This document shows positions 1 to 64,000 of a stretch of DNA of 64,000 bases, in pieces. Position 1 is the first letter of the stretch. Every line of letters starts with the position of its first letter. The position numbers and the translations under genes are program-made. Location of the stretch: NCBI RefSeq assembly GCF_030546645.1, contig NZ_JAUOTO010000001.1, forward strand, positions 372,001 through 436,000, read 5' to 3'. Source of the DNA: Flavitalea plasmicola. Its GTDB lineage: Bacteria > Bacteroidota > Bacteroidia > Chitinophagales > Chitinophagaceae. The notes below the pieces were generated by a model, which was not told the origin of the DNA, searched no databases, and saw only the letters and a list, made by a program, of their open reading frames with translations.

Positions 1-1
1 T

Positions 2-1303
2 ACTTTTTTCAGCGACTTTTATAGCAAGGATTCCCTGCGCAGCCGGCGGGCAAAGGACGCTATTCCCAACGTCTATTTCGGCGTTCGGGGCGGCCTGCCT
101 GTATTGCTGAAAGCCATCCAAACCCTCCCTTACAATGGAAAGGATTATTTCGAGACCAAGGCCCGCCTGATCAATGAGCTGGGGTATATCGACGATTCCT
201 CCTCGGTAAAGGCAGTAGTAGAAGGGCTCCGCGAGATCTATGAACGGGCAGGTGATACCAGCACCTTTCAGAATGCCGTGTTCAAAGCGCTGGCCCGCCA
301 CCGGACGCTTCCGGCCTACGAAATGCTGCGGGGATTGCTGGTACAGGACCCGCCCGTGTTTGACAACAGCTCCGACTATAATTCGCTTTTTCAGGACCTG
401 CGGGATTCACTTCCCCTTGCCCGTACCCTGTTCCCCGACCTGCTGCAGCTGGCCAGCGTGGATGATTATAAGGTCGATATCCAGTCCCTGCTGGCAATGC
501 TGGTGGACAGCGGCTATCTGCGCAGCACCGATTATGAATCCTATTTCGGACAGCTGTATTTCGATGCCAGGATACAATGGAAAAAGCAGGAGGGCCGTGA
601 TGAAAAAAGGCTGCAGAAAAAAGAGTACGAAGGCGATGAGCCCGTCAGGACGGATGGGGATGACGACACGGATGATCTCCTGGCGGATTATGCCGTGCTG
701 CTGATGCCCTTCTATGACAGGAATGCCACGGTGCCGCATTTTTTCGACAAGCTGCTCCGGAGCCGGGACCCCTCCCTTCGACTGAGCACCACCGTGTTGA
801 TGTTGCGGAACAACCGGCCCGTGGCCGACACCATCATCCGCAACCTGGCTGCCAGCGACCAGCACCGAAGCCACCTGTTGAAAGAGCTGAACGCCATTCA
901 TAAAAGCGACCGTTTTCCGCGCGCCTTCCGAAACCAGGTGGATATCGCACGCAGCCTGCTGGTCAGCAGCAAGGGCGACAACGATTTTTTCGACGTTCAG
1001 TTAGTGGATAAGAAGCTGGTACAGTTCCGGCAGCGTAAAGGGTATATCTATTTTTTCCGGTATAAGATGGGTAAGGACGATGAATGGCAGATGGGCCTCA
1101 GCGGAATGCAGCCGCTGAACCTGAAGGAGGTCAGCACAGGAGATGACTTTGTACGCCTTACGGGCAGAAAGATCCGTGCCGACATTCCCGTGCGCGATCA
1201 GTTTGAGCGACAGCTGAAGCAGTTCCTGTTCTCCAAACGAAAAAGTGCCAATTCATTCTATCTCGACAACGATTATTATGGAGATCACGGCGATGAAGAC
1301 TAG
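2..1303 (+). CDS. C-terminal part of a large hypothetical protein, HEAT-like
   Basis: The reading frame is open from the first bases of the window, so this is the 3' part of a longer gene (433 residues visible). The visible protein is rich in short amphipathic helices with alternating Leu/Asp/Glu, as in HEAT-like helical repeats. An acidic, charged stretch lies near the middle (around DEPVRTDGDDDTDDLL). No catalytic motif is visible and there is no transmembrane segment in this part. Long Bacteroidota TraB/GumN-like proteins can carry helical C-terminal extensions, but the diagnostic N-terminal domain would lie outside the window, so that identity is only a guess. The stop codon overlaps the start of the OmpA-family gene by 11 bases, suggesting translational coupling. 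Confidence 0.7.
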   Translation, partial: TFFSDFYSKDSLRSRRAKDAIPNVYFGVRGGLPVLLKAIQTLPYNGKDYFETKARLINELGYIDDSSSVKAVVEGLREIYERAGDTSTFQNAVFKALARHRTLPAYEMLRGLLVQDPPVFDNSSDYNSLFQDLRDSLPLARTLFPDLLQLASVDDYKVDIQSLLAMLVDSGYLRSTDYESYFGQLYFDARIQWKKQEGRDEKRLQKKEYEGDEPVRTDGDDDTDDLLADYAVLLMPFYDRNATVPHFFDKLLRSRDPSLRLSTTVLMLRNNRPVADTIIRNLAASDQHRSHLLKELNAIHKSDRFPRAFRNQVDIARSLLVSSKGDNDFFDVQLVDKKLVQFRQRKGYIYFFRYKMGKDDEWQMGLSGMQPLNLKEVSTGDDFVRLTGRKIRADIPVRDQFERQLKQFLFSKRKSANSFYLDNDYYGDHGDED

Positions 1304-2444
1304 GCTGGCCTGGCTGATATTGGCATGCCTGCCTGCGCAAGGCTTCTCCCAGCAGCCCAACCTGCTGGCCAACAACAGCTTTGAGGATGTCAACACCTGC
1401 ACGGAATATCACGCGCAGTGTGCTCCCGCAGCATGGTTTATCGTAACTACCACAAAAGTGAAATGGCCTCCGCCCAAAGACGGGGAGTCCGTCATGCCGA
1501 TTGTTTACGACGACATGTATGCGCCGATGACCGGCCGGACTTTTCCTTATACCATGTTATTATGTCCCCTCAAGGCCGGTCGCGAATACGACCTGTCCTT
1601 TTGGCTTTACACCGGGGAATTTCCTTTTACGCACCTGGACGTTGTGCTGACGCATGCCGATCCGACCCGGGCTCCTTCGGTGATAGGGAAGATCATCCCC
1701 TCCTTCAGCCTGTCTAAGTCCGATGTCCTGGAAAAAGACAAGGACGGATGGATGAGGGTACGCAAAAGGTTCACCGTTGACGAGGAAAAGAGGTTCTTCC
1801 TCATCGGCAATGTGATGCCTTCCGGGGCGTATCCGCACAGCGTGGAAAAGAAGCTTAAGAGACCCGGCAGCGGATTGATCACTTTTTGTATAGACGATAT
1901 CAATCTTTCCGCGGTCGATACGACCGAAATAATGTGCCCTTCCTTCGCTTATACGCATTCCATCGTTTATGAAGAGCACCACCGCCATACCCGGCATATC
2001 TTCCTGGACTCGCTTCCGGCCAACAGCATTCCCCTGCAGTCATCCCACGACACCCTGACTGGCGTACAGGCGCCGCCGCCGCTGTTTATCCCCCCGCCGG
2101 CAGATACGCTGCTGATCCCGGGTGTATATTTTGCCACTAATAGCAGCGAGATCAAAAGCATCTACGCCCGGCAGCTGGACAGCCTCATCGCGAAGATTGG
2201 TTTGAAGAAGCTTGTCAGCATGGAGATCGACGGCCATACGGACAATACGGCCTCCGACGAATTCAATGACGCACTGTCGCTGCGCAGGGCTGCCAGCATC
2301 AGGGATTTTATACTGACGCGGCTGCCTGATCTGAGAGATTTGATCGCCATCAACGGCTTTGGTTCCCGGCGCCCCGTAGCTACCAATGATACCCCTGCGG
2401 GTAAGGCGAAGAACAGGCGGGTGGAGATTGTTTTAAGCTACTAG
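1293..2444 (+). CDS. OmpA-family outer-membrane/peptidoglycan-binding protein
   Basis: I chose the ATG at 1293 because it gives a clean signal peptide (MKTRLAWLILACLPAQGFSQ); a start at 1245 would put extra residues in front of it. The protein is 383 residues. The N-terminal part begins NLLANNSFED, a beginning I associate with secreted Bacteroidota proteins that carry a C-terminal OmpA domain, and has several cysteines. A Pro-rich linker (PPPLFIPPP) near residue 270 leads to a C-terminal OmpA domain of about 100 residues with the peptidoglycan-binding signature DGHTDN, followed by LSLRRA and the terminal NRRVEIVL. It should sit in the periplasm or outer membrane and anchor to the cell wall. 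It overlaps the upstream gene by 11 bases, so the two are probably co-transcribed. Confidence 0.85.
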   Translation: MKTRLAWLILACLPAQGFSQQPNLLANNSFEDVNTCTEYHAQCAPAAWFIVTTTKVKWPPPKDGESVMPIVYDDMYAPMTGRTFPYTMLLCPLKAGREYDLSFWLYTGEFPFTHLDVVLTHADPTRAPSVIGKIIPSFSLSKSDVLEKDKDGWMRVRKRFTVDEEKRFFLIGNVMPSGAYPHSVEKKLKRPGSGLITFCIDDINLSAVDTTEIMCPSFAYTHSIVYEEHHRHTRHIFLDSLPANSIPLQSSHDTLTGVQAPPPLFIPPPADTLLIPGVYFATNSSEIKSIYARQLDSLIAKIGLKKLVSMEIDGHTDNTASDEFNDALSLRRAASIRDFILTRLPDLRDLIAINGFGSRRPVATNDTPAGKAKNRRVEIVLSY

Positions 2445-2540
2445 CTACAAGCTGCAAGCTGCAAGCAAGACTTACCAAGTCTTCAAGCACCTAAAAAAAC
2501 CAACTTGTAGCTTGAGGCTTGCAGCTTGCAGCTTGTAGCT
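2443..2540. terminator. Large inverted repeat between convergent genes, possible bidirectional terminator
   Basis: Bases 2443-2466 are a perfect 24-nt reverse complement of 2517-2540. The 50-base loop holds a second hairpin with 7-bp arms (2467-2473 and 2477-2483). The structure lies between the ends of two convergent genes, where it could stop transcription from both sides. There is no classic T-run after the stem, so the terminator role is inferred from position. Confidence 0.5.
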
Positions 2541-2605
2541 TGCAGCTTGTAGCTTGAGGCTCCCAGCTTGAGGCTCCCAGCTCGCCGCTCACAGCTCACC
2601 GCTCG
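2443..2605. repeat. Array of AGCTTGCAGC-type repeats
   Basis: The end of the OmpA gene is followed by a run of ten-base units of the type AGCTTGCAGC, AGCTTGTAGC and AGCTTGAGGC, decaying to AGCTCGCCGC and AGCTCACCGC. On the left the same unit appears in the opposite orientation. The array runs into the last codons of the ABC ATPase gene, whose final residues (SSGEL) are encoded by repeat sequence. Related units occur at 14188-14222 and inside three coding stretches of this window. Confidence 0.9.
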
Positions 2606-4292
2606 AAGCTATCCCGCGGGGCACCGCGGCTATCAGCTTCTCCGTATAGGCCGATCGTGGGTGATCGTATACTGCCGCTGCATCCCCGATCTCCTCTATC
2701 CTGCCTTTATTCATCACCAGGATACGATCACTGATATACCGGATCACCGACAGGTCGTGGGAAATGAAAACCACGGTGAATCCAAATTCTTTTTTCAGGT
2801 CATTCAGCAGATTGAGCACCTGTGCCTGCACGCTTACGTCCAGTGCGGATACGGACTCATCGCATACGATGAAAGAAGGTTGCAGGGCCAGCGCCCGGGC
2901 GATGACGATCCGCTGTCTTTGGCCGCCGGAGAACTCGTGAGGGTAGCGGTCGTAATGGGAGGCGGAAAGGCTGACCTTTTCCAGCAGCTGTATCGTTTGC
3001 TGTCGGCGTTGTGCGGCGGTGGCGGCGCGTCCATGTACTTTTAGCACTTCCGCAATGGCGGCCCCGATGGTGATGCGCGGGTTGAGGGAGGAATAAGGGT
3101 CCTGGAAAACGATCTGGATATGGCTGCGTAATTTTTTCAGCTCCTGGCTGGTGTAAGTTGCCATATCCCTTCCTTCGAATGCGATGGTACCGCCGGTCGG
3201 CTGGATCAGTCGCAGCAAAGCCCTGCCCAGTGTGGTCTTACCGCAGCCCGACTCACCCACCAGACCCAGGGTCTCTCCTTTATAGATGTCAAAGCTGACA
3301 TTGTCCACCGCCTTTGTGTAGGCGAGGGCTTTGCCCAGGAAGCTTTTGCGGGAGGGATACCAGACCCGCAGATCGCGGACCCGGATCAGTACGTCGGCTG
3401 TGAGCTGCAAGCCGTGAGCTTCGGGCCGGGGGGATAGGTCCCGTCCTTCCATAAAGTCACTTACGACAGGCAGCCTTTCCCCTTTGACGTGCAGTGCCGG
3501 CCGGCAGAGCAGCAACCCTTTTGTATAGGGATGTTGCGGACGCCGGAACAGGTCCTCCACGTTGCCCTCTTCCACAACTTTTCCCTTATAGAGGACCAGC
3601 GCTCTGTCCGCGATCTCGGCCACGACGCCCAGGTCATGGGTGATGAAGATGACACCCATATGCTCCGTCCGCTGTAGGTCGCTGATCAATTCCAGGATGG
3701 TTTTCTGCACAGTGACATCCAGGGCCGTCGTAGGTTCGTCACAGATCAACAGCGAGGGGCGGTTGCTCATGGCCATGGCGATCATCACCCGCTGTTTCTG
3801 TCCGCCGCTGAGCTCGTGGGGATATCGGGAATAGATACCCGCAGGGTCCGGCAGCCTCACTTTTTCGAATAATTGTATGGCCTGGCGGCGCGCTGAATCC
3901 CCGGACACCTGCTGGTGGACCCGGATCGCTTCCGCCACCTGGTGCCCGCAGGAGAACACAGGGTTCAGAGAGGTCATAGGCTCCTGGAAGATCATGGCGA
4001 TCTCGTTGCCACGGATGTTTTGCATGGAGCGATGGTCCTGCCGTAGCAGATCGATGACAACGCCCTCACGTGTGGTGAACAGGATCTGTCCCGACCTTAT
4101 ATGGGCCGGAGGCATGGGCAGTAATTGGAGAATGGAGAGAGACGTGATGGATTTCCCCGACCCCGACTCTCCGACCAATGCGACGATCTCCCCCTTTTCT
4201 ACTTCCAGGTGAATAGCCTGCACCCCCGGCGATATACCGGCCTCTGTTCTAAAATCTATGGTGAGATCCCTGATCGATAATAAAGAAGGCAT
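2589..4292 (-). CDS. Fused two-domain ABC transporter ATPase (oligopeptide DppD-DppF / YejF type)
   Basis: The 567-residue protein holds two complete nucleotide-binding domains. NBD1 has Walker A GESGSGKS (41-48), signature LSGGQ (161-165) and Walker B LLICDEP (181-187). NBD2 has Walker A GESGCGKT (346-353), signature FSGGQ (454-458) and Walker B with DES (478-480) in place of DEP. This matches fused peptide/nickel/microcin-type importer ATPases, which power import with permease and binding proteins. None of those partners is in the window. Residues about 290-299, in the linker between the domains, are encoded by an AGCTGCAAGC-type repeat, and the C-terminus runs into the downstream repeat array. 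It probably shares a transcript with the lipoprotein 40 bases upstream. Confidence 0.93.
3397..3423. repeat. Repeat copy inside the ABC ATPase gene
   Basis: This stretch contains TGAGCTGCAAGC and GTGAGCT, units of the same family as the array at 2443-2605. It encodes roughly residues 290-299, exactly in the linker between the two ATPase domains, where extra residues should be tolerated. It is in frame and leaves both domains whole. Confidence 0.6.
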
Positions 4293-4332
4293 GCTGCGAC
4301 GACGGAATTTTATTTACGCAGCCGTAAGATAG

Positions 4333-4719
4333 CTATTTTACCGTTTGGACAACCTGGATCGTATTTTGAACATCAGGTGTGGGCTCATAGATCAGGCATC
4401 TGACACAGCTTTGCGCAGGGCTGTCATGCAGGAGCCTGAATTGAAAAGTGTCTCCTTTTTGAAGTCCATATTTGCCAAAATCGCAGTAATTACTGACGGC
4501 AAATACATTGTGATAGGTGCTGTCACTTTGCGGATTCTTCCAGCTCTTAAGGTACTTTGCCGGGTCCATATCGCCGGCTATCAGCTGGATGGTGTACTGC
4601 GAACAGATGCTGCCTATGACCTTGCCTGTAAACAATCCCGATGAATGGTTCCTGGAAGGTTTGCATGCCGCAAAGAAGAGAATGCCAAACAGCGCCGGCA
4701 GATGAAATATGCTACGCAT
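4333..4719 (-). CDS. Small putative lipoprotein
   Basis: Starting at the ATG at 4719, the 128-residue protein opens MRSIFHLPALFGILFFAACK, a lipoprotein signal peptide with the lipobox FAAC; the longer frame from 4749 only adds a polar leader. The mature part has five cysteines or so (including CSQY, YCDF and CVRC) and no motif I recognise. It is predicted to be anchored in the inner or outer membrane. It lies 61 bases downstream of AMP nucleosidase and 40 bases upstream of the ABC ATPase on the same strand, so the three may form one transcript, although no shared function is evident. Confidence 0.72.
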   Translation of the reverse strand: MRSIFHLPALFGILFFAACKPSRNHSSGLFTGKVIGSICSQYTIQLIAGDMDPAKYLKSWKNPQSDSTYHNVFAVSNYCDFGKYGLQKGDTFQFRLLHDSPAQSCVRCLIYEPTPDVQNTIQVVQTVK

Positions 4720-4780
4720 AGCTTTTCTTTCTTTGACAAGCAGGGCCATGGTATCGTTGCATGAAGCAGGGCGCCGGAGA

Positions 4781-5551
4781 TTAAAACCGGAGGTGTCTTA
4801 CCGTGACGCCATTGTTGATCAGCTGCTTCAGACTGTCGATGCCGATCCGGATGTGATTTTCCACAAATTGGGAGGTGATCTTCAGGTCGCTTTCCGCGGT
4901 CTTCACTCCTTCCGGCACCATGGGCTGATCGCTCACCAGCAACAAGGCCCCCGTGGGGATCTTGTTAAAAAATCCGACTGAAAAGATGGTGGCGGTCTCC
5001 ATATCGATGGCATAGGCCCTGATCTTTTTCAGGTATTCTTTAAAAGCCTCGTCATGCTCCCATACGCGTCTGTTCGTCGTATATACCGTGCCTGTCCAAT
5101 AATCTACGGCATATTCCCTGATCGTGGTGGAGATGGCTTTTTGCAGGGCGAAGGCCGGCAATGCGGGCACTTCAGGTGGAAAATAATCATTGGAGGTCCC
5201 TTCTCCCCGGATAGCGGCTATAGGGAGGATCAGGTCGCCCAGCTTATTCCTTTTCTTGAGGCCGCCGCATTTCCCCAGGAAAAGGACGGCTTTGGGCTCG
5301 ATGGCCGTCAGCAGATCCATGATCGTGGCGGCGCCCGGGCTACCCATCCCGAAATTGATGATGGTGATCTCTCCAGCAGTGGCACATTGCATGGGCTTGT
5401 GGAGACCCACTACCTCGACATTATGCCAGTCGGCGAATAATTGCACATAATTCTCGAAATTGGTAAGTAGGATATACTTGCCGAAGTTTTCCAGCTGCTG
5501 GCCTGTATAACGGGGCAGCCAATTATGTACAATCTCATCTTTGGTTTTCAT
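4781..5551 (-). CDS. amn: AMP nucleosidase, short Bacteroidota form
   Basis: The 256-residue protein belongs to the purine nucleoside phosphorylase/AMP nucleosidase fold. Visible hallmarks are NFGMGSPGAATIMDLL (substrate-binding glycine loop), VLFLGKCGGLK, and the nucleoside-site motif AIDMETATIFSVGF with the conserved MET. The C-terminal ALLLVSDQPM is also typical. The enzyme splits AMP into adenine and ribose 5-phosphate in the cytoplasm. The length fits the short form common in this phylum, which lacks the N-terminal regulatory domain of the proteobacterial enzyme. It is divergent from the nuclease-domain gene, with only 32 bases between start codons. Confidence 0.88.
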   Translation of the reverse strand: MKTKDEIVHNWLPRYTGQQLENFGKYILLTNFENYVQLFADWHNVEVVGLHKPMQCATAGEITIINFGMGSPGAATIMDLLTAIEPKAVLFLGKCGGLKKRNKLGDLILPIAAIRGEGTSNDYFPPEVPALPAFALQKAISTTIREYAVDYWTGTVYTTNRRVWEHDEAFKEYLKKIRAYAIDMETATIFSVGFFNKIPTGALLLVSDQPMVPEGVKTAESDLKITSQFVENHIRIGIDSLKQLINNGVTVRHLRF

Positions 5552-5583
5552 TGCGTAAATTTAGCAAATAGTTTCGTCAACAC

Positions 5584-6027
5584 ATGATCAAGATCTACTA
5601 TCCTACGCATTCCTTCAAGATACGGGAGCCTGAGCGCGGCAAGGAAGAAATATGGGATGAGCTTCGGAAATTGTGGGTACGGCTTAACCCGGAGGAATGG
5701 GTCCGCCAGAATTTCATACAATATTTGCTGCAGGTGAAGAATTACCCGGCCAGCTATCTGGCGGCGGAAAGGAATATAAAGCTGGGTGAGCTGAATAAAC
5801 GGTTCGACCTCATGGTGTTCGATCGCAGCGCCCGTCCCTGGATGCTGGTGGAATGCAAGGCCATGGACGAAAAGCTGAACAGCCGCGTGATGTGGCAGGT
5901 ACTGCGTTACAATATGGCTGTCCCGGTGAAATACATTGTTATTACGAATGGGGAGGAATGCCATGCGTTTGTACGGGGAGAAGTGGATTTTGAGGAGATC
6001 GCGGTGTTGCCGGGGTATGATGAATGA
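5584..6027 (+). CDS. Stand-alone HsdR N-terminal-like PD-(D/E)XK domain protein
   Basis: The 147-residue protein resembles the type I restriction enzyme R-subunit N-terminal domain family that occurs as small single-domain proteins in Bacteroidota. The fold signature is visible: a conserved acidic residue in RFDLMVFD (about residue 79) and VECKA (about residues 97-101), matching D...ExK of PD-(D/E)XK nucleases. The helicase and HsdM/HsdS partners of a restriction system are absent from both sides. The role is unknown; DNA cleavage is possible but not shown. The gene ends against intergenic repeat copy A. Confidence 0.8.
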   Translation: MIKIYYPTHSFKIREPERGKEEIWDELRKLWVRLNPEEWVRQNFIQYLLQVKNYPASYLAAERNIKLGELNKRFDLMVFDRSARPWMLVECKAMDEKLNSRVMWQVLRYNMAVPVKYIVITNGEECHAFVRGEVDFEEIAVLPGYDE

Positions 6028-6076
6028 GGGTAGGGGCTCCCTGGATTGATTAGGCGATGGCAGGTTTTTCTTTATT

Positions 6077-6345
6077 GCTATTCACGACAGCTATAACCGA
6101 GCGGAGCGAAGCGCTTGGTCGGCTGCCCGCGAATGGGCATGTGCGGATTTGTAAAGAGAGCGGCTTGCAATGCAGGGGTTTTGAGGTTGACCCTGCCGTG
6201 GAGCCGCCTTACCTTTCCTACGGTGGAGATTTATGAAAATGTTTGGTAATAGTTGTCGTTGAAAAAAGTACTCCGATCCATCGAAGATGGAAAGTACAGC
6301 GGCGGAACGGTTAGGGTCGCCGAAAATGCGGAGAAGCAAAAACTA
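6077..6345. repeat. Dispersed intergenic repeat, copy A
   Basis: This gap of about 315 bases between convergent genes holds no gene that I can support. It is colinear, in reverse orientation, with parts of the region 29627-30220. Bases 6295-6323 match the reverse complement of 29662-29690 at 28 of 29 positions. Bases 6181-6211 match the reverse complement of 29769-29799 at 26 of 31. The segment near 6094-6111 matches the reverse complement of a segment near 30014-30031 at 17 of 18, and 6079-6095 matches the reverse complement of bases near 30198-30214. Copy A therefore looks like a shorter version of copy B. It also contains a local hairpin around ACCGAGCGGAGCGAAGCGCT. Confidence 0.8.
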
Positions 6346-7230
6346 CTGATGAAAACTCACCCCAATAAACGCCAGCGCATCGGTGATCCCTGTCCGCCAG
6401 TAGGTCCAGGAATGCCCCCCATCGCGTACGCGGAATTCATGGGGCACATGCTTATCCATCAGCGCAATATGCAGCTCGCAGTTGGCCCTGGAAAGGCCGT
6501 CATCGTCACCGCAATCGATCCAGTAACGGACTGACCTCAATGCATCAGCGGATCTTTCCTCCACGATCTTCAGGGGAGAATTGGCATACCAGGCTTTGGT
6601 GAGCCTGTCCTTTCCTTTCACTCCCCGGCCGTACAGCTGTGCGAAAGTCCTGTTGTATTGCTCGTCCGCCATTCCACTCATCGTAACATCATCGAAGACC
6701 GCCGCGCTGAGGGGGGCCGCAGCAGCAAAAAGCTCCGGGTATTTCAGGGAATAGATCAGGCTGCCGTATCCGCCCATGGATAGGCCGGCAATGCCGCGGT
6801 AATGCTTTTCTGCCTTGATCCGGTAACTCTTTTCGATGGCAGGCATAAATTCTTTGATAAAGAAGTCCTCATACTTCTCCTTGCCGTCAAAGGAATTGAT
6901 GTACCAGCTGGAGTCCCCGTTGGGCATGACGATGATCATGGGAGGGATGGTGCCTTCGGCAATGGCCTTGTCCGCATACCGGTCGATCTCCCCGAATTGC
7001 AGCCAGCCCGTATTGTCGTCCGTGTAGCCATGGAGGAGATAGACAACGGGGTAGCTCCTTTCCGAGGTTTCATAGTCCGGGGGCAGGTAGATCGTATAAT
7101 TTACATTCTTCCCAAGAATGGCGCTGCTGATGATCTTCTGTTCGATCACCTTGCCTGCGCGCTGGCCAGAAGTGCACAGGGACAAGGAAAGAATGGTAAG
7201 GCAAAAGGTTAATTTTTGCAGAGAGGGCAT
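6343..7230 (-). CDS. Secreted alpha/beta-hydrolase, esterase family (PF00756-like)
   Basis: The 295-residue protein has an N-terminal signal peptide (MPSLQKLTFCLTILSLSLCTSGQ). An alpha/beta-hydrolase core follows: YPVVYLLHGYTDD (oxyanion region), nucleophile elbow GLSMGG with Ser151, an acidic DCGDDD stretch (about 239-244) and catalytic His273 in RDGGHSW. This is the pattern of the esterase D / feruloyl esterase / antigen 85-like family that cleaves carboxylic esters, often on plant cell-wall sugars in bacteria of this group. The substrate cannot be read from the sequence. The stop codon sits at the edge of repeat copy A. The gene is monocistronic as far as can be seen. Confidence 0.88.
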   Translation of the reverse strand: MPSLQKLTFCLTILSLSLCTSGQRAGKVIEQKIISSAILGKNVNYTIYLPPDYETSERSYPVVYLLHGYTDDNTGWLQFGEIDRYADKAIAEGTIPPMIIVMPNGDSSWYINSFDGKEKYEDFFIKEFMPAIEKSYRIKAEKHYRGIAGLSMGGYGSLIYSLKYPELFAAAAPLSAAVFDDVTMSGMADEQYNRTFAQLYGRGVKGKDRLTKAWYANSPLKIVEERSADALRSVRYWIDCGDDDGLSRANCELHIALMDKHVPHEFRVRDGGHSWTYWRTGITDALAFIGVSFHQ

Positions 7231-7293
7231 AAAGGCAACTGTTTGGATTACAATTTAAGGAACTATGGCCATACGAACCATAGGTTCGTCGGT

Positions 7294-8046
7294 TCAATTG
7301 CGCGCAATGTATATTTTCGTTTGATAGTCGAAATGGACCACGCCATCCTTTTGCCAGGTGACGAAGATCTGCCGGAGTTGCTCCATCATTTTTTTATATA
7401 TGTCATTTTCTTCAATTGGTATGTAGGAGGAGGAGAGCAGGCGGCCTTGTAATCTTTCCCAATCGAAGGTCTGCCTATTCCCGGTCACCTTCAGCTGAAA
7501 GGGCATCGGCTCGAAAAAAACCTCGATCTCCTTCAGGGTGATATTAGAATGGTTCACCTGGGCATAGTCCGTTCCAAATTCCCGCAGCAAGCCTTCATAT
7601 GCTTTTTCGAATCCCGAATCCACCTGACGCTCATTCCACATAAGGGCGAGGGAGCCACCGGGTCTGGCTATCCGCCGAAACTCCTTCCTGGCGGCTACTG
7701 GTTCGAACCAATGAAAGGCCTGACTGGCAATGACGAGGTCTGCGCTGGATGCCGCCAACCCTGTATGCTCTGCTGTTCCGTTGATGCTGATGAATCCCGG
7801 ATGGCTGCCCAGGAGCGCTGCTGCTTTTTCACGCATGGCATCGTTGGGTTCCACTGCATATACGGTATTGCCATTGTCCAGAAAGAGGGTGGTGGAAATA
7901 CCGGTGCCGGAGCCGATGTCGGCGACTTTCCAGGTGGGGGAAAATCCGGTGGTTTCGGAAAGAAGGTCCAGCACCGCCGCAGGATAGCCGGGGCGGTATT
8001 TAACGTAGTTGTCTACGCGGTTACTGAAGCGATGGGTGTTGTCCAT
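7294..8046 (-). CDS. Class I SAM-dependent methyltransferase
   Basis: The 250-residue cytoplasmic protein shows methyltransferase motif I VADIGSGTGIST (about residues 38-49), the acidic end of the next strand in VYAVEPNDAMREKA, and motif IV-like ADLVIASQAFHWFEP. The overall layout resembles type 11/25 small-molecule methyltransferases. A substrate is not predictable. It is flanked upstream by a strong terminator for the preceding minus-strand group, so it should have its own promoter within about 15-50 bases before the start. The next gene downstream, the esterase, is 63 bases away on the same strand. Confidence 0.88.
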   Translation of the reverse strand: MDNTHRFSNRVDNYVKYRPGYPAAVLDLLSETTGFSPTWKVADIGSGTGISTTLFLDNGNTVYAVEPNDAMREKAAALLGSHPGFISINGTAEHTGLAASSADLVIASQAFHWFEPVAARKEFRRIARPGGSLALMWNERQVDSGFEKAYEGLLREFGTDYAQVNHSNITLKEIEVFFEPMPFQLKVTGNRQTFDWERLQGRLLSSSYIPIEENDIYKKMMEQLRQIFVTWQKDGVVHFDYQTKIYIARN

Positions 8047-8060
8047 AAAATAAACTGCAC

Positions 8061-8097
8061 AAAAAAGCCGTCCGCCAGCTGGCGGACGGCTTTTTCT
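8061..8097 (-). terminator. Rho-independent terminator after the tdk-ccm-gdh group
   Basis: Bases 8067-8090 are a perfect GC-rich palindrome (GCCGTCCGCCAG and its complement) flanked by six A on the left and a T-run on the right. It can therefore end transcription from either strand. Its position 16 bases after the gdh stop codon fits termination of the minus-strand group. Confidence 0.9.
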
Positions 8098-8105
8098 TAA
8101 AATCT

Positions 8106-9524
8106 TTACGGAAAGATCCCCAATTCCGCATAGCTGGTGCCCACCTTATTAATAGCCACCACATAAGCCGCTGTCCGCATATCGGGGATATCCGGCATGC
8201 TCTTCCAGGCCGTCATGATCTCCCGCGTGGCGGCGATCATCGTCTCTTCAAGACCGCTGTACACCAGGTCCACCTCATCGGCGCCATGCAGGATAAATTC
8301 TTTTTCCGCAGGCGACACTTTCTTGCCCGTGAGGCCTTCTATCTGACCCAGGATATGGGTATTCATATTCTCGGTAAAGCGCTTTTCCATGCGGCCATAA
8401 CGCACGTGGCTAAGGTTTTTCAGCCATTCGAAATAGCTGACGGTGACACCTCCCGCATTCAGGTACATGTCGGGTACCACGAGGGTGCCTTTCTTGATGA
8501 AGATCTCATCCGCCTCCGGTGTGAGGGGACCGTTGGCGGCTTCGCCGATGATCCTGGCTTTTACGTTCGGAGCGTTCTTCCCATTGATGACATTCTCCAA
8601 TGCGGCGGGTATGAGGATATCGCATTCCAGCTCCAGCGCATCCCCGGAGTTAGGGATATTCGTGGCGCCGGGAAAGTTCAGGATGCTGCCTGTCTTCTTC
8701 CTATGTTGAAATACTTCTTCTTCGTTGAGGCCTGCCGGATTGGTGATGGCGCCTTCAAATTCGGCGAGCGCGATGACCTTGGCGCCGCCTTCGCGGAAGA
8801 ACTTAGCTGCATGATAGCCCACATTACCCATTCCCTGGACGACAACGGTCTTTCCTTCGATGCCGGGTTTTAGCTTGAGGCGGCTCATCACATCCTCCAT
8901 GTTGCAGACCTCGCGGATGCCATAGAACACGCCCAGGCCGGTGGCTTCCCGGCGTCCGCGTACCCCGCCTTGTGAGACAGGCTTGCCTGTGACGCAGCCA
9001 AGCGCGTCGATCTCGCCGGGGCGCATGCTCATATAGGTGTCCAGGATCCAGGCCATTTCACGCTCGCCCGTTCCGTAGTCCGGCGCGGGTACGTCCGTGC
9101 CCGGGCCGATGAAGTTCTTTTTGATCAGCTCGGACGTATAGCGACGGGTGATCTTTTCCAGCTCGTAGGGTGTATATTTCTTCGGGTCGATGGTGATCCC
9201 GCCTTTTGCGCCGCCAAAAGGTACATTCACGATGGCGCATTTGAAGGTCATGAGGGCCGCCAGGGCCATCACCTCATCCAGGTTGACCGAAAGGGCAAAA
9301 CGGATCCCGCCTTTACAGGGTGTTTTGTGATGGGAATGCTGAACACGATAAGCTTTGATCACTTCTATCTTATCGCCGATCTTTACGGGGAAGAACATCC
9401 GGTATACGGCATTGCATTGTTTGATCTGTTCCAGGATGCCGGGATCCCAGGAGGTATGCTTTGCCGCCTTGTCAAAACTTTTTTCTACTGCTTCAAAGAA
9501 TTTGTACTCGATTTGTGCCGCCAT
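8106..9524 (-). CDS. gdh: Glutamate dehydrogenase (Glu/Leu/Phe/Val dehydrogenase family)
   Basis: The 472-residue cytoplasmic enzyme converts glutamate and 2-oxoglutarate, linking nitrogen and carbon metabolism. Visible family marks are the substrate region [15 protein letters not shown], the core [22 protein letters not shown], and the Rossmann loop [16 protein letters not shown] that binds NAD(P). The length is a little above the usual 410-450. Near the C-terminus it carries an extra helical region of the type seen in Bacteroidota homologues. Cofactor choice (NAD or NADP) is not clear from sequence. It is the last gene of a group beginning at tdk, 20 bases after ccmD, followed by a strong terminator. 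Confidence 0.92.
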
Positions 9525-9544
9525 AACATATGGATTTATCGTTT

Positions 9545-9817
9545 TTATTTTTTATCCGTGCTTACTTCTTTTTCCAGCCGGGTGATCTTCCGGTCCAGCC
9601 GGACAACATAGCCGATCAGGCCCAGCAGGATCACCAACACCACGGCGACCACTACATAGATCTTTCCACTGGCCCGCAACTGGTCGGCCATTTCCACTCT
9701 TTGTGCTGCAGCGCTATCGACAACCTTTAGCTGGCCGGTGCTATCCTGCGCAAATACTACCGATCTGGCGACCCAAAAAGATAAAAGCAACAGGAGAGCG
9801 CAAACTTTTTTATACAT
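9545..9817 (-). CDS. ccmD: CcmD-family small membrane protein
   Basis: The 90-residue protein has a signal-like hydrophobic N-terminus ending VVFAQ, a soluble part of about 28 residues, one membrane helix (about residues 53-72, [20 protein letters not shown]) and a charged cytoplasmic tail. The order and spacing, directly after CcmC, match the CcmD-like subunits of Bacteroidota, which are thought to stabilise heme delivery by CcmC. Sequence alone is weak for so small a protein; the call rests on topology and neighbours. Confidence 0.75.
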
Positions 9818-9848
9818 CGCTTGAATATATTCTTTTCAAATAGAGTTT

Positions 9849-10505
9849 TCAATGAAGACGCTGTTCTGACAACATTTGCAGGCGGATACGTAAGGTAGTG
9901 ATCCACACACCCAGCAAGGCCCATCCCGGCAAGGCTCCCGGCCAGAAAACCATACGTATATGGACATCTGCGTTGATGGCCGGATTTCCCGATCCCCCCG
10001 GGTGAAGGCTATCCACCAGACGGGGTATGATCCAGATCGTAGGGAACAGCATGGCAAAGGCGAATATGTTATATACGGCGCCGATCCTTGCCCGCTTGTC
10101 CACATCGGTCATGGAGTTCCGTAATACCAGGTATGCCAGGTAGATCAGCAAGGCAACGACGGCTCCCAGCTGCTTGGGATCATTGCTCCAGAAAGCATTC
10201 CAGGTAAAGCCGGCCCAGACAGAGCCGGTGGTCAACCCCAGGACGCCATACACAATACCGGTTTTGGCATACTCTAACGCGTAAATGTCGAATATATGAT
10301 TGTTGGTGCGCAGGTATTTGATGGAATAGACCAGGGAAGTGATGAAAAGGATCATCATACAGAACCACATGGCTATATGAAAATAGTAGTTCCGGATCGT
10401 CTCGTTAAGGATGGGCTTGGCGGGCACCGGGCCTAAAAATCCGGCTACAAAAGTGTAGATAAGTAGTATAACGCATAATATTTTCCACCAATTCTGTCGA
10501 AGCAT
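9849..10505 (-). CDS. ccmC: Heme exporter CcmC / CcsA-type cytochrome c biogenesis protein
   Basis: The 218-residue protein has about six hydrophobic helices. It carries a tryptophan-rich periplasmic segment (GSVWAGFTWNAFWSNDP) that corresponds to the WWD heme-handling domain, in a variant form. Conserved histidines lie in YYFHIAMW and DVHIRMVFW. It should sit in the inner membrane and present heme for cytochrome c maturation. It is flanked by CcmD downstream (31 bases) and CcmB upstream (about 200 bases). CcmE and the apocytochrome ligase are not in the window. Confidence 0.88.
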   Translation of the reverse strand: MLRQNWWKILCVILLIYTFVAGFLGPVPAKPILNETIRNYYFHIAMWFCMMILFITSLVYSIKYLRTNNHIFDIYALEYAKTGIVYGVLGLTTGSVWAGFTWNAFWSNDPKQLGAVVALLIYLAYLVLRNSMTDVDKRARIGAVYNIFAFAMLFPTIWIIPRLVDSLHPGGSGNPAINADVHIRMVFWPGALPGWALLGVWITTLRIRLQMLSEQRLH

Positions 10506-10706
10506 ATCACATTCTTATTAGGGGTTGATCTGTGCAAACTCGTTGTTAATCAATGTAAATAGGCACAACCCCCGGTTTGGATCAGCAAAATTAGGGGAAA
10601 GCGCCAGCATATTCCGCAAACGGCTTTCCCAATCGTGAAAATTAAATGAAGCAGTGGTATTCTCCCGCCAGGGCAATAGAAAATCTAAATAACTACTGAC
10701 TAAGCT

Positions 10707-11387
10707 TCAATCCTTCCAAAGAAAAGGGAAAAGAATAATGGCGAGCGCAACGATCATCAGGTCCAGTCCCGCGATCAGGGCCAGCATACTGCCCAGGCCG
10801 CCCTGCACGACATCTTCAAAAGCAATGGTCGACGCTTTATTCAACAACATCAGCTGTGGAATGATCAGCGGGAAGCCCAGGATAGCCATCAGGGCAGCGC
10901 TTTGCTGCGCGCGTGCAGCGATCGCCGCCAGAAAGGTGAAGACCAGGCTAAGGCTTACCCCTCCCAGGCCACTGAGCAACAGGAACGATATAGGATGAGC
11001 CAGGGGGTTACCCAGCATCAGCGTGAACAGAAAGAGACTGACCAGGCTCATCAACAGCATGAGTAGGGCATTGAACAACAATTTGGAAAGAATAAAATCC
11101 CTCGCGCCGGCTATTGAGTAAAAATACAGCAAACGACCGCGTCCCTCCTGCAGAAAACTTTTGGCCACCGCATTTACGCAGATGAACAGCTGGATCATCC
11201 AGAACAACCCTTTCCAGACGGCGCCTTCGGGTTCACCCATGGAAAGATATAATACAAATATGGTGGAAGCGACATATAAGAGCACACCGTAAAAAGTATA
11301 CTGTTGACGGACCTCCAGCAGAAGATCCTTCTTAAAAAGCGACCATATATAGCGGGTGGATCCCCCCATCGGCAACAATTTTAACAT
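10707..11387 (-). CDS. ccmB: Heme exporter subunit CcmB
   Basis: With the ATG at 11387 the protein is 226 residues; the frame also extends to a GTG at 11420, and a third option is the ATG 18 bases further in. It opens with LFKKDLLLEVRQQYTFYGVLLY, the usual CcmB beginning, and has six hydrophobic helices. The conserved ARDFILSKLLFNALLM segment and the late FPLIIPQLML also fit CcmB. In the Ccm system it forms the membrane part of an ABC-type complex with CcmA, which is not present here. Between this gene and ccmC, 10506-10706 holds no clear gene. Confidence 0.88.
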   Translation of the reverse strand: MLKLLPMGGSTRYIWSLFKKDLLLEVRQQYTFYGVLLYVASTIFVLYLSMGEPEGAVWKGLFWMIQLFICVNAVAKSFLQEGRGRLLYFYSIAGARDFILSKLLFNALLMLLMSLVSLFLFTLMLGNPLAHPISFLLLSGLGGVSLSLVFTFLAAIAARAQQSAALMAILGFPLIIPQLMLLNKASTIAFEDVVQGGLGSMLALIAGLDLMIVALAIILFPFLWKD

Positions 11388-11438
11388 TTTTATAAATTTT
11401 ATCCCGCAGCATTTTTTCACCTCCTACATGCGACAATT

Positions 11439-12011
11439 TCAGCATTCCGGACCATAGTAGCAATTTCTGCAACGGGGTTCGTAAATATCCATTTCTCCCA
11501 GCATAATTTGCCCGCCGGTGGTTTTCTTACGGTAGGAATAGTTGGCAATGTTTCCACATTTTACACAAATGGCATGCAACTTGGTTATATATTCTGCTTT
11601 GGCAAGCAGGTAAGGCATTTGTCCGAAAGGTTTGGCGGAGTAGTCCATATCCAGTCCTGCAATGATGACACGGATACCGCGAAAGGCCAGCTGGTCGCAG
11701 ACTTCAGGTAACTGGTCATCGAAGAACTGGGCTTCGTCGATGCCGATGACGTCGACCTCATTTGCCAGCAAGAGTATCGTTTGAGAATTGTCGATAGGTG
11801 TGGATTGAATGGCGGTTTCATCATGCGAAACGATGTTTTGCTCGTGGTAGCGGGTATCCATGGCAGGCTTGAAGATCTCAACTTTCAGATGGGCGATCTT
11901 CGCCCGCTTCAGTCTCCGTATCAACTCCTCGGTCTTTCCCGAGAACATGGATCCGCAAATTACCTCTATCCAGCCACGTCTCTCGCCTTTAATATGAGGT
12001 TCAATGAACAT
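11439..12011 (-). CDS. tdk: Thymidine kinase (type II)
   Basis: The 190-residue enzyme phosphorylates thymidine in the salvage pathway. Its P-loop is GSMFSGKT (20-27), the catalytic base is Glu94 in IDEAQFF, and four cysteines (149, 152, 181, 184) form the structural zinc site. The lasso-loop region [15 protein letters not shown] is present. Length is standard for the family. It is the first gene of the minus-strand group; the 95 bases up to the divergent hypothetical gene at 12107 should hold both promoters. Confidence 0.95.
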
Positions 12012-12106
12012 AAGCGCATAAAATTAGGTTCGGAATTTGTTATAACTTTATAGTGATTACCACGGTGGATCGCATTTACTAACCCGAAAAGGCTCCCCAT
12101 TGTACC

Positions 12107-12862
12107 ATGGAAAGACTACAACAACTTATTAACCAGTTACAAGAGCAGCATGATAGGAAGGTAGACCCCTCTCAAATGCTCCAGACCATCCGGCTCCTGG
12201 AAGCCGAGCTTGCCCTCTTGTCAACCCAGGCAGCTGTCAGCAAGGGATCGGCAAAAGTAGCGGTTATGATGCCATCCTCCATGAAAATATATTCCGGGCA
12301 TGCTGCCATGCAGGAAGTAAGGACGGCAGCTGTTGGAGCAGGAGCAGCCGCCAGCGTGGCGGCCCCCCCTGTGGTCAATGTTCCGCCTCCGCCGGCTCCC
12401 GAGGTCCGGCTGGCCCCTGATCCGGGTAACCCGCCCCGCCCCGCCGCTAAAGACCCGGAAAAAGGCCCCTGGCCCTACGATCCGCTGGCCGAGATCCCTA
12501 CCTTACTGGCCCAGCAGCAAAAGCAGCCCCGCGAGCTTAACGATGTAATTGGCAACAATGGCTCGTCGCTGAATGACAAGCTGAGAACAGACAGGCTGGA
12601 GCTCAAATCAGCCCTCAACGACACGCCCGTACGGGACCTGAAAAAGGCCATCGGCGTCAACGACCGCTTTGTATTCATCAGCCAGCTCTTCCGGGGGGAC
12701 GAAGTGATGTACGAACGCAGTCTGAAGACCATCAACGGCTTCCGCATCCTGCCCGAGGCAGAATACTGGATGGAGCGGGAACTGAAAGTTAAGCTGGGAT
12801 GGGATGAGACCCGGGAAACGGTGAAGCATTTCTATCAGCTGGTCAAAAGACGATTTTCCTGA
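12107..12862 (+). CDS. Conserved Bacteroidota hypothetical protein with Pro/Ala-rich middle
   Basis: The 251-residue protein has three parts. Residues 1-45 form a charged, probably coiled-coil helix (MERLQQLINQLQEQ). Residues about 70-130 are low-complexity Ala/Pro (VPPPPAPEV). A compact C-terminal domain from about 150 contains AIGVNDRFVFISQLF and FRILPEAEYWMEREL, which I recall as conserved in Bacteroidota proteins without a known function. There is no signal peptide or membrane helix, so it is probably cytoplasmic. Its last 28 bases overlap the end of the Kdo transferase gene on the other strand. Confidence 0.8.
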   Translation: MERLQQLINQLQEQHDRKVDPSQMLQTIRLLEAELALLSTQAAVSKGSAKVAVMMPSSMKIYSGHAAMQEVRTAAVGAGAAASVAAPPVVNVPPPPAPEVRLAPDPGNPPRPAAKDPEKGPWPYDPLAEIPTLLAQQQKQPRELNDVIGNNGSSLNDKLRTDRLELKSALNDTPVRDLKKAIGVNDRFVFISQLFRGDEVMYERSLKTINGFRILPEAEYWMERELKVKLGWDETRETVKHFYQLVKRRFS

Positions 12863-14157
12863 ATATAACGGACGATCCGGTCCGTCGCTCCTTTTTTACC
12901 ATATACATAGTCCCGGGATGCCTCACAGGCCTGCCGGTATTCTTCTTCATTGTTTAGCAGCCGGTGGAATACAGACTCCGCTTCCAGCGCACTGTCGATG
13001 ACAATACCACCGCCCAGTTCCGTCAGCTCCACCGCCTCGATGTATTTCTCGATCACAGGTCCGAAGACCACCGGACGGCCATAGACGGCAGCTTCCAGCA
13101 CGTTGTGCACCCCATCGTCCCCGAATCCACCGCCGACATAAGCAACAGTGGCATATTGGTACAGCCGGGATAGCATCCCGATATTATCGATGATCAATAC
13201 ATTCGGCGCCGGCTGGCCCGGACGCAAACCTTTGAACCCCTGGCTCGCCGCTTCCCCCGTTCCCCGGCTTGCAGCTAATTCTGAATAGCGGATCTTGTTC
13301 CGGAACAGCTGCTCCACCTCTTTCAGCCGCCCCTCTTCGATCTCATGGGGTGCAATGACAAATCGGATATCCGGATGTGTATTGGCATAATGGTCCAGCT
13401 CCTCCTCGTCCTCCTCCCAGGTGCTGCCGGCGACGACCACGGTCGCATCGCCGCAGAAAGCTTCGATGGCCGGCAGCGATTCCCGGCTTTCGGCAATCTC
13501 GATCACCCTGTCGAAACGGGTATCCCCACTGACGCTGACGTTCCCGGTGAACCCAATGGTCGCCAGCAATTTCCGGGAGGCTTCCGTCTGCACGAAGAGA
13601 TGGGTAAAGCATTCCAGCATATAGCGGTGCAGCCTGCCCCACCACTTGAAAAAGGGCTGATCCGCACGGAAGATGCCTGACACCAGTAGGGTAGGGATCT
13701 TCCTTTTCCTCAGCTCCACCAGGAAATAATACCAGTAATCATATTTTATCCAGATCACCAGGGTGGGCTTCACCAGGTCGATGAACCGGCGGGCATGCTG
13801 ACGTGAATCCAGGGGCAGGTAAAATATATGATCGGCCCCCTTGTAGTCTTTACGCGCCTTATATCCCGAAGGAGAGAAAAAGCTGATGACGACCTTGCTC
13901 TCCGGCGACGTAGCCCGGAGGCGCTCCAGCACCGGTCTGCCCTGTTCGAATTCCCCCAGCGACGCACAATGCATCCATATAACTGGGTATTTTTCAGCGG
14001 CAAGCTGCGAGCTGTCAGCCCCAAGCTCGGCTGCCATCCTGTCAAAAAGGCCCTTTCTGCCTTCCAGCCAGCTCTTTGCCTTCTTGTTCCAGGGGGCTAT
14101 CAGCCCAATACCCAGGCGGTAGGCCCATAAAAAAACATGATAGAAGATAATACTCAC
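12835..14157 (-). CDS. waaA: 3-deoxy-D-manno-octulosonic acid (Kdo) transferase
   Basis: The 440-residue enzyme adds Kdo to lipid IVA at the cytoplasmic face of the inner membrane during lipopolysaccharide synthesis. An N-terminal hydrophobic stretch (IIFYHVFLWAYRLGIGLIAP) anchors it. WMHCASLGEFEQGRP is the hallmark motif with the catalytic Glu, and VLIIDNIGMLSRLYQYA, AYVGGGFGDDGVHNVLE and YGRPVVFGP are typical of the GT30 donor domain. The start is a GTG at 14157. Two segments, near residues 46-58 and 292-310, look longer than usual and coincide with repeat-like DNA. The last 28 bases overlap the opposite gene. Confidence 0.93.
   Translation of the reverse strand: MSIIFYHVFLWAYRLGIGLIAPWNKKAKSWLEGRKGLFDRMAAELGADSSQLAAEKYPVIWMHCASLGEFEQGRPVLERLRATSPESKVVISFFSPSGYKARKDYKGADHIFYLPLDSRQHARRFIDLVKPTLVIWIKYDYWYYFLVELRKRKIPTLLVSGIFRADQPFFKWWGRLHRYMLECFTHLFVQTEASRKLLATIGFTGNVSVSGDTRFDRVIEIAESRESLPAIEAFCGDATVVVAGSTWEEDEEELDHYANTHPDIRFVIAPHEIEEGRLKEVEQLFRNKIRYSELAASRGTGEAASQGFKGLRPGQPAPNVLIIDNIGMLSRLYQYATVAYVGGGFGDDGVHNVLEAAVYGRPVVFGPVIEKYIEAVELTELGGGIVIDSALEAESVFHRLLNNEEEYRQACEASRDYVYGKKGATDRIVRYIQENRLLTS
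13240..13278. repeat. Repeat-like insertion inside the Kdo transferase gene (C-terminal half)
   Basis: The stretch includes CCGGCTTGCAGCTAATTCT with the core unit GCTTGCAGCT and encodes part of SELAASRGTGEAASQGF. This is a low-complexity loop placed just before the conserved VLIIDNIG strand. It fits an in-frame copy of the AGCTTGCAGC family that has since diverged. Confidence 0.5.
13997..14032. repeat. Repeat-like insertion inside the Kdo transferase gene (N-terminal half)
   Basis: The stretch contains GGCAAGCTGCGAGCTGTCAG and CAAGCTCGGCTGC, degenerate units of the AGCTTGCAGC family in reverse orientation. It encodes AELGADSSQLAAEKY, a loop directly before the conserved catalytic motif WMHCASLGEFEQG. 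The frame is kept. Confidence 0.5.
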
Positions 14158-14187
14158 TCGTACGAAGATAACAATTTATAAATGTCC

Positions 14188-14222
14188 GGCTTGCAGCTTG
14201 TAGCTTGAAGCTTGCAGCTTGA
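14188..14222. repeat. Short copy of the AGCTTGCAGC repeat family
   Basis: GGCTTGCAGCTTGTAGCTTG followed by AAGCTTGCAGCTTGAA repeats the units of the array at 2443-2605. It lies in the divergent gap between the Kdo transferase and the nucleotide-sugar operon, where promoters for both are expected. Confidence 0.85.
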
Positions 14223-14286
14223 ATAAGTCACAATTTTGCAGTAGGTTTGTGCCCGGTTAAAACCTGGTAAAACAACAAGACATAGT

Positions 14287-15423
14287 ATGAACATGCGGCC
14301 GATTCAAATGGTAGACCTGAAGCAGCAATACGTTAAGATAAAGAAGGAGGTGGATTCGGCCATTCAGGAGGTAATAGACAACGCCGCATTTATCCAGGGT
14401 AAGGCCGTCTCTGATTTTGCGACGGCCCTGTCTGCGTACACCGGCTCCAAACACGTCATTCCCTGCGCCAACGGCACCGATGCCCTCCAGATCGCCATGA
14501 TGGCCCTGGACCTCCAGCCGGGTGACGAAGTGATCACCCCCTCTTTCACCTATGTCGCTACCACGGAAGTAGTCGCCCTGTTAAGGCTTAAACCAGTGTT
14601 CGTGGAGGTGGACCCGAAGACCTTCTGCATCGACCCGGCCGCCATTGAAAAAGCCATTACGCCCAGGACCAGGGCCATTGTCCCGGTGCACCTGTACGGA
14701 CAAGCTGCTCCGATGGAGGAGATCATGGACATTGCCGCCCGACATAAACTGTATGTCATCGAAGACAATGCACAGGCCATCGGCAGTGACTATACCTTTT
14801 CGGATGGCAGGACCCAAAAAACAGGCTCCATCGGTACCATCGGCACCACCTCGTTCTTCCCTTCAAAAAATTTGGGCTGCTACGGCGATGGCGGAGCAAT
14901 ATTTACAGATGATGACACGTTAGCTAGCCGGTTGAAAATGATTGCAAACCACGGGCAAAGCCGGCGTTATTATCACGACCTTGTAGGCTGCAACAGCCGG
15001 CTCGACTCCATACAGGCGGCCGTGCTGAATGTCAAGCTGAAGAGCCTGGATGCATATATCGCCGCCAGGCGCAGCGCCGCAGATTTTTATGACGCCGCCT
15101 TTTCAGCGCACCCGAAGATCACGACGCCTTACCGGGCTTCTTACAGCCATCACGTTTTTCACCAGTATACGCTTGTCCTGGAAGGAGTTGACCGCAATGG
15201 GCTGAATGAATACCTGGCTGGAAAGAACATCCCGTCAATGATCTACTATCCCGTACCCGCCCATCGTCAAAAGATGTTTGCCGCCTTTGGCGGAGGCGAT
15301 TGGTCCCTGCCCGTCACCGATTGGCTGACGGAAAGGGTCATCTCCCTGCCCATGCATACAGAGCTGGATAAAGAGCAGTTACAGTACATCACCGCTTCGG
15401 TGAAGGAGTACATCGATAAATAA
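14287..15423 (+). CDS. DegT/DnrJ/EryC1/StrS-family sugar aminotransferase
   Basis: The 378-residue PLP enzyme transfers an amino group to a keto-sugar nucleotide. Visible marks are the N-terminal MVDLKQQYVKIKKEVDSAI, the PLP phosphate-binding ANGTDALQIA, the EDNAQAIG aspartate motif, and the PLP lysine Lys194 in FFPSKNLGCYGDGGA. GCNSRLDSIQAAVL is also typical. It is the first gene of a seven-gene same-strand run, so its product could use a keto-sugar made by the following dehydrogenases or by RmlB. The exact substrate is unknown. A repeat copy lies about 65 bases upstream of the start. Confidence 0.9.
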   Translation: MNMRPIQMVDLKQQYVKIKKEVDSAIQEVIDNAAFIQGKAVSDFATALSAYTGSKHVIPCANGTDALQIAMMALDLQPGDEVITPSFTYVATTEVVALLRLKPVFVEVDPKTFCIDPAAIEKAITPRTRAIVPVHLYGQAAPMEEIMDIAARHKLYVIEDNAQAIGSDYTFSDGRTQKTGSIGTIGTTSFFPSKNLGCYGDGGAIFTDDDTLASRLKMIANHGQSRRYYHDLVGCNSRLDSIQAAVLNVKLKSLDAYIAARRSAADFYDAAFSAHPKITTPYRASYSHHVFHQYTLVLEGVDRNGLNEYLAGKNIPSMIYYPVPAHRQKMFAAFGGGDWSLPVTDWLTERVISLPMHTELDKEQLQYITASVKEYIDK

Positions 15424-15463
15424 AGCGACCTTAACCTAAACAAATTTTAAAAATTAGTCTTTT

Positions 15464-16792
15464 ATGAAAATTGCTGTTGTAGGCACCGGCTATGTAGGAC
15501 TGGTCACCGGAACCTGTTTCGCGGAAACAGGCAATGATGTCATCTGCGTTGATATCGACGCGGGTAAAGTAAAAAAACTATCCAATGGTCAGATCACCAT
15601 TTATGAGCCTGGCCTGGAGAAGCTCTTCCTTCGCAACCTGAAAGAAGAACGGCTTAAGTTTACCACCAGCCTCGAAGACGGCATAAAAGACGCCCAGATC
15701 ATCTTCCTGGCGCTGCCCACCCCTCCCGGTGAAGACGGCTCCGCCGACCTGAAATATATTTTGGGCGTTTCCGACAGCCTTGGCAAGATCCTGAAGGATT
15801 ACAAGGTCGTCGTCGATAAGAGCACCGTTCCCGTCGGAACAGCCGAAAAGGTGCATGCCGCCATCTCAAAGAACTATAAAGGTGAATTCGATGTGGTATC
15901 CAATCCCGAGTTCCTTCGGGAAGGGGTAGCTGTAGACGATTTCATGAAGCCGGACAGGGTAGTCATCGGCACTTCTTCCGAACGTGCCCGTAAGGTCATG
16001 AACGACCTGTACAATCCTTTCGTCCGCCAGGGCAACCCCATTATTTTCATGGACGAGCGCTCCGCCGAGCTGACGAAATATGCGGCCAACTCATTCCTGG
16101 CCACCAAGATCACCTTTATGAACGAAGTGGCACTGCTGTGTGAAAAGCTGGGCGCTGACGTCGATATGGTAAGGCGCGGCATCGGCAGCGATGAGCGGAT
16201 CGGCAAGCGTTTTCTTTTCCCCGGCATCGGCTATGGCGGCAGCTGCTTCCCCAAGGACGTACAGGCCCTCGTGAAGTCTTCCCAGGAAGTGAGCTACGAT
16301 TTCCGTATCCTCAACGCCGTTATGGATGTCAATGAGAAGCAGAAGCTGCACCTGATGCCCAAAGTGAAGAAATACTTTTCGGGCAACCTGAAAGGCAAGC
16401 ATTTCGCTCTTTGGGGGCTGGCCTTCAAGCCCAATACTGACGACATCCGCGAAGCGCCGGCTCTTTATATGATCGATGCCCTCGTTGCGGAAGGCGCGAC
16501 CGTCACCGTATTTGATCCGGAGGCCATGAACAATGTCAAACAACTGATAGGAGATAAAGTGAAGTATGCGGAGAGCCAGTATGAAGCCCTTGAAGGCGCC
16601 GACGCGCTGATCATTGCCACCGAATGGAATGAATTCCGGACCCCCAACTTCCTGAAGATCGTCACCACACTGAAGAGCAAAGTGATCTTCGACGGCCGCA
16701 ATCTTTTCGACATCGCAGCTATCAGGGAGCTGGGATTCTATTATGAAAGCGTAGGCCGCGCACCCTCTAACGCTACTGGAAAAAAATCCTAA
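15464..16792 (+). CDS. ugd: UDP-glucose 6-dehydrogenase
   Basis: The 442-residue enzyme oxidises UDP-glucose to UDP-glucuronate with two NAD molecules. The Rossmann loop VVGTGYVGLVTG lies at residues 5-16. STVPVGTA and NPEFLREG are conserved active-site segments, and the catalytic nucleophile is Cys261 in GYGGSCFPKD. The C-terminal UDP-binding domain carries WGLAFKPNTDDIREAP. It is 40 bases after the aminotransferase and 15 bases before UDP-glucuronate decarboxylase, the enzyme that would use its product. Confidence 0.94.
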   Translation: MKIAVVGTGYVGLVTGTCFAETGNDVICVDIDAGKVKKLSNGQITIYEPGLEKLFLRNLKEERLKFTTSLEDGIKDAQIIFLALPTPPGEDGSADLKYILGVSDSLGKILKDYKVVVDKSTVPVGTAEKVHAAISKNYKGEFDVVSNPEFLREGVAVDDFMKPDRVVIGTSSERARKVMNDLYNPFVRQGNPIIFMDERSAELTKYAANSFLATKITFMNEVALLCEKLGADVDMVRRGIGSDERIGKRFLFPGIGYGGSCFPKDVQALVKSSQEVSYDFRILNAVMDVNEKQKLHLMPKVKKYFSGNLKGKHFALWGLAFKPNTDDIREAPALYMIDALVAEGATVTVFDPEAMNNVKQLIGDKVKYAESQYEALEGADALIIATEWNEFRTPNFLKIVTTLKSKVIFDGRNLFDIAAIRELGFYYESVGRAPSNATGKKS

Positions 16793-16807
16793 AACAACCC
16801 AAACACA

Positions 16808-17791
16808 ATGGCCAAAAAAAGAGTACTTATCACAGGGGCCGCCGGTTTTTTAGGCTCCCACTTATGCGATCGCTTCATAAAGGAAGGATACCATGTCATC
16901 GGGATGGACAATCTCATCACGGGGGACATGAAAAATATAGAGCACCTTTTCAAGCTGGAGGATTTCGAATTCTACCATCATGACGTCAGCAAATTCATCC
17001 ACGTACCGGGTGAGCTGGCTTATATCCTCCACTTCGCCAGCCCCGCCAGCCCTATCGACTATCTGAAGATCCCCATCCAGACCCTGAAGGTCGGCAGCCT
17101 TGGCACCCACAACTGCCTGGGTCTGGCCAAGTCCAAAAAGGCGAGGATCCTTGTAGCCTCAACATCAGAGATCTATGGTGATCCGCTGGTGCACCCCCAA
17201 CCGGAAGAATACTGGGGCAATGTCAACCCGGTAGGTCCCCGCGGTGTATACGACGAGGCCAAGCGTTTCCAGGAAGCCATCACCATGGCTTATCATAATT
17301 TCCATGGCGTGGAGACCCGCATTGTACGGATCTTCAATACCTATGGTCCGCGTATGAGGCTGAATGACGGTCGTGCATTGCCCGCCTTTATCGGGCAAGC
17401 CCTCCGTGGCGAAGACCTGACGGTCTTTGGGGATGGCAGCCAGACCCGTTCTTTCTGCTATGTGGATGACCTGGTGGAAGGTATCTATCGCCTCCTGCTC
17501 AGCGACTATCATCTCCCTGTCAATATCGGCAATCCTTCCGAGATCACCCTGAAGCAATTCGCGGAAGAGGTCATCGCACTCACGGGCACCAAACAAAAGA
17601 TCACTTATAAACCGCTGCCTGTGGACGATCCGAAGCAGCGCCGGCCCGACATTACCAAAGCAAAAGAGATCCTTGGCTGGGAGCCGAAGGTGGAACGTAA
17701 GGTTGGATTGAAGATCACCTACGATTATTTTAAATCCCTGCCTCCCGAAGAATGGAATAAACAGCCGAAGGAATTTGCGAAAAAAGCCTGA
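16808..17791 (+). CDS. uxs: UDP-glucuronate decarboxylase (UDP-xylose synthase), SDR family
   Basis: The 327-residue extended SDR has the NAD-binding loop [11 protein letters not shown] (about 8-18), followed by [16 protein letters not shown], which is typical of UDP-xylose synthases. The catalytic STSEIYGDP segment and the YDEAKR (YxxxK) pair are intact, as is [12 protein letters not shown]. It decarboxylates UDP-glucuronate to UDP-xylose in the cytoplasm. The upstream neighbour makes its substrate. The C-terminus ends with a charged Lys-rich tail of no known role. Confidence 0.92.
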
Positions 17792-17810
17792 TCCAAAAAG
17801 CCAGATCCAA

Positions 17811-19106
17811 ATGAAGAACGAAAGAATATATGACGAACTGACGGGCGGGAAAGCTAAGCTGGCCGTCATCGGCCTTGGTTATGTAGGCCTGCCCATAGCC
17901 CTGGAATTTGCAAAAAAGATCTCAGTCATCGGATTTGATATCAATAAAAAGCGCATCCAGATGATGCGTGAGGGGATCGACCCCTCCAAAGAAGTGGAGA
18001 CCGGAGAATTTCAGGGCCGCAACATCGTCTTCACGGACGACCTGTCGGTGCTGAAGGAGGCCAGCTTTTTTATCGTGGCTGTGCCAACCCCCGTCGATAA
18101 ATACAATGTTCCTGACCTGAAACCCTTGCTGGGCGCCTCAGAAACGGTGGGAAAGGTCCTGAAACCCGGGGATTATGTGGTCTATGAATCCACAACTTAT
18201 CCCGGCTGCACCGAAGAGGACTGCCTGCCTGTGCTGGAAAAGACCTCCCGGCTGAAGATGGGTGAGGATTTTTACCTGGGTTATTCGCCTGAGCGGATCA
18301 ACCCCGGAGACAAGAAGAATACCCTTCGTACCATCGTCAAGGTGGTGTCCGGCAATGACCAGGGCTCCCTGGAACAGATAGCGAAGACGTATGAGCTGGT
18401 GGTGGATGCCGGCGTTCACCGCGCCCCGTCCATCAAAGTGGCGGAAGCCAGCAAGATCGTGGAAAATACCCAGCGCGATCTGAATATAGCCCTGATGAAT
18501 GAGCTGTCCCTGATCTTCGACAGGATGGGTATCAATACCTACGATGTCATTGCCGCTGCAGGCACCAAGTGGAACTTCCTGCGTTTTTTCCCGGGTCTGG
18601 TGGGCGGACATTGTATAGGCGTTGATCCCTACTATCTTACGCACAAGGCCGCTGCCCTGGGTTATGAATCCAAGGTCATTTCGTCCTCCCGCTATATCAA
18701 TGATGATATGGCCAAATACGTGGCCCGCAAGATCATCAAGCATGTCCTGCGCATTTCCAATGAACCCAGGGTGCTGGTGAAGGGAGTGACTTTTAAGGAG
18801 AACGTGAGCGATATCCGCAATTCCAAGATCGTGGACACCGTAAAAGAGCTGCTTTCTTTCAATATTATCGTAGATGTGGAAGACCCTTATGCCATGGAAG
18901 ATGAGGTCCATGAAGAATATGGCCTGAAACTTGTTCGGAAGGGGGCGGGTAACTATGACGCCGTGATCGTCACCGTACCCCATGCACCCTATGTGGGACT
19001 GGACGATGCTTATTTCACGTCCATCACCCGGGAAGGCGCGCTGGTTGCCGACCTGAGGGGGATTTATAAGAATAAGATAACAAATAGAAAATACTGGAGC
19101 TTATAA
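17811..19106 (+). CDS. UDP-N-acetyl-hexosamine-type nucleotide-sugar dehydrogenase (WbpA/TviB/WecC family)
   Basis: I chose the ATG at 17811 (431 residues) over the TTG at 17775, which would overlap the previous gene. The Rossmann loop is VIGLGYVGLPIA, and the conserved ESTTYPGCTEE and SPERINPGD segments belong to the group acting on UDP-GlcNAc or UDP-GalNAc. The catalytic cysteine is Cys268 in GGHCIGVDPYYL. The C-terminal VLVKGVTFKENVSDIRNSK is also typical. It would make a UDP-HexNAc uronic acid, distinct from the product of the ugd two genes earlier. Its stop codon overlaps the next start by one base (TAATG). Confidence 0.9.
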   Translation: MKNERIYDELTGGKAKLAVIGLGYVGLPIALEFAKKISVIGFDINKKRIQMMREGIDPSKEVETGEFQGRNIVFTDDLSVLKEASFFIVAVPTPVDKYNVPDLKPLLGASETVGKVLKPGDYVVYESTTYPGCTEEDCLPVLEKTSRLKMGEDFYLGYSPERINPGDKKNTLRTIVKVVSGNDQGSLEQIAKTYELVVDAGVHRAPSIKVAEASKIVENTQRDLNIALMNELSLIFDRMGINTYDVIAAAGTKWNFLRFFPGLVGGHCIGVDPYYLTHKAAALGYESKVISSSRYINDDMAKYVARKIIKHVLRISNEPRVLVKGVTFKENVSDIRNSKIVDTVKELLSFNIIVDVEDPYAMEDEVHEEYGLKLVRKGAGNYDAVIVTVPHAPYVGLDDAYFTSITREGALVADLRGIYKNKITNRKYWSL

Positions 19107-20170
19107 TGGCCAACTTCACTAAAAAGATCATGATCACCGGCGGCGCCGGGTTTATTGGTTCCCATGTGGTAAGATTATTTGTAAAAAAATATCCCGGGTA
19201 CCTCATCGTCAATCTGGATGCGCTTACCTATGCCGGCAACCTGGCTAACCTGCAGGATGTGGAGTCTTTGCCCAACTACAAGTTCGAAAAGGGGGATATT
19301 ACGGACGAAGCACGCATGAAGGAGCTGTTCGATGCCTATACATTCGATGCCGTCATTCACCTGGCGGCCGAAAGCCACGTGGATCGCAGTATCCTGGACC
19401 CGCTGGCGTTCGTGAAGACCAATGTGCTGGGGACGGCCAACCTGCTGAATGTAGCATATACCAAGTGGAAAGGGGCATTGGATGATAAATTGTTTTATCA
19501 TGTATCCACGGATGAAGTGTACGGTTCGCTGGGAAAGGAAGGCTTCTTTACGGAAGAGACGCCTTATGATCCACGGTCGCCGTATTCTGCCAGCAAAGCA
19601 TCCTCGGACCATTTTGTGATGGCCTGGCACCATACCTATGGCCTGCCTGTAGTGCTGTCCAACTGCAGCAACAACTACGGATCCCATCATTTTCCCGAGA
19701 AGCTCATCCCCCTGATGATCAACAACATCCTGAACAGCCGACCCCTGCCCGTATACGGCAAGGGTGAGAATGTTCGTGACTGGCTGTATGTAGAAGACCA
19801 TGCCCGCGCCATCGATACCATTTTTCACCAGGGAAAGAAAGGTGAAACATATAACATCGGTGGCTTCAACGAATGGAAGAACATCGACATCGTACACCTG
19901 CTGTGCGGTATCATGGATAGAAAGCTGAACAGGCCCGCCGGTGAGTCAGCCAAATTGATCACGTATGTGAAAGACCGGCCGGGACACGATCTCCGTTATG
20001 CCATCGATGCTACAAAGCTAAATAAAGAGCTGGGCTGGACCCCTTCTCTGCAATTCGAAGAAGGGCTGGAAAAGACGGTGGACTGGTATCTGCAAAACCA
20101 GGACTGGGTGAAAGCCGTCACATCCGGAGACTATCAGAAATACTACAACGAACAATACAACAAGAGATAA
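19106..20170 (+). CDS. rfbB: dTDP-glucose 4,6-dehydratase
   Basis: The 354-residue SDR enzyme turns dTDP-glucose into dTDP-4-keto-6-deoxyglucose. Marks are TGGAGFIGSHVV (about 10-21), the catalytic HVSTDEVYGSLG, Tyr160 and Lys164 in YSASKAS, and NNYGSHHFPEKLIPL. The family sequence RDWLYVEDHARAI is present. It is translationally coupled to the preceding dehydrogenase (one-base overlap) and two bases from rfbC. Its product feeds RfbC and RfbD towards dTDP-rhamnose. It may also serve the aminotransferase at the head of the operon. Confidence 0.95.
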   Translation: MANFTKKIMITGGAGFIGSHVVRLFVKKYPGYLIVNLDALTYAGNLANLQDVESLPNYKFEKGDITDEARMKELFDAYTFDAVIHLAAESHVDRSILDPLAFVKTNVLGTANLLNVAYTKWKGALDDKLFYHVSTDEVYGSLGKEGFFTEETPYDPRSPYSASKASSDHFVMAWHHTYGLPVVLSNCSNNYGSHHFPEKLIPLMINNILNSRPLPVYGKGENVRDWLYVEDHARAIDTIFHQGKKGETYNIGGFNEWKNIDIVHLLCGIMDRKLNRPAGESAKLITYVKDRPGHDLRYAIDATKLNKELGWTPSLQFEEGLEKTVDWYLQNQDWVKAVTSGDYQKYYNEQYNKR

Positions 20171-20171
20171 G

Positions 20172-20726
20172 ATGCCGTTTGTAACCACCGAGATCCAGGG
20201 CGTATTGATTTTCGAACCTGCCGTGTACAAGGATGACAGAGGACATTTCTTTGAAACTTATAATGAGCAGACTTTTCATAAAGAAGGCATTACCAACCGG
20301 TTCGTGCAGGACAATCAATCTTTCTCGAAATTCGGCGTGATCCGCGGGCTGCACTACCAGCTGGACCCACATCCACAGACGAAGCTTGTCCGGGTGCTGC
20401 AGGGAAGGATCCTGGATGTTGCGGTGGATATCCGGCAGGGGTCGCCAACCTTTGGTAAATATGTAAGTGTCGAGCTGTCGGCGGACAATAAAAGGCAATT
20501 GCTGGTACCCCGGGGCTTTGCCCATGGTTTTTCTGTGCTGAGCGATACGGCCGAAGTGTCCTATAAATGTGATGGCCTGTACGACAAGGCCAGCGAAGGA
20601 GGCATCCGATTCGACGATCCGCAGCTGAACATCGACTGGCAGCTGCCGTTGGACAAAGCCATTGTATCTTCGAAAGACAAGGACCTGCCCCTTTTTGCGG
20701 AGTGCAGGAATAATTTTAAATTCTAA
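20172..20726 (+). CDS. rfbC: dTDP-4-dehydrorhamnose 3,5-epimerase
   Basis: The 184-residue cupin-fold enzyme epimerises the 4-keto-6-deoxy sugar at C3 and C5. FFETYNEQTF, FSKFGVIRGLHYQ with the catalytic His, and VPRGFAHGFSVLSDTAEVSYKC are standard motifs. Length is normal. It starts one base after the rfbB stop codon and ends eight bases before rfbD. Confidence 0.95.
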   Translation: MPFVTTEIQGVLIFEPAVYKDDRGHFFETYNEQTFHKEGITNRFVQDNQSFSKFGVIRGLHYQLDPHPQTKLVRVLQGRILDVAVDIRQGSPTFGKYVSVELSADNKRQLLVPRGFAHGFSVLSDTAEVSYKCDGLYDKASEGGIRFDDPQLNIDWQLPLDKAIVSSKDKDLPLFAECRNNFKF

Positions 20727-20734
20727 GGCGTCCC

Positions 20735-21604
20735 ATGGCAAAAGAGAAAATACTCGTCACCGGAGCAGGTGGCCAGCTTGGCAGCGAACTGCAGGTGGCC
20801 GGCAAAGCATATCCCCAGTTTGAATTTGTATTTGTAGATAAGGATGAAATGCCGCTGGATCAGCCTGAAATGGTACGCTCAGTGGTGGAAGAGGTGCATC
20901 CCTCCTGGTGCATCAGCTGCGGGGCTTATACTGCCGTGGACAAGGCCGAAACAGAGACGGAGCTGGCATTTGTCATCAACGGGGATGCCGTGGGCGCCAT
21001 GGCTGCCGCCTGTAAGACGGTCGGAGCAAAAATGATCCATATTTCCACGGATTATGTATTTGACGGGGAATCCGCCATCCCCCTGAAAGAGTCCGATCCT
21101 ACCGGGCCCATCAACGTATATGGCGCCAGCAAGCTGAAAGGCGAACAGCTGGCATTGCAAAATAACCCGGATACGGTGGTCATCCGCACCGCCTGGGTCT
21201 ACTCGGAGTTCGGACACAATTTCGTCAAGACCATGATCCGGCTGATGAAGGAAAAGCCTTCGCTCACCGTGATCGATGATCAGATAGGCTCTCCCACCTA
21301 TGCCGCGGACCTGGCGGACACTATTTTGAAGATCGTCACCGCCCCCCGTTTTGTGCCGGGTATCTACCACTACAGCAACGAGGGACAGATCAGCTGGTAT
21401 GAATTCGCCCTGGCCATTAAGGAGCTTATCGGCAGCCCCTGCCCGGTGAACCCCATCGCCACAGCACAGTATCCCACCCCTGCCAAAAGGCCTCATTATT
21501 CTTTACTGGACAAAAGTCTGATCAAGAAAACCTATGGTATTGAAGTGCCCGACTGGCGGAAGGGCCTGACCACCTGCATCCGGAAGCTCCAGGCTTCTAT
21601 TTGA
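20735..21604 (+). CDS. rfbD: dTDP-4-dehydrorhamnose reductase
   Basis: The 289-residue reductase makes dTDP-L-rhamnose. It has the nucleotide loop GAGGQLGSEL, the conserved AYTAVDKAE, HISTDYVFDG, the active-site YGASKLKGE (YxxxK) and RTAWVYSEFGHNFVKTM. It is the last gene of the operon. The thymidylyltransferase RfbA, which starts this pathway, is not in the window, so it must be encoded elsewhere. Confidence 0.95.
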   Translation: MAKEKILVTGAGGQLGSELQVAGKAYPQFEFVFVDKDEMPLDQPEMVRSVVEEVHPSWCISCGAYTAVDKAETETELAFVINGDAVGAMAAACKTVGAKMIHISTDYVFDGESAIPLKESDPTGPINVYGASKLKGEQLALQNNPDTVVIRTAWVYSEFGHNFVKTMIRLMKEKPSLTVIDDQIGSPTYAADLADTILKIVTAPRFVPGIYHYSNEGQISWYEFALAIKELIGSPCPVNPIATAQYPTPAKRPHYSLLDKSLIKKTYGIEVPDWRKGLTTCIRKLQASI

Positions 21605-21956
21605 TCGAAAGATAGGTATTAGGGGTCTTCACGGCAATACCACTTAGTGGGCATTTCGGGAGTCTAACGGATCGGTGTAAACCCGTACAAGCGGTCTAAA
21701 ATCACCCTAAATGTGGAAAATTTCTTACTCGTAAAACTACGAGTAAGTGAGTAAATGTGGTATGTATAAATGGTTATTAACCATCTAAATAATGCCGTAA
21801 ATATGTCCTATATGGGCGCATTCCTGTTATTACGATTTTCCGGGTTTGGACGTACACCGGATATTGTCTAGTTTTCGGGTTGAATTATTGATCCCTCTGA
21901 TCCCTCATTCGTATGAACGGGTAAGATCTCCGGGATTCGTACCTTAATCCATACTT
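21605..21956 (+). promoter_or_regulatory. Intergenic region upstream of the large secreted protein, with a 10-bp palindrome
   Basis: No gene is visible in these 352 bases, which are clearly AT-richer than the flanking genes. Bases 21724-21733 and 21738-21747 form a perfect 10-bp inverted repeat (CTTACTCGTA, loop AAAC). It is not followed by a T-run, so an operator or mRNA structure is more likely than a terminator. No convincing TAnnTTTG box could be fixed. Confidence 0.45.
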
Positions 21957-24806
21957 ATGAAACTTTTTTACGCCGTACTCTTGTTGCTTTCCGGTATACA
22001 GGCCGTACAGGCTGAAGGCACCCGGGAAGTAATGCCCAACAGCACCAACGGAACAGGGCTCATTGTTTCCACTACCACCACGTTTCCCCTGGGTAATGTA
22101 GGCTCCTATTATGGCGCCCCCGTGGACCAGCGCATTTACATACGTATTAAGGATTTTACCAAAGAGACCTTGTATTATGGGTTCAACTGGGAAACACTGG
22201 CTCCTTCCGGAACCATCTCTACCTATAGTGATGTCTACATGAATATCTTTTACCAGGATGCGTCAGCGAATGGCGTGCTGATCGCTACGGTGCTGCTGCC
22301 GAGCTCGGGGAATGGTTTTATCAGCACCTGGATCTCGGCTTTCCTGGGACCCAAGATCGGTGGCATTCCCAGTACAGGGTACAATCCGCTGACATTTACC
22401 CCTACCCAGAATGGCGACTACTATGTCACATTTTACCGAAGCTCGGATGGCGGCGTAACGCATAATATCGCCGAGTCCATGCTGGCGAAATACTTCGACC
22501 TCACGGTGGCGCAAACCGTAGGCGGTGTAACAACCCGTTTTCCCGGTCGTGTCCATTGTAATGAATGGGCATTCTCCGTTTATAACCCCTCGAATCATGA
22601 CTACCAGGATCCACTGGGTTCTTCCAACGCCCAGTTCTTTACCTATACGCCTGATTCCGTGGTTGCAAAAGTGTATTTTCCTACATCAGGCTTTCAGCCA
22701 TTGTCGTATATCGTTGCCTTCAACAGCTTTGGCGTGATCAACAATGGCAACTGGCTGGTGGACCGCAAGTCCATCGTGCTGCCGAAGTTCGACAGTGCAT
22801 ACCTGAGAGGAGGGTACAACGTATTCCTGAATTCGCCCGATGCGACCATATGGATCACTTCTCCCTTGCCCATAGCGCCTCAGCTGGTGACGCCGACTAT
22901 TTCCGGCTGTCCGCCGGGGCCTTATAATATCCGTTTCAATGCACCGCAGCCCGGGGACTATTATTTGCTCCTGGATCTGAATGGCGTGGCAGGGTACCAG
23001 GCTAATTCAGCCGACCGCTTTATAGAATTGATCAGCCAGTCGCCAGGTATTATCAACTATCCCTGGAATGGCTTGAATGGCCTGGGAGTGTCAGTGCCAT
23101 CCAATACCTCGTTCCCGATTACCTTCTATTTCAGGAAAGGCCGTATCAATATCCCTTTCTATGATGTGGAGCTCAACCTCAACGGGTTCAGCGTGGACGG
23201 CGTGCAGCCGCAGAGCGCCATCAACACTACCTTGTACTGGGACGATTCCCAGCTGTACAGGGTAGACGCTAACACAATACCGGCCGTTCTTGCCAATAAC
23301 TATAACCTGACCGATTCCGGATGGGACAATTCTGTCGTAGGACAAAAAGCCCCGGGCCATGCCTGGAGCGGCAGCGGCAATCCCAATATGAGAAGACCGG
23401 CACCCAATATCTCCGGTAATAACACAGACAACGACCAGACCAATGACTTCGGGAATGCCCGACTTATCAATACCTGGGCCTGGGGAGTCGAGCTGACCAC
23501 TACCCAAACACTTAAGCTGGCCTGTATCAGTGTTTCCGGTACGGTCTGGGATGACGCCAACAATAGTGCAGCCGGTACTTTTACCAATATATTTACTACG
23601 GGCGAGGTGGGAGTCAATGCAGGAGGCAGCCTCTATGCCAGCCTGATCGACCCCGTCACCAACAAGGTGCTGTCTACGACGACTGTCGCCGCCAATGGCA
23701 CCTACTCATTGCCGAATTGCCCGATCAATTCGACGGGTATGCAGGTGGTTATTTCCACTGTAGCCGGGATCGTTGGGAACAATGCTCCCATGGGCTCCAT
23801 TCCTGCAACATGGATAAATACTTCTCCGCTGAACCAATCCTTTAATTCAGTGGAGTCCAATATCACGGGTATTGACTTTGGTATCGAGCAGTTGCCGAAC
23901 TCGGTGGACCAGCATTATACCATTTCCACGCCCATCCTGAATAGCACGATGACCCTCAATGGTGCAGGCACCATCGCCAGCCCGGGTCCCCTGAAAGGCT
24001 CCGACCCCGAGGATGGTACGTTGGGCACTGGCAAAAAAGTCGTGATCACACAGGTACCGTCCAATGAACAGCTGTATTATAATGGCGTGCTGGTCACCAA
24101 CAACACCACCATCCCCAATTATGACCCCACGAAACTGGCGATCAAATTCACATCCATCACCGTCACCAGCACCTCTTTCTACTATGCTTATGTGGATGCT
24201 GCCGGTAAGCAGGACCCTTCACCCGCCATCTATACCATCGATATGTCGACGGTACTGGCCACTACCCTGGGATCCTTCGCCGGTAAGCCCGGTGATGATG
24301 GCAATGTGCTCAGCTGGGTCAGCTTTAATGAGACCAATGGCGTTTACTTCATCATCCAGCGTTCTTCTGATGGCGCGAATTTCGTGAACATCGGGCGTGT
24401 CGACGGCGGCACGACGGGCGCCTCGGACAATCATACATTTGTAGACCAGCAACCGACACCCGGCGCAACCAATTACTACAGGCTGCAGGTGATGGATCTT
24501 TCCGGGGCTGCTTCGTACAGCAGTGTCGTGCTCATCAATACCGCGGACATCAGTTCCGTGGTGGAAGTGACGCCGAATCCTTTCCGGGATGTCCTCAACG
24601 TGAAGCTGAACCTGGCGACAGCCGGGAAAGTTTCTATCCGGCTGGTGGACAGCAAGGGCTCGCAGTTGCGGAGCGCAGCATTCTCCGGCGTCAGAGGACA
24701 AAATATCCTTCCGCTGACGGGATTGGCGTCCCTGCCGGTGTCAGTGTATTTCGTGCAGATCGTATTGCCGGATCAGACATTTATCAAAAAAGCTTTCAAT
24801 CGGTAA
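21957..24806 (+). CDS. Large secreted surface protein with SdrD-B-like domain and type IX sorting tail
   Basis: The 949-residue protein opens with a signal peptide (MKLFYAVLLLLSGIQAVQA). The body is beta-rich, Asn/Thr/Gly-rich and repetitive, as in secreted adhesins. Around residues 525-640 a segment beginning VSGTVWDDANN resembles SdrD B-type Ig-like domains. The last 80 residues, starting VTPNPFRDVLNVKLNL and ending VYFVQIVLPDQTFIKKAF, look like a type A C-terminal sorting domain for the type IX secretion system. It should be exported to or beyond the cell surface. No catalytic motif is visible. The M28 peptidase gene follows after 50 bases. Confidence 0.82.
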   Translation: MKLFYAVLLLLSGIQAVQAEGTREVMPNSTNGTGLIVSTTTTFPLGNVGSYYGAPVDQRIYIRIKDFTKETLYYGFNWETLAPSGTISTYSDVYMNIFYQDASANGVLIATVLLPSSGNGFISTWISAFLGPKIGGIPSTGYNPLTFTPTQNGDYYVTFYRSSDGGVTHNIAESMLAKYFDLTVAQTVGGVTTRFPGRVHCNEWAFSVYNPSNHDYQDPLGSSNAQFFTYTPDSVVAKVYFPTSGFQPLSYIVAFNSFGVINNGNWLVDRKSIVLPKFDSAYLRGGYNVFLNSPDATIWITSPLPIAPQLVTPTISGCPPGPYNIRFNAPQPGDYYLLLDLNGVAGYQANSADRFIELISQSPGIINYPWNGLNGLGVSVPSNTSFPITFYFRKGRINIPFYDVELNLNGFSVDGVQPQSAINTTLYWDDSQLYRVDANTIPAVLANNYNLTDSGWDNSVVGQKAPGHAWSGSGNPNMRRPAPNISGNNTDNDQTNDFGNARLINTWAWGVELTTTQTLKLACISVSGTVWDDANNSAAGTFTNIFTTGEVGVNAGGSLYASLIDPVTNKVLSTTTVAANGTYSLPNCPINSTGMQVVISTVAGIVGNNAPMGSIPATWINTSPLNQSFNSVESNITGIDFGIEQLPNSVDQHYTISTPILNSTMTLNGAGTIASPGPLKGSDPEDGTLGTGKKVVITQVPSNEQLYYNGVLVTNNTTIPNYDPTKLAIKFTSITVTSTSFYYAYVDAAGKQDPSPAIYTIDMSTVLATTLGSFAGKPGDDGNVLSWVSFNETNGVYFIIQRSSDGANFVNIGRVDGGTTGASDNHTFVDQQPTPGATNYYRLQVMDLSGAASYSSVVLINTADISSVVEVTPNPFRDVLNVKLNLATAGKVSIRLVDSKGSQLRSAAFSGVRGQNILPLTGLASLPVSVYFVQIVLPDQTFIKKAFNR

Positions 24807-24856
24807 ATCAGTGATCAGTGGGAGTGAGGTGTCATTAACCTTAAATCCAGATCCTT

Positions 24857-26668
24857 ATGAAAACCCCTTCAGTAATTTTTTTCCTGCTTTGGCAGGCAGG
24901 AGGTCTGTTTGCCCAGACCAGCCCTTCGGTGTCAAGTACCGTGCTGGCCAATGTCCTGAAAGGTACATACACGCCTTCCGCCTACCAGGCGGCCACGGTC
25001 ATAACAGATCCGGATATTATTTCCGCCGGATTGCTCAACGAAATATCGCCGGACTCGCTGAAGGCGACTTTGTTCAAGCTGAGAAGCTTTCAGAACAGGA
25101 ATATGTTCTCCGACACGACGTCTTCCACCAGGGGCATCGGAGCCGCCCGGCGCTGGGTCCTCAGCAAATTCAGGGAGTACAGCGCAGCACATGACAATCG
25201 TCTGCAGGCGGGTTACCTGCAGTTCAACTATGCTCCTGCCAACAGCTCTGTCGGATGTCCGGGCAGCATCAGCCTGATCACGAAACACAGTGATGTCATT
25301 GCCGTATTGCCGGGCAGCCAGACCACCAATAAGTCCCTGATCATTGTGGAAGGGCATATCGACAGCCGTAACGACAGTCTCTGCAGTATTTCGACGAATG
25401 CTTTCGGTATTGGCGACAATGCGACGGGCACGGCCCTTGTAATGGAGCTGGCCCGTGTAATGAGTAAGTATACTTTCAGGAATACCATTGTCTTCTCCGT
25501 CAATACGGGCGAAGAGCAGGGATTGATCGGCGCCAAAGCGCTGGCCAATTATCTCGCTGGACAGAATATTCTCATAAAAGCCGTCAATAACAATGACGTT
25601 TCGGGTGGCATTTTCTGCGGTCATACGGCTTCCGCTCCCGGATGTCCCGGCTATGGCGCCATCGACAGCACCGACATACGTGTGTTTTCTTTGGGTAGCT
25701 TCAACTCTCCTCACAAACAATGGGCGCGCTATGTCAAGCTGGAGTACAAAGAACAGCTGCGCAATCTTGTCACCGTACCGATGAATATCCAGATCCAGCA
25801 GAATGAGGACAGGACGGGCAGGGGAGGAGACCACCAGGCATTCAGCCCTTTGAATTATACCGCTGTCCGCTTTACTCAGGCCTATGAGGACGGGGATGGC
25901 AGCAATGGATCTACTTATAAGGACAGGCAGCATAATATCAGGGATAGCCTGGGCCTGGATAAGAACAATGACGGCATCGAAGACTCGCTGTATGTGGATG
26001 TAAATTACCTGGCCAGGAATGCCCTGATCAATGGTAATTCAATGGCCATGGTGGCATTGGGGCCAGACACCATCACCGTAAATGCTGCCATCATCACTGC
26101 CAACCGCTTCCGGGTACAATTCACGCCTGCGGGCGCCCCGGCCTATCGGGTGGCAGTCCGGTCTGCTACGAACGACTGGGATACTGTATACACCGTCACG
26201 GGCAAAAGTGTGGATACCATCCGGGTCCCTTATGGCACTAATACGACGTTTTACCTCAGCGCCGCCGCAGTGGACAATCATAACACGGAAAGCCAGTTCT
26301 CCACGGAATACATCCTTTCCACCCAGCTGGTGCCGCTGTACCTGCAGCCGGACAGCAATGCGCCAGCCCCTCCCTCTCCCGATTATTACGGGATCCAGCT
26401 GATGCCGAACAAGCCCAACCCCTTTGACGAATCAACGATGATCACCATACAATCCGGCACCGATCTTTTTGCAGACAGGACTTTTCTTGCCATCAATTCC
26501 ATTGACGGCCGCCAGATCAGCAGGGTGAAAGTGCCGCTGAAAAAAGGGTTGAATGAGGTGTTGTTCAACCACGGTTTCCTCATGCCGCCAGGCGTATATA
26601 TCTGTTCGCTGATGATTGACGGATTACCGATGCAGAGCACAAAGATGCTCTTCCGTCCTTTAAGATAG
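24857..26668 (+). CDS. Secreted M28-family metallopeptidase with type IX sorting tail
   Basis: The 603-residue protein has a signal peptide ending GGLFAQ. The peptidase domain shows the co-catalytic zinc ligand series: His in VEGHIDSRND, Asp in GDNATGTAL, the Glu pair in NTGEEQGLIG, and a late His in GGDHQAFSP. This is the aminopeptidase pattern of family M28. A fibronectin-like region follows (about 420-500). The C-terminus, from MPNKPNPFDESTMITI to PGVYICSLMIDG, looks like a type A sorting domain. Two hairpins terminate the gene. The product is probably an extracellular or cell-surface peptidase. Confidence 0.9.
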   Translation: MKTPSVIFFLLWQAGGLFAQTSPSVSSTVLANVLKGTYTPSAYQAATVITDPDIISAGLLNEISPDSLKATLFKLRSFQNRNMFSDTTSSTRGIGAARRWVLSKFREYSAAHDNRLQAGYLQFNYAPANSSVGCPGSISLITKHSDVIAVLPGSQTTNKSLIIVEGHIDSRNDSLCSISTNAFGIGDNATGTALVMELARVMSKYTFRNTIVFSVNTGEEQGLIGAKALANYLAGQNILIKAVNNNDVSGGIFCGHTASAPGCPGYGAIDSTDIRVFSLGSFNSPHKQWARYVKLEYKEQLRNLVTVPMNIQIQQNEDRTGRGGDHQAFSPLNYTAVRFTQAYEDGDGSNGSTYKDRQHNIRDSLGLDKNNDGIEDSLYVDVNYLARNALINGNSMAMVALGPDTITVNAAIITANRFRVQFTPAGAPAYRVAVRSATNDWDTVYTVTGKSVDTIRVPYGTNTTFYLSAAAVDNHNTESQFSTEYILSTQLVPLYLQPDSNAPAPPSPDYYGIQLMPNKPNPFDESTMITIQSGTDLFADRTFLAINSIDGRQISRVKVPLKKGLNEVLFNHGFLMPPGVYICSLMIDGLPMQSTKMLFRPLR

Positions 26669-26679
26669 TGGGCTGAAAG

Positions 26680-26740
26680 GCGCCGAAGTCCGGCGCTCAT
26701 TAGCTAAATAGTCCCTGGGAGACCGGGGGCTATTTTTTTT
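26680..26740 (+). terminator. Double hairpin terminator after the M28 peptidase
   Basis: A first hairpin has perfect 6-bp arms (26680-26685 and 26691-26696). A second, with arms around 26707-26715 and 26726-26734, is followed directly by eight T. Position 12 bases after the stop codon fits a rho-independent terminator. Confidence 0.8.
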
Positions 26741-26749
26741 GCTGCCTCG

Positions 26750-26959
26750 TCATGAACGATCCGCCGCACGGGGACCATACAATAATTCAGTGTTCAGGTC
26801 CATGATCTTTTTTTCCATTTTGCTCATTTTCCGCATCAGCCTTCTGCTTTTTAGGGTGCCCAGCCAATAGCCAAAGACAAAAAGAATAACGCATATGATA
26901 CCCACCTGGAGCATATCCATTTGCAGGTTCTGAAAGGAAAGAAGCGAATTGGGTTGCAT
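26750..26959 (-). CDS. Small membrane protein with one helix and a charged tail
   Basis: With the ATG at 26959 the protein has 69 residues. A longer frame to 27058 would run through the tRNA gene and is unlikely. One membrane helix (MLQVGIICVILFVFGYWLGT) is followed by a basic, probably coiled-coil stretch (KSRRLMRKMSKMEKKIMDL). I do not recognise a family. It lies about 70 bases downstream of tRNA-Gln on the same strand and faces the M28 terminator. Confidence 0.6.
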   Translation of the reverse strand: MQPNSLLSFQNLQMDMLQVGIICVILFVFGYWLGTLKSRRLMRKMSKMEKKIMDLNTELLYGPRAADRS

Positions 26960-27029
26960 AGGAAAATAATTAGCAAGGTGTTGAATGATGCATTGCTTTC
27001 CTGCAACAGGCGCGAAGTTTTTGGGGGAG

Positions 27030-27100
27030 TTGCCTGACAAGGGCTCGAACCTCGACATTCAGATCCAGAATCTGACGTACTACCATTATACTATCAGGCA
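27030..27100 (-). tRNA. tRNA-Gln (anticodon CUG)
   Basis: The minus strand folds into a full cloverleaf. The acceptor stem TGCCTGA/TCAGGCA (27094-27100 with 27031-27037) has discriminator A at 27030. The D-arm GTA/TAC carries AATGGTAG. The anticodon stem TCAGA/TCTGA holds the loop TTCTGGA, anticodon CTG at 27066-27068. The T-arm CGAGG/CCTTG has the loop TTCGAGC. The total is 71 nt. CCA is not encoded, as the following bases read CTC. Confidence 0.93.
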
Positions 27101-27159
27101 ATTGGACGGCAAATCTAAGGATTTTCCGGCAATGAGAAAAATCGTAATCTTGCCATGTA

Positions 27160-27870
27160 ATGAAAAATCTTCTCTGTCTCATCCTGCTGGTGACCGGGCT
27201 GCGTGTCGCCGCCCAATCACCTCAATCCGAGGCTTTTACCCTTATTGACTCCCTCCTGCAGGCCGGGGACGCCCGGTTCGAAATAACTGAATTCGACTTT
27301 CCTCCTGACGTCCTCCGGATATTGCTGAGATTCAACAATGCCGTCGCCGCCAATAAAGACTGGTTCACTGAATACAGCAGCCATGCCGTTGCGGGTCAGC
27401 CCCTGCCTTATGACGAAAAATTCGGTATCACAAGGGGGGAATACGACAGGATAAAGAACATGGATAAGCTTCATCCCGCCTTGAAGATTGTCGACACGCA
27501 AAAGATCACTATCCTGCATCGGGATGGAAAGATCAGCTTCAAGGGAGAAGGCGAGGGGCGTGTTCTCAACTACCTGGAATTCGATGTCGGGCACCAGGCA
27601 TTGACCTTTGCAGGGGACACCATCCCGTTTTCCCGGAATATGAACACGACCTTTGTCATCGCCTACGGATTATCCAACAGCTATACCTGGCGACTGGAAA
27701 AGACCGATGTGAACAAAACTTTACAAGCCAATCAGCTCACAGCCCGGGTGGTGGAGGTGGACCTGGGCATACGCCAGCCGGATAATAAGCTCCTGCTTCG
27801 CATTCTGTACCAGGATATGGAAAATGGGGTCAGCCATGCCAACCTGGATCTGGCAGGGTATATTCACTGA
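27160..27870 (+). CDS. Secreted hypothetical protein
   Basis: The 236-residue protein starts with a signal peptide (MKNLLCLILLVTGLRVAAQ). The mature part has alternating strands (KITILHRDGKISFKGEGE, LEFDVGHQALTFAGDTI, LTARVVEVDLGIRQ), suggesting a beta-rich periplasmic protein. There are no cysteines after the signal peptide and no motif I recognise. It lies divergent from tRNA-Gln (59 bases) and is followed by 136 bases before the mobilization genes. Whether it belongs to the mobile segment is unclear. Confidence 0.7.
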   Translation: MKNLLCLILLVTGLRVAAQSPQSEAFTLIDSLLQAGDARFEITEFDFPPDVLRILLRFNNAVAANKDWFTEYSSHAVAGQPLPYDEKFGITRGEYDRIKNMDKLHPALKIVDTQKITILHRDGKISFKGEGEGRVLNYLEFDVGHQALTFAGDTIPFSRNMNTTFVIAYGLSNSYTWRLEKTDVNKTLQANQLTARVVEVDLGIRQPDNKLLLRILYQDMENGVSHANLDLAGYIH

Positions 27871-27972
27871 AGCTACACTGCAGTGGGCGCAGGAAGAATT
27901 TACGAAATTTTCTCGTGAAAAAAAGTCTCATTTTGGACTATTTTGACGCTCCCCGCCGTCTTATTTTCGTCG

Positions 27973-27998
27973 TTGCACAAGCTCACATTCCTGTGCAA
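27973..27998. other. Inverted repeat upstream of the mobilization genes, candidate oriT element
   Basis: TTGCACA (27973-27979) and TGTGCAA (27992-27998) form a perfect 7-bp inverted repeat with a 12-base loop, nine bases before the MobC-like start codon. Relaxase targets often hold such a repeat next to the mob genes, but it could equally be the binding site of the RHH protein or chance. Confidence 0.35.
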
Positions 27999-28006
27999 AC
28001 CTTACC

Positions 28007-28327
28007 ATGAATGAAAAGGAAAAGAAAAGGTTCATCTCCATCCGTCTGACGGAAGCCGAGTTCCAGAAGGTTCAGCGGCTCATTGCATCCTCTGCCTGCC
28101 AAAGCCAGACCGAATACGTCAAAAAAATATTGACGAACAAGCCCGTCGTGATGAAGATCCGGGACCAGTCAAAGGATGACCTCCTGGAATGCCTCATCAA
28201 TTTAAAGACCCGGCTCGATCTTATAGAAGACAAGGCCGCCGATAAAGCGTGTCCGCAGCTGCTGGAAGAAATAAGAGAGACCCGCACCATCATCCAAAAA
28301 ATATATGTACAATGTTCGCATATGTAG
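28007..28327 (+). CDS. MobC-like ribbon-helix-helix mobilization protein
   Basis: The 106-residue basic protein begins KKRFISIRLTEAEFQKVQRL, the ribbon-helix-helix pattern of relaxosome accessory proteins (MobC/MbpA type), and then QTEYVKKILTNKPV. The C-terminal half (about 65-104) is a charged helix with heptad spacing, likely for dimer or relaxase contact. Such proteins bind the origin of transfer and help the relaxase nick DNA. The gene overlaps the start of the relaxase gene by 16 bases, the usual arrangement. An inverted repeat lies just upstream. Confidence 0.8.
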   Translation: MNEKEKKRFISIRLTEAEFQKVQRLIASSACQSQTEYVKKILTNKPVVMKIRDQSKDDLLECLINLKTRLDLIEDKAADKACPQLLEEIRETRTIIQKIYVQCSHM

Positions 28328-29607
28328 ACAGCTCCCACCGCCCGCGCCTCACCCTGGATTACAACGAGCACAAGCTCACCCAGGGCAAAGCCCTGTTCAT
28401 CGCAGCTTTCAACTACTGGGAAGATGCGGACAAGCTGCAATGGAGCCAGAAACTGGAGCGCCTGCACGAACGCTCCCTGCGCAGCGAGCGCGTTCATAAG
28501 AACACGGCCCACATGACCCTGAATTTCCATCCCCAGGATAAGCTCTCGGACAGGGATATGAAGCTCATCGCCGCCCGGTACCTGAAAGACATCGGTTTTG
28601 CAGATCAGCCCGCCCTGGTCTACCGGCACCTGGACGCCGGCCATCCCCACCTCCACATCGTGGCCTCTAATATCCGCCATGACGGTACCCGCATCAGCAA
28701 TGATCTCCGATCTCCTTACCACCTTAAGCAGGTCTGCCAGCAACTGGAAAAGATCCATCACCTGACTCCCGTCAGGGAATTGACGCCCGAAGCCCAGCAC
28801 CTGCGTCAAGCGCCCCGGCAACACATACAACGACTTCAATACGGGCAGGGTGCGACCCGCACCGGCATCGAAAATGTGCTGCATCATGTATTGGATAGAT
28901 ACGCCTATACTTCGATCGGTCACCTCAACGCGATCCTAAGCCGCTACAACGTTATGGCAGACAGAGGTAGTGAGCAAAGCAAGCTGTATCAGCACCGGGG
29001 CCTGTACTACCGCATGCTGGACGACGAGGGAAAAAGGATCGGCGCGCCTATCAAAGCCAGCGCCTTCGACAGCCGGCCAGCCCTGGATTATCTCGAAAAG
29101 AAGTTTGAAATAAATCAGGTACAGCTCCAAAAGAAAGACCATCAACTACGTATTACTGCCAATCTCGAATGGCACTTGCTCAAACAAAAAGAAGGCGACC
29201 CCCTGGAAAAGCTTGTCAACAACCTGCAGAGAGAAGGTATCCTGGTGGTGAGGGATGTTCCCCGCAGCCGCCAGACCCAGTCACAGGATGGCCACGGTTT
29301 TTATTATATCGATTTTGAAAAAAGCACGATCTATCGGGACACCGACCTGGGGGAAAGGTACACCGCCCTCTCGATCTTCCAAAGGACGAAACTGGATAAA
29401 ACCCTGGAAGAGCTGGTCCATAAACAGCAGCTGCACCTCACCCATCACAAGGAATCCAGCATCCTGCAGGACTCCGATCCCCTGAAAAAGCTCCATCTCT
29501 GGATAAAGCTCGTCCCACAGCACGACCAGCTGACGAGGACATTGCAGAAAGAGCAGGTGCTAAAGCATCACAAAAGGCACCATCATACCATCATGCATGA
29601 TTTGTAG
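28312..29607 (+). CDS. Relaxase / mobilization nuclease (Bacteroides MobB type)
   Basis: I use the ATG at 28312 (431 residues), as the upstream TTG frame lies inside the MobC-like gene. Relaxase motifs are visible: the N-terminal DYNEHKLTQGKA, a histidine motif HLDAGHPHLHIVASNI (metal-binding HxH), and LQYGQGATRTGIENVL. The segment LNAILSRYNVMADRGSEQSK is close to what I recall of relaxases of Bacteroides conjugative and mobilizable elements. The enzyme would nick oriT and pilot single-stranded DNA. There is no coupling protein, integrase or replication gene nearby, so it is an orphan or a remnant. Decayed repeats begin within about 30 bases of the stop codon. Confidence 0.88.
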   Translation: MFAYVDSSHRPRLTLDYNEHKLTQGKALFIAAFNYWEDADKLQWSQKLERLHERSLRSERVHKNTAHMTLNFHPQDKLSDRDMKLIAARYLKDIGFADQPALVYRHLDAGHPHLHIVASNIRHDGTRISNDLRSPYHLKQVCQQLEKIHHLTPVRELTPEAQHLRQAPRQHIQRLQYGQGATRTGIENVLHHVLDRYAYTSIGHLNAILSRYNVMADRGSEQSKLYQHRGLYYRMLDDEGKRIGAPIKASAFDSRPALDYLEKKFEINQVQLQKKDHQLRITANLEWHLLKQKEGDPLEKLVNNLQREGILVVRDVPRSRQTQSQDGHGFYYIDFEKSTIYRDTDLGERYTALSIFQRTKLDKTLEELVHKQQLHLTHHKESSILQDSDPLKKLHLWIKLVPQHDQLTRTLQKEQVLKHHKRHHHTIMHDL

Positions 29608-29626
29608 CTTTCAGAGTTCTATTCGA

Positions 29627-30259
29627 TTCTCCGCACTTTCGGCGACCTTCTCTCCGCTTGGTCGGCGACCCTAACCGTTCCGTCGCTGTAATTTCTCTTT
29701 CTGTCAGCATCGACGCTCCATCAACCGATACATAATTCAACAGAAGCAAAAAAATCCACCATCGAAATTAAGGCTCCTGCACGGTAGGGTCGACCTCAAG
29801 GCCCCGGAATGGCAATCCACCACCTTTAATCCTTCAAACTCGCCCCAAAGGCTAATTCGCACCCCGCTTGTCCAATCCCCACTCGCCCCATCCGCGGCCA
29901 TCCGATCAAGAGCTTCGTCGGAACGTCGTCCCTAGAACTTCGTCAGAGCTGCGTTCCTTGCTCTTCCTTGTTCGTGACGTTCGCTTCCCTCCGTCACTCC
30001 TCGCTCGTAACCTTCGCTTCGCTCGGTTAGGCCTGGAGGAGCCTTATCATTGGGCCAGCGCATTCAGCCACCACGGCACAATAGCAATTCCAGCTCACCA
30101 GAGAACAAATGCCCAATGGTACCCAATGTACAGCGACGGAAGGCACATAGCTGTCGGGAGTAGCGCAACGTACCCAATCTACAGCGACAGAAAGCCATAG
30201 CTGTCGGGAATAGCACAACATACTCAATCTCCAGCGACGGATACCCAATCTCCAGCGCG
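29627..30259. repeat. Dispersed intergenic repeat, copy B (longest)
   Basis: This 695-base gap between the relaxase and the next gene has no supportable gene; the 110-residue frame at 29868-30200 is made of repeat sequence. Its first part (29627-30035) matches copy A in reverse orientation. Its second part (30030-30160) matches copy C at 39281-39407: both read GGCCTGGA, then CCTTAT, CAGCCACCAC, CAATGG, TACAGC and ATAGCTG in the same order. The stretch GGTCGCCGA-GCGGAGA is doubled locally (29630-29670). The plus strand is strikingly pyrimidine-rich around 29940-30020. Confidence 0.8.
30120..30259. repeat. Tandem repeat of about 50 bp
   Basis: Units begin TACCCAAT at 30120 (51 bp), 30171 (50 bp), 30221 (21 bp, partial) and 30242 (18 bp, partial). 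Each full unit carries TACAGCGAC, then GGAAGGC or a variant, ATAGCTGTCGGG and an A/G-rich end. The partial units keep only the left half. Confidence 0.85.
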
Positions 30260-30302
30260 TAAGCTAATTTTTTTTCGGATATTTGAGAAAAGCCTGACGC
30301 GT

Positions 30303-30737
30303 ATGAACCTATTATCCAATGAATCGGTGCTGGTAAAATCTAATGATGACAAGATCATTCTAACCAACCTGCGGATCCACATGACCAGCAGGAAATGGGG
30401 AAGGACCTATCGGATCACTATTTTCCTGGAAGACATCTCCACCATCGAGCATGCCAATATCAGCAACGTCTTTTATCTTGTACTCGCAGCCTTCTCTTTT
30501 ATGCTGGGTATCCTCAGCATTGGCAACCCGGAAACCAAACCCAGCATTTACGGAGGATTTATCCTTGGTGGTATCTTCCTCAGCCTCTGGCTCAGCACCC
30601 GGGGACACCAGGTGACCTTCTGCTCCAAAGGCGGCCATTCCCTCCGGTTCATGGCGGACCAGATGGATGATGATCAGATAGAGGAATTTATCCATAAAGT
30701 CGAACAGGCCAGGTTGCAAAGGTTGAAGCAGCTGTAA
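30303..30737 (+). CDS. Two-helix membrane protein, PH-like domain possible
   Basis: The 144-residue protein has a beta-rich N-terminus (ESVLVKSNDDKIILTNLRIH), then two membrane helices (about 56-72 and 80-97), then a basic beta segment (HQVTFCSKGGHSLRFMA) and a charged C-terminal helix. Small bacterial membrane proteins with a PH-like or DUF-type domain split by helices look like this. I do not recognise the family. It begins 43 bases after repeat copy B and converges with the GH29 gene. Confidence 0.7.
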   Translation: MNLLSNESVLVKSNDDKIILTNLRIHMTSRKWGRTYRITIFLEDISTIEHANISNVFYLVLAAFSFMLGILSIGNPETKPSIYGGFILGGIFLSLWLSTRGHQVTFCSKGGHSLRFMADQMDDDQIEEFIHKVEQARLQRLKQL

Positions 30738-30739
30738 CC

Positions 30740-32137
30740 TTACCTCCGCTCGTCATACACGCCAAACTCCGCTATCGCCGGCGCAGTGTCGGAACTTTCA
30801 ACAGAGATCCGGACTTTTCCGCCCCATTTGCGGTCAAACCGGTGGATCTTCACCCTGCCTTTGTTTTCCCCTTCGAATAAAAGCTTCCAGCCGCCATTCT
30901 GCCAATATTCCAGGCGATACCGGCTGATATTGGATCTTGCTTCGGTGATCACCACTGTATTGAAAGCCTTTTCCTTCTCAAAATTCACCTGGTACCAGGG
31001 CGCTTTTACCAGGGGGTTGGACTGCCAGGAAGTATTGAAATTATCATCCGTGCCAAAATCCATGATCCACATGTCATCGCTCCAGGAAGCCTCCGCCTGC
31101 TGCTTTTTCGCCAGGTTCGAAGAGATAATGGGCGCGTCCGACGGCGGGAGTGCGGCCACAGGCCCTTCGTTCTTCCATAGCCTGCCGATCTCCGCCAGCG
31201 CAGTCAGGGCATTATCGTCGATGAGGCCATCCCGGTTGGGCGCTACATTCAGGATGAAGTTGTCGTATATTTTATTATAAGGAATGATGTCTTCGTTTAC
31301 GAGCATCTTCGGATCTTTCACAGGGGTGCTGGGAAAATCCGTTTTCCAGAACCACGCGGAATTCAGCGGTAGACAGGATAAGGCCGGCAGGCGGTTGCCT
31401 TCTTTGGCAATATGCTGGCCCGCTCCCTGCTCGTAGGATTTAATGTCAGTGTAGAACAATGCTTCCGGCGGGTATTTCGCGGAATTCAGGTCCATCAACA
31501 GGCAATTCGGCTGGAGGGTTTTCACCAGCGTATAGATCTCTTCAAAAGGAACGTCGTCGTAAGATATGCGGGACCAGGGTGCATCCCATCCGTCGATGAT
31601 GAGAGCGCTGATCTCGCCGTAATTCGTCAGCAGCTCCGTCAGCTGCGCCTTGATCATTTCGATATGCTGCCGGGTGATGAAGCCCGGGCGAAGTTTGTGG
31701 TGGGTGTCGAGGATGGAATAGTAGAGCATCGTCTTCAGGCCCTGTGCGCGAAAGGCGTCGACATATTGACGAACCACGTCTTTTTTATAAGGGCTGTGCA
31801 TTACGTTGTAATCCGTTGTCTTTGTATCCCAGATGCAGAAGCCGCTGTGGTGCTTGGTGGTGAGGCATCCGTAGGACATGTGGGCTGATTTGGCCGCACG
31901 GGCCCACTGGCTGCAATCCAGCTTCATGGGATTGAATGCAGCAGCGGGCAGGTCCGGGTCCGGCCAGTCCGCGTTGGCAAACGTAGGCATGTTGAAGTGG
32001 ATGAACATGCCAAAACGCAGGTCGACAAATTGCTGCTGCAATGCATGCAGGCCCCCGAGGTTCGTGTAGGCCACCTGTGCATGGGAGATAGTTGAAAAGA
32101 AGATCAGCGTTAAGAAAGCAAAATTCCGATGGAACAT
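30740..32137 (-). CDS. Alpha-L-fucosidase-like enzyme, GH29
   Basis: The 465-residue protein has a signal peptide ending TISHAQ. The GH29 barrel is visible in RFGMFIHFNMPTFA, LTTKHHSGFCIWDTKTTDY and the nucleophile strand ALIIDGWDAPW with Asp182. The C-terminal part from about 330 is beta-rich with NTVVITEARSNISRYRLEYW, a discoidin-like (CBM32 or F5/8) carbohydrate-binding module. GH29 enzymes release alpha-fucose and act in the periplasm or on the surface. It is a separate transcript, as a terminator lies just upstream (32150-32184). The acid/base residue cannot be fixed by eye, so activity is inferred. Confidence 0.88.
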   Translation of the reverse strand: MFHRNFAFLTLIFFSTISHAQVAYTNLGGLHALQQQFVDLRFGMFIHFNMPTFANADWPDPDLPAAAFNPMKLDCSQWARAAKSAHMSYGCLTTKHHSGFCIWDTKTTDYNVMHSPYKKDVVRQYVDAFRAQGLKTMLYYSILDTHHKLRPGFITRQHIEMIKAQLTELLTNYGEISALIIDGWDAPWSRISYDDVPFEEIYTLVKTLQPNCLLMDLNSAKYPPEALFYTDIKSYEQGAGQHIAKEGNRLPALSCLPLNSAWFWKTDFPSTPVKDPKMLVNEDIIPYNKIYDNFILNVAPNRDGLIDDNALTALAEIGRLWKNEGPVAALPPSDAPIISSNLAKKQQAEASWSDDMWIMDFGTDDNFNTSWQSNPLVKAPWYQVNFEKEKAFNTVVITEARSNISRYRLEYWQNGGWKLLFEGENKGRVKIHRFDRKWGGKVRISVESSDTAPAIAEFGVYDERR

Positions 32138-32149
32138 AATGATGATTTA

Positions 32150-32184
32150 AATAAAAAACCCATTGCGACAAGGCAATGGGTCGT
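32150..32184 (-). terminator. Rho-independent terminator of the GH92 operon
   Basis: Perfect 9-bp arms ACCCATTGC (32158-32166) and GCAATGGGT (32173-32181) with a 6-base loop. On the minus strand a run of T follows the stem. It lies 32 bases after the protease stop codon. Confidence 0.85.
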
Positions 32185-32212
32185 TAAAAAAAAGAACAGG
32201 CACTAAATTAAA

Positions 32213-32932
32213 TTATTTATAAGAGAGTTCGAGAGAAGGGTTCTGCGCATATTCGTTCCACAGTTCATCCACCGTTTTGCCCGTCAGCTTTGCCCACAGC
32301 TCCGGTGTATAGGTCCCTTCCCGCATGGCTTTATCCATGTCGTCCACGATCTTATTGTATTTATGTTTCTCCACCCACAGCAGGAACCTCGCCGTCACAC
32401 GATACGCATTCTGATAGCTCTGACCTGCCTTGTAATCAGGCAGCTTCCAGCCGCCGTTCTTGTTATTCACGCCATACACATATCGCACATAATCCGCGAT
32501 CCCTTCCGTCAGCCAGCCGGGTTCATAGCTGCGGTACGCCTGCACCACGTGCATTACCTCATGTGTCACGACATCCACGTCCTGTGCATGGGCTTTCAGG
32601 TACGCCGGGCTGTAACGGGCCACGCCGCCGCCCGTCGCCGCGACGCCTTCATAGGCGGTGTCGATGAAGAAAACGATCCTTGTCAGCGAATTTTTATTAA
32701 ACCGTTCCACTTCCTGTGGATAGACCGTAAAAAAAACGTTGATCATGTTCCGGCGTGTCAAAGAATCAAAGCCGGGGTCGTTGCTGGTAAAGATCAAGGT
32801 ATACTTGCCCGACGTAAGCGAATCGCCTGTCAGCACATGGGGCTGATGATGACGTCGATGCTGGGCGCTGGCCCCGGTAGCTGTGCATACTAATAGGATA
32901 AATGCGAAGGTCCTGATGGAGAAGTTGCTCAT
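32213..32932 (-). CDS. Basic secretory protein family metalloprotease-like protein
   Basis: The 239-residue protein has a signal peptide (to ASAQ). It carries the zinc-binding HEVMHVVQ (His124, Glu125, His128) followed by YEPGWLTEGIADYVRY, the pattern of the plant and bacterial basic secretory protein family (PF04450), thought to be peptidases. The C-terminal KYNKIVDDMDKAMREG and TGKTVDELWNEY also fit. It starts two bases after the GH92 stop codon on the same strand, so the two are surely co-transcribed. It may trim glycoproteins whose glycans the GH92 enzyme attacks (inference). Confidence 0.87.
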   Translation of the reverse strand: MSNFSIRTFAFILLVCTATGASAQHRRHHQPHVLTGDSLTSGKYTLIFTSNDPGFDSLTRRNMINVFFTVYPQEVERFNKNSLTRIVFFIDTAYEGVAATGGGVARYSPAYLKAHAQDVDVVTHEVMHVVQAYRSYEPGWLTEGIADYVRYVYGVNNKNGGWKLPDYKAGQSYQNAYRVTARFLLWVEKHKYNKIVDDMDKAMREGTYTPELWAKLTGKTVDELWNEYAQNPSLELSYK

Positions 32933-32934
32933 TT

Positions 32935-35238
32935 TTATTTTATGGGTTTGTCTTTATCTGTCGAGAATGAGTAGGGATAGGCGCTGGACTCCGTTCCCCG
33001 CACTTTGTTGGGAACAGCGCTCATGGACAGGTCGATGCGGCCGCCCTTCTGTATGTCGAAGTGGGAGATCCAGTTCTTTCCATAGGGCTGCCCGTTCAGG
33101 GTTGCGCCTTGTATATACAGGTTCTTTTCGCTGCTGGCAGGTGCGCTGATGACAAAGGATTTCCCATTTTCCAGGTTGATGGTTGTCTTCTTGAAGAGAG
33201 GAGTGCCCAGGACATACTGGTCCGTGCCGGGACACACCGAATAAAAACCCAGGGCCGAGAAAACGTACCAGGCAGAGGTCTGGCCGTTGTCCTCATCGCC
33301 GCAATAACCATCGGGCGTGGGCTTGTACAGTTTGCGCATGGCCTCTCTCACCCAGTACTGGGTCTTCCATGGCTCGCCTGCATAGTTGTACAGGTAGATC
33401 ATGTGCTGGATAGGCTGGTTGCCATGTGCGTATTGACCCATACCCGCGATCTGCATTTCCCTGATCTCATGGATCACGCCGCCATAATAGCTGTCGTCAA
33501 AAGTGGGCGGCATGATAAAGACGGAGTCCAGCATTTGTACGAAAGTTTTGCGTCCGCCCATCAGGTCCACTAATCCCTGGATGTCATGGAATACGCTCCA
33601 GCTGTAATGCCAGCTATTCCCTTCGGTGAATGCATCACCCCATTTAAAGGGATTGAACGGGGACTGGAAGCTGCCGTCCTGGTTCTTACCCCGCATCAGC
33701 TTGTGCTCCGGGTCGAAGAGATTTTTGTAGTTCTGGCAACGCTGTGCGTAGAGCTTCAGCTCTTCTGCAGGGCGGCCCAGTGCCTTACCCAGCTTGTAGA
33801 TGGTGAAGTCATCATAGGCATACTCCAATGTCCGGGCCGCATTTTCGTTGATCTTCACGTCATAGGGCACATAGCCCAGCTTGTTGTAGTAAGCCACTCC
33901 ATCGCGGCCTACGGCAGGGATGGGTCCTTCGTTATTGGCATCCTTCAGGAGTGCGTCATACAGTGTATGGATATCGTATCCTCTTAATCCCTTCAGGTAG
34001 GCATCGGCCACGATAGACGCGGAGTTGTTGCCCACCATGACGCTGCGGTAACCCGGGCTCGACCATTCAGGCAGCCAGCCGCCTTCTTTGTAATCATTGA
34101 TCAACCCCTCCTGCATTTCCTTATTGACGGAAGGATATACCAGGTTCAGGAAAGGATAGAGCGCACGGAAAGTGTCCCAGAAGCCGGTGCCGGCAAATAA
34201 ATATCCTGCTTCTACCTTGCCATTGTAGGGGCTGTAATGGACGATCCTGCCGGAAGCATCTTTTTCATAAAGCTTCAGGGGAAAGAAGAGCATCCGGTAA
34301 AGACAGGAATAAAAGGTTCGCACCTGGTCGATGGTTCCCCCTTCCACGAGGATGCGGCTGAGGGTCTTGTTCCAGATGTCCCGGCCTTTGGTGGCCACGG
34401 ATTCCAGGGTACTATGATCTGTCTCTTTCAGGTTCTGCTCCGCCTGCTCGATGCTGATGAAGGAGGAAGCCACCCGGGCGTTGACGACGGATCCCCGTTG
34501 GAGAGCGCTGAATTGGACGATGGCGCCCACATGTTTATCATGCAATTCGAGCGAGTCCGCCAATTGCTTGCCAGACCAGGTGTGCTGCCCGAGGAATGGT
34601 CGGTCAAATACGATGACGAAATAGTTCTTAAAGTTCTTTGCCACACCTCCGCTGTTGCGGGTGGAATAGCCAATGATCTTATTTTCAGAAGGGATCACTT
34701 TGATATAGGACTCTTTGTCATAGGCGTCGACCACCACGAAGGCGCTGTCCGTCTTGGCAAAGGTGAAGCGGAAGCTGGCGGCCCGCTCCGTCGGGGCGAT
34801 TTCGGTAGTTACATCATAATCCGCCAGGTATACGCTGTAATAGTAGGGCTTGACGACCTCGGCCTTATGGGAGAACCAGGACTGCCTGTCATTCTCGGTG
34901 AAACGCATTTCGCCTGTCACAGGCATGATGGAAAATTCGCCGTAGTCATTCATCCAGGGAGAAGGCTGATGGGTTTGCTTGAAACCCTTGATCTTCTCGG
35001 CCGTATAGGTATATTGCCAGCCGTCGCCCATATTGCCTGTCTGGGGCGTCCAGAAATTCATGCCCCAGGGCAGCGCGATGGATGGAAAGGTATTGCCATT
35101 GGAGAGGCCTCCCGTGGACTGGGTCCCCATCAGCGGATTGACATAATCCACCGGGTCCACCACCTTGTTGATCATTTGACTTTGCACCCTCCCTAAGAAG
35201 CCGGCGGGCAACAGTAGCAACAGTAAGACTTTTTTCAT
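32935..35238 (-). CDS. GH92 alpha-mannosidase
   Basis: The 767-residue secreted protein begins MKKVLLLLLLPAGFLGRVQSQ (signal peptide). Then comes the GH92 N-terminal VDYVNPLMGTQSTGGLSNGNTFP with calcium-site and beta-sandwich features, GFKQTHQPSPWMNDYGEFSIMP, and the barrel segments FWDTFRALYPFLNLVYP and GDEDNGQTSAWYVFSALGFYSV. GH92 enzymes are calcium-dependent inverting exo-mannosidases, mostly alpha-1,2 but also 1,3, 1,4 and 1,6. This may act on high-mannose or fungal mannan glycans. It heads an operon with the protease gene. The divergent two-component genes start about 167 bases away and could control it. Confidence 0.92.
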   Translation of the reverse strand: MKKVLLLLLLPAGFLGRVQSQMINKVVDPVDYVNPLMGTQSTGGLSNGNTFPSIALPWGMNFWTPQTGNMGDGWQYTYTAEKIKGFKQTHQPSPWMNDYGEFSIMPVTGEMRFTENDRQSWFSHKAEVVKPYYYSVYLADYDVTTEIAPTERAASFRFTFAKTDSAFVVVDAYDKESYIKVIPSENKIIGYSTRNSGGVAKNFKNYFVIVFDRPFLGQHTWSGKQLADSLELHDKHVGAIVQFSALQRGSVVNARVASSFISIEQAEQNLKETDHSTLESVATKGRDIWNKTLSRILVEGGTIDQVRTFYSCLYRMLFFPLKLYEKDASGRIVHYSPYNGKVEAGYLFAGTGFWDTFRALYPFLNLVYPSVNKEMQEGLINDYKEGGWLPEWSSPGYRSVMVGNNSASIVADAYLKGLRGYDIHTLYDALLKDANNEGPIPAVGRDGVAYYNKLGYVPYDVKINENAARTLEYAYDDFTIYKLGKALGRPAEELKLYAQRCQNYKNLFDPEHKLMRGKNQDGSFQSPFNPFKWGDAFTEGNSWHYSWSVFHDIQGLVDLMGGRKTFVQMLDSVFIMPPTFDDSYYGGVIHEIREMQIAGMGQYAHGNQPIQHMIYLYNYAGEPWKTQYWVREAMRKLYKPTPDGYCGDEDNGQTSAWYVFSALGFYSVCPGTDQYVLGTPLFKKTTINLENGKSFVISAPASSEKNLYIQGATLNGQPYGKNWISHFDIQKGGRIDLSMSAVPNKVRGTESSAYPYSFSTDKDKPIK

Positions 35239-35352
35239 GCCTGGTTTTTTAAGTTTAGGGCGAAATAAAGATATTTACCGCAGTTCCGGTATGTTGTCAA
35301 CAAACATTAAATGAATTGTTAACGGATCTTAAACGCCCTGTGAGATATTTTT

Positions 35353-35380
35353 TTTGTGAGCCAAATTTCGAATAACTTTC
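35353..35380 (+). promoter_or_regulatory. Weak candidate promoter of the two-component operon
   Basis: TTTG (35353-35356) and TAACTTTC (35373-35380), 16 bases apart, resemble the Bacteroidota -33/-7 boxes (TTTG and TAnnTTTG). They lie 25 bases before the kinase start. The last base of the -7 box and the spacing deviate, so this is tentative. Confidence 0.3.
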
Positions 35381-35405
35381 CCTTTCGGCTTTGCTAAAAT
35401 TGCTA

Positions 35406-36833
35406 ATGTTGAAGTTTACTACCACCGCACATAAGATCATCGCTATCGTCAGCCTGCTGGTACTTTCCTCCGTTCAATTCTTCCTGCTGTATAATACCTA
35501 CGAGCTGAAGAATGACCATTACTACCTTTCTGAGATAGAGATCATCAAGACGGGTTACTATGCGTCCATCCGTAATGACAAGATCATGCCGGGAGGACAA
35601 AAAATAGTAGATCGGTTCGTTTATGGCAATATGCCTGAGCTGGAACGCCTGCACCGGGCTGACACGGCCGGGTTCAGGCAGCTGAAGCAGCGTGTCTGCG
35701 ACAGTATTTTTGAGGCTTTGCGGAAAGCTAATAACATCGACAGCCTGCTGAACAGCATCATAAAGAAGAACGGACTCAACAGGCGCCTGGAATATGCCCT
35801 GCTCGTGTCGTCCATTGATATTGCATTCGAGAGTAACAGGTATGTTAATTTGTATAATAAGCAGGAGACCAATGATCATATCGATAAAGCCATCCAGACC
35901 CCCAGCGGCATCCTGATCGGCGGCACCCTGCAGGATATTTCCCCCCGTAACCAGGCCGGCTTCCTCAGCGTCAGCAGCCCCGCGGACCATACTTATGGCG
36001 CCAGCTTCGGCCTCCATGTGGACATCCTCAACCGTCGCCTGACCGTTCTCCGGCTGATGATGCCAACCTTTCTCCTTTCCCTGCTGTCCATCCTGTCCGT
36101 GGTATTGATCTTCTTCATCACTTTCCGTAACTGGCTCCGGCAGAAAAAGCTTTCCGAGATGAAGTCCGACTTCATCAACAGCATCACCCATGAGTTCCAC
36201 ACACCCCTGGCAGCGATCATCGTTGCCAACAAGACCATGCAGAATGAAAAGATCATCTCCAATAAGGAAAGTATCCTGCCATTGACAGAGGTGGTACAGC
36301 GGCAGTCGGAGAGATTACGCGTGCTGATCAGCCAGGTGCTGGAGATCACTACCATGAATAAGATCCCGTTGCAGAAAGAGGAACATTCCATCCATCATTT
36401 GCTGGAGGAGATACTGCTGGATTATAGGCTGAAGCTTTCGGGCACCAATGCCCATTTCAACCTGCACAAGCATGCAGCTCACGATAAGGTGCCTCTGGAC
36501 AAATTCTGGTTCACCACCATCTTTCTCAATATCTTTGATAATGCCATTAAATACAACAACAGGGAAGAAAAAGAGATCACCGTCACGACGATGGAAGATC
36601 GAAAAGGCGTTACCATTACAGTAAAGGACAATGGCATCGGCATGACGCCGGAGATCCGCAAACATGTATTTGAAAAGTTTTACAGGAATATGAAGAACAA
36701 TCATGGCCAGGTGAAAGGGTTGGGATTGGGATTGTTTTATGTGAAGCAGGCTGTCGACGCCCACGGATGGAAAATTGAGCTTGACAGCAAGGAAGAAGAA
36801 GGCAGTGAATTTATCATCAGTATTCCGTTTTAA
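35406..36833 (+). CDS. Sensor histidine kinase
   Basis: Starting at the ATG at 35406, which avoids the upstream TTG, the kinase has 475 residues. One helix at about 11-28 and a second near 210-235 enclose a periplasmic sensor domain of about 180 residues with no family I recognise. The HisKA box holds His262 in SITHEFHTPLAA. The ATPase part has DNAIKYNN (N box), DNGIGM (G1), EKFYRN (F box) and GLGLGLFYV (G2). It phosphorylates the response regulator encoded directly downstream, whose frame begins right at its stop codon. The operon is divergent from GH92. Confidence 0.92.
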   Translation: MLKFTTTAHKIIAIVSLLVLSSVQFFLLYNTYELKNDHYYLSEIEIIKTGYYASIRNDKIMPGGQKIVDRFVYGNMPELERLHRADTAGFRQLKQRVCDSIFEALRKANNIDSLLNSIIKKNGLNRRLEYALLVSSIDIAFESNRYVNLYNKQETNDHIDKAIQTPSGILIGGTLQDISPRNQAGFLSVSSPADHTYGASFGLHVDILNRRLTVLRLMMPTFLLSLLSILSVVLIFFITFRNWLRQKKLSEMKSDFINSITHEFHTPLAAIIVANKTMQNEKIISNKESILPLTEVVQRQSERLRVLISQVLEITTMNKIPLQKEEHSIHHLLEEILLDYRLKLSGTNAHFNLHKHAAHDKVPLDKFWFTTIFLNIFDNAIKYNNREEKEITVTTMEDRKGVTITVKDNGIGMTPEIRKHVFEKFYRNMKNNHGQVKGLGLGLFYVKQAVDAHGWKIELDSKEEEGSEFIISIPF

Positions 36834-37538
36834 ATGATAGCAATGAAGACAAAAGTGCTTTTGGTAGAAGACGAGGCCGATCTGGGCAATGTGGTGAAGC
36901 AGTACCTGGAGATCTCGGACTTTGACGTGGACTGGCTGCAAAATGGCAAGCTGGCCTATGAGAAGATTCGGAAGGACCCACGGCATTATCACATCGTGCT
37001 CATCGATGTCTCCATGCCCGAAATGGATGGTTTCCAGCTGGCGGAAAAGATCGTCGGTCTTGGACATGAGATTGCTTTCCTCTTTTTGACGGCACGCAAT
37101 GAAAAGGCCGACAGGCTGCACGGTCTGAAGATTGGCGCCGACGATTATATCACAAAACCTTTCGATGTGGATGAACTGGTGCTTCGGATCAGGAATATCA
37201 TCCGGCGAATTCCCGCCGCCACGCCCGTCAACCGTGGCTCCATCGTCCGGGGCGATGTACAATTTTATAAAGATACCCTGAAGCTATACATCGGACGGCA
37301 GAAAGAGATCGTGCTTACGCCGAGAGAGTCTGAATTGCTGGATTATTTGTTCAGGAATGAGAACAGGGTGCTCCGGCGCGAGGAGATACTGACGCAGCTG
37401 TGGGGGGAGAATGATTATTTCCTGGGAAGGAGCCTGGATGTTTTCATCTCGCGGTTGAGGAAACATTTAAGCGCCTCGGAGTTTGTCAGCATCGATAATG
37501 TATACGGAGTGGGGTTCGTGTTCAATGTGCAGGAATAA
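36834..37538 (+). CDS. OmpR-family response regulator
   Basis: The 234-residue protein has a receiver domain with the acidic triad (VEDEAD), phosphoacceptor Asp58 in LIDVSMP and conserved KPF (TKPFDVDEL). A winged-helix DNA-binding domain follows, with ESELLDYLFRNENRVLRREEIL and FISRLRKHLS. A second possible start lies three codons downstream (MKTK). It pairs with the upstream kinase. The promoters of GH92, NUDIX/AGE or the mannan operon are possible targets, but the sequence does not show which. Confidence 0.93.
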   Translation: MIAMKTKVLLVEDEADLGNVVKQYLEISDFDVDWLQNGKLAYEKIRKDPRHYHIVLIDVSMPEMDGFQLAEKIVGLGHEIAFLFLTARNEKADRLHGLKIGADDYITKPFDVDELVLRIRNIIRRIPAATPVNRGSIVRGDVQFYKDTLKLYIGRQKEIVLTPRESELLDYLFRNENRVLRREEILTQLWGENDYFLGRSLDVFISRLRKHLSASEFVSIDNVYGVGFVFNVQE

Positions 37539-37566
37539 TTGGCTGATATTTTGCTGATATAATTCT

Positions 37567-38037
37567 ATGAAGAAGCAGAGCGCCGGCATCCTTCTTTACA
37601 GGATGTTGGATAAAAAACTGGAAATATTCCTTGTTCACCCTGGAGGCCCCTTCTGGAAGAACAAGGACATTGGTGCATGGACGATCCCGAAAGGGGAGTT
37701 CGACGGCAATGAGACCGCCCTGGACGCAGCTGTCCGGGAATTCCAGGAAGAGACAGGTCACCTCCTCCCGGGCCCCTTCCATACGTTGGCGCCCATCCGT
37801 CAAAAAGGCGGCAAGCAGGTGTTTGCCTGGGCTACTCCCGGCGACCTGGATGCAGCTGCTATCAAAAGCAATACTTTTGAAATGGAATGGCCGCCCCGGA
37901 GCGGGCGCATGCAATCCTTTCCCGAGGTCAGCAAAGGCGCATGGTTTGACATAGCTACGGCCTCGCAGATCATCAATCCCGCACAGACGGCCTTGCTGGA
38001 TGAATTAACATCCCTAACTTCCGGGGATGGAAAATAA
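37567..38037 (+). CDS. NUDIX hydrolase
   Basis: The 156-residue cytoplasmic protein carries the NUDIX box at about residues 43-65: GEFDGNE, then the REFQEETG core with the catalytic Glu pair. It starts KKQSAGILLYRML and has the WTIPKGE strand in front of the box. Such enzymes cleave nucleoside diphosphate derivatives; the exact substrate is unknown. It follows the response regulator by 28 bases and overlaps the next gene by 11 bases, so it is probably part of the same transcript. Confidence 0.9.
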   Translation: MKKQSAGILLYRMLDKKLEIFLVHPGGPFWKNKDIGAWTIPKGEFDGNETALDAAVREFQEETGHLLPGPFHTLAPIRQKGGKQVFAWATPGDLDAAAIKSNTFEMEWPPRSGRMQSFPEVSKGAWFDIATASQIINPAQTALLDELTSLTSGDGK

Positions 38038-39226
38038 TGCAGCCTTGCAGGCGGAGTTCCGTGACGAATTGAGGCATATCCTGGACTATTGGCGGCAGTT
38101 CACCATTGACAATGCCCATGGAGGATTTTATGGCAGGCTGACCAATGACAACCACGTGGTGGAGGGCGCCGTGAAGGGGGCGGTGCTGAATGCCCGGATC
38201 CTGTGGAGCTTCTCCGCGGCCTACCTGTTGGAAGAGGACCCCGGCTATCTGCAGTTGGCGGAAAGGAGCCTGGCCTATATCAGGCAACACTTTGTTGACC
38301 AGCAGCTGGGGGGCGTGTACTGGTCCGTTACAGCCAGCGGCGAGCCCGCGGATACAAAGAAGCAGATCTATGCGATAGCCTTTGTCATTTATGCCTTGGC
38401 GGAATTTCACCAGGCTAAGGCTGATGATGATGTGCTGGAGCTGGCTAAAAAATTATACAGGGATATAGAGGACCACAGCTATGACAGGATCCGGGGAGGC
38501 TACATGGAGGCCTTCACCCGTGACTGGCAGCCTATTGCGGACCTGCGCCTCAGCGATAAGGATGCAAATGAAAAAAAGACGATGAATACCCACCTCCATA
38601 TCCTGGAGGCGTACACCAATCTCTATCGTGTCTGGCCTGATGACCATCTTGCCCAAAAAATCCGCCACCTTATCGACGTTTTCACCGATCATATCATCGA
38701 CCTCCGCACCCATCACCTTCACCTGTTCTTTGACGAGGATTGGGCATTGCGGTCTGATTTCATTTCCTATGGCCATGACATCGAAGCCTCCTGGTTGTTG
38801 CTGGAAGCGGCGGAAGCGCTGGGGGATCAGGCCCTTATCCGGGAAACGAAGGACCTGGCCGTAAAGATCGCCATTGCGTCGACGGGCGGATTGAACCCCG
38901 ATGGCAGCCTGAGCTATGAGTTCTCCCGGGAAGACAACCGCCTGATCGCCGAAAGGCACTGGTGGGTCCAGGCCGAGGCGATCGTAGGCTTTCTCAACGC
39001 CTGGCAGCTGACGGGAGAAATGCATTTTCACCGGATTTTCCAGGCCGCCTGGACGTATACGAAAAAGTATATCATCGATGGGCAGAAGGGGGAATGGTTC
39101 TGGGGCCGCACGGCGGATGGCGCCATCATGGAAGGAGAGGACAAGGCCGGCTTCTGGAAATGTCCTTATCATAATAGCCGGGCCTGTATTGAGGTGATCA
39201 GGCGGCTTGAGCCTGCCTATACGTGA
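38027..39226 (+). CDS. AGE-family sugar 2-epimerase (cellobiose 2-epimerase-like)
   Basis: The 399-residue enzyme has the alpha/alpha-barrel pattern of the N-acylglucosamine 2-epimerase family. Diagnostic segments are AHGGFYGRLTND, KGAVLNARILWSFSAAY, NTHLHILEAYTNLYRVW, SYGHDIEASWLLLEAAE, ERHWWVQAEAIVGFLNAW and the C-terminal DKAGFWKCPYHNSRACIE. These fit cellobiose 2-epimerases, which turn beta-1,4-glucosyl or mannosyl-glucose into the mannose form. It lacks a signal peptide, so it acts on imported sugars. The gene overlaps the NUDIX gene by 11 bases. A relative such as mannose isomerase is possible. Confidence 0.85.
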   Translation: MENNAALQAEFRDELRHILDYWRQFTIDNAHGGFYGRLTNDNHVVEGAVKGAVLNARILWSFSAAYLLEEDPGYLQLAERSLAYIRQHFVDQQLGGVYWSVTASGEPADTKKQIYAIAFVIYALAEFHQAKADDDVLELAKKLYRDIEDHSYDRIRGGYMEAFTRDWQPIADLRLSDKDANEKKTMNTHLHILEAYTNLYRVWPDDHLAQKIRHLIDVFTDHIIDLRTHHLHLFFDEDWALRSDFISYGHDIEASWLLLEAAEALGDQALIRETKDLAVKIAIASTGGLNPDGSLSYEFSREDNRLIAERHWWVQAEAIVGFLNAWQLTGEMHFHRIFQAAWTYTKKYIIDGQKGEWFWGRTADGAIMEGEDKAGFWKCPYHNSRACIEVIRRLEPAYT

Positions 39227-39280
39227 CTGTAGACTGCTAAATGCTCCACTCGCATACTCCGCGGCCAGGCGGTCAGCTAT

Positions 39281-39455
39281 GGCCTGGAAGTGCCTTATTT
39301 TGCGCCGGTCATCCAGCCACCACCGTCCAATAGAACACCCGCACAACAAAGAACCAATGCTCAATGGTAACGAAAAATACAGCACTGGAAGGCTCATAGC
39401 TGCCGCCAACAAAAAGTACAGCGCTGGAAGGCTATATAGCTGCCGGCAAAGAATA
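39281..39455. repeat. Dispersed intergenic repeat, copy C
   Basis: The gap 39227-39528 (302 bases) holds no gene. From 39281 it matches copy B from 30030 in the same order: GGCCTGGA, CCTTAT, CAGCCACCAC, CAATAG, CAATGG, TACAGC, ATAGCTG. Two internal half-repeats (39374-39410 and 39411-39451) share TACAGC, CTGGAAGGC and ATAGCTGCCG. The repeat ends just upstream of the sigma-factor promoter region. Confidence 0.8.
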
Positions 39456-39469
39456 AAAGGCAAAAAATC

Positions 39470-39500
39470 TTTCAGCCCTGTAAGTAAAAGAATAATTTTA
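39470..39500 (+). promoter_or_regulatory. Candidate promoter of the ECF sigma operon
   Basis: TTTC at 39470-39473 and TAATTTTA at 39493-39500, 19 bases apart, resemble the Bacteroidota -33 and -7 boxes (TTTG and TAnnTTTG). The start codon is 29 bases downstream. GTGAGG at about 39514-39519 could serve as a ribosome site. Confidence 0.35.
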
Positions 39501-39528
39501 CCTGTCTTATTAGGTGAGGCACTGCCAA

Positions 39529-40092
39529 ATGAAAATTGACGCCAACCAGCTAACGCATTTACAAGAGCTTGTTACCGCCGGGGACCAGCGGGCTTTCGAA
39601 GACCTGTACAGGCTGTTCTTCACCCGCCTGTTCAATTTTTCCATGCTCTACCTTCATAAAAAAGAGGTGGCCGAAGAGATCGTGAATGACATCATGATGA
39701 AGGTCTGGGACAAGAAGGAGGAGCTCAGCGGCATCCACAACCTGGAAACCTACCTTTTCGTGGCCGTTCGGAATCATTCCCTGAATTATCTGGCCCAATA
39801 TTCCCCTTACCATGTCTCCATAGAGCCCGACACCTCCCAGGGGCAGCTGATCGACCTTCATGACCCTAATAAAGAGCTGGAATTAAAAGAGCTCCATTTC
39901 CGGCTCAGGCAGGCTATTGATGAGTTGCCCGACCGGTGCCGCACCGTTTTCAGGCTCATCAGGGAGGAAGGGTTCCGTTACAAGCAGGTGGCGGAGATCC
40001 TCAACATCTCACCCCGTACTGTGGAAACCCAGCTCTTCCGTGCGATCAAAAAACTGGATAAGATCATCGAAAAATCTTTCCTCCGCCTGTAA
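39529..40092 (+). CDS. ECF RNA polymerase sigma factor (FecI-like)
   Basis: Starting at the ATG at 39529 (MKIDANQL), the protein has 187 residues, typical for Bacteroidota ECF factors. Region 2 is FEDLYRLFFTRLFNFSMLYLHKKEVAEEIVND to ETYLFVAVRNHSLN (shown here only as landmarks), and region 4 is ELPDRCRTVFRL with KQVAEILNISPRTVETQL, the helix-turn-helix for the -35 element. It directs transcription of the downstream FecR-SusC-SusD genes. The anti-sigma gene follows 45 bases after. Confidence 0.92.
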   Translation: MKIDANQLTHLQELVTAGDQRAFEDLYRLFFTRLFNFSMLYLHKKEVAEEIVNDIMMKVWDKKEELSGIHNLETYLFVAVRNHSLNYLAQYSPYHVSIEPDTSQGQLIDLHDPNKELELKELHFRLRQAIDELPDRCRTVFRLIREEGFRYKQVAEILNISPRTVETQLFRAIKKLDKIIEKSFLRL

Positions 40093-40137
40093 GTAATTTT
40101 CCTTTTTTCCCTGTCTTTATTGTATACGACTCAGAAT

Positions 40138-41169
40138 ATGAACAAGGACCGCATACTGGAATTAATGACCCGCAAACTCTCCGGGGAAGCAACACCGGAA
40201 GAGCTGCGAGAGCTGCAGGATCTCTTATCCTCAGACGCCGGAGCCGGCGAAAGGGGAAAGATCCTCGACCAGTTCTGGTCCCGCCGCGATGATGAGACGC
40301 ATCCCTCGGTGGAAGAGAATTTACGGAAGGTATTGGGAAGACTCCAGCTTCCGGCAACTGCCGTGAAAATGGAGCGGCCCGCACGGCAGATCAGCCAGTG
40401 GGTGAAAGTGGCCGCCGCTGTCGTCATTCTCCTGGCTATCGGGGCCATTGCCTATCTGCGCCGGCCCGTAAGGACGGAGGGAGCTGCGTTGGCCTTGATG
40501 ATGGAAAAGCGTAACGCAAAAGGCACAAAGAGCATCATACAGCTCCCTGATGGCAGCAAGATCTGGCTGAATGCAGATAGCAAGTTGAAATATCCCGAAA
40601 TATTCAAAGGAGCAACAAGGGAGATCTATCTCAACGGGGAGGCTTTTTTCGACGTTGCGAAAAATACGAACCGCCCCTTCATTATTCATCTGGCCAATGG
40701 CACCGTGCAGGTGCTGGGGACCTCCTTCAATGTCCGCGCTTATGACAACGAATCCGTAGTGGAGACTTCCGTAGCCACCGGCAGGATCGCGTTCATTCCT
40801 AAATACCGGACGTCCCGTAAAAAACAAGACACCGTATTCCTGGCGCCTGATCATAAGGTCAGCTATACGTTTACAAAGGAGGAGCTGAGCACCAGCATTA
40901 CTTCCGGCAAGGAAGACAAGGCCTGGACAGAAGGCAAGCTGATCTTCCGAGGCCTGACCATGCAGCAGATCGCCATGGAATTGGAAAGGAATTTTGGAAA
41001 GAAAGTAGTATTCCTCGACGATGGACCAAAGGAGTTCATCTTCACCGGCTCCTTCGAGAACAATAGCCTGGACGAAATTATGTACTATCTCTCCAGGACG
41101 AAGAATTTCAACTATAAAATCACCAATAGCGAATTGCTGATCGCGGCTTCGGCCGGACAGCTACCATAA
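40138..41169 (+). CDS. FecR-family anti-sigma factor
   Basis: The 343-residue inner-membrane protein has an N-terminal anti-sigma helix region (MNKDRILELMTRKLSGEAT), a membrane helix at about 88-107 (WVKVAAAVVILLAIGAIAYL), and a periplasmic FecR domain with KSIIQLPDGSKIWLNADSKL and LNGEAFFDVAKN. The C-terminal domain (LTMQQIAMELERNFGKKVVF, FTGSFENNSLDEIMYYLS) is typical. It holds the sigma factor until SusC signals substrate. I chose the ATG at 40138 over the upstream TTG. Confidence 0.92.
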   Translation: MNKDRILELMTRKLSGEATPEELRELQDLLSSDAGAGERGKILDQFWSRRDDETHPSVEENLRKVLGRLQLPATAVKMERPARQISQWVKVAAAVVILLAIGAIAYLRRPVRTEGAALALMMEKRNAKGTKSIIQLPDGSKIWLNADSKLKYPEIFKGATREIYLNGEAFFDVAKNTNRPFIIHLANGTVQVLGTSFNVRAYDNESVVETSVATGRIAFIPKYRTSRKKQDTVFLAPDHKVSYTFTKEELSTSITSGKEDKAWTEGKLIFRGLTMQQIAMELERNFGKKVVFLDDGPKEFIFTGSFENNSLDEIMYYLSRTKNFNYKITNSELLIAASAGQLP

Positions 41170-41207
41170 CCAACAGAATTCATCACATCAACTAAAACGA
41201 TTGCTAT

Positions 41208-44200
41208 ATGAATACAGCAACCCCAGCTTCACGGCGGCTGTTGATACGTTGTTCGTCGACCTTCCTTTTAGCCGCCTGGTTGTTACTGCTGAACGCCTAC
41301 CCTCTGCGGGCGCAGACGGCCTTTTCCTCGCCCCTGAAGAACTGGTCCGCATCCCAGGTGAAAGACCGTAAGATCAGCATACAGGCAAAAAATGAAAAGC
41401 TGGCGATGATCCTGGAAAAGATTGAGAAGCAGTCCAGCTTCGTATTTGTATATGCCAATGATGAAGTAAACACAGTGCAGAAAGTTACTGTTTCTATAAA
41501 AGACAAAAACCTTAATGAAGCGCTTGCAGAACTGCTGACGCCGCTGAACATCAACTTCGAGATGGTCAACGACAAGATCATTCTCAAACCGACCAGGCCG
41601 GCTGCCCCTTTAGCAGGCGGCAGCAGCGGTGAAGAAGTGAAGAGAGAGGAACCCGCTGCTGCCGGACTTATCGCTGACATCACCATCGAAGGCAGGATCG
41701 TAGATGCCGCAGGCAAAGGATTGGAAGGGGCCAGCGTCCAGCTGGCCGGCACCAATATCGGCACCACTACCAATGCAGACGGTCATTTTACCTTGCGTAT
41801 CCCTGAAGAAAGAGCCGGCAATGGCGTCCTCACGGTCTCTTCGGTAGGATTTTTACGGCAGTCAGTTTCACTGGCCGGCAAAAGGTCTTTGCTGGTCCGG
41901 CTGGAGTCCGAGAATAAGGAGATGAACGAGGTGGTGGTCGTTGGCTATGCCACGCAAAAGAAGATCTCCGTGACAGGCGCCGTGGATGCCATCAGCAAGA
42001 AAGCCATTGAAGACCGGCCCGTTACCAATGTGCTATTGGCGCTGCAGGGCACCAGCCCCAACCTGATCGTACAGCAATCGAATTTTGAGCCCGGCCAGCC
42101 TGTGAATTTGAATATACGGGGGTTGGGTACTACGGGAGACAATACCCCCCTCATCGTCATTGACGGCATAACGAGTGACGGCACCGGGCAGATCCAAAAC
42201 CTCAATCCCAATGACATCGAGTCGGTGTCTATTCTAAAGGATGCCGGCAGCGCCGCCATCTATGGATCCCGGGCCGCCAATGGCGTCATACTGGTCACTA
42301 CCAAAAAGGGAAGGCGCAATCAGCGTCCGGTTGTCAACTATACGGGCATCTACGGCATCCAGTCTCCCCGGATCACGTATCAGCCGGTGCATGCCTGGGA
42401 AAATGCTTATTATAAGAACGAATCCCTCGTGAACTCAGGTTTGCAGCCAGTCTTTACGCCTGAACAGATCCAGCAGTTCAAAACACAGGGCGATGGCGAC
42501 TGGCGGCTGAGCAATATCCTGCATGATGCATCGCAGCAGACGCATAACATCAGCATCGCAGGAGGTGGAGAGTCCAATACTTATATGATCTCCGCGGGCT
42601 ATCTGGATCAAAAGAGCAATTATATCGGTCCCAACTACGGGCTCCAACGATACAATTTCCGTATCAATCAATCCACCGAATGGGGAAACTTTAAGCTGAA
42701 TACCATCCTGGCCTATGCCAAGACAAGAATAAAGGACCATTCCTCCATCTCCGGCAACCTGATCGTGGATGCGGGCAGGGTGCCATTGTATTATAATTTC
42801 CAGGACAGCGCCGGCAACTATCTTACCAACGCCGTTTCCGCGGAGCTGAACCCCAAAGGTATACTGGAAAAAGGAGGCTACAGGCAGATGGACAACAACG
42901 AGGTCTTCGGCAACTTCAATGGGGAATATACGATTGCGCATGACTTTAAGATCCGCGGCGTCTTCGGCGGAACGGTGACCAACAACAGTACTTTTGGCCG
43001 CACCCTGGAAGTCGACTTTGTGCCCGGCAGCTCCTATGGCAAAGACAGGCCCGTGTCCAATTACAGCTTTAAAGGGTTGTTCACCAATATCCAGTTGCTG
43101 GCCGAGTATGCGCATACATTTGCAGCCGTCCATGATGTACATGTCCTGGTAGGTGCAGCCAACGAAAGTTACAAGGGTGAGGAGACGCAGCTGATCTGGA
43201 AGCAGACGGATGCTCTGGGCCGGCCCACAGGCGACCCGAAGAATATCGATCTGGCCAACAGCTATAACTCCAATGGTACCAAGCCTAATCAATACCCTGC
43301 GACGACAGAGACCAGCCTGAACTCCGCATTTGGCCGTGCCGCATATAGTTTCAGCAATAAATATTTTGCCGAGTTCAACTTCCGCTTTGACGGCTCCTCC
43401 AAATTCGCGGCCGGCAACCGCTGGGGCTTCTTCCCTTCCGGCGCTGTGGCCTGGCGGCTGACGGAAGAAGGGTTTATGCAGGACGTGAAGAATAGGGTAG
43501 GCGACGTGAAAGTGCGCGCTTCCTACGGCATATTGGGCAACCAGAATATCGATGCCTACCGCTACCAGACCAACTTCTCCAATTACCAGGCGGCATATGG
43601 TTTCAATGATCTTACGGTCACAGGGGCCAGGTATGTATTGGGTAATCCTGCAGTGACCTGGGAAAAAGCTGCCACCTTCAACATCGGCGGCGACTTCACT
43701 TTGCTTAACAGGAAGCTGGACGTCAGCCTGGATTATTTTGACAAGACCACCCGTGATATATTGAACAAGCGACAGGATATCCCCAGCGCTTTTGGAGTGC
43801 CCCCTAACGAATTGCCCGACTACAATGTAGCGGAGGTGAGGAATCGCGGCTGGGAGATCAGGGCAACGTATACCTGGACGGGCAAACTGTTGACCCAGAC
43901 CTTTACAGCCAATCTCTCGGACAACCTCAATGAGCTGCGCAAGCTGTCCGGCGGCGAGAGCCAGCAGATCCAGCAGATGGAGGAATACCAGATCATCCGG
44001 AAGGTAGGCCAGCCTATCACGGTGTACCAGGGTTACAGGACCAATGGCTTCTTCCAGACGCTGGACGACGTGAATAAATATCCCCGTTTCGCCGGATCCA
44101 CCGTCACTCCGGGCGACCTGAAATTCGTGGACAGGAACAAGGATGGCGTGATCGATCAGAATGACAAGTTCATCCTTGGCAATCCTTTCCCGCGCTATAC

Positions 44201-44714
44201 CTATGGCTTCACGTACACCGCCAGTATAAAAGGTTTCGATGTCATGCTCTTTATACAGGGGGTTGGCAAGCGGGATGAAATGATCCGGGGCGAACAGGTG
44301 GAACCTTTTCACGTAGGGTACAGCGGCACGATGTATACGCACCAGACGGATTTCTGGACGCCGACGCATCCCAATGCGAAAAGGCCCAAGCTGGCGGAGA
44401 ACGGCAGCCCGTCCAATACCAATAACTATCGAACGGGATCCAATCTGTTCCTCTTCAATGCTGCATACGCCCGTCTGAAGAACCTGCAGATCGGCTATAC
44501 GCTGCCCCAGGCGCTTACGAGGAAGGCGAAGATCCAGAAAGCAAGGATCTACTTCACCGGCCAGAACCTCGTCACCCTGAGTAAGCTGAACTTCCTGGAC
44601 CCGGAGATCACCGAATTCAATAACAACACCGGGTTCGGCGTAGGCGCTAATAGCGGCAGAGCCTACCCCATGCCCATTTTCACCGGGTTTGGCATCGACA
44701 TCACATTCCTTTAA
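41208..44714 (+). CDS. SusC/RagA TonB-linked outer-membrane protein with STN domain
   Basis: The 1168-residue protein has a signal peptide to about residue 35, then an STN domain (about 50-118; AKNEKLAMILEKIEKQSSFV) that talks to the anti-sigma factor. Next are a carboxypeptidase-like regulatory domain (about 160-230; IEGRIVDAAGKGLEGASV), a plug domain with TGAVDAISKKAIEDRP, and the SusC signature INPNDIESVSILKDAGSAA-like run at about 315-345. A 22-strand barrel follows. It transports oligosaccharides through the outer membrane with SusD. It is 39 bases after fecR, and SusD follows by 18 bases. Confidence 0.95.
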   Translation: MNTATPASRRLLIRCSSTFLLAAWLLLLNAYPLRAQTAFSSPLKNWSASQVKDRKISIQAKNEKLAMILEKIEKQSSFVFVYANDEVNTVQKVTVSIKDKNLNEALAELLTPLNINFEMVNDKIILKPTRPAAPLAGGSSGEEVKREEPAAAGLIADITIEGRIVDAAGKGLEGASVQLAGTNIGTTTNADGHFTLRIPEERAGNGVLTVSSVGFLRQSVSLAGKRSLLVRLESENKEMNEVVVVGYATQKKISVTGAVDAISKKAIEDRPVTNVLLALQGTSPNLIVQQSNFEPGQPVNLNIRGLGTTGDNTPLIVIDGITSDGTGQIQNLNPNDIESVSILKDAGSAAIYGSRAANGVILVTTKKGRRNQRPVVNYTGIYGIQSPRITYQPVHAWENAYYKNESLVNSGLQPVFTPEQIQQFKTQGDGDWRLSNILHDASQQTHNISIAGGGESNTYMISAGYLDQKSNYIGPNYGLQRYNFRINQSTEWGNFKLNTILAYAKTRIKDHSSISGNLIVDAGRVPLYYNFQDSAGNYLTNAVSAELNPKGILEKGGYRQMDNNEVFGNFNGEYTIAHDFKIRGVFGGTVTNNSTFGRTLEVDFVPGSSYGKDRPVSNYSFKGLFTNIQLLAEYAHTFAAVHDVHVLVGAANESYKGEETQLIWKQTDALGRPTGDPKNIDLANSYNSNGTKPNQYPATTETSLNSAFGRAAYSFSNKYFAEFNFRFDGSSKFAAGNRWGFFPSGAVAWRLTEEGFMQDVKNRVGDVKVRASYGILGNQNIDAYRYQTNFSNYQAAYGFNDLTVTGARYVLGNPAVTWEKAATFNIGGDFTLLNRKLDVSLDYFDKTTRDILNKRQDIPSAFGVPPNELPDYNVAEVRNRGWEIRATYTWTGKLLTQTFTANLSDNLNELRKLSGGESQQIQQMEEYQIIRKVGQPITVYQGYRTNGFFQTLDDVNKYPRFAGSTVTPGDLKFVDRNKDGVIDQNDKFILGNPFPRYTYGFTYTASIKGFDVMLFIQGVGKRDEMIRGEQVEPFHVGYSGTMYTHQTDFWTPTHPNAKRPKLAENGSPSNTNNYRTGSNLFLFNAAYARLKNLQIGYTLPQALTRKAKIQKARIYFTGQNLVTLSKLNFLDPEITEFNNNTGFGVGANSGRAYPMPIFTGFGIDITFL

Positions 44715-44732
44715 TTATCCAATCATCGCCAT

Positions 44733-46364
44733 ATGACAGTCAAAAAATTCATCATTCCTCTTGTTGTCCTGGTGTGGTCGTTCGCCGCCTGTAAGAAGCT
44801 GGACCTGGCGCCCAGCGACAGGTATACCGAGCTTACTTTCTGGCAGGTGGACGACAATGTCAACAACGCGCTGAACAATATATACAGCGGCATTTACAAC
44901 AGCAACCGGTATTTCTACAACGAGGCGCTCAGCGATAACGCCTACACGCGGCTGGGGATTTCGGCAGGTAATGTGGATGCCATTTCCGCAGGCACTTTCA
45001 CCATCGACCTGGACAGGTTTGCCAGTGACTGGATCTTCTATTATGCCGGCATCAAATCCTGTAATATTTTCCTGGCGAACGTCGATAAAAATACCACCCT
45101 CCCTGCCGCCACGCGGGAAAGGATGAAGGCGGAAACGCGGTTTGTCCGGGCCTGGCATCATTTCAACCTGGCAAAATGGTGGGGCGATGTCCCGTTGCTG
45201 AAAGAGGATATCACGCCCGATCAGGCAAAAGCGCTGACGCGCACACCGCATGCGGAAGTGATCAAATTCGTCACCGACGAGCTGGATGCTGCCGCCGCCG
45301 CATTGCCCACCCGCGACCAGTATGCAAACACCGATAGGGGAAGGATCACCAAAGGCGCCGCCCTGGCGCTGAAGGCGCGCGTGCTCTTGTACGAAGGCGG
45401 CCACATGGACGAGGTCGTAGCCATCTGCGAGCAGTTGATGAACAACCAGACACAAAATGGCACATATAGCCTCTTTAATAATTACGAAAGCCTGTTCAAA
45501 TCCACGAAGTATAATCCGGAGGTCATCCTGGACCTGGAATATGTGCTGAATAGCCGGATGTGGGGCGAATACGTGGATTTTGCTCCCATCACCGTCGGTG
45601 CGCGGGGCAATAACCTGGCGCCTACGCAGGAGCTGGTGAACTCCTATATCATGATGAATGGCAAGGCCATCGCCGATGCAGGTTCGGGGTATGATGAGGC
45701 CCATCCGTATGACAACCGCGATCCCCGGCTGACGGCCACCGTCGTCTATCATAAGTTCACCTGGAAGAACCCCAACGGATCAACGCAAACCATTTATATC
45801 GAACCCGGGTCCGACCCCAGCCAGCCCGGGACGAACGAGTACAAGACTTCAGGTCAGGGCACGGCATCAGGATATTACTGGCGGAAATATTTCGACTCAT
45901 TATCCGTCCCGACACTGCAATTCGGCAGCAATCTCATCCTGATCCGCTATGCAGAGGTGCTGCTGATGTATGCGGAAGCAAAGAACAGCCTCGGGCAGAT
46001 GACGGCGGATGTATGGGATAAGACCATCGGAGCGTTGCGCCAGCGGGCAGGATTCACCGATCCGGCTGCGCTGGGTTTTCCCGGCGGCGCGGCTGACCTC
46101 ACAGCCATCATCCGGAATGAGAGAAGGTCCGAATTCGCTTTTGAGGGGGGCATACGGACGGATGACATCCGCCGGTGGAAGATCGCCGAGAATGTCATGA
46201 ATGGCTGGGCCCATGGCGCCAGATACGGGGACCCCGCTACCGACAATGGCTATATCCGTATGCAGCTGCGGACCTTCGATAAGAACAAACATTACCTGTG
46301 GCCCGTGCCGTCCTCGGAGATCGCGAGAGACCCGAAGCTCGGTCAGAATCCAAATTATCAATAA
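44733..46364 (+). CDS. SusD/RagB-family surface glycan-binding lipoprotein
   Basis: The 543-residue lipoprotein starts with a type II signal peptide and lipobox FAAC (Cys20). SusD-type features are the TPR-like helices (WHHFNLAKWWGDVPLL, ITKGAALALKARVLLYEG), the RYAEVLLMYAEAKN segment and the C-terminal NERRSEFAFEGGIRTDDIRRW to WPVPSSEIARDPKLGQNP. It caps the SusC barrel on the outer face and binds the glycan. It sits directly after susC, and the SusE-like gene follows by 28 bases. Confidence 0.95.
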   Translation: MTVKKFIIPLVVLVWSFAACKKLDLAPSDRYTELTFWQVDDNVNNALNNIYSGIYNSNRYFYNEALSDNAYTRLGISAGNVDAISAGTFTIDLDRFASDWIFYYAGIKSCNIFLANVDKNTTLPAATRERMKAETRFVRAWHHFNLAKWWGDVPLLKEDITPDQAKALTRTPHAEVIKFVTDELDAAAAALPTRDQYANTDRGRITKGAALALKARVLLYEGGHMDEVVAICEQLMNNQTQNGTYSLFNNYESLFKSTKYNPEVILDLEYVLNSRMWGEYVDFAPITVGARGNNLAPTQELVNSYIMMNGKAIADAGSGYDEAHPYDNRDPRLTATVVYHKFTWKNPNGSTQTIYIEPGSDPSQPGTNEYKTSGQGTASGYYWRKYFDSLSVPTLQFGSNLILIRYAEVLLMYAEAKNSLGQMTADVWDKTIGALRQRAGFTDPAALGFPGGAADLTAIIRNERRSEFAFEGGIRTDDIRRWKIAENVMNGWAHGARYGDPATDNGYIRMQLRTFDKNKHYLWPVPSSEIARDPKLGQNPNYQ

Positions 46365-46392
46365 CCACTACTAACAATACAAAATACACCAT

Positions 46393-47541
46393 ATGAATTA
46401 TAAGCTGTTTCTCCCTCTTGTGTTGGCCTTGATGCTGGGGGCCTGCAAAAAAGACACCCGGAGCATCGATCTCAACGTGACGGCCGTAGCGACGCTGTAT
46501 ACGCCGGTGGACAATCAATATATCAAGCTGGACCCGAAGAACAATCCGTCACAGACCTTCCAGTGGGAGCAGGCCAGGGCGGAAGATGGCTCGCTGGTAT
46601 TGTATGAAGTAGCTTTCGATCAGACAGGCGGCGATTTTTCCAAGCCCTTTTATACCGTGGTCTCCGATGGCAAAGGCATTCAGAATACACTGACCCTTGC
46701 CCACAGCGATCTCAACAGGATCGCCGCCCTGGGCGGCGCCGACTTTTACGATCGTAAGAAATTCATATGGACTGTATTCTCTTCAAAAGGAACCAATAGG
46801 GTGAAAGCGAAGGAATCCAGGACCATCGACCTGGAAAGGCCGGCCGGCTTCAACAATCCACCCACGGCGCTGTATATCACGGGCACAGCCACTGAGACGG
46901 GCGACGATATTACCAAGGCGCTCCAGATGAAACGTCTGCCCGACGGCGTATTCGAGATCTATACAAAGCTCAGCGCCGGCACCTACCAGTTTGTGGATGG
47001 ACTCACCGGCACAGCCCGGAAATTCTACCTGGCAGATGACCATGGCATCGTTCCGGACGGAAGCAACACATTCACCGGCGCCTCGAAGATCGTACGTATC
47101 CGGATCAATTTCGATCAGATCAACAGCAGCATGATAGAGGTCAAGTCCATTCAGCTTTGGTATTGTGACGGCAATACTTTCTGGTTTACCCTGCCATACA
47201 CTTCCAATGGCGTATGGCGGTATAATGGCTACAAGGTCGTCCTGGATGCCGTGCCCTGGGGCCGGGAAGAACGCTATAAATACAAGATGGTCATCAACGA
47301 CGGTACGGGCGACAAGGACCAGTGGCTTAATTATTCGGCAGGCGACAGCCCCGGGCAGGATGGACAGTACCCGCATGCGCTGGCCTACAAGACGATCAAC
47401 TTCGATGCCAACAACAGCAGCCAGTATGACTGGAGCTGGAAGTTCGACAAAACCTATCTTCCTGACAATACCATCACCGACTTCTGGATCTCGCTGCGTG
47501 CGACGGATCCTGCCTATACGGAAAACTATCAGAAAGAGTAA
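46393..47541 (+). CDS. SusE-like surface lipoprotein
   Basis: The 382-residue protein has a lipoprotein signal with LGAC (Cys18). The N-terminal part resembles the SusE domain (YTPVDNQYIKLDPKNNPSQTFQWEQA), followed by two beta-rich domains of the kind seen in starch- or mannan-binding outer-membrane proteins. No catalytic residues are visible. It probably helps bind substrate on the cell surface beside SusD. GH76 is encoded 21 bases downstream. Confidence 0.8.
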   Translation: MNYKLFLPLVLALMLGACKKDTRSIDLNVTAVATLYTPVDNQYIKLDPKNNPSQTFQWEQARAEDGSLVLYEVAFDQTGGDFSKPFYTVVSDGKGIQNTLTLAHSDLNRIAALGGADFYDRKKFIWTVFSSKGTNRVKAKESRTIDLERPAGFNNPPTALYITGTATETGDDITKALQMKRLPDGVFEIYTKLSAGTYQFVDGLTGTARKFYLADDHGIVPDGSNTFTGASKIVRIRINFDQINSSMIEVKSIQLWYCDGNTFWFTLPYTSNGVWRYNGYKVVLDAVPWGREERYKYKMVINDGTGDKDQWLNYSAGDSPGQDGQYPHALAYKTINFDANNSSQYDWSWKFDKTYLPDNTITDFWISLRATDPAYTENYQKE

Positions 47542-47562
47542 ACCCCGCTAACACCACTTTTC

Positions 47563-48708
47563 ATGAACCGATCACCATATACGAGTGTCCTTTTCCTTTC
47601 CCTGGCCATCAGCCTGTCCTCCTGTCTGAAGCAGCATGACGATATACCGCCTGTACTGCCTCCCGGCAGCGGCAATGCCACCTTCAACTGGCCCGCCATT
47701 GCAGACACGGCGGAAAAGTCACTGGATTATTTCTGGTCCGCCTCCGGGAAATACTATCTCAGCAGCAATACCGCCAATGACTGGGCGCAGTATTGGCCCA
47801 ACGCCCATGCACTGGATGTGCTGGTCGACGCTTATCTGCGTAATCCTTCAACGACGCTGAAGTCGCAAATGAACGACCTGCTGTCGGGCGTAAGGGCAAA
47901 AAATGGCGGCACCTTTATCAATTATTATTACGATGACATGGAGTGGATGGCCCTGGCCACACTCCGTGCCTACTCCGCCACCAACGACGCGCGTTTCAAA
48001 GGGGTTTGCGACACTTTGTGGGACGAAATTAAGAAAGGATGGAGCACCAGCCTGGGCGGCGGCATCTGGTGGCGCAAGGACAATCCTTCGAAGAACACCC
48101 CATCCAATATGCCGGCAGCCATCCTCGCAGCACGACGCTTCAGGGCTTTTAATAACGCGGAAGACCTGCAATGGGCCCAGCAGATCTATGCATGGGAAAG
48201 GACGACTTTATATGACAACACCAGCGGACTCGTGTACGACAATATCGATAAGGACGGTAACAAAAATACGGATTGGAAGTTCACCTACAACCAGGGAACC
48301 TTTCTGGGCGCGGGCCTGGAATTGTATAAAAGCACAGGCAATTCCCAGTATTTAAGCGACGCTTTGCAGGCGGCGGATTTTACGCTGAACAGCGGATTTC
48401 TCACGAGTGGCGGCATTCTGAAAGACGAGGGCGGCGGTGACGGAGGCTTGTTTAAAGGGGTCTTTGTCCGTTATTTCACCCGGTTGATCCAGGATGCGAC
48501 TTTCGATCCTTCCAAAAAGGCGAATTACGTGAATTTTCTCAGGGCCAATGGTGAAAGCCTGTGGAGCAAGGCAACCAATAAGGGCAATCTGCTTTTCGGC
48601 AGCGCCTGGGACAAAGCTCCCGGCGGCAGCACGGATCTTACCGTTCAGCTCAGTGGTATCATGCTGGTGGAGGCTTTGGCGGAGCTGAAGAAGAGCCAGC
48701 TGTTCTAA
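47563..48708 (+). CDS. GH76 alpha-1,6-mannanase-like lipoprotein
   Basis: The 381-residue lipoprotein has lipobox SSC (Cys21) and a (alpha/alpha)6-barrel of family GH76. The catalytic acid pair is Asp124-Asp125 in YYYDDMEWMAL. The conserved GGIWWRKDN, NMPAAILAARRF, WAQQIYAWERTTLYD and TYNQGTFLGAGLELY segments are intact. GH76 enzymes cut the alpha-1,6-mannan backbone found in fungal and yeast walls. As a lipoprotein encoded directly after SusD and SusE-like genes it should start degradation at the cell surface. It is the last gene of the operon. Confidence 0.92.
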   Translation: MNRSPYTSVLFLSLAISLSSCLKQHDDIPPVLPPGSGNATFNWPAIADTAEKSLDYFWSASGKYYLSSNTANDWAQYWPNAHALDVLVDAYLRNPSTTLKSQMNDLLSGVRAKNGGTFINYYYDDMEWMALATLRAYSATNDARFKGVCDTLWDEIKKGWSTSLGGGIWWRKDNPSKNTPSNMPAAILAARRFRAFNNAEDLQWAQQIYAWERTTLYDNTSGLVYDNIDKDGNKNTDWKFTYNQGTFLGAGLELYKSTGNSQYLSDALQAADFTLNSGFLTSGGILKDEGGGDGGLFKGVFVRYFTRLIQDATFDPSKKANYVNFLRANGESLWSKATNKGNLLFGSAWDKAPGGSTDLTVQLSGIMLVEALAELKKSQLF

Positions 48709-48764
48709 GTGCAGATTATTGGTTATTTTTAGATGTGGGTTCACATCGCTCGCATCAATAATCT

Positions 48765-49745
48765 ATGTACCTGCTGGCTATTACAGAATTTATCGCTCAC
48801 CTGCATCCCGCCCTGGTCCACCTGCCCATCGGCATCCTGCTGATGGGAGCGCTGTTGCAGGTATTGGCGCGTAATGAAAAATTCGCGTCACTTCGCCCCG
48901 CTATCCCCATCATCATGTTAACAGGGCTGATCACAGCGGTGTTGTCATGCATAACGGGCTTCCTGCTTTTTCGCAGCGGCGATTATGACGCTTCATTGGT
49001 ATCCTGGCATATGTGGATCGCGATAGCACTGACCTTCGTGGCTTTTGCGCTTTGTGCCCGCAGCTTCTTCGGACAGTCCTTTGACCGGACAGGCATTCTG
49101 TTGACCATAGGACTTTTCCTGCTCATTCCAATCACCGGCTACCTTGGCGGTTCTCTGACGCACGGGAAGGGATATCTCACCAGCGCTGCTCGCCACATGC
49201 CGCCCGGAGATCATCGCCAGAAAGCTGGCAGCACACCGGAGAATGACCCGGCACTGCCCCCGGAACCCGTCGACCCTGCCGATAGCAAGACGATAGCAGC
49301 ATTGAGCAATGCAGGAGCAAAGGTAATGCCGCTGGCGCAGGGCAGTAATTACCTGTCGGTGAATTTTTCCGGCCTTCCTGCTACCTCCCTCTTGCATCTC
49401 CTCTTATCACTGAAAGAACAACTGATCCGGTTGGACTTGTCCAATACCAGCATCGGCGACAGCGCGGCAGCTACCATTGCGCAATGTACCCGGCTTCGCT
49501 ATCTCGTTCTAAGCAATACGGATGTCACGGACAAGTCTCTGCCCGCACTCACCCAACTTTCGGAACTAAGGGTATTGGATCTTGCTGGGACGCAGGTGAC
49601 GGGCGAAGGACTGCTCCGTATGCAGCCGCCTAAGCATCTGCATGCAGTCTACCTCTATCACACCCGTGTGGACAGCAAATATTGGAACAAGTTGCAGGGC
49701 TTATTTAAGGGTGCCGTGCTGGACTCCGGCAAATCCATCTATTAA
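48765..49745 (+). CDS. DUF2231 membrane domain fused to leucine-rich repeats
   Basis: The 326-residue protein has four hydrophobic helices in its first 130 residues with the DUF2231 marks ITEFIAHLHPALVHLPIGIL, LTGLITAVLSCITGFLLF and ITGYLGGSLTHG. A linker of about 50 polar residues follows, then a soluble domain with leucine-rich repeats (about 220-290; LIRLDLSNTSIGDS, LRYLVLSNTDVTDKS, LRVLDLAGTQVTGEG). Related proteins carry a c-type cytochrome domain between the two parts, but there is no CxxCH here. It should lie in the inner membrane with the repeats outside. Its role is unknown. Confidence 0.8.
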   Translation: MYLLAITEFIAHLHPALVHLPIGILLMGALLQVLARNEKFASLRPAIPIIMLTGLITAVLSCITGFLLFRSGDYDASLVSWHMWIAIALTFVAFALCARSFFGQSFDRTGILLTIGLFLLIPITGYLGGSLTHGKGYLTSAARHMPPGDHRQKAGSTPENDPALPPEPVDPADSKTIAALSNAGAKVMPLAQGSNYLSVNFSGLPATSLLHLLLSLKEQLIRLDLSNTSIGDSAAATIAQCTRLRYLVLSNTDVTDKSLPALTQLSELRVLDLAGTQVTGEGLLRMQPPKHLHAVYLYHTRVDSKYWNKLQGLFKGAVLDSGKSIY

Positions 49746-49748
49746 CGG

Positions 49749-50609
49749 CTACCCCCGCATCCCTTCCAGCTTCTCCAATCTTCGTATTCGCTGATAGATC
49801 ACAGGATGCGTACCATTCATCAGAATGAAATAAGCATTCACCTGCTCGCGGCCATACTGCGCCAGCTTTTTCAGGGCATCCCTGAGCCCTGCCCCATATC
49901 CCAGCCGGTGCGCATAGACGTCCTGCTTATACTCGCATTGCCGGGACAGCACTAGTCTCAGCCAGCGGAACAGCCGGTCCAGCAGGGAGAAAGTCAGCAG
50001 GAACAGGGCCATCGCGATGACGGGCATCAGGAGCATGGGTTTGAAAAGGAAAAGGATCACCAGCGTGATCAGTGTCAGTGCCAATAGCCGCCGTATGATG
50101 GGCCGCAGGATCGCAAAGACACGGCGGACCAGCGCGGGCAGATCACTTGCCGTCACAAACGCCCACGAGACCATGGTATCCTTGCTCATCAAATGACCCA
50201 GCTCATGGGCCAATACGCCCTTTAGCTCTTCGTCCGTCAGCCTGTCCAACAAAGCCTTTGATACGGCGATCACGTTGTTGTTGCAGGCAAAAGCTTCCTC
50301 ACCCTCCACCTCCGCCATACGCAAACGGAATTTTTTGACGCAGCCCGCTCTTTGAAGCACCTCCGCAAAACAATCCCGCAGCCTTGCTTCTTCTTCCATC
50401 ACCGGCTGACGCAGGCGTCCATGGAAATACAGGTGAACAGGCCCCAGAAAATATACAGATAAGAAACAAAAAAGCAGCCATCCAGCCATCGCTGCAGCGA
50501 ATGTCTGCCAGGAAATATACACGCCGGAAATGGCCAGTGATAACAGGAAACAAAAGCCGGTCAGCGACACGTAAAGCGCTACCAGCGTGATCTGGAAGGT
50601 CTTGTTCAT
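49749..50609 (-). CDS. M48-family membrane zinc metallopeptidase
   Basis: The start at 50609 (286 residues) gives a first membrane helix directly (MNKTFQITLVALYVSLTGFC); the longer frame to 50702 would abut the divergent gene. The zinc motif HELGH is at residues 135-139, after EEAFACNNNVIAVS, and the third ligand probably lies in CEYKQDVYA. Two further helix blocks sit at about 38-58 and 160-205. Such proteases degrade misfolded or regulated membrane proteins. It is divergent from the TPR-transglutaminase gene. Confidence 0.85.
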   Translation of the reverse strand: MNKTFQITLVALYVSLTGFCFLLSLAISGVYISWQTFAAAMAGWLLFCFLSVYFLGPVHLYFHGRLRQPVMEEEARLRDCFAEVLQRAGCVKKFRLRMAEVEGEEAFACNNNVIAVSKALLDRLTDEELKGVLAHELGHLMSKDTMVSWAFVTASDLPALVRRVFAILRPIIRRLLALTLITLVILFLFKPMLLMPVIAMALFLLTFSLLDRLFRWLRLVLSRQCEYKQDVYAHRLGYGAGLRDALKKLAQYGREQVNAYFILMNGTHPVIYQRIRRLEKLEGMRG

Positions 50610-50704
50610 ATAATAAGGTTTAAATTTTACTATGTTTGGAGCTGCAAATAAAGCAATTTTAACGGCCGCTGTCACGTTAAAATAAAACCCTAAACTATTC
50701 ACGG

Positions 50705-53700
50705 ATGATCACCCGCTTAACCCTTGCTGTATTATTGTTGAATGCATTTTATTTTAATGCATATTCAAATGACTATGAAGATGCCTGGAAGGCATTGCAC
50801 CGCAATGACCGGCAGATGGCCAAAACCTTGCTCCAAAAGGCCATGCAAGACCCTCAGACGGCAGTGGACGCTTATATCACCTATACTTTTATCCGATCCT
50901 TTGAGGGGACGGATAAGGAAGTGGATGACCTCGGCGCGCGTCTGTACGACCAGCTGAAGGATCCCAACCCTTACCTGTTCGCTCTCTGGTTCAATCCTTC
51001 GGCGCTCGGCGGCTACGGTAAAAAAACGGGCCATCAGCTGCAGCTCCTGCAACGGCTGCTGACGGACAGCAAGGTCAACGGCTCCATCCGGGCGGCGGCG
51101 CATTATTTCAAGGCATTGCACAACCTGTATAGCAATGATATCGACGGCGCGCGGAAAGAGTGGACGAAGGTGGGTTCCGCCGGTCCCTTTTGGCAGCTCG
51201 CGGGCCCTTTTGACAATCTCGGGGGCAGCGGTTACTATAAGGACTATGGCCCCCTGCAGCATCCGGAGTCGGATGCCACATTTACTTCCGTGAATAACGC
51301 CGTGGTCAAATGGTTCAGTCCTCCTCTTATGAGCACTGAATCGTATGCCTTTCCTTACGCTCATTTTCAACGCAGCACGGCTGTCGTATATGCGCAGACC
51401 TTTGTCTATTCTCCGGATGACAGGAAGCTGTTCCTGCAGGCAGGGATGGGCGGCACGCTGAAAGTGTGGATCAACGACAGGCTTGCACTGGCCTGTGACA
51501 AAGAATTATTGACGGAGATGGACTATTTCCGGCAGGAGATCCGGCTTAAGAAGGGGTATAACAGGCTGCTGGTGCAATTGGGCTATGAAGATAATAGCTC
51601 CCCCAATTTTATCATCCGATTTACCGACAATAACTATTCCCCTGTCGGCGACCTGACCTATTCCGCCGCCAATCAGCCATACACGAAGGACCAGGACACG
51701 GGAGACCAGCCTACGCCCGTCAGGCATTTTGCAGAAGCCTTCTTCGAGCAGAAGATAAAGTCGGAGCCGGACAACCTCGTAAATTATATTTTGCTGACAG
51801 ATGTCTACCTCCGCAGCAAGAAGACGACGGAGGCTCGTAAAGTAATAGAGGACGCCCTAAAGATCGATCCTGATAATTCGCTGGTGCGGGCTGAGCTGAT
51901 GGAGGTCCTGATAAAAGAAAGCAACCGGACAAGACTGATGGAAGAGGCGGAAAGGATGAAAGAAAAAGATCCCGATTGCCTGCTGACCATGCGCATGAAT
52001 ATCCAACGGCTGACAAACGAGGAAAAATATGATGAAGCATTCAAGGAGCTGGATCGAAGTGTCCAGCTGTTTGGCGAAGATGAGGATAGCCGGACCATCA
52101 GGATCGGTCTGTACTCCAAACAGGGAAAACGGGACGAGCTGGTAAAGGCTATTGAAGAAGGATATGCGAAATATCCCAACAACACCGACCTCCTCGATTG
52201 GATGCACAGCCTGAAGGTCGACGGGTATAAAGATGCCAGGGGGGGATTGGAGATATACGAGAACTTCCTGAAGAATAATTATAGCTATAAGGTGATGAAG
52301 CAGCTGGCGGATGAATATAACAAGCAGGGCATGAGCGATAAAGCCCTCAAGCTCCTGGAGGCGGTGAAGGATATCGCACCCTATAATCCCGCGCTGTACA
52401 CAGACGTCTCCAGTCTTTATTTCGATCTGAAGGAATATGCCAAAGCCGCGGATTATGGACGTAAGGCCCTTACCTTGGCGCCCTACGTAGGAACTTATTG
52501 GGAGAACCTTGCTTTGGAATTGCAGCAGCAGCACATCGATGCCGAAGCAATCCAGGCCTGCCAGAAGGCCCTCTACTATGATGCCACCAACTATTCAGCC
52601 CGGGAAAAATTGCGCGATCTGCAAAAGAAACCCTCTCTCTGGAAGGCCTTTCCCGAGACAGACCCGTACAAGGCTATCCGGGACGCAGCCGGCAAAACCT
52701 ACGATCACAACTATTTTTATGTACTGGATGAGAAATTCGCCGTGATCCATCCCGAAGGCAATGCGGAAGAATATACCACCACGGTGGTAAAGATCCTCAA
52801 CCAAAAAGGCATTGACAGCTGGAAGGAATATAGCATCGGATATAATTCCAATACGCAGGTCCTGAAAGTGGAAAAGGCCGAGGTAGTGAAGAAAAGCGGT
52901 TCCGTCGTTCCGGCGGAGCAGAATGATAACCAGATCGTCTTCACAGGGCTGGAAGCAGGCGATGCCATCGTCCTGAAATACAAGATCCAGCATTATGAGC
53001 AGGGACGGATCAGCCGGCATTTTTCGGACAAGTTCATTTTCAACGCTTTTGTGCCTGAGCTGCTGACCCGGTATTGCCTGCTGGTGTCCAACAAAGTGAA
53101 GTTCGATTACAAAATGGTCAATGGGGACGTACAGCCCGCCAAGACGCCTTATGAGGATTTTACGCTCTATACCTGGCAAATGAACAACCCCGAGGTTTTC
53201 AAGTCGGAAGATTACATGCCGCCGCTGCAGGATGTAGGTCCGACGCTGCATATATCCACCTTGAATTCCTGGTCGGAAATAGCCAACTGGTATAATGACC
53301 TTTCCAATTCCATGGCGGATGACGACTTTGAAGTGAGAGAGGTGTTTAAAACATTATTCCCCCAGGGAACAGCAGGTGTCAGCGACAAGGAAAAAGCCAT
53401 GCGCATTTACAGGTATATCGCAGGCAACATCCACTATAGCTCCGTTTCTTTCCGGCAGGGCGCGTTTGTCCCGCAAAAAGCTTCCGTCACAATCAATACC
53501 CGGCTGGGAGATTGTAAAGACCTGTCCAGCCTCTTCGTCGCGCTGTCCAGGCTCGCCGGTGTGAGATCCTGCCTCGTGCTGGTCAACACCCGCGACAACG
53601 GTCAGAAAAGCATGGAGCTGCCTTCCGTAGAATTCAACCATTGCATTGTAAAGACATGGATCGATGGAAAACCCTGCTTCCTCGAATTGACGGACAACAA

Positions 53701-54460
53701 TCTGCCTTTTGCCTGTGTGCCTTCCAATTTATTCCATGCGTCCTGCCTGGTGATCCCTTCCGATAAGAAACAGATCTCCGATGCAAAGCTGGAATGGATC
53801 GAAGCGCCTGACAGGCCGAAAGAGATCATAAGACGGAAGGTCAATGTCCGCATCGAGGAAAGCAACCTGCGGATCCACTATGACGTGACCAAGACAGGGA
53901 GCCTGGTGTCCGGGATGAGAGATGTATATGAATCTTTGTCTTTCGAGAAACAGAAGGAGGAAATGCAGCAGCGGATGAGCTCCGGATTTAAGAATGGCCT
54001 GCAGCTGGACTCCATTTCATTCGAAGGCCTGCATGAAGCGTCGGATTCCGTACACTACAAATATTCAGGTCTGGCGCAAAACGAGGTGATCGAGGTGGGC
54101 AAGATCCGTATGATCAAAGTCCCTTTCACCGACGTTACATCCATGGATAATTTCACCATTGCGGACAGGAAATTTCCCGTCGAGCTCGGGCGATATGAAA
54201 GTGCGGATGCGTATGAGGAGAAATTGACGATCCAGGCTCCCGCCGGTGCGAAGTTCGCGGATATACCGGAAAATGAGAGCTTTGGTTTCGGCAGCAGCCG
54301 GTACAGTATCCAGTACGTTCGTGTAAATCCGGCCACCCTGACGGTGATCCAGCGAAGTGCCTTGCAGCGCAATGACGTTGCCGCAGTCGATTATAAGGCT
54401 TTGAGGGATTTTCTCTCGAAGATCGTCAAGGCCCAGTCGAAATATATAACATTCAAATAA
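50705..54460 (+). CDS. TPR - DUF3857 - transglutaminase-like secreted protein
   Basis: The 1251-residue protein begins with a signal peptide (to FNAYSN). The first half (about 20-640) is mostly helical with TPR-like repeats, interrupted near 200-300 by a beta-sandwich-like segment (KLFLQAGMGGTLKVWINDRL). DUF3857 begins near 690 with EYTTTVVKILNQKGIDSW. The transglutaminase-like core has Cys937 in RLGDCKDLSSLF, His979 in EFNHCIV and Asp997 in ELTDNN, an intact triad. Bacteroidota DUF3857-transglutaminase proteins are common but usually shorter. It would be periplasmic; the substrate is unknown. Confidence 0.88.
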   Translation: MITRLTLAVLLLNAFYFNAYSNDYEDAWKALHRNDRQMAKTLLQKAMQDPQTAVDAYITYTFIRSFEGTDKEVDDLGARLYDQLKDPNPYLFALWFNPSALGGYGKKTGHQLQLLQRLLTDSKVNGSIRAAAHYFKALHNLYSNDIDGARKEWTKVGSAGPFWQLAGPFDNLGGSGYYKDYGPLQHPESDATFTSVNNAVVKWFSPPLMSTESYAFPYAHFQRSTAVVYAQTFVYSPDDRKLFLQAGMGGTLKVWINDRLALACDKELLTEMDYFRQEIRLKKGYNRLLVQLGYEDNSSPNFIIRFTDNNYSPVGDLTYSAANQPYTKDQDTGDQPTPVRHFAEAFFEQKIKSEPDNLVNYILLTDVYLRSKKTTEARKVIEDALKIDPDNSLVRAELMEVLIKESNRTRLMEEAERMKEKDPDCLLTMRMNIQRLTNEEKYDEAFKELDRSVQLFGEDEDSRTIRIGLYSKQGKRDELVKAIEEGYAKYPNNTDLLDWMHSLKVDGYKDARGGLEIYENFLKNNYSYKVMKQLADEYNKQGMSDKALKLLEAVKDIAPYNPALYTDVSSLYFDLKEYAKAADYGRKALTLAPYVGTYWENLALELQQQHIDAEAIQACQKALYYDATNYSAREKLRDLQKKPSLWKAFPETDPYKAIRDAAGKTYDHNYFYVLDEKFAVIHPEGNAEEYTTTVVKILNQKGIDSWKEYSIGYNSNTQVLKVEKAEVVKKSGSVVPAEQNDNQIVFTGLEAGDAIVLKYKIQHYEQGRISRHFSDKFIFNAFVPELLTRYCLLVSNKVKFDYKMVNGDVQPAKTPYEDFTLYTWQMNNPEVFKSEDYMPPLQDVGPTLHISTLNSWSEIANWYNDLSNSMADDDFEVREVFKTLFPQGTAGVSDKEKAMRIYRYIAGNIHYSSVSFRQGAFVPQKASVTINTRLGDCKDLSSLFVALSRLAGVRSCLVLVNTRDNGQKSMELPSVEFNHCIVKTWIDGKPCFLELTDNNLPFACVPSNLFHASCLVIPSDKKQISDAKLEWIEAPDRPKEIIRRKVNVRIEESNLRIHYDVTKTGSLVSGMRDVYESLSFEKQKEEMQQRMSSGFKNGLQLDSISFEGLHEASDSVHYKYSGLAQNEVIEVGKIRMIKVPFTDVTSMDNFTIADRKFPVELGRYESADAYEEKLTIQAPAGAKFADIPENESFGFGSSRYSIQYVRVNPATLTVIQRSALQRNDVAAVDYKALRDFLSKIVKAQSKYITFK

Positions 54461-54461
54461 G

Positions 54462-55805
54462 CTATACCGTCAATCCCAGCCTCCTGGAAATATCGGAGTT
54501 GAATTTGCCGGCAGGATCATATTTCTTTTTGATAGCGAGCCATTCCGTATACTGGGGATACATGTCCTTGAACATTTTTTCGTCCAGCATGGCGTCCTTT
54601 CCAAGATAGAGCCTTCCGCCGGCCGCAAGGACCTTTGCATCCAGCTTCCGGGTGAATGCATGGAGCCCTTTCGTGACGGGAAAGTCGATGGCGAGCGTAT
54701 ATCCTTTAAAGGGGAAGGAGAGGATCCCCTGACCGTCGCCCATTCTTTTGAAGACATTTAAAAAAGGCGTACAGCCGCTGGCAGCGATCATTTCAAGGAT
54801 CTCCACGAGATGCTGGCGTCCATTCTCTTCCGGTATCACAAACTGGTACTGTATAAACCCTTTTTTCCCATAGCCCTTGTTCCAGTTGTTGATGGCATCC
54901 AGCGGGAAGAAGAATTTCTCGTAATGCACGAATTGCTTGGGAGAGTTCTGCACAAAGGCGATGACCCTGTTCAGGATCCTCACGGTAAGGTTGTTGAGGG
55001 TAAAAGAAGGAAGGAAGACGGGCACGGACAATTTGCCTTTGGCGTGCAGCTTCAGCGGTTCGTTCTTCAACTTGTCGGGCAGCTCGCTCAATTTGGCCGA
55101 ATTGCCGAAGGAGATCACCCCGCTGCCCAGCTTGCTGCCCTTGGCAAGGGCGTCGATCCAGGCAACAGAGTAGTTGTATTCATGATCCAGTTTGTTGAGG
55201 GTCTCCAGCATATGGTCCAGGTTGCGGATGGCGACGCTTTTTTGCCTGAAATACATGGTCTCTACTTTCCGGAGCTTCAGCCTGGCCGTAAGGATGACGC
55301 CCAGCAGTCCCAGGCCGCCGAAATTCGCCCAGAACAGGTCGGCATTTTCCGTGCGGGATGCTGTCAATACGGTGCCATCCGCGATAAGAATGGTAAAAGA
55401 CAGGACGCAGTTGACAAAGGAGCCGTCGATATGATGGGCCTTACCGTGGATGTCATTGGCGATGGCGCCTCCCACCGTGACGAACTTCGTCCCCGGACAG
55501 ATCATGGGAAGGAAGCCTTTAGGCCCCAGGGCGGAAATGATCTCTTCCAGGCTGACACCTGCCTGGCACTCCAATATCCCTTCCTGCTCATCCCATGCGA
55601 GGAAATTATTGAACTGCGTGCAGGCCACCACATAGTTCTCCTTGTTCAGGGCCTGATCGCCGTAGCTTCTTCCCAGCCCCCGGGCTATCAGGTCGTCATG
55701 CCGCAGGGCGCCCTGGAAATCTTCGGCCAGACGGGGGGAGATCACATACGATTCGGATACGGGATAATTGCCCCATCCTGACAACAGCTCTTTTTTGGGT
55801 GGCAT
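54462..55805 (-). CDS. FAD-binding oxidoreductase, DprE1-like
   Basis: With the ATG at 55805 the protein has 447 residues. A vanillyl-alcohol-oxidase-type FAD domain is visible: GLGRSYGDQALNKENYV (about 45-60), CPGTKFVTVGGAIANDIHGKAHH and FWANFGGLGLLGVILTARLKL. The layout follows decaprenyl-phosphoryl-ribose oxidase (DprE1), including a C-terminal cap domain. Bacteroidota homologues usually pair with an SDR and a prenyltransferase, but neither is adjacent here. The covalent FAD His cannot be assigned, so aldonolactone or polyprenyl-sugar oxidation are both possible. Confidence 0.82.
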   Translation of the reverse strand: MPPKKELLSGWGNYPVSESYVISPRLAEDFQGALRHDDLIARGLGRSYGDQALNKENYVVACTQFNNFLAWDEQEGILECQAGVSLEEIISALGPKGFLPMICPGTKFVTVGGAIANDIHGKAHHIDGSFVNCVLSFTILIADGTVLTASRTENADLFWANFGGLGLLGVILTARLKLRKVETMYFRQKSVAIRNLDHMLETLNKLDHEYNYSVAWIDALAKGSKLGSGVISFGNSAKLSELPDKLKNEPLKLHAKGKLSVPVFLPSFTLNNLTVRILNRVIAFVQNSPKQFVHYEKFFFPLDAINNWNKGYGKKGFIQYQFVIPEENGRQHLVEILEMIAASGCTPFLNVFKRMGDGQGILSFPFKGYTLAIDFPVTKGLHAFTRKLDAKVLAAGGRLYLGKDAMLDEKMFKDMYPQYTEWLAIKKKYDPAGKFNSDISRRLGLTV

Positions 55806-55924
55806 GAAAAGGAGTTTAGTGCGCAAATTTACAACATTCCGGAGGATAGGTCAATGGCCACTAATTTAATTAATATCCGGAGGGAATCGGCCTTTATCAG
55901 TATATTCAAAAAAATGCTTGTCGT

Positions 55925-57679
55925 ATGAATAAAGGTATATTCTTCCTCTTCGCCGCCCTTATCCAATATGGTCTGGTTTCCGCACAGGCGCCCCCGGAGC
56001 AATACCCCGTGGACTCCGCCTCCGTCGAGCATGCCGGGGTGCCTAAAGGAGAGATATTGAAATTTACGTTCGATCACTCGAAGATCTTCCCCGGCACCTG
56101 GCGGGAGTACTGGATCTATATTCCTGCGCAATACAAGCCCGACCAGCCAGCCTGCGTATATGTCAACCAGGACGGCATACAGTGGAAAGCCCCTGTAGTC
56201 TTCGATAACCTTATTAACAAAAAAGAAATGCCGGTGACGATCGGCGTGTTCGTCACACCGGGACGGGTACGCGCCTCCGATCCTGCCGCCTCGCTGGACA
56301 GGTTCGACCGCAGCTTTGAATACGATGGGCTGGGGGATGCATATGTTCGTTTTATCCTGGATGAGATCCTTCCGGAAGTTGAAACAAAACGATCGGCAGA
56401 CGGCCGGCCCATCCACCTTTCGAAGAATGGTAATGACAGAGCCATTGGCGGCAGCAGCAGCGGGGCTATCGCCGCCTTCACGGCAGCCTGGGAAAGACCC
56501 GATGCTTTTTCCCGTGTGTTCAGTGCCATCGGGACCTATGTCAGTCTCAGGGGAGGCGATCGCTATCCCGGATTGATCCGTAAGTACGAGCCCAAGCCCC
56601 TTCGTATCTTTCTCCAGGATGGCTCCAACGATAACAACCACTATGGCGGCGACTGGTGGAAGGCCAACGAGATGATGGAACGGGCCCTGACCTTCGCGGG
56701 ATACGAGGTAAAACATGTCTGGGGTGAGGGCGGGCACAGCGGTGCCCAGGGTATTTCGCTCTTTCCGGATGCCATGCGCTGGCTGTGGAAAGACTGGCCT
56801 GCACCCGTTGCAGCAGGCCAGTCAAAAAACCAGGTATTAAATGATATCCTGATCCCGGGCGAAGGCTGGGAGCTGGTGGGTCAGGGCTATAATTTTACGG
56901 AAGGGACGGCAACCAATGCGACAGGTGATGTATTCTTCCAGGACATCCCCAATGGAAAGACCTATAGGGTAGGGGCCGACGGCAAACCCATCCTGCTGGC
57001 CATCGACTCGAAAAAAGCCAGCGGCACCTGCTTCGGCCCCGATGGCAGACGATATACCTGCACCGGCAGCCATGAGATCCTTTCGTATAGCCCCGCCGGC
57101 GACGTTGCGCTGGTGGCGGATAGTATTGCCGGCAACGACCTGGTCATGGCGCACAATGGAAACCTCTACGTCACTTCTCCCAATGGATCGGAAAAGCCCG
57201 GCAAGATCATCCTGGTGACGCCTAAAGGAGAGAAAAGAGTGGTGGATGAAGGGATAAAATTTCCCAATGGCGCTGCATTCACCCCTGATCAGACACAGCT
57301 TTATGTCACCGAGTCGGCGTCCCATTGGGTGTGGGTCTATACCATCATGCCCGACGGCAGTCTCGCCAACAAGCAGCGTTTCGGCTGGCTGCACGTCCCC
57401 GACACGCAGGAGAATGCATGGCCCGACGGGCTCAAATGCGATACGGCAGGAAGAGTATACACCACTTCCCGTATGGGCGTACAGATCCTGGACCAGATAG
57501 GCCGCGTGAACGCGATTCTGCCCGTCCCTTCCGGGCAGGCTTCCAATGTATGTTTTGGCGGCAGCGCCTTCAACATCCTGTATGTCACATGCAGTGATAA
57601 AGTGTATCGCCGCAAATTAAAGACCCGGGGCGCCAACCCCTTCGAAGCGCCGTATAAGCCGGTGACGCCAAGGCTTTGA
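55925..57679 (+). CDS. Secreted esterase fused to an SMP-30/gluconolactonase-like beta-propeller
   Basis: The 584-residue protein has a signal peptide ending GLVSAQ. Residues about 40-300 form an esterase domain (PF00756-like): WREYWIYIPAQYKPDQP, nucleophile elbow GGSSSG (175-180, Ser178) and the late HVWGEGGHSG. Residues about 310-575 are a six-bladed propeller typical of SMP-30/gluconolactonases: NFTEGTATNATGDVFF, GTCFGPDGRRYTCT, PNGAAFTPDQTQLYVTES, WPDGLKCDTAGRVYTTS. One polypeptide would thus carry ester and lactone-type hydrolase domains. A sugar-ester substrate is a plausible guess. The gene seems to stand alone. Confidence 0.88.
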   Translation: MNKGIFFLFAALIQYGLVSAQAPPEQYPVDSASVEHAGVPKGEILKFTFDHSKIFPGTWREYWIYIPAQYKPDQPACVYVNQDGIQWKAPVVFDNLINKKEMPVTIGVFVTPGRVRASDPAASLDRFDRSFEYDGLGDAYVRFILDEILPEVETKRSADGRPIHLSKNGNDRAIGGSSSGAIAAFTAAWERPDAFSRVFSAIGTYVSLRGGDRYPGLIRKYEPKPLRIFLQDGSNDNNHYGGDWWKANEMMERALTFAGYEVKHVWGEGGHSGAQGISLFPDAMRWLWKDWPAPVAAGQSKNQVLNDILIPGEGWELVGQGYNFTEGTATNATGDVFFQDIPNGKTYRVGADGKPILLAIDSKKASGTCFGPDGRRYTCTGSHEILSYSPAGDVALVADSIAGNDLVMAHNGNLYVTSPNGSEKPGKIILVTPKGEKRVVDEGIKFPNGAAFTPDQTQLYVTESASHWVWVYTIMPDGSLANKQRFGWLHVPDTQENAWPDGLKCDTAGRVYTTSRMGVQILDQIGRVNAILPVPSGQASNVCFGGSAFNILYVTCSDKVYRRKLKTRGANPFEAPYKPVTPRL

Positions 57680-57687
57680 GTGGCTCA

Positions 57688-58368
57688 TCAGTAGTCGTCG
57701 ATGTCTTTAGGCTTGTATTTCTTGACTTTCTTCCTGGAAATGAGCAAAAAGACGGCTACGAATGCAGGTGTCCAGGTGACATACTCCATTTTGCCGTCGA
57801 AAATGATGTCGGCGATGATCAGCAGCAGAAACGTCGCGCCCAATGCGATGGTCATATAGAGGCTGCGGAAATAGAAATATTTTTTCTCTGCGGCAAATCC
57901 TTCCACGGCCAGCAAGGGCTTCTGACGAACGATGTAACGCACCAGTAGAAAATGGGTGGCGCTTACCGCTGCCAGGTTGAGGAAATAGAGATAGAGGGGC
58001 AGCAGAAACCCGGATTTTACATGTCCGGCAAGACCGGCGGCAGTAAATGGAAAGGTGACGATAAAGAAAAGAAAGAACAGGTTGCGTTTGATCAGCCCCT
58101 GGTTATATTTATGCAGCAGCCGGAACAGCTGCAGATGCAGAGACCAGAAGCGGCCAATGAAGAAAAAACTGATGACAAAAGCGGCAAAGCTAAACATCAT
58201 AGGTTGGACGAGCTTTAAGGTGGTTTCGCCCGCCACATGCTCAACCTCAGGCCATTTGATGTCAATGATCAAAAGGGTAATTGCGATGGCGAACACGGCG
58301 TCGCTGAAGAGGATGACCCTTTCCAGCTCGAATTCTTTCTCAAGTACAGTAGGTTGGTGCTTGGACAT
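57688..58368 (-). CDS. TMEM175-family (DUF1211) membrane protein
   Basis: Starting at the ATG at 58368 (MSKHQ), the protein has 226 residues and about six helices. The first helix carries the family signature RVILFSDAVFAIAITLLIIDI with Phe-Ser-Asp at 21-23. This family includes lysosomal and bacterial potassium channels, with two such repeats in eukaryotes and one in bacteria, which form tetramers. A potassium-leak role is inferred. The longer frame to 58452 is unlikely, as it would nearly touch the divergent GH2 gene. Confidence 0.87.
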   Translation of the reverse strand: MSKHQPTVLEKEFELERVILFSDAVFAIAITLLIIDIKWPEVEHVAGETTLKLVQPMMFSFAAFVISFFFIGRFWSLHLQLFRLLHKYNQGLIKRNLFFLFFIVTFPFTAAGLAGHVKSGFLLPLYLYFLNLAAVSATHFLLVRYIVRQKPLLAVEGFAAEKKYFYFRSLYMTIALGATFLLLIIADIIFDGKMEYVTWTPAFVAVFLLISRKKVKKYKPKDIDDY

Positions 58369-58455
58369 GGTATAAGTTCTCAATTTGTAGACAACTATGC
58401 AAATTTTAGGGCAATTTTTTTCTGGCATATCTTTAGGGCCTATTAAAGTCATAAG

Positions 58456-61098
58456 ATGTATAGAAAAGGCCTGACCACTACGGTAGTATTTCTTATTTCG
58501 CTTTTTTCACTTTTTGCCCAGGACCAGTACGAGCTGAACGCCGGCTGGAAATGCATCAACACCGGCAAGATCGCTGCCGGCGGCGAAAAGATCTCACAAC
58601 CATCCTGGCCTCTAAATGACTGGCTTCCCGCCACCGTCCCCGGCACCGTCCTCACCACGTTGATCAACAACAAGCGCATGCCGGATCCCTTTTATGGGAT
58701 GAACAATAATAAGATCCCTGATATCTATCACGTCGGCAGGGATTACTATACCTATTGGTTTGTAAAGGATTTTACAGAGGCCGCTCCGAAAGGCAATCAC
58801 CAGGTGTGGCTGCATTTCCGGGGCGTGAACTACAGCTGTGACGCATTCCTCAATGGGCACAAGCTCAACAGCCGAACCCATCGTGGTATGTTCCTTCGTC
58901 AAACCTATAACATCACGCCTTTCATAAATAAGACAGGGGCCAACCGGCTGGCCGTCATCGTTTATCCCCCTGACGCCGTAGGCAATCCCAATGGCGGGCA
59001 GGGTGGGGATGGAGAGATCGCCCGCAATGTGTCCCATCAATATGTTGCCGGCTGGGACTGGATCCAGCCCATCCGCGATCGAAATACGGGTATCTGGGAT
59101 AAGGTGACCATTGAAAGGACCGGACCGGTAAACATCCTCCATCCCCATATCATCACCCGCGTCCCCGGCACTCGCCTCCCGGAGGTAACCAGCCAGGCGC
59201 CTGCCACCCTTATCGTCAGCGCCGAACTGGAGAATGCCACGACAAGAGCCGTCAGCGGAATATTGAAATACACCCTGAAGGGCGCCAGCAACACTGTCGC
59301 CGTACCCGTCACCCTGCCTGCCAACACCAAAAGAGAAGTGAGACTGCCCGATCATATCCTCGCTAACCCCAGGCTTTGGTGGCCCAATGGATACGGCCCC
59401 CAGGCCCTTTATTCGATGGAAATGACATTCGTCGACAATGCGAAGGTTATATCCGATGCACAGCAGCTGGATTTCGGCGTCCGGGAGATCACCACTACCT
59501 GGAACACCACCACCCGCAGCCGGCAGGCCTGGGTAAATGGTCAGCCTGTCTTTATCAAAGGCGGCAACTGGATCATTTCCGATGAGCTGCTCCGCTTCAG
59601 CCCGGAACGCTACGATGCGGAGGTGAGGTTCCATAGGGATATGAACCTGAACCTCATTCGCGTATGGGGAGGCGCATTGACGGAACGCCCCGAATTTTAC
59701 CAGGCCTGCGACAAATATGGTATCCTCGTATTCCAGGACTTCTGGAACTCTGGCGACTGCAATGGCCGCTGGACCGACCCCATGAAAAAGGAAGACCAGT
59801 GGACAAGGAGACAATACCCGGACGATCATAGCCTGTTCCTTGCTTCCGTGGCCGACCAGGTGAAAATGATCCGCAATCATCCCTCTCTTGCCTTTTGGTG
59901 CGGAGGCAATGAGATCACGCCGCCCGGCGATATTTTGCGGGCAATGAAAGATTCCGTCATGCCGGCATTGGACGGCACCCGCTACTTTTTCGACTATTCC
60001 AATTCCGATAGCATGTCCTATAATTTCCTGGGGGGTAATGGTGATGGTCCCTATGGTGTACAGCCTATCCGCACTTTTTGGGCCGACCGCACTTTCCCTT
60101 TCAATTCCGAAGTGGGTTCAGTGGGCATGGGAGATTATGAATCGCTGGAACGCTTTCTGCCGGAAGAGAACCGCGTGCCGCCGCAATATCCCGGCAGGCG
60201 CCAGGATTCCGTATGGGAATATCATAAATACATCGGGTATGACTCCACCATCTATGCGTATGGGCCCGTAAAAGACCTGAAAGATTTTGCTTTTAAGGCC
60301 CAACTGGTGAACTACGATCAGTACAGGGCGCTGATGGAAGGTTTCAGCAGCCATATGTGGGAATGGTACACCGGGTCGATCATCTGGAAAACGCAGAATC
60401 CCTGGACGGCCTTACGCGGCCAGATGTACGACTATTACCTGGACGTGAATGCCTGTCTCTACGGCTTGCACAGTGGTAGCGAGCCCCTGCACGTCATGTT
60501 GGACCCGGTGGAGAATATGGTGATGATCGTCAATAACACTTTCTCTTTTCATAGAGATATGATGTTGGAGGTGCGGGCCTATGATATGGCAGGAAAGGAA
60601 AGAACGCTGACACAGGTGTATGAAGAGATCGGGCCCTCCGCGGTGCGGAAATATTTGCCCATCGGGGAGGTGGTACATAAAATGCGAAAGGGAAAAGGGG
60701 CATTTCTTTCTCTGCGGCTGCTGGACGACCACAGGCAAGCCATCAGTGACAATTTTTATTGGCTGCCGGATTCCGCCGGCCAATATTCAGGTCTGCAGGA
60801 AATGGGAAAGGCTGAAGTTAGGATAGATGCCCATGCTGCCGGTCAGGGTAAGGTCTCTGTCACCTTACACAATCCGGCGGGCGGCCCTGTGGCGTTCTTC
60901 AATCGCCTGTCGTTGGTGGATCCGGTTACGAAGCAGCGGATCCTACCAGTGTTCTATAGTGATAATTACGTTTCCGTGACACCGGGGGAACGTAAGACGG
61001 TGACGATGGAGTATACACCTGTCACAGGGCAGGCGATGCCGGAGGTGACAGTGGAGGGGTGGAATGTGGATAAGAGGACTGTTCACGTTGGGGACTAA
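58456..61098 (+). CDS. GH2-family glycosidase (beta-mannosidase / exo-glucosaminidase-like)
   Basis: The 880-residue protein has a signal peptide (to LFAQ), a GH2 sugar-binding jelly roll (WLPATVPGTVLTTLINNKRM, HFRGVNYSCDAFLNGHKL), an Ig-like domain and a barrel. The barrel has NLIRVWGGALTERPEFY, acid/base Glu486 in WCGGNEITPPG and nucleophile Glu552 in FNSEVGSVG. The YPDDHSLF and FQDFWNSGDC segments and the C-terminal beta domains suit the mannosidase / exo-beta-glucosaminidase (CsxA-like) branch rather than classic beta-galactosidases. Substrate assignment between mannoside and glucosaminide is open. It would act in the periplasm or on the surface. Confidence 0.88.
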   Translation: MYRKGLTTTVVFLISLFSLFAQDQYELNAGWKCINTGKIAAGGEKISQPSWPLNDWLPATVPGTVLTTLINNKRMPDPFYGMNNNKIPDIYHVGRDYYTYWFVKDFTEAAPKGNHQVWLHFRGVNYSCDAFLNGHKLNSRTHRGMFLRQTYNITPFINKTGANRLAVIVYPPDAVGNPNGGQGGDGEIARNVSHQYVAGWDWIQPIRDRNTGIWDKVTIERTGPVNILHPHIITRVPGTRLPEVTSQAPATLIVSAELENATTRAVSGILKYTLKGASNTVAVPVTLPANTKREVRLPDHILANPRLWWPNGYGPQALYSMEMTFVDNAKVISDAQQLDFGVREITTTWNTTTRSRQAWVNGQPVFIKGGNWIISDELLRFSPERYDAEVRFHRDMNLNLIRVWGGALTERPEFYQACDKYGILVFQDFWNSGDCNGRWTDPMKKEDQWTRRQYPDDHSLFLASVADQVKMIRNHPSLAFWCGGNEITPPGDILRAMKDSVMPALDGTRYFFDYSNSDSMSYNFLGGNGDGPYGVQPIRTFWADRTFPFNSEVGSVGMGDYESLERFLPEENRVPPQYPGRRQDSVWEYHKYIGYDSTIYAYGPVKDLKDFAFKAQLVNYDQYRALMEGFSSHMWEWYTGSIIWKTQNPWTALRGQMYDYYLDVNACLYGLHSGSEPLHVMLDPVENMVMIVNNTFSFHRDMMLEVRAYDMAGKERTLTQVYEEIGPSAVRKYLPIGEVVHKMRKGKGAFLSLRLLDDHRQAISDNFYWLPDSAGQYSGLQEMGKAEVRIDAHAAGQGKVSVTLHNPAGGPVAFFNRLSLVDPVTKQRILPVFYSDNYVSVTPGERKTVTMEYTPVTGQAMPEVTVEGWNVDKRTVHVGD

Positions 61099-61127
61099 CC
61101 TGGAATGATTTTCCCTATCTTTAATCC

Positions 61128-62687
61128 ATGGCGACCGTCCCACTCGGTAGTTCCCAGGGCAAATGGATCATGACCGCCACGATCCTTGCCTCAGCAATGG
61201 CATTCATCGATGGCACTGCCCTCAATGTCGTATTGCCCGCCCTGCAAAAAAGCCTCAACGCAACGGGCGCCGACCTCTTCTGGCTGTTGAATGCTTACTT
61301 GCTCATGCTGGCTTCGCTGATCCTCATCGGCGGATCATTGGGCGATAAGCTGGGACGGAAAAAGATCTACATGATTGGCATCCTGGTTTTTATCTTCGGC
61401 TCCGCCGCCTGCGGGTTTGCACCGAACGTCAATATATTGATCACCTGCCGTGTCGTACAGGGTATCGGCGGCGCCCTGATGATCCCCGGCAGCTTATCGC
61501 TGATCTCCTCTTCCATTGATGAGCGCGAAAAAGGCAAGGCCATCGGGACCTGGTCGGCAGTTACAACCATCGTTACACTGGGAGGTCCCATCCTTGGAGG
61601 GGCGCTGGCGGATGCCGGTCTGTGGCGCTATATCTTTTTTATCAATGTCCCTATTGGGGTTGCAGCACTGATCATTTTATGGAAAAAAGTTGCGGAGAGC
61701 AAGGAGGCCGGCGCAGACTCCGCCCTGGATTATCCGGGTGTCATCATGACCGCGCTGGGACTGGCGCTGCTGACCTTCGGCTTTCTCCGTATGCCCGCTG
61801 TTGGGTTCAATAATTGGCAGGTGTACCTGACCCTGGCCTCCGGCCTGCTGTTATTGATCCTATTTATATTCACCGAGAAGAAGAGCCTGCATCCCATGAT
61901 GCCTTTGCATTTATTTACCAACAGGACCTTTAGCGGGACTAACCTGCTGACCTTTTTCCTTTATGCGGGGCTCGGGTCCGGCATGTTATTCCTGTCCCTG
62001 GACCTCGTCCAGGCGCAAGGCTACAGTCAGCTGCAGTCGGGTCTTACATTTTTGCCATTTACTTTATTGATGATCGCCGTGGCAAGGCCTGCCGGCAGCT
62101 TTGCCGATAAGGCGGGGCCGAGATTATTTTTGATAGCAGGGCCCGCAATGGCGGGCGCAGGGCTGCTGATCCTTTCTTTGGTGGGACAGACAAAAGGCCC
62201 TTCCGCCTATTGGACTACTTTCTTTCCCGGCATCCTCGTATTGGGACTGGGTATGTCGTTTACCGTAGCGCCGCTGACCACCGCGGTGATGCGCTCGGTG
62301 AGCGACGAGTTCTCAGGTACGGCATCGGGTATCAACAATGCCATGACCAGGATCTCCAATGTTTTTGCCAATGCTATTTTCGGGGCGTTGGCCGTCCTGC
62401 TGTTCGCGGGGGCGCTGGCTGCGAAGCTCAAACACCTCCCGCTGAGCCTGGAGCAAAAAAACGCAGCCGTTGCACAAGCCGCCAACCTGGGGAATGCGAA
62501 GCCGCCTGAAAACATGAACGCATACGGCAAGGCCGAAGTCATCCGGTCGTACCACGAAAGCTTCATCACCACCTATGCCGTGATCATGCGCTTGTCGGCC
62601 GGGCTTGCTTTCCTGGGCGCCCTGATGGCCGTCCTGTTCGTAAGAAATCCGCCGCCGGCGAAAGCCGGCGACGGTCCGGGCCGATGA
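61128..62687 (+). CDS. MFS drug exporter, DHA2 (EmrB/QacA) family
   Basis: The 519-residue inner-membrane protein has about 14 hydrophobic helices. The first helix holds the DHA2 signature MAFIDGTALNVVLPALQ, motif A is GDKLGRKKIYM, and motif C-like PILGGALADAGLW is in the fifth helix. A polar loop (KHLPLSLEQKNAAVAQAANL) precedes the last helix. It should expel drugs or other small molecules with proton antiport. No TolC or HlyD partner and no TetR regulator are next to it. It starts 29 bases after the GH2 stop codon, so it may share its transcript. Confidence 0.9.
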   Translation: MATVPLGSSQGKWIMTATILASAMAFIDGTALNVVLPALQKSLNATGADLFWLLNAYLLMLASLILIGGSLGDKLGRKKIYMIGILVFIFGSAACGFAPNVNILITCRVVQGIGGALMIPGSLSLISSSIDEREKGKAIGTWSAVTTIVTLGGPILGGALADAGLWRYIFFINVPIGVAALIILWKKVAESKEAGADSALDYPGVIMTALGLALLTFGFLRMPAVGFNNWQVYLTLASGLLLLILFIFTEKKSLHPMMPLHLFTNRTFSGTNLLTFFLYAGLGSGMLFLSLDLVQAQGYSQLQSGLTFLPFTLLMIAVARPAGSFADKAGPRLFLIAGPAMAGAGLLILSLVGQTKGPSAYWTTFFPGILVLGLGMSFTVAPLTTAVMRSVSDEFSGTASGINNAMTRISNVFANAIFGALAVLLFAGALAAKLKHLPLSLEQKNAAVAQAANLGNAKPPENMNAYGKAEVIRSYHESFITTYAVIMRLSAGLAFLGALMAVLFVRNPPPAKAGDGPGR

Positions 62688-62689
62688 GG

Positions 62690-62863
62690 CTACTTGTTCA
62701 TAGCCAGGGTTGCTGTACTAACGGTCTTTGCATCTTTGACGGGAGCGACCGTTTTGTGATGCGCCAGCGCAGATTTCAGATGTTGCAGGGGACAGTACCG
62801 GAAGTGGTGCATGCCGGCTCCCAGCGTCAGCAGCGATACGGCCGCAATGATGGTGACTTTCAT
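62690..62863 (-). CDS. Small secreted or membrane-bound hypothetical protein
   Basis: With the ATG at 62863 this is a 57-residue protein: a hydrophobic N-terminus (MKVTIIAAVSLLTLGAGMHH), a His/Cys-containing middle (FRYCPLQHLKSALAHHK) and an Ala/Thr-rich tail. The long upstream extension to 63001 is not supported. No family is recognised. It ends three bases after the MFS stop codon on the opposite strand and lies 119 bases downstream of the LytTR regulator. Confidence 0.45.
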   Translation of the reverse strand: MKVTIIAAVSLLTLGAGMHHFRYCPLQHLKSALAHHKTVAPVKDAKTVSTATLAMNK

Positions 62864-62982
62864 TTCGTTGGTTTTATAAATGAAAAAACAGATGACGCTG
62901 CTAAAATAGGCGCTGGCTGCAAGGAAAAAACAGATTATTAAGTGAATTGGACAAATTGGAACCTGAAGAGGACAACTGTAGT

Positions 62983-63744
62983 TTAATGATCCGAAAGCCA
63001 CGACAAAAAAGAGTTGGCCTTCACTTTACCTACTGTTATTTTCTCGGCAAATGGTAGAGTGAGATTGATGAGCAATTTTCTTCCAAGACCCTGTGATACG
63101 TCCCTGACAGCACTGCGATTGACAAGATATTGCCGGTTGGCCCTGAAAAAATTACCCGTTGTCATTTTCTCCAGCTCTTCCATCGTATGATTGATGAAAT
63201 AATGTTGTCTGTCCAAAGTCATTAGCTGGGTCAGGTCATGCTGCAGATAAAAGAGGGCGACATCTTCGATCCTGACAGGCGTGATCTTTTCTTTGTGATA
63301 GACCAGCACCGACTTATGCTCGTTTTTTTTGCCCTGCTGGAAAAGTTCGCCAAAATTCGCATAGGACAGGCTGTCCCTTGTCAACCTCTCTTTTAGCTCT
63401 TTGTATTTAGCCAGTGAGGCGGCAATGCTTTTGGCCGTAAAAGGTTTTAAGATATAATCGATACCGGCGGCTTTGAAGGCGTTTAGCGCATATTCATCGT
63501 ATGCAGTACAGAATATCACCGGGATGCTGTTCTTCGTTGCGTCAAAAACATTGAAGCTGAGGCCATCCCCCAGCTGAATATCGCTGAAGATGAGATCCGG
63601 GGCATTTTCCTCGCTGAAAAAAGCAACAGCTTCCCTGACGGAAGACAGGGTGGCAATGATCTCCGCCGAGGGGTCAGCCTTTTTGATGCAGGCTGCCAGG
63701 TCGCTGGCCGTATGTTGCTCATCTTCAATGATCACTACTTTCAT
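62983..63744 (-). CDS. LytTR-family response regulator
   Basis: The 253-residue protein has a receiver domain (IIEDEQ acid pair, phosphoacceptor Asp55 in IFSDIQLG, conserved Lys in LKPFTAKS) and a C-terminal LytTR DNA-binding domain (about 150-250) with KEKITPVRIEDVALFYLQ, FFRANRQYLVNRSAV and KLLINLTLPFAEKITVGK. It pairs with the histidine kinase whose last 20 bases it overlaps. Such pairs often control sugar uptake or cell-surface genes. Its targets are not visible. Confidence 0.93.
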   Translation of the reverse strand: MKVVIIEDEQHTASDLAACIKKADPSAEIIATLSSVREAVAFFSEENAPDLIFSDIQLGDGLSFNVFDATKNSIPVIFCTAYDEYALNAFKAAGIDYILKPFTAKSIAASLAKYKELKERLTRDSLSYANFGELFQQGKKNEHKSVLVYHKEKITPVRIEDVALFYLQHDLTQLMTLDRQHYFINHTMEELEKMTTGNFFRANRQYLVNRSAVRDVSQGLGRKLLINLTLPFAEKITVGKVKANSFLSWLSDH

Positions 63745-64000
63745 ATAAAAGGGCTCTTATACTTACTGAAAATATATTATCCTGGTCGTGGATAACAATG
63801 CTGTTGCCCGACAGGATCCTGAGACGCTCCTGGAGGTTAACCAACCCAACGCCCGTGCCTTGTGTGATCGTCTCTTTCTTCTGCAGATTATTGCTGACGG
63901 TGATCACTCCATCCTGCCAGGAAATGGTGATGACCAGGGGACGCACCAAAGTTAAAATATTGTGCTTAATGGCGTTCTCCGCCAATAGCTGGAGGGAGAA
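63725..64000 (-). CDS. Sensor histidine kinase, LytS-like (C-terminal end, partial)
   Basis: The gene runs off the right edge. The visible 91 residues are the end of the ATPase domain: LLAENAIKHN (N box), then VSNN and GTGVGLVNLQERLRIL (G2 box). This fits the His-kinase plus HATPase type found with LytTR regulators. The last 20 bases overlap the regulator gene, so the two are translated together. The sensor and phosphoacceptor parts lie outside the window. Confidence 0.9.
   Translation of the reverse strand, partial: FSLQLLAENAIKHNILTLVRPLVITISWQDGVITVSNNLQKKETITQGTGVGLVNLQERLRILSGNSIVIHDQDNIFSVSIRALLYESSDH

Follow-up and report, generated by a model that had tools for sequence, protein, structure and literature searches.

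A dispersed family of long imperfect palindromes in Flavitalea plasmicola, probably a non-autonomous, REP/BIME-like mobile DNA

The window, a stretch of 64,000 nucleotides (C11:372001-436000 of the host genome G000, which comprises 8.73 Mb in 19 contigs), contains four units of a dispersed family of imperfect palindromes. With a probability of about 0.6 we regard the family as copies of a non-autonomous, hairpin-forming mobile DNA of the REP/BIME kind, in which the arms match each other as DNA and the boxes between them stay mismatched. In the literature consulted there is little on the palindromic repeats of Bacteroidota or on what moves them. Here a single genome provides more than 50 divergent copies that covary clearly and keep their mismatches, and a syntenic relative has empty sites, so that the question of whether mobile DNA is recognised by its fold or by its sequence can be asked directly.

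The initial annotation had described blocks of 6077-6345 (element A) that are colinear, in reversed order and orientation, with blocks of 29630-30214 (element B) and are separated by differing insertions, and had taken the two for one element and not for chance similarity. Local alignment of 6027-6360 with the reverse complement of 29600-30302 confirmed this arrangement. The score of 176.5 was far above that of 500 dinucleotide-preserving shuffles of B (mean 75.2, maximum 100.5), so the likeness of A and B withstood the shuffled controls. A search for more copies in the host genome yielded 48 DNA matches to A (E<=1) and 65 to B (E<=0.1), the query being counted in both cases. The outlines of the copies had to be redrawn. 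The repeat at 6077-6345 is real, but the natural unit is 6182-6324 on the minus strand, within an element of 6028-6342. B does match A, but it consists of two inverted units, the second of which along the window is broken by another repeat, and is not a single copy. A further copy at 39268-39407 had been overlooked, which brings the window to its four units. The features, with bit scores of a covariance model of the unit (R1), are as follows.

6028..6342, no strand: element A; fills the entire gap between two convergent genes, whose orthologues in relatives abut (G006) or lie 24 bp apart (G013)
6043..6083, plus strand: leader of element A (GATTAGG...TTTTTCTTTATTGCTATTC), an outer arm common to several composites; ends set by eye
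6085..6131, plus strand: remnant of unit 1 of A, recognised by comparison with intact composites; ends set by eye
6182..6324, minus strand: complete palindromic unit of element A, being unit 2 of a composite that has decayed; R1 123.5 bits, E 8.9e-32
29608..30302, no strand: element B, made of two inverted units and interrupted by an insertion; DNA and R1 matches
29661..29798, plus strand: unit 2 of B; R1 101.1 bits
29910..30030, minus strand: second dispersed repeat (AACCGAGCGAAGCGAAGGTTACGAGC...) inside unit 1 of B; DNA matches, ends approximate
30018..30158, minus strand: unit 1 of B, with the second repeat breaking the right P1 arm; R1 97.1 bits
30159..30258, minus strand: tandem partial copies of the left arm of the unit with a period of about 50 bp; repeat finding
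39212..39480, no strand: element C, in a gap of 302 bp (about 60 bp in G006); ends approximate
39268..39407, minus strand: unit of element C; R1 118.9 bits

The unit is an imperfect palindrome of ~140 nt. Arm segments designated P1, P2 and P3 flank a centre of about 65 nt, and non-complementary boxes lie between them. In P1, for example, CGGCAGCTAT-N-GCCT faces AGGC-ATAGCTG-CCG; P2 has five pairs, two of which are often mismatched, and P3 about eight, the first being A-T. In the outer box TCC faces TCC, TTC or TAC, and in the inner box TGT faces AAG. The centre occurs in two main forms and carries scattered invariant bases. When the better copies are aligned, their nested inverted repeats vary from copy to copy yet pair (ACATTGGG/CCCAATGT, ACTTTGGG/CCCAAAGT, ACATTCGG/CCGAATGT, AAATTCGG/CCGAATTT). 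The median pairwise identity of the 62 distinct units is 0.58. TCC is nevertheless found in 54 of them, TGT in 57 and AAG in 60, and the two sides of the outer and of the inner box are complementary in none (0/62 each). In two units TGT/AAG has changed in step to TGA/TAG: the third T of the box pairs with the first A opposite, and the T.G plus G.A mismatch stays. Arms that pair, next to mismatches that are protected, suggest that the DNA folds and that something recognises the fold.

Predicted folding of the units as single-stranded DNA gave a mixed picture. The arms were drawn for 39268-39407 and for two units located elsewhere (z -3.21, -2.96 and -4.75); for 6182-6324, P1 and P2 formed and P3 did not (z -2.42). 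The two units of B hardly exceeded their shuffles (z -1.34 and -0.10); this and the missing P3 of 6182-6324 count against the main reading. RNAalifold applied to the centres only returned no structure in two of three alignments, and in the third the P3 stem alone, at about -1.

Using R1 we found at least 59 matches in G000 (E<=1; 150 of 1,871 first-look candidates scored). At least 55 of these are strong (E<=2.6e-9); the four with E above 1e-4 were left out before grouping, and the remainder fall into 40 loci. Inverted pairs are present at 13 of the 40, always in the order plus then minus, and one locus has two pairs. The units are placed outside plausible genes: 38 of 55 share no more than 40 nt with any ORF of at least 100 aa, 15 are crossed only by ORFs of 103-137 aa whose frames span the elements, and the remaining two are overlapped by longer frames, of 337 and 463 aa, read as antisense. 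Opposite the 337-aa frame there is an epimerase gene, which has a Pfam match. A coding reading was dropped, since open frames of ~120 aa do cross some copies but the steps in centre length are not multiples of three. With ORFs that overlap the locus by more than 40 nt disregarded, a mechanical assignment of ORF context classed 11 of 39 loci as convergent, 22 as codirectional and 6 as divergent. Convergent placement was found for 8 of the 12 composites with known context (one locus at a contig end dropped) and for 9 of 49 ORF pairs of the window, namely neighbouring pairs among 50 hand-picked ORFs (p 3e-4); for all loci the same comparison gave p 0.09.

Outside the host the distribution of the family is patchy. 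Matches at the DNA level were obtained in 2 of 39 genomes, and R1 matches in 6 of 33 genomes of the host genus (at most 98 candidates scored per genome), the host being included in both counts. The positive genomes have 58 (the host's own), 7, 2, 2, 1 and 1 matches, the weakest being that in G046 (E 0.004). Stricter filters, under which the host itself kept only 13 matches, were used in a scan of 244 genomes from the same bacterial family, and at least four genomes including the host were positive; two of these belong to another genus and score weakly, yet the P2-box-P3 core is present. The exact left-arm pattern had no match in a named genome collection, in which the host genome is perhaps not included. 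A blastn search of plasmids and phages with a single composite locus likewise gave no match, nor did one pattern among viral contigs. Judged from titles and abstract openings, no description of this family was present among the papers listed by literature searches.

Comparison with relatives revealed sites that lack the element. At site A the gap between the two genes measures 315 bp here and 0 bp in G006, where the orthologues abut (..GATGAGTAG|CTACTGATG..). In further genomes with orthologous, adjacent genes it measures 24 bp (G013), about 92 (G016), about 183 (G018) and about 256 bp (G039), and G016, G018 and G039 gave zero R1 matches anywhere among at most 98 candidates scored per genome. 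At site C the distance from the stop codon to the next ATG (39529) is 302 bp, compared with about 60 bp in syntenic G006, where the end of the upstream gene differs as well. Composite D (C16:223422-223826) lies in a gap of 655 bp that is about 80 bp in G006; at A and D the element is missing from G013 as well as from G006. B is part of a 2.4-kb block (27871-30302) missing from G006, in which about 56 bp separate the neighbouring genes; the G013 gap at this site is about 750 bp. Beside B, positions 28007-29607 hold a MobC-like ORF, which scores below the Pfam curated cut-off, and a MobA/VirD2-type relaxase ORF. Judged from these ORFs the block is possibly a mobilisation island, and B may have arrived together with them and not as a repeat alone. 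Of the four informative sites, three (A, C and D) differ by the element alone; all four are without the element in G006. At a fifth site (C16:196618) the next ORF matches nothing in G006 or G013.

From this distribution we infer that the occupied state is derived and the empty state ancestral; the empty sites could possibly also be due to loss in G006 instead of gain in G000. Target-site duplications, which the initial annotation had proposed to look for, were not seen at A or D, and the 7-bp match TGATGAA at A already has counterparts in the empty site. Defined ends, its other expected mark of a mobile element, are sharp at A and D but nowhere else. Its suggestion of a non-autonomous mobile element is upheld by the many copies, the relative's empty sites and an element that is without a transposase. 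The hairpin GAAAAGCCCAATCATAGGGTACGAACCTATATTGAGCTTTTTC at G000 C16:223878-223921, beside site D, is kept in G006 and G013 and resembles a bidirectional terminator.

Among the alternatives the one that survives best is a MITE, which we consider unlikely. MITEs such as Correia, ERIC and BOX are short, non-autonomous and modular and possess inverted arms. By this explanation, the DDE transposase of an insertion sequence located elsewhere recognises the ends as double-stranded terminal inverted repeats. The inverted terminal arms, the intergenic placement and the lack of a transposase ORF would fit, as would an outer inverted repeat, TTAGGTGCTTTG / CAAAGCACCTAA, which is present on several composites. 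The family differs from a MITE in that its arms co-vary within each copy: the units are divergent, yet the arms of a copy match each other, which recognition of double-stranded ends does not need. That no duplication was seen at A or D would also speak against a MITE, and a parent transposon with the same ends was not found in G000 with the outer-repeat pattern. Nine of the ten matches to this pattern are at element loci and the tenth lies within a 557-aa ORF; the outer repeat was therefore rejected as the end of an insertion sequence, its sole off-element match falling inside an ORF.

The covariation of the arms bears on a second alternative, a structured RNA (a 3' untranslated element or a small RNA) that spread by duplication and whose compensatory changes reflect selection for the RNA fold. 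Two alignments were analysed. A1 was made with MAFFT from sequence alone and holds 39 distinct units (one duplicate removed). Both partners have changed in 18 of its 24 pairs, in 149 cells compared with 60.6 +/- 5.6 after shuffling. The covariation score is 0.386, as opposed to 0.146 +/- 0.011 for shuffles and at most 0.090 when the partners were slid; a measure of further pair types was no higher than in shuffles (30 vs 30.0). A2 is a model-fitted alignment in which 68 matches from 49 loci, seven of these loci in G006 or G013, give 62 distinct rows; it scores 0.429, compared with 0.156 shuffled and at most 0.065 slid, a value that is structure-biased by construction.

The kind of pairing should help to tell DNA from RNA: on its own strand, a structured RNA is expected to have clearly more G.T than A.C. 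Forty units were extracted with a regular expression that allowed few box spellings and required six of eight P3 pairs, G-T allowed, which makes the pairing of P3 partly built in but not that of P1 and P2. Their 680 cells comprise 606 Watson-Crick pairs, 2 G.T, 3 A.C and 69 others, the bulge position having been picked to maximise Watson-Crick pairs, a small bias; 61 of the 69 are confined to the final position of P3 and two positions within P2. Without a choice of bulge, the 1,472 cells of A2 comprise 1276 Watson-Crick, 37 G.T, 57 A.C and 102 other cells. This pairing is less clean than that of the 40 units and counts against the main reading; 17 of the 37 G.T cells come from a single column pair with an unresolved extra 3' G. 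As a yardstick, six well-formed tRNAs of the host and related genomes (those of 14 ARAGORN predictions that are free of mismatches) contain 117 Watson-Crick and 11 G.T pairs, that is 11 of 128 paired cells (Fisher 1.7e-7 against the units); ARAGORN brackets standard pairs only, so A.C cannot be counted for the tRNAs.

G.T is thus not above A.C in the units, and this, together with boxes that are never complementary, favours a DNA palindrome over an RNA. An Rfam scan of 16 loci gave no match at E<=1 that falls on a unit, and no terminator- or promoter-like excess was detected at A or B, for which reason a terminator reading was dropped. The element is moreover missing at the syntenic sites of relatives. 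The strong covariation as such, the conserved internal boxes, the scattered invariant bases of the centre and the convergent placement of the composites would be accounted for by an RNA. On balance we judge the structured RNA, which the initial annotation had listed as an option, to be improbable, its standing lowered by the near absence of G.T pairs and of Rfam matches on units. The comparison of G.T with A.C in paired arms suggests itself as a simple discriminator between DNA palindromes and RNAs for covarying intergenic elements. A pairing in trans that would join both units of one composite through P2 (gtcgc/gctcc) was rejected as well: single units have the same P2, and the pairing fails in a C12 pair, as read from its sequences.

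Many loci are mosaics. In B the left arms are tandemly repeated. The second dispersed repeat (AACCGAGCGAAGCGAAGG...) interrupts at least six units at differing points, as read from the copies, and it also occurs where no unit exists, for example at G000 C17:463656 and C3:181741. In A it has replaced most of unit 1, the order of the remnant being left P1, what is left of the second repeat as a short hairpin (about 6095-6115), and right P1. Hairpin tips swapped between copies suggest recombination or template switching at hairpins, perhaps alongside movement. At the right edge of one composite, G000 C1:152440-152530, there is a tandem array of a 23-bp unit (TCGCCGAAAATGCGGAGAAGACG). Template switching in replication (quasi-palindrome correction) as the sole process that keeps the arms alike, in a family without a recognised function, is highly improbable: it agrees with the near Watson-Crick-only covariation, the lack of a strand preference, and the tandem left-arm duplications and swapped tips that suggest slippage and switching, but correction alone is insufficient where the boxes have been made complementary in 0/62 units. 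It could act together with the mobile DNA proposed here.

For the mobile hairpin-forming DNA that we favour, the mechanism would be the following. An enzyme acting on single-stranded DNA and supplied in trans would recognise the folded unit, presumably through the TCC/TNC and TGT/AAG boxes and not through the sequence of the arms. This enzyme would copy or move single units and inverted pairs into intergenic gaps, probably by copying rather than by cut-and-paste, and the inserted units would then decay to partial copies. A narrower version is offered tentatively: the enzyme might read shape and not sequence, so that the arms would be free to change as long as they pair, and strand and position would be marked by two mismatch boxes that stay fixed. 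Integron attC sites are recognised as folded single strands, with arms that vary freely and unpaired features that are fixed. The likeness of the units to them, a fold read with free arms and fixed mismatches, is an analogy of principle only; on the shape-reading version, which for this point too is a doubtful proposal, the units would be attC-like elements outside integrons, occurring as inverted pairs with exchangeable tips.

Several candidates for the mobilising enzyme were considered. G000 encodes a 198-aa protein that resembles TnpA_REP subclass 2.6 (motifs read by eye). In 12 of 12 aligned proteins of this type (L187-L198), drawn from 20 matches in 17 genomes, the tyrosine of the motif YIH[QN]NP is replaced by H or E, and the protein is likely a retained binding protein. 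Units are present in 6 of the 17 genomes with the protein and in 0 of 16 without it (p 0.018, an association confounded by both genome size and relatedness), and R1 detected no unit at E<=1 around 12 named relatives of the protein. The RAYT was therefore rejected as mover, given that no linkage to units was seen at the loci scanned and that the motif tyrosine is lost in all 12. The whole-genome search for a transposase family was made with PF01797; at 10 Y1 transposase loci R1 found no unit at E<0.1 (best E 0.29). One IS200-like (Y1_Tnp) protein of 142 aa, at L086 1477-1905, is encoded between ORFs read as aromatic-amino-acid biosynthesis genes and looks domesticated. The relaxase was discarded as well: the window relaxase and MobC match no other examined region of G000, and no part of 11 unit-bearing stretches of related genomes (E<=1e-3 in both cases).

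In arrangement the family resembles REP, BIME and REPIN elements, being made of dispersed, imperfect, intergenic palindromes that occur singly or as inverted pairs, are mosaic and non-autonomous and have internal bulges. The REP-like structure proposed in the initial annotation is borne out to this extent by palindromic units, many copies and inverted pairs. It differs in length, ~140 nt with a long centre as against the 20-40 bp given for REPs in PMC3733652. A GT[AG]G foot is present at the 5' side of 2 and the 3' side of 5 of 55 units, with about 12% expected by chance per end, and no linked active RAYT was found at the loci scanned. With this length, without the foot and with no RAYT linkage found, the family is not filed as a member of REP/BIME; it is best read as REP/BIME-like in arrangement, a new long form several times the known repeat length. 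TnpA_REP subclass 2.6 genes of Bacteroidetes are, according to excerpts of PMC6006769, flanked by atypical secondary structures that have no GT[AG]G foot and have copies elsewhere in the genome. The present units are likewise footless, dispersed and from Bacteroidetes, a likeness to the description excerpted from that paper (PMC6006769) only; they differ in that the RAYT-like genes tested here have no flanking unit.

Flavo-1 RNA (RF01705) is also a repeated structured element in Bacteroidota, to which the excerpts of PMC2864571 and PMC9723704 assign no function. It differs from the units, on which themselves no Rfam match (E<=1) was obtained at 16 loci. Flavo-1-like stretches adjoin a GGGCAGCCC-type unit at three of six loci, with 30.3-33.5 bits, below the cut-off of 42 bits. 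Units of the GGGCAGCCC type (L131 5000-5600 and 9330-9930; L132; L134; L136) follow a conserved stretch, and at the three of six loci it is the opposite strand of this stretch that resembles Flavo-1. After several of these units comes a further palindrome whose TGT/AAG core is similar. Two of the units are located among ORFs read as RHS-type, and in L132 a large ORF (5173-9000), read as a Cas9-like candidate, is located downstream of the unit at about 3988-4127.
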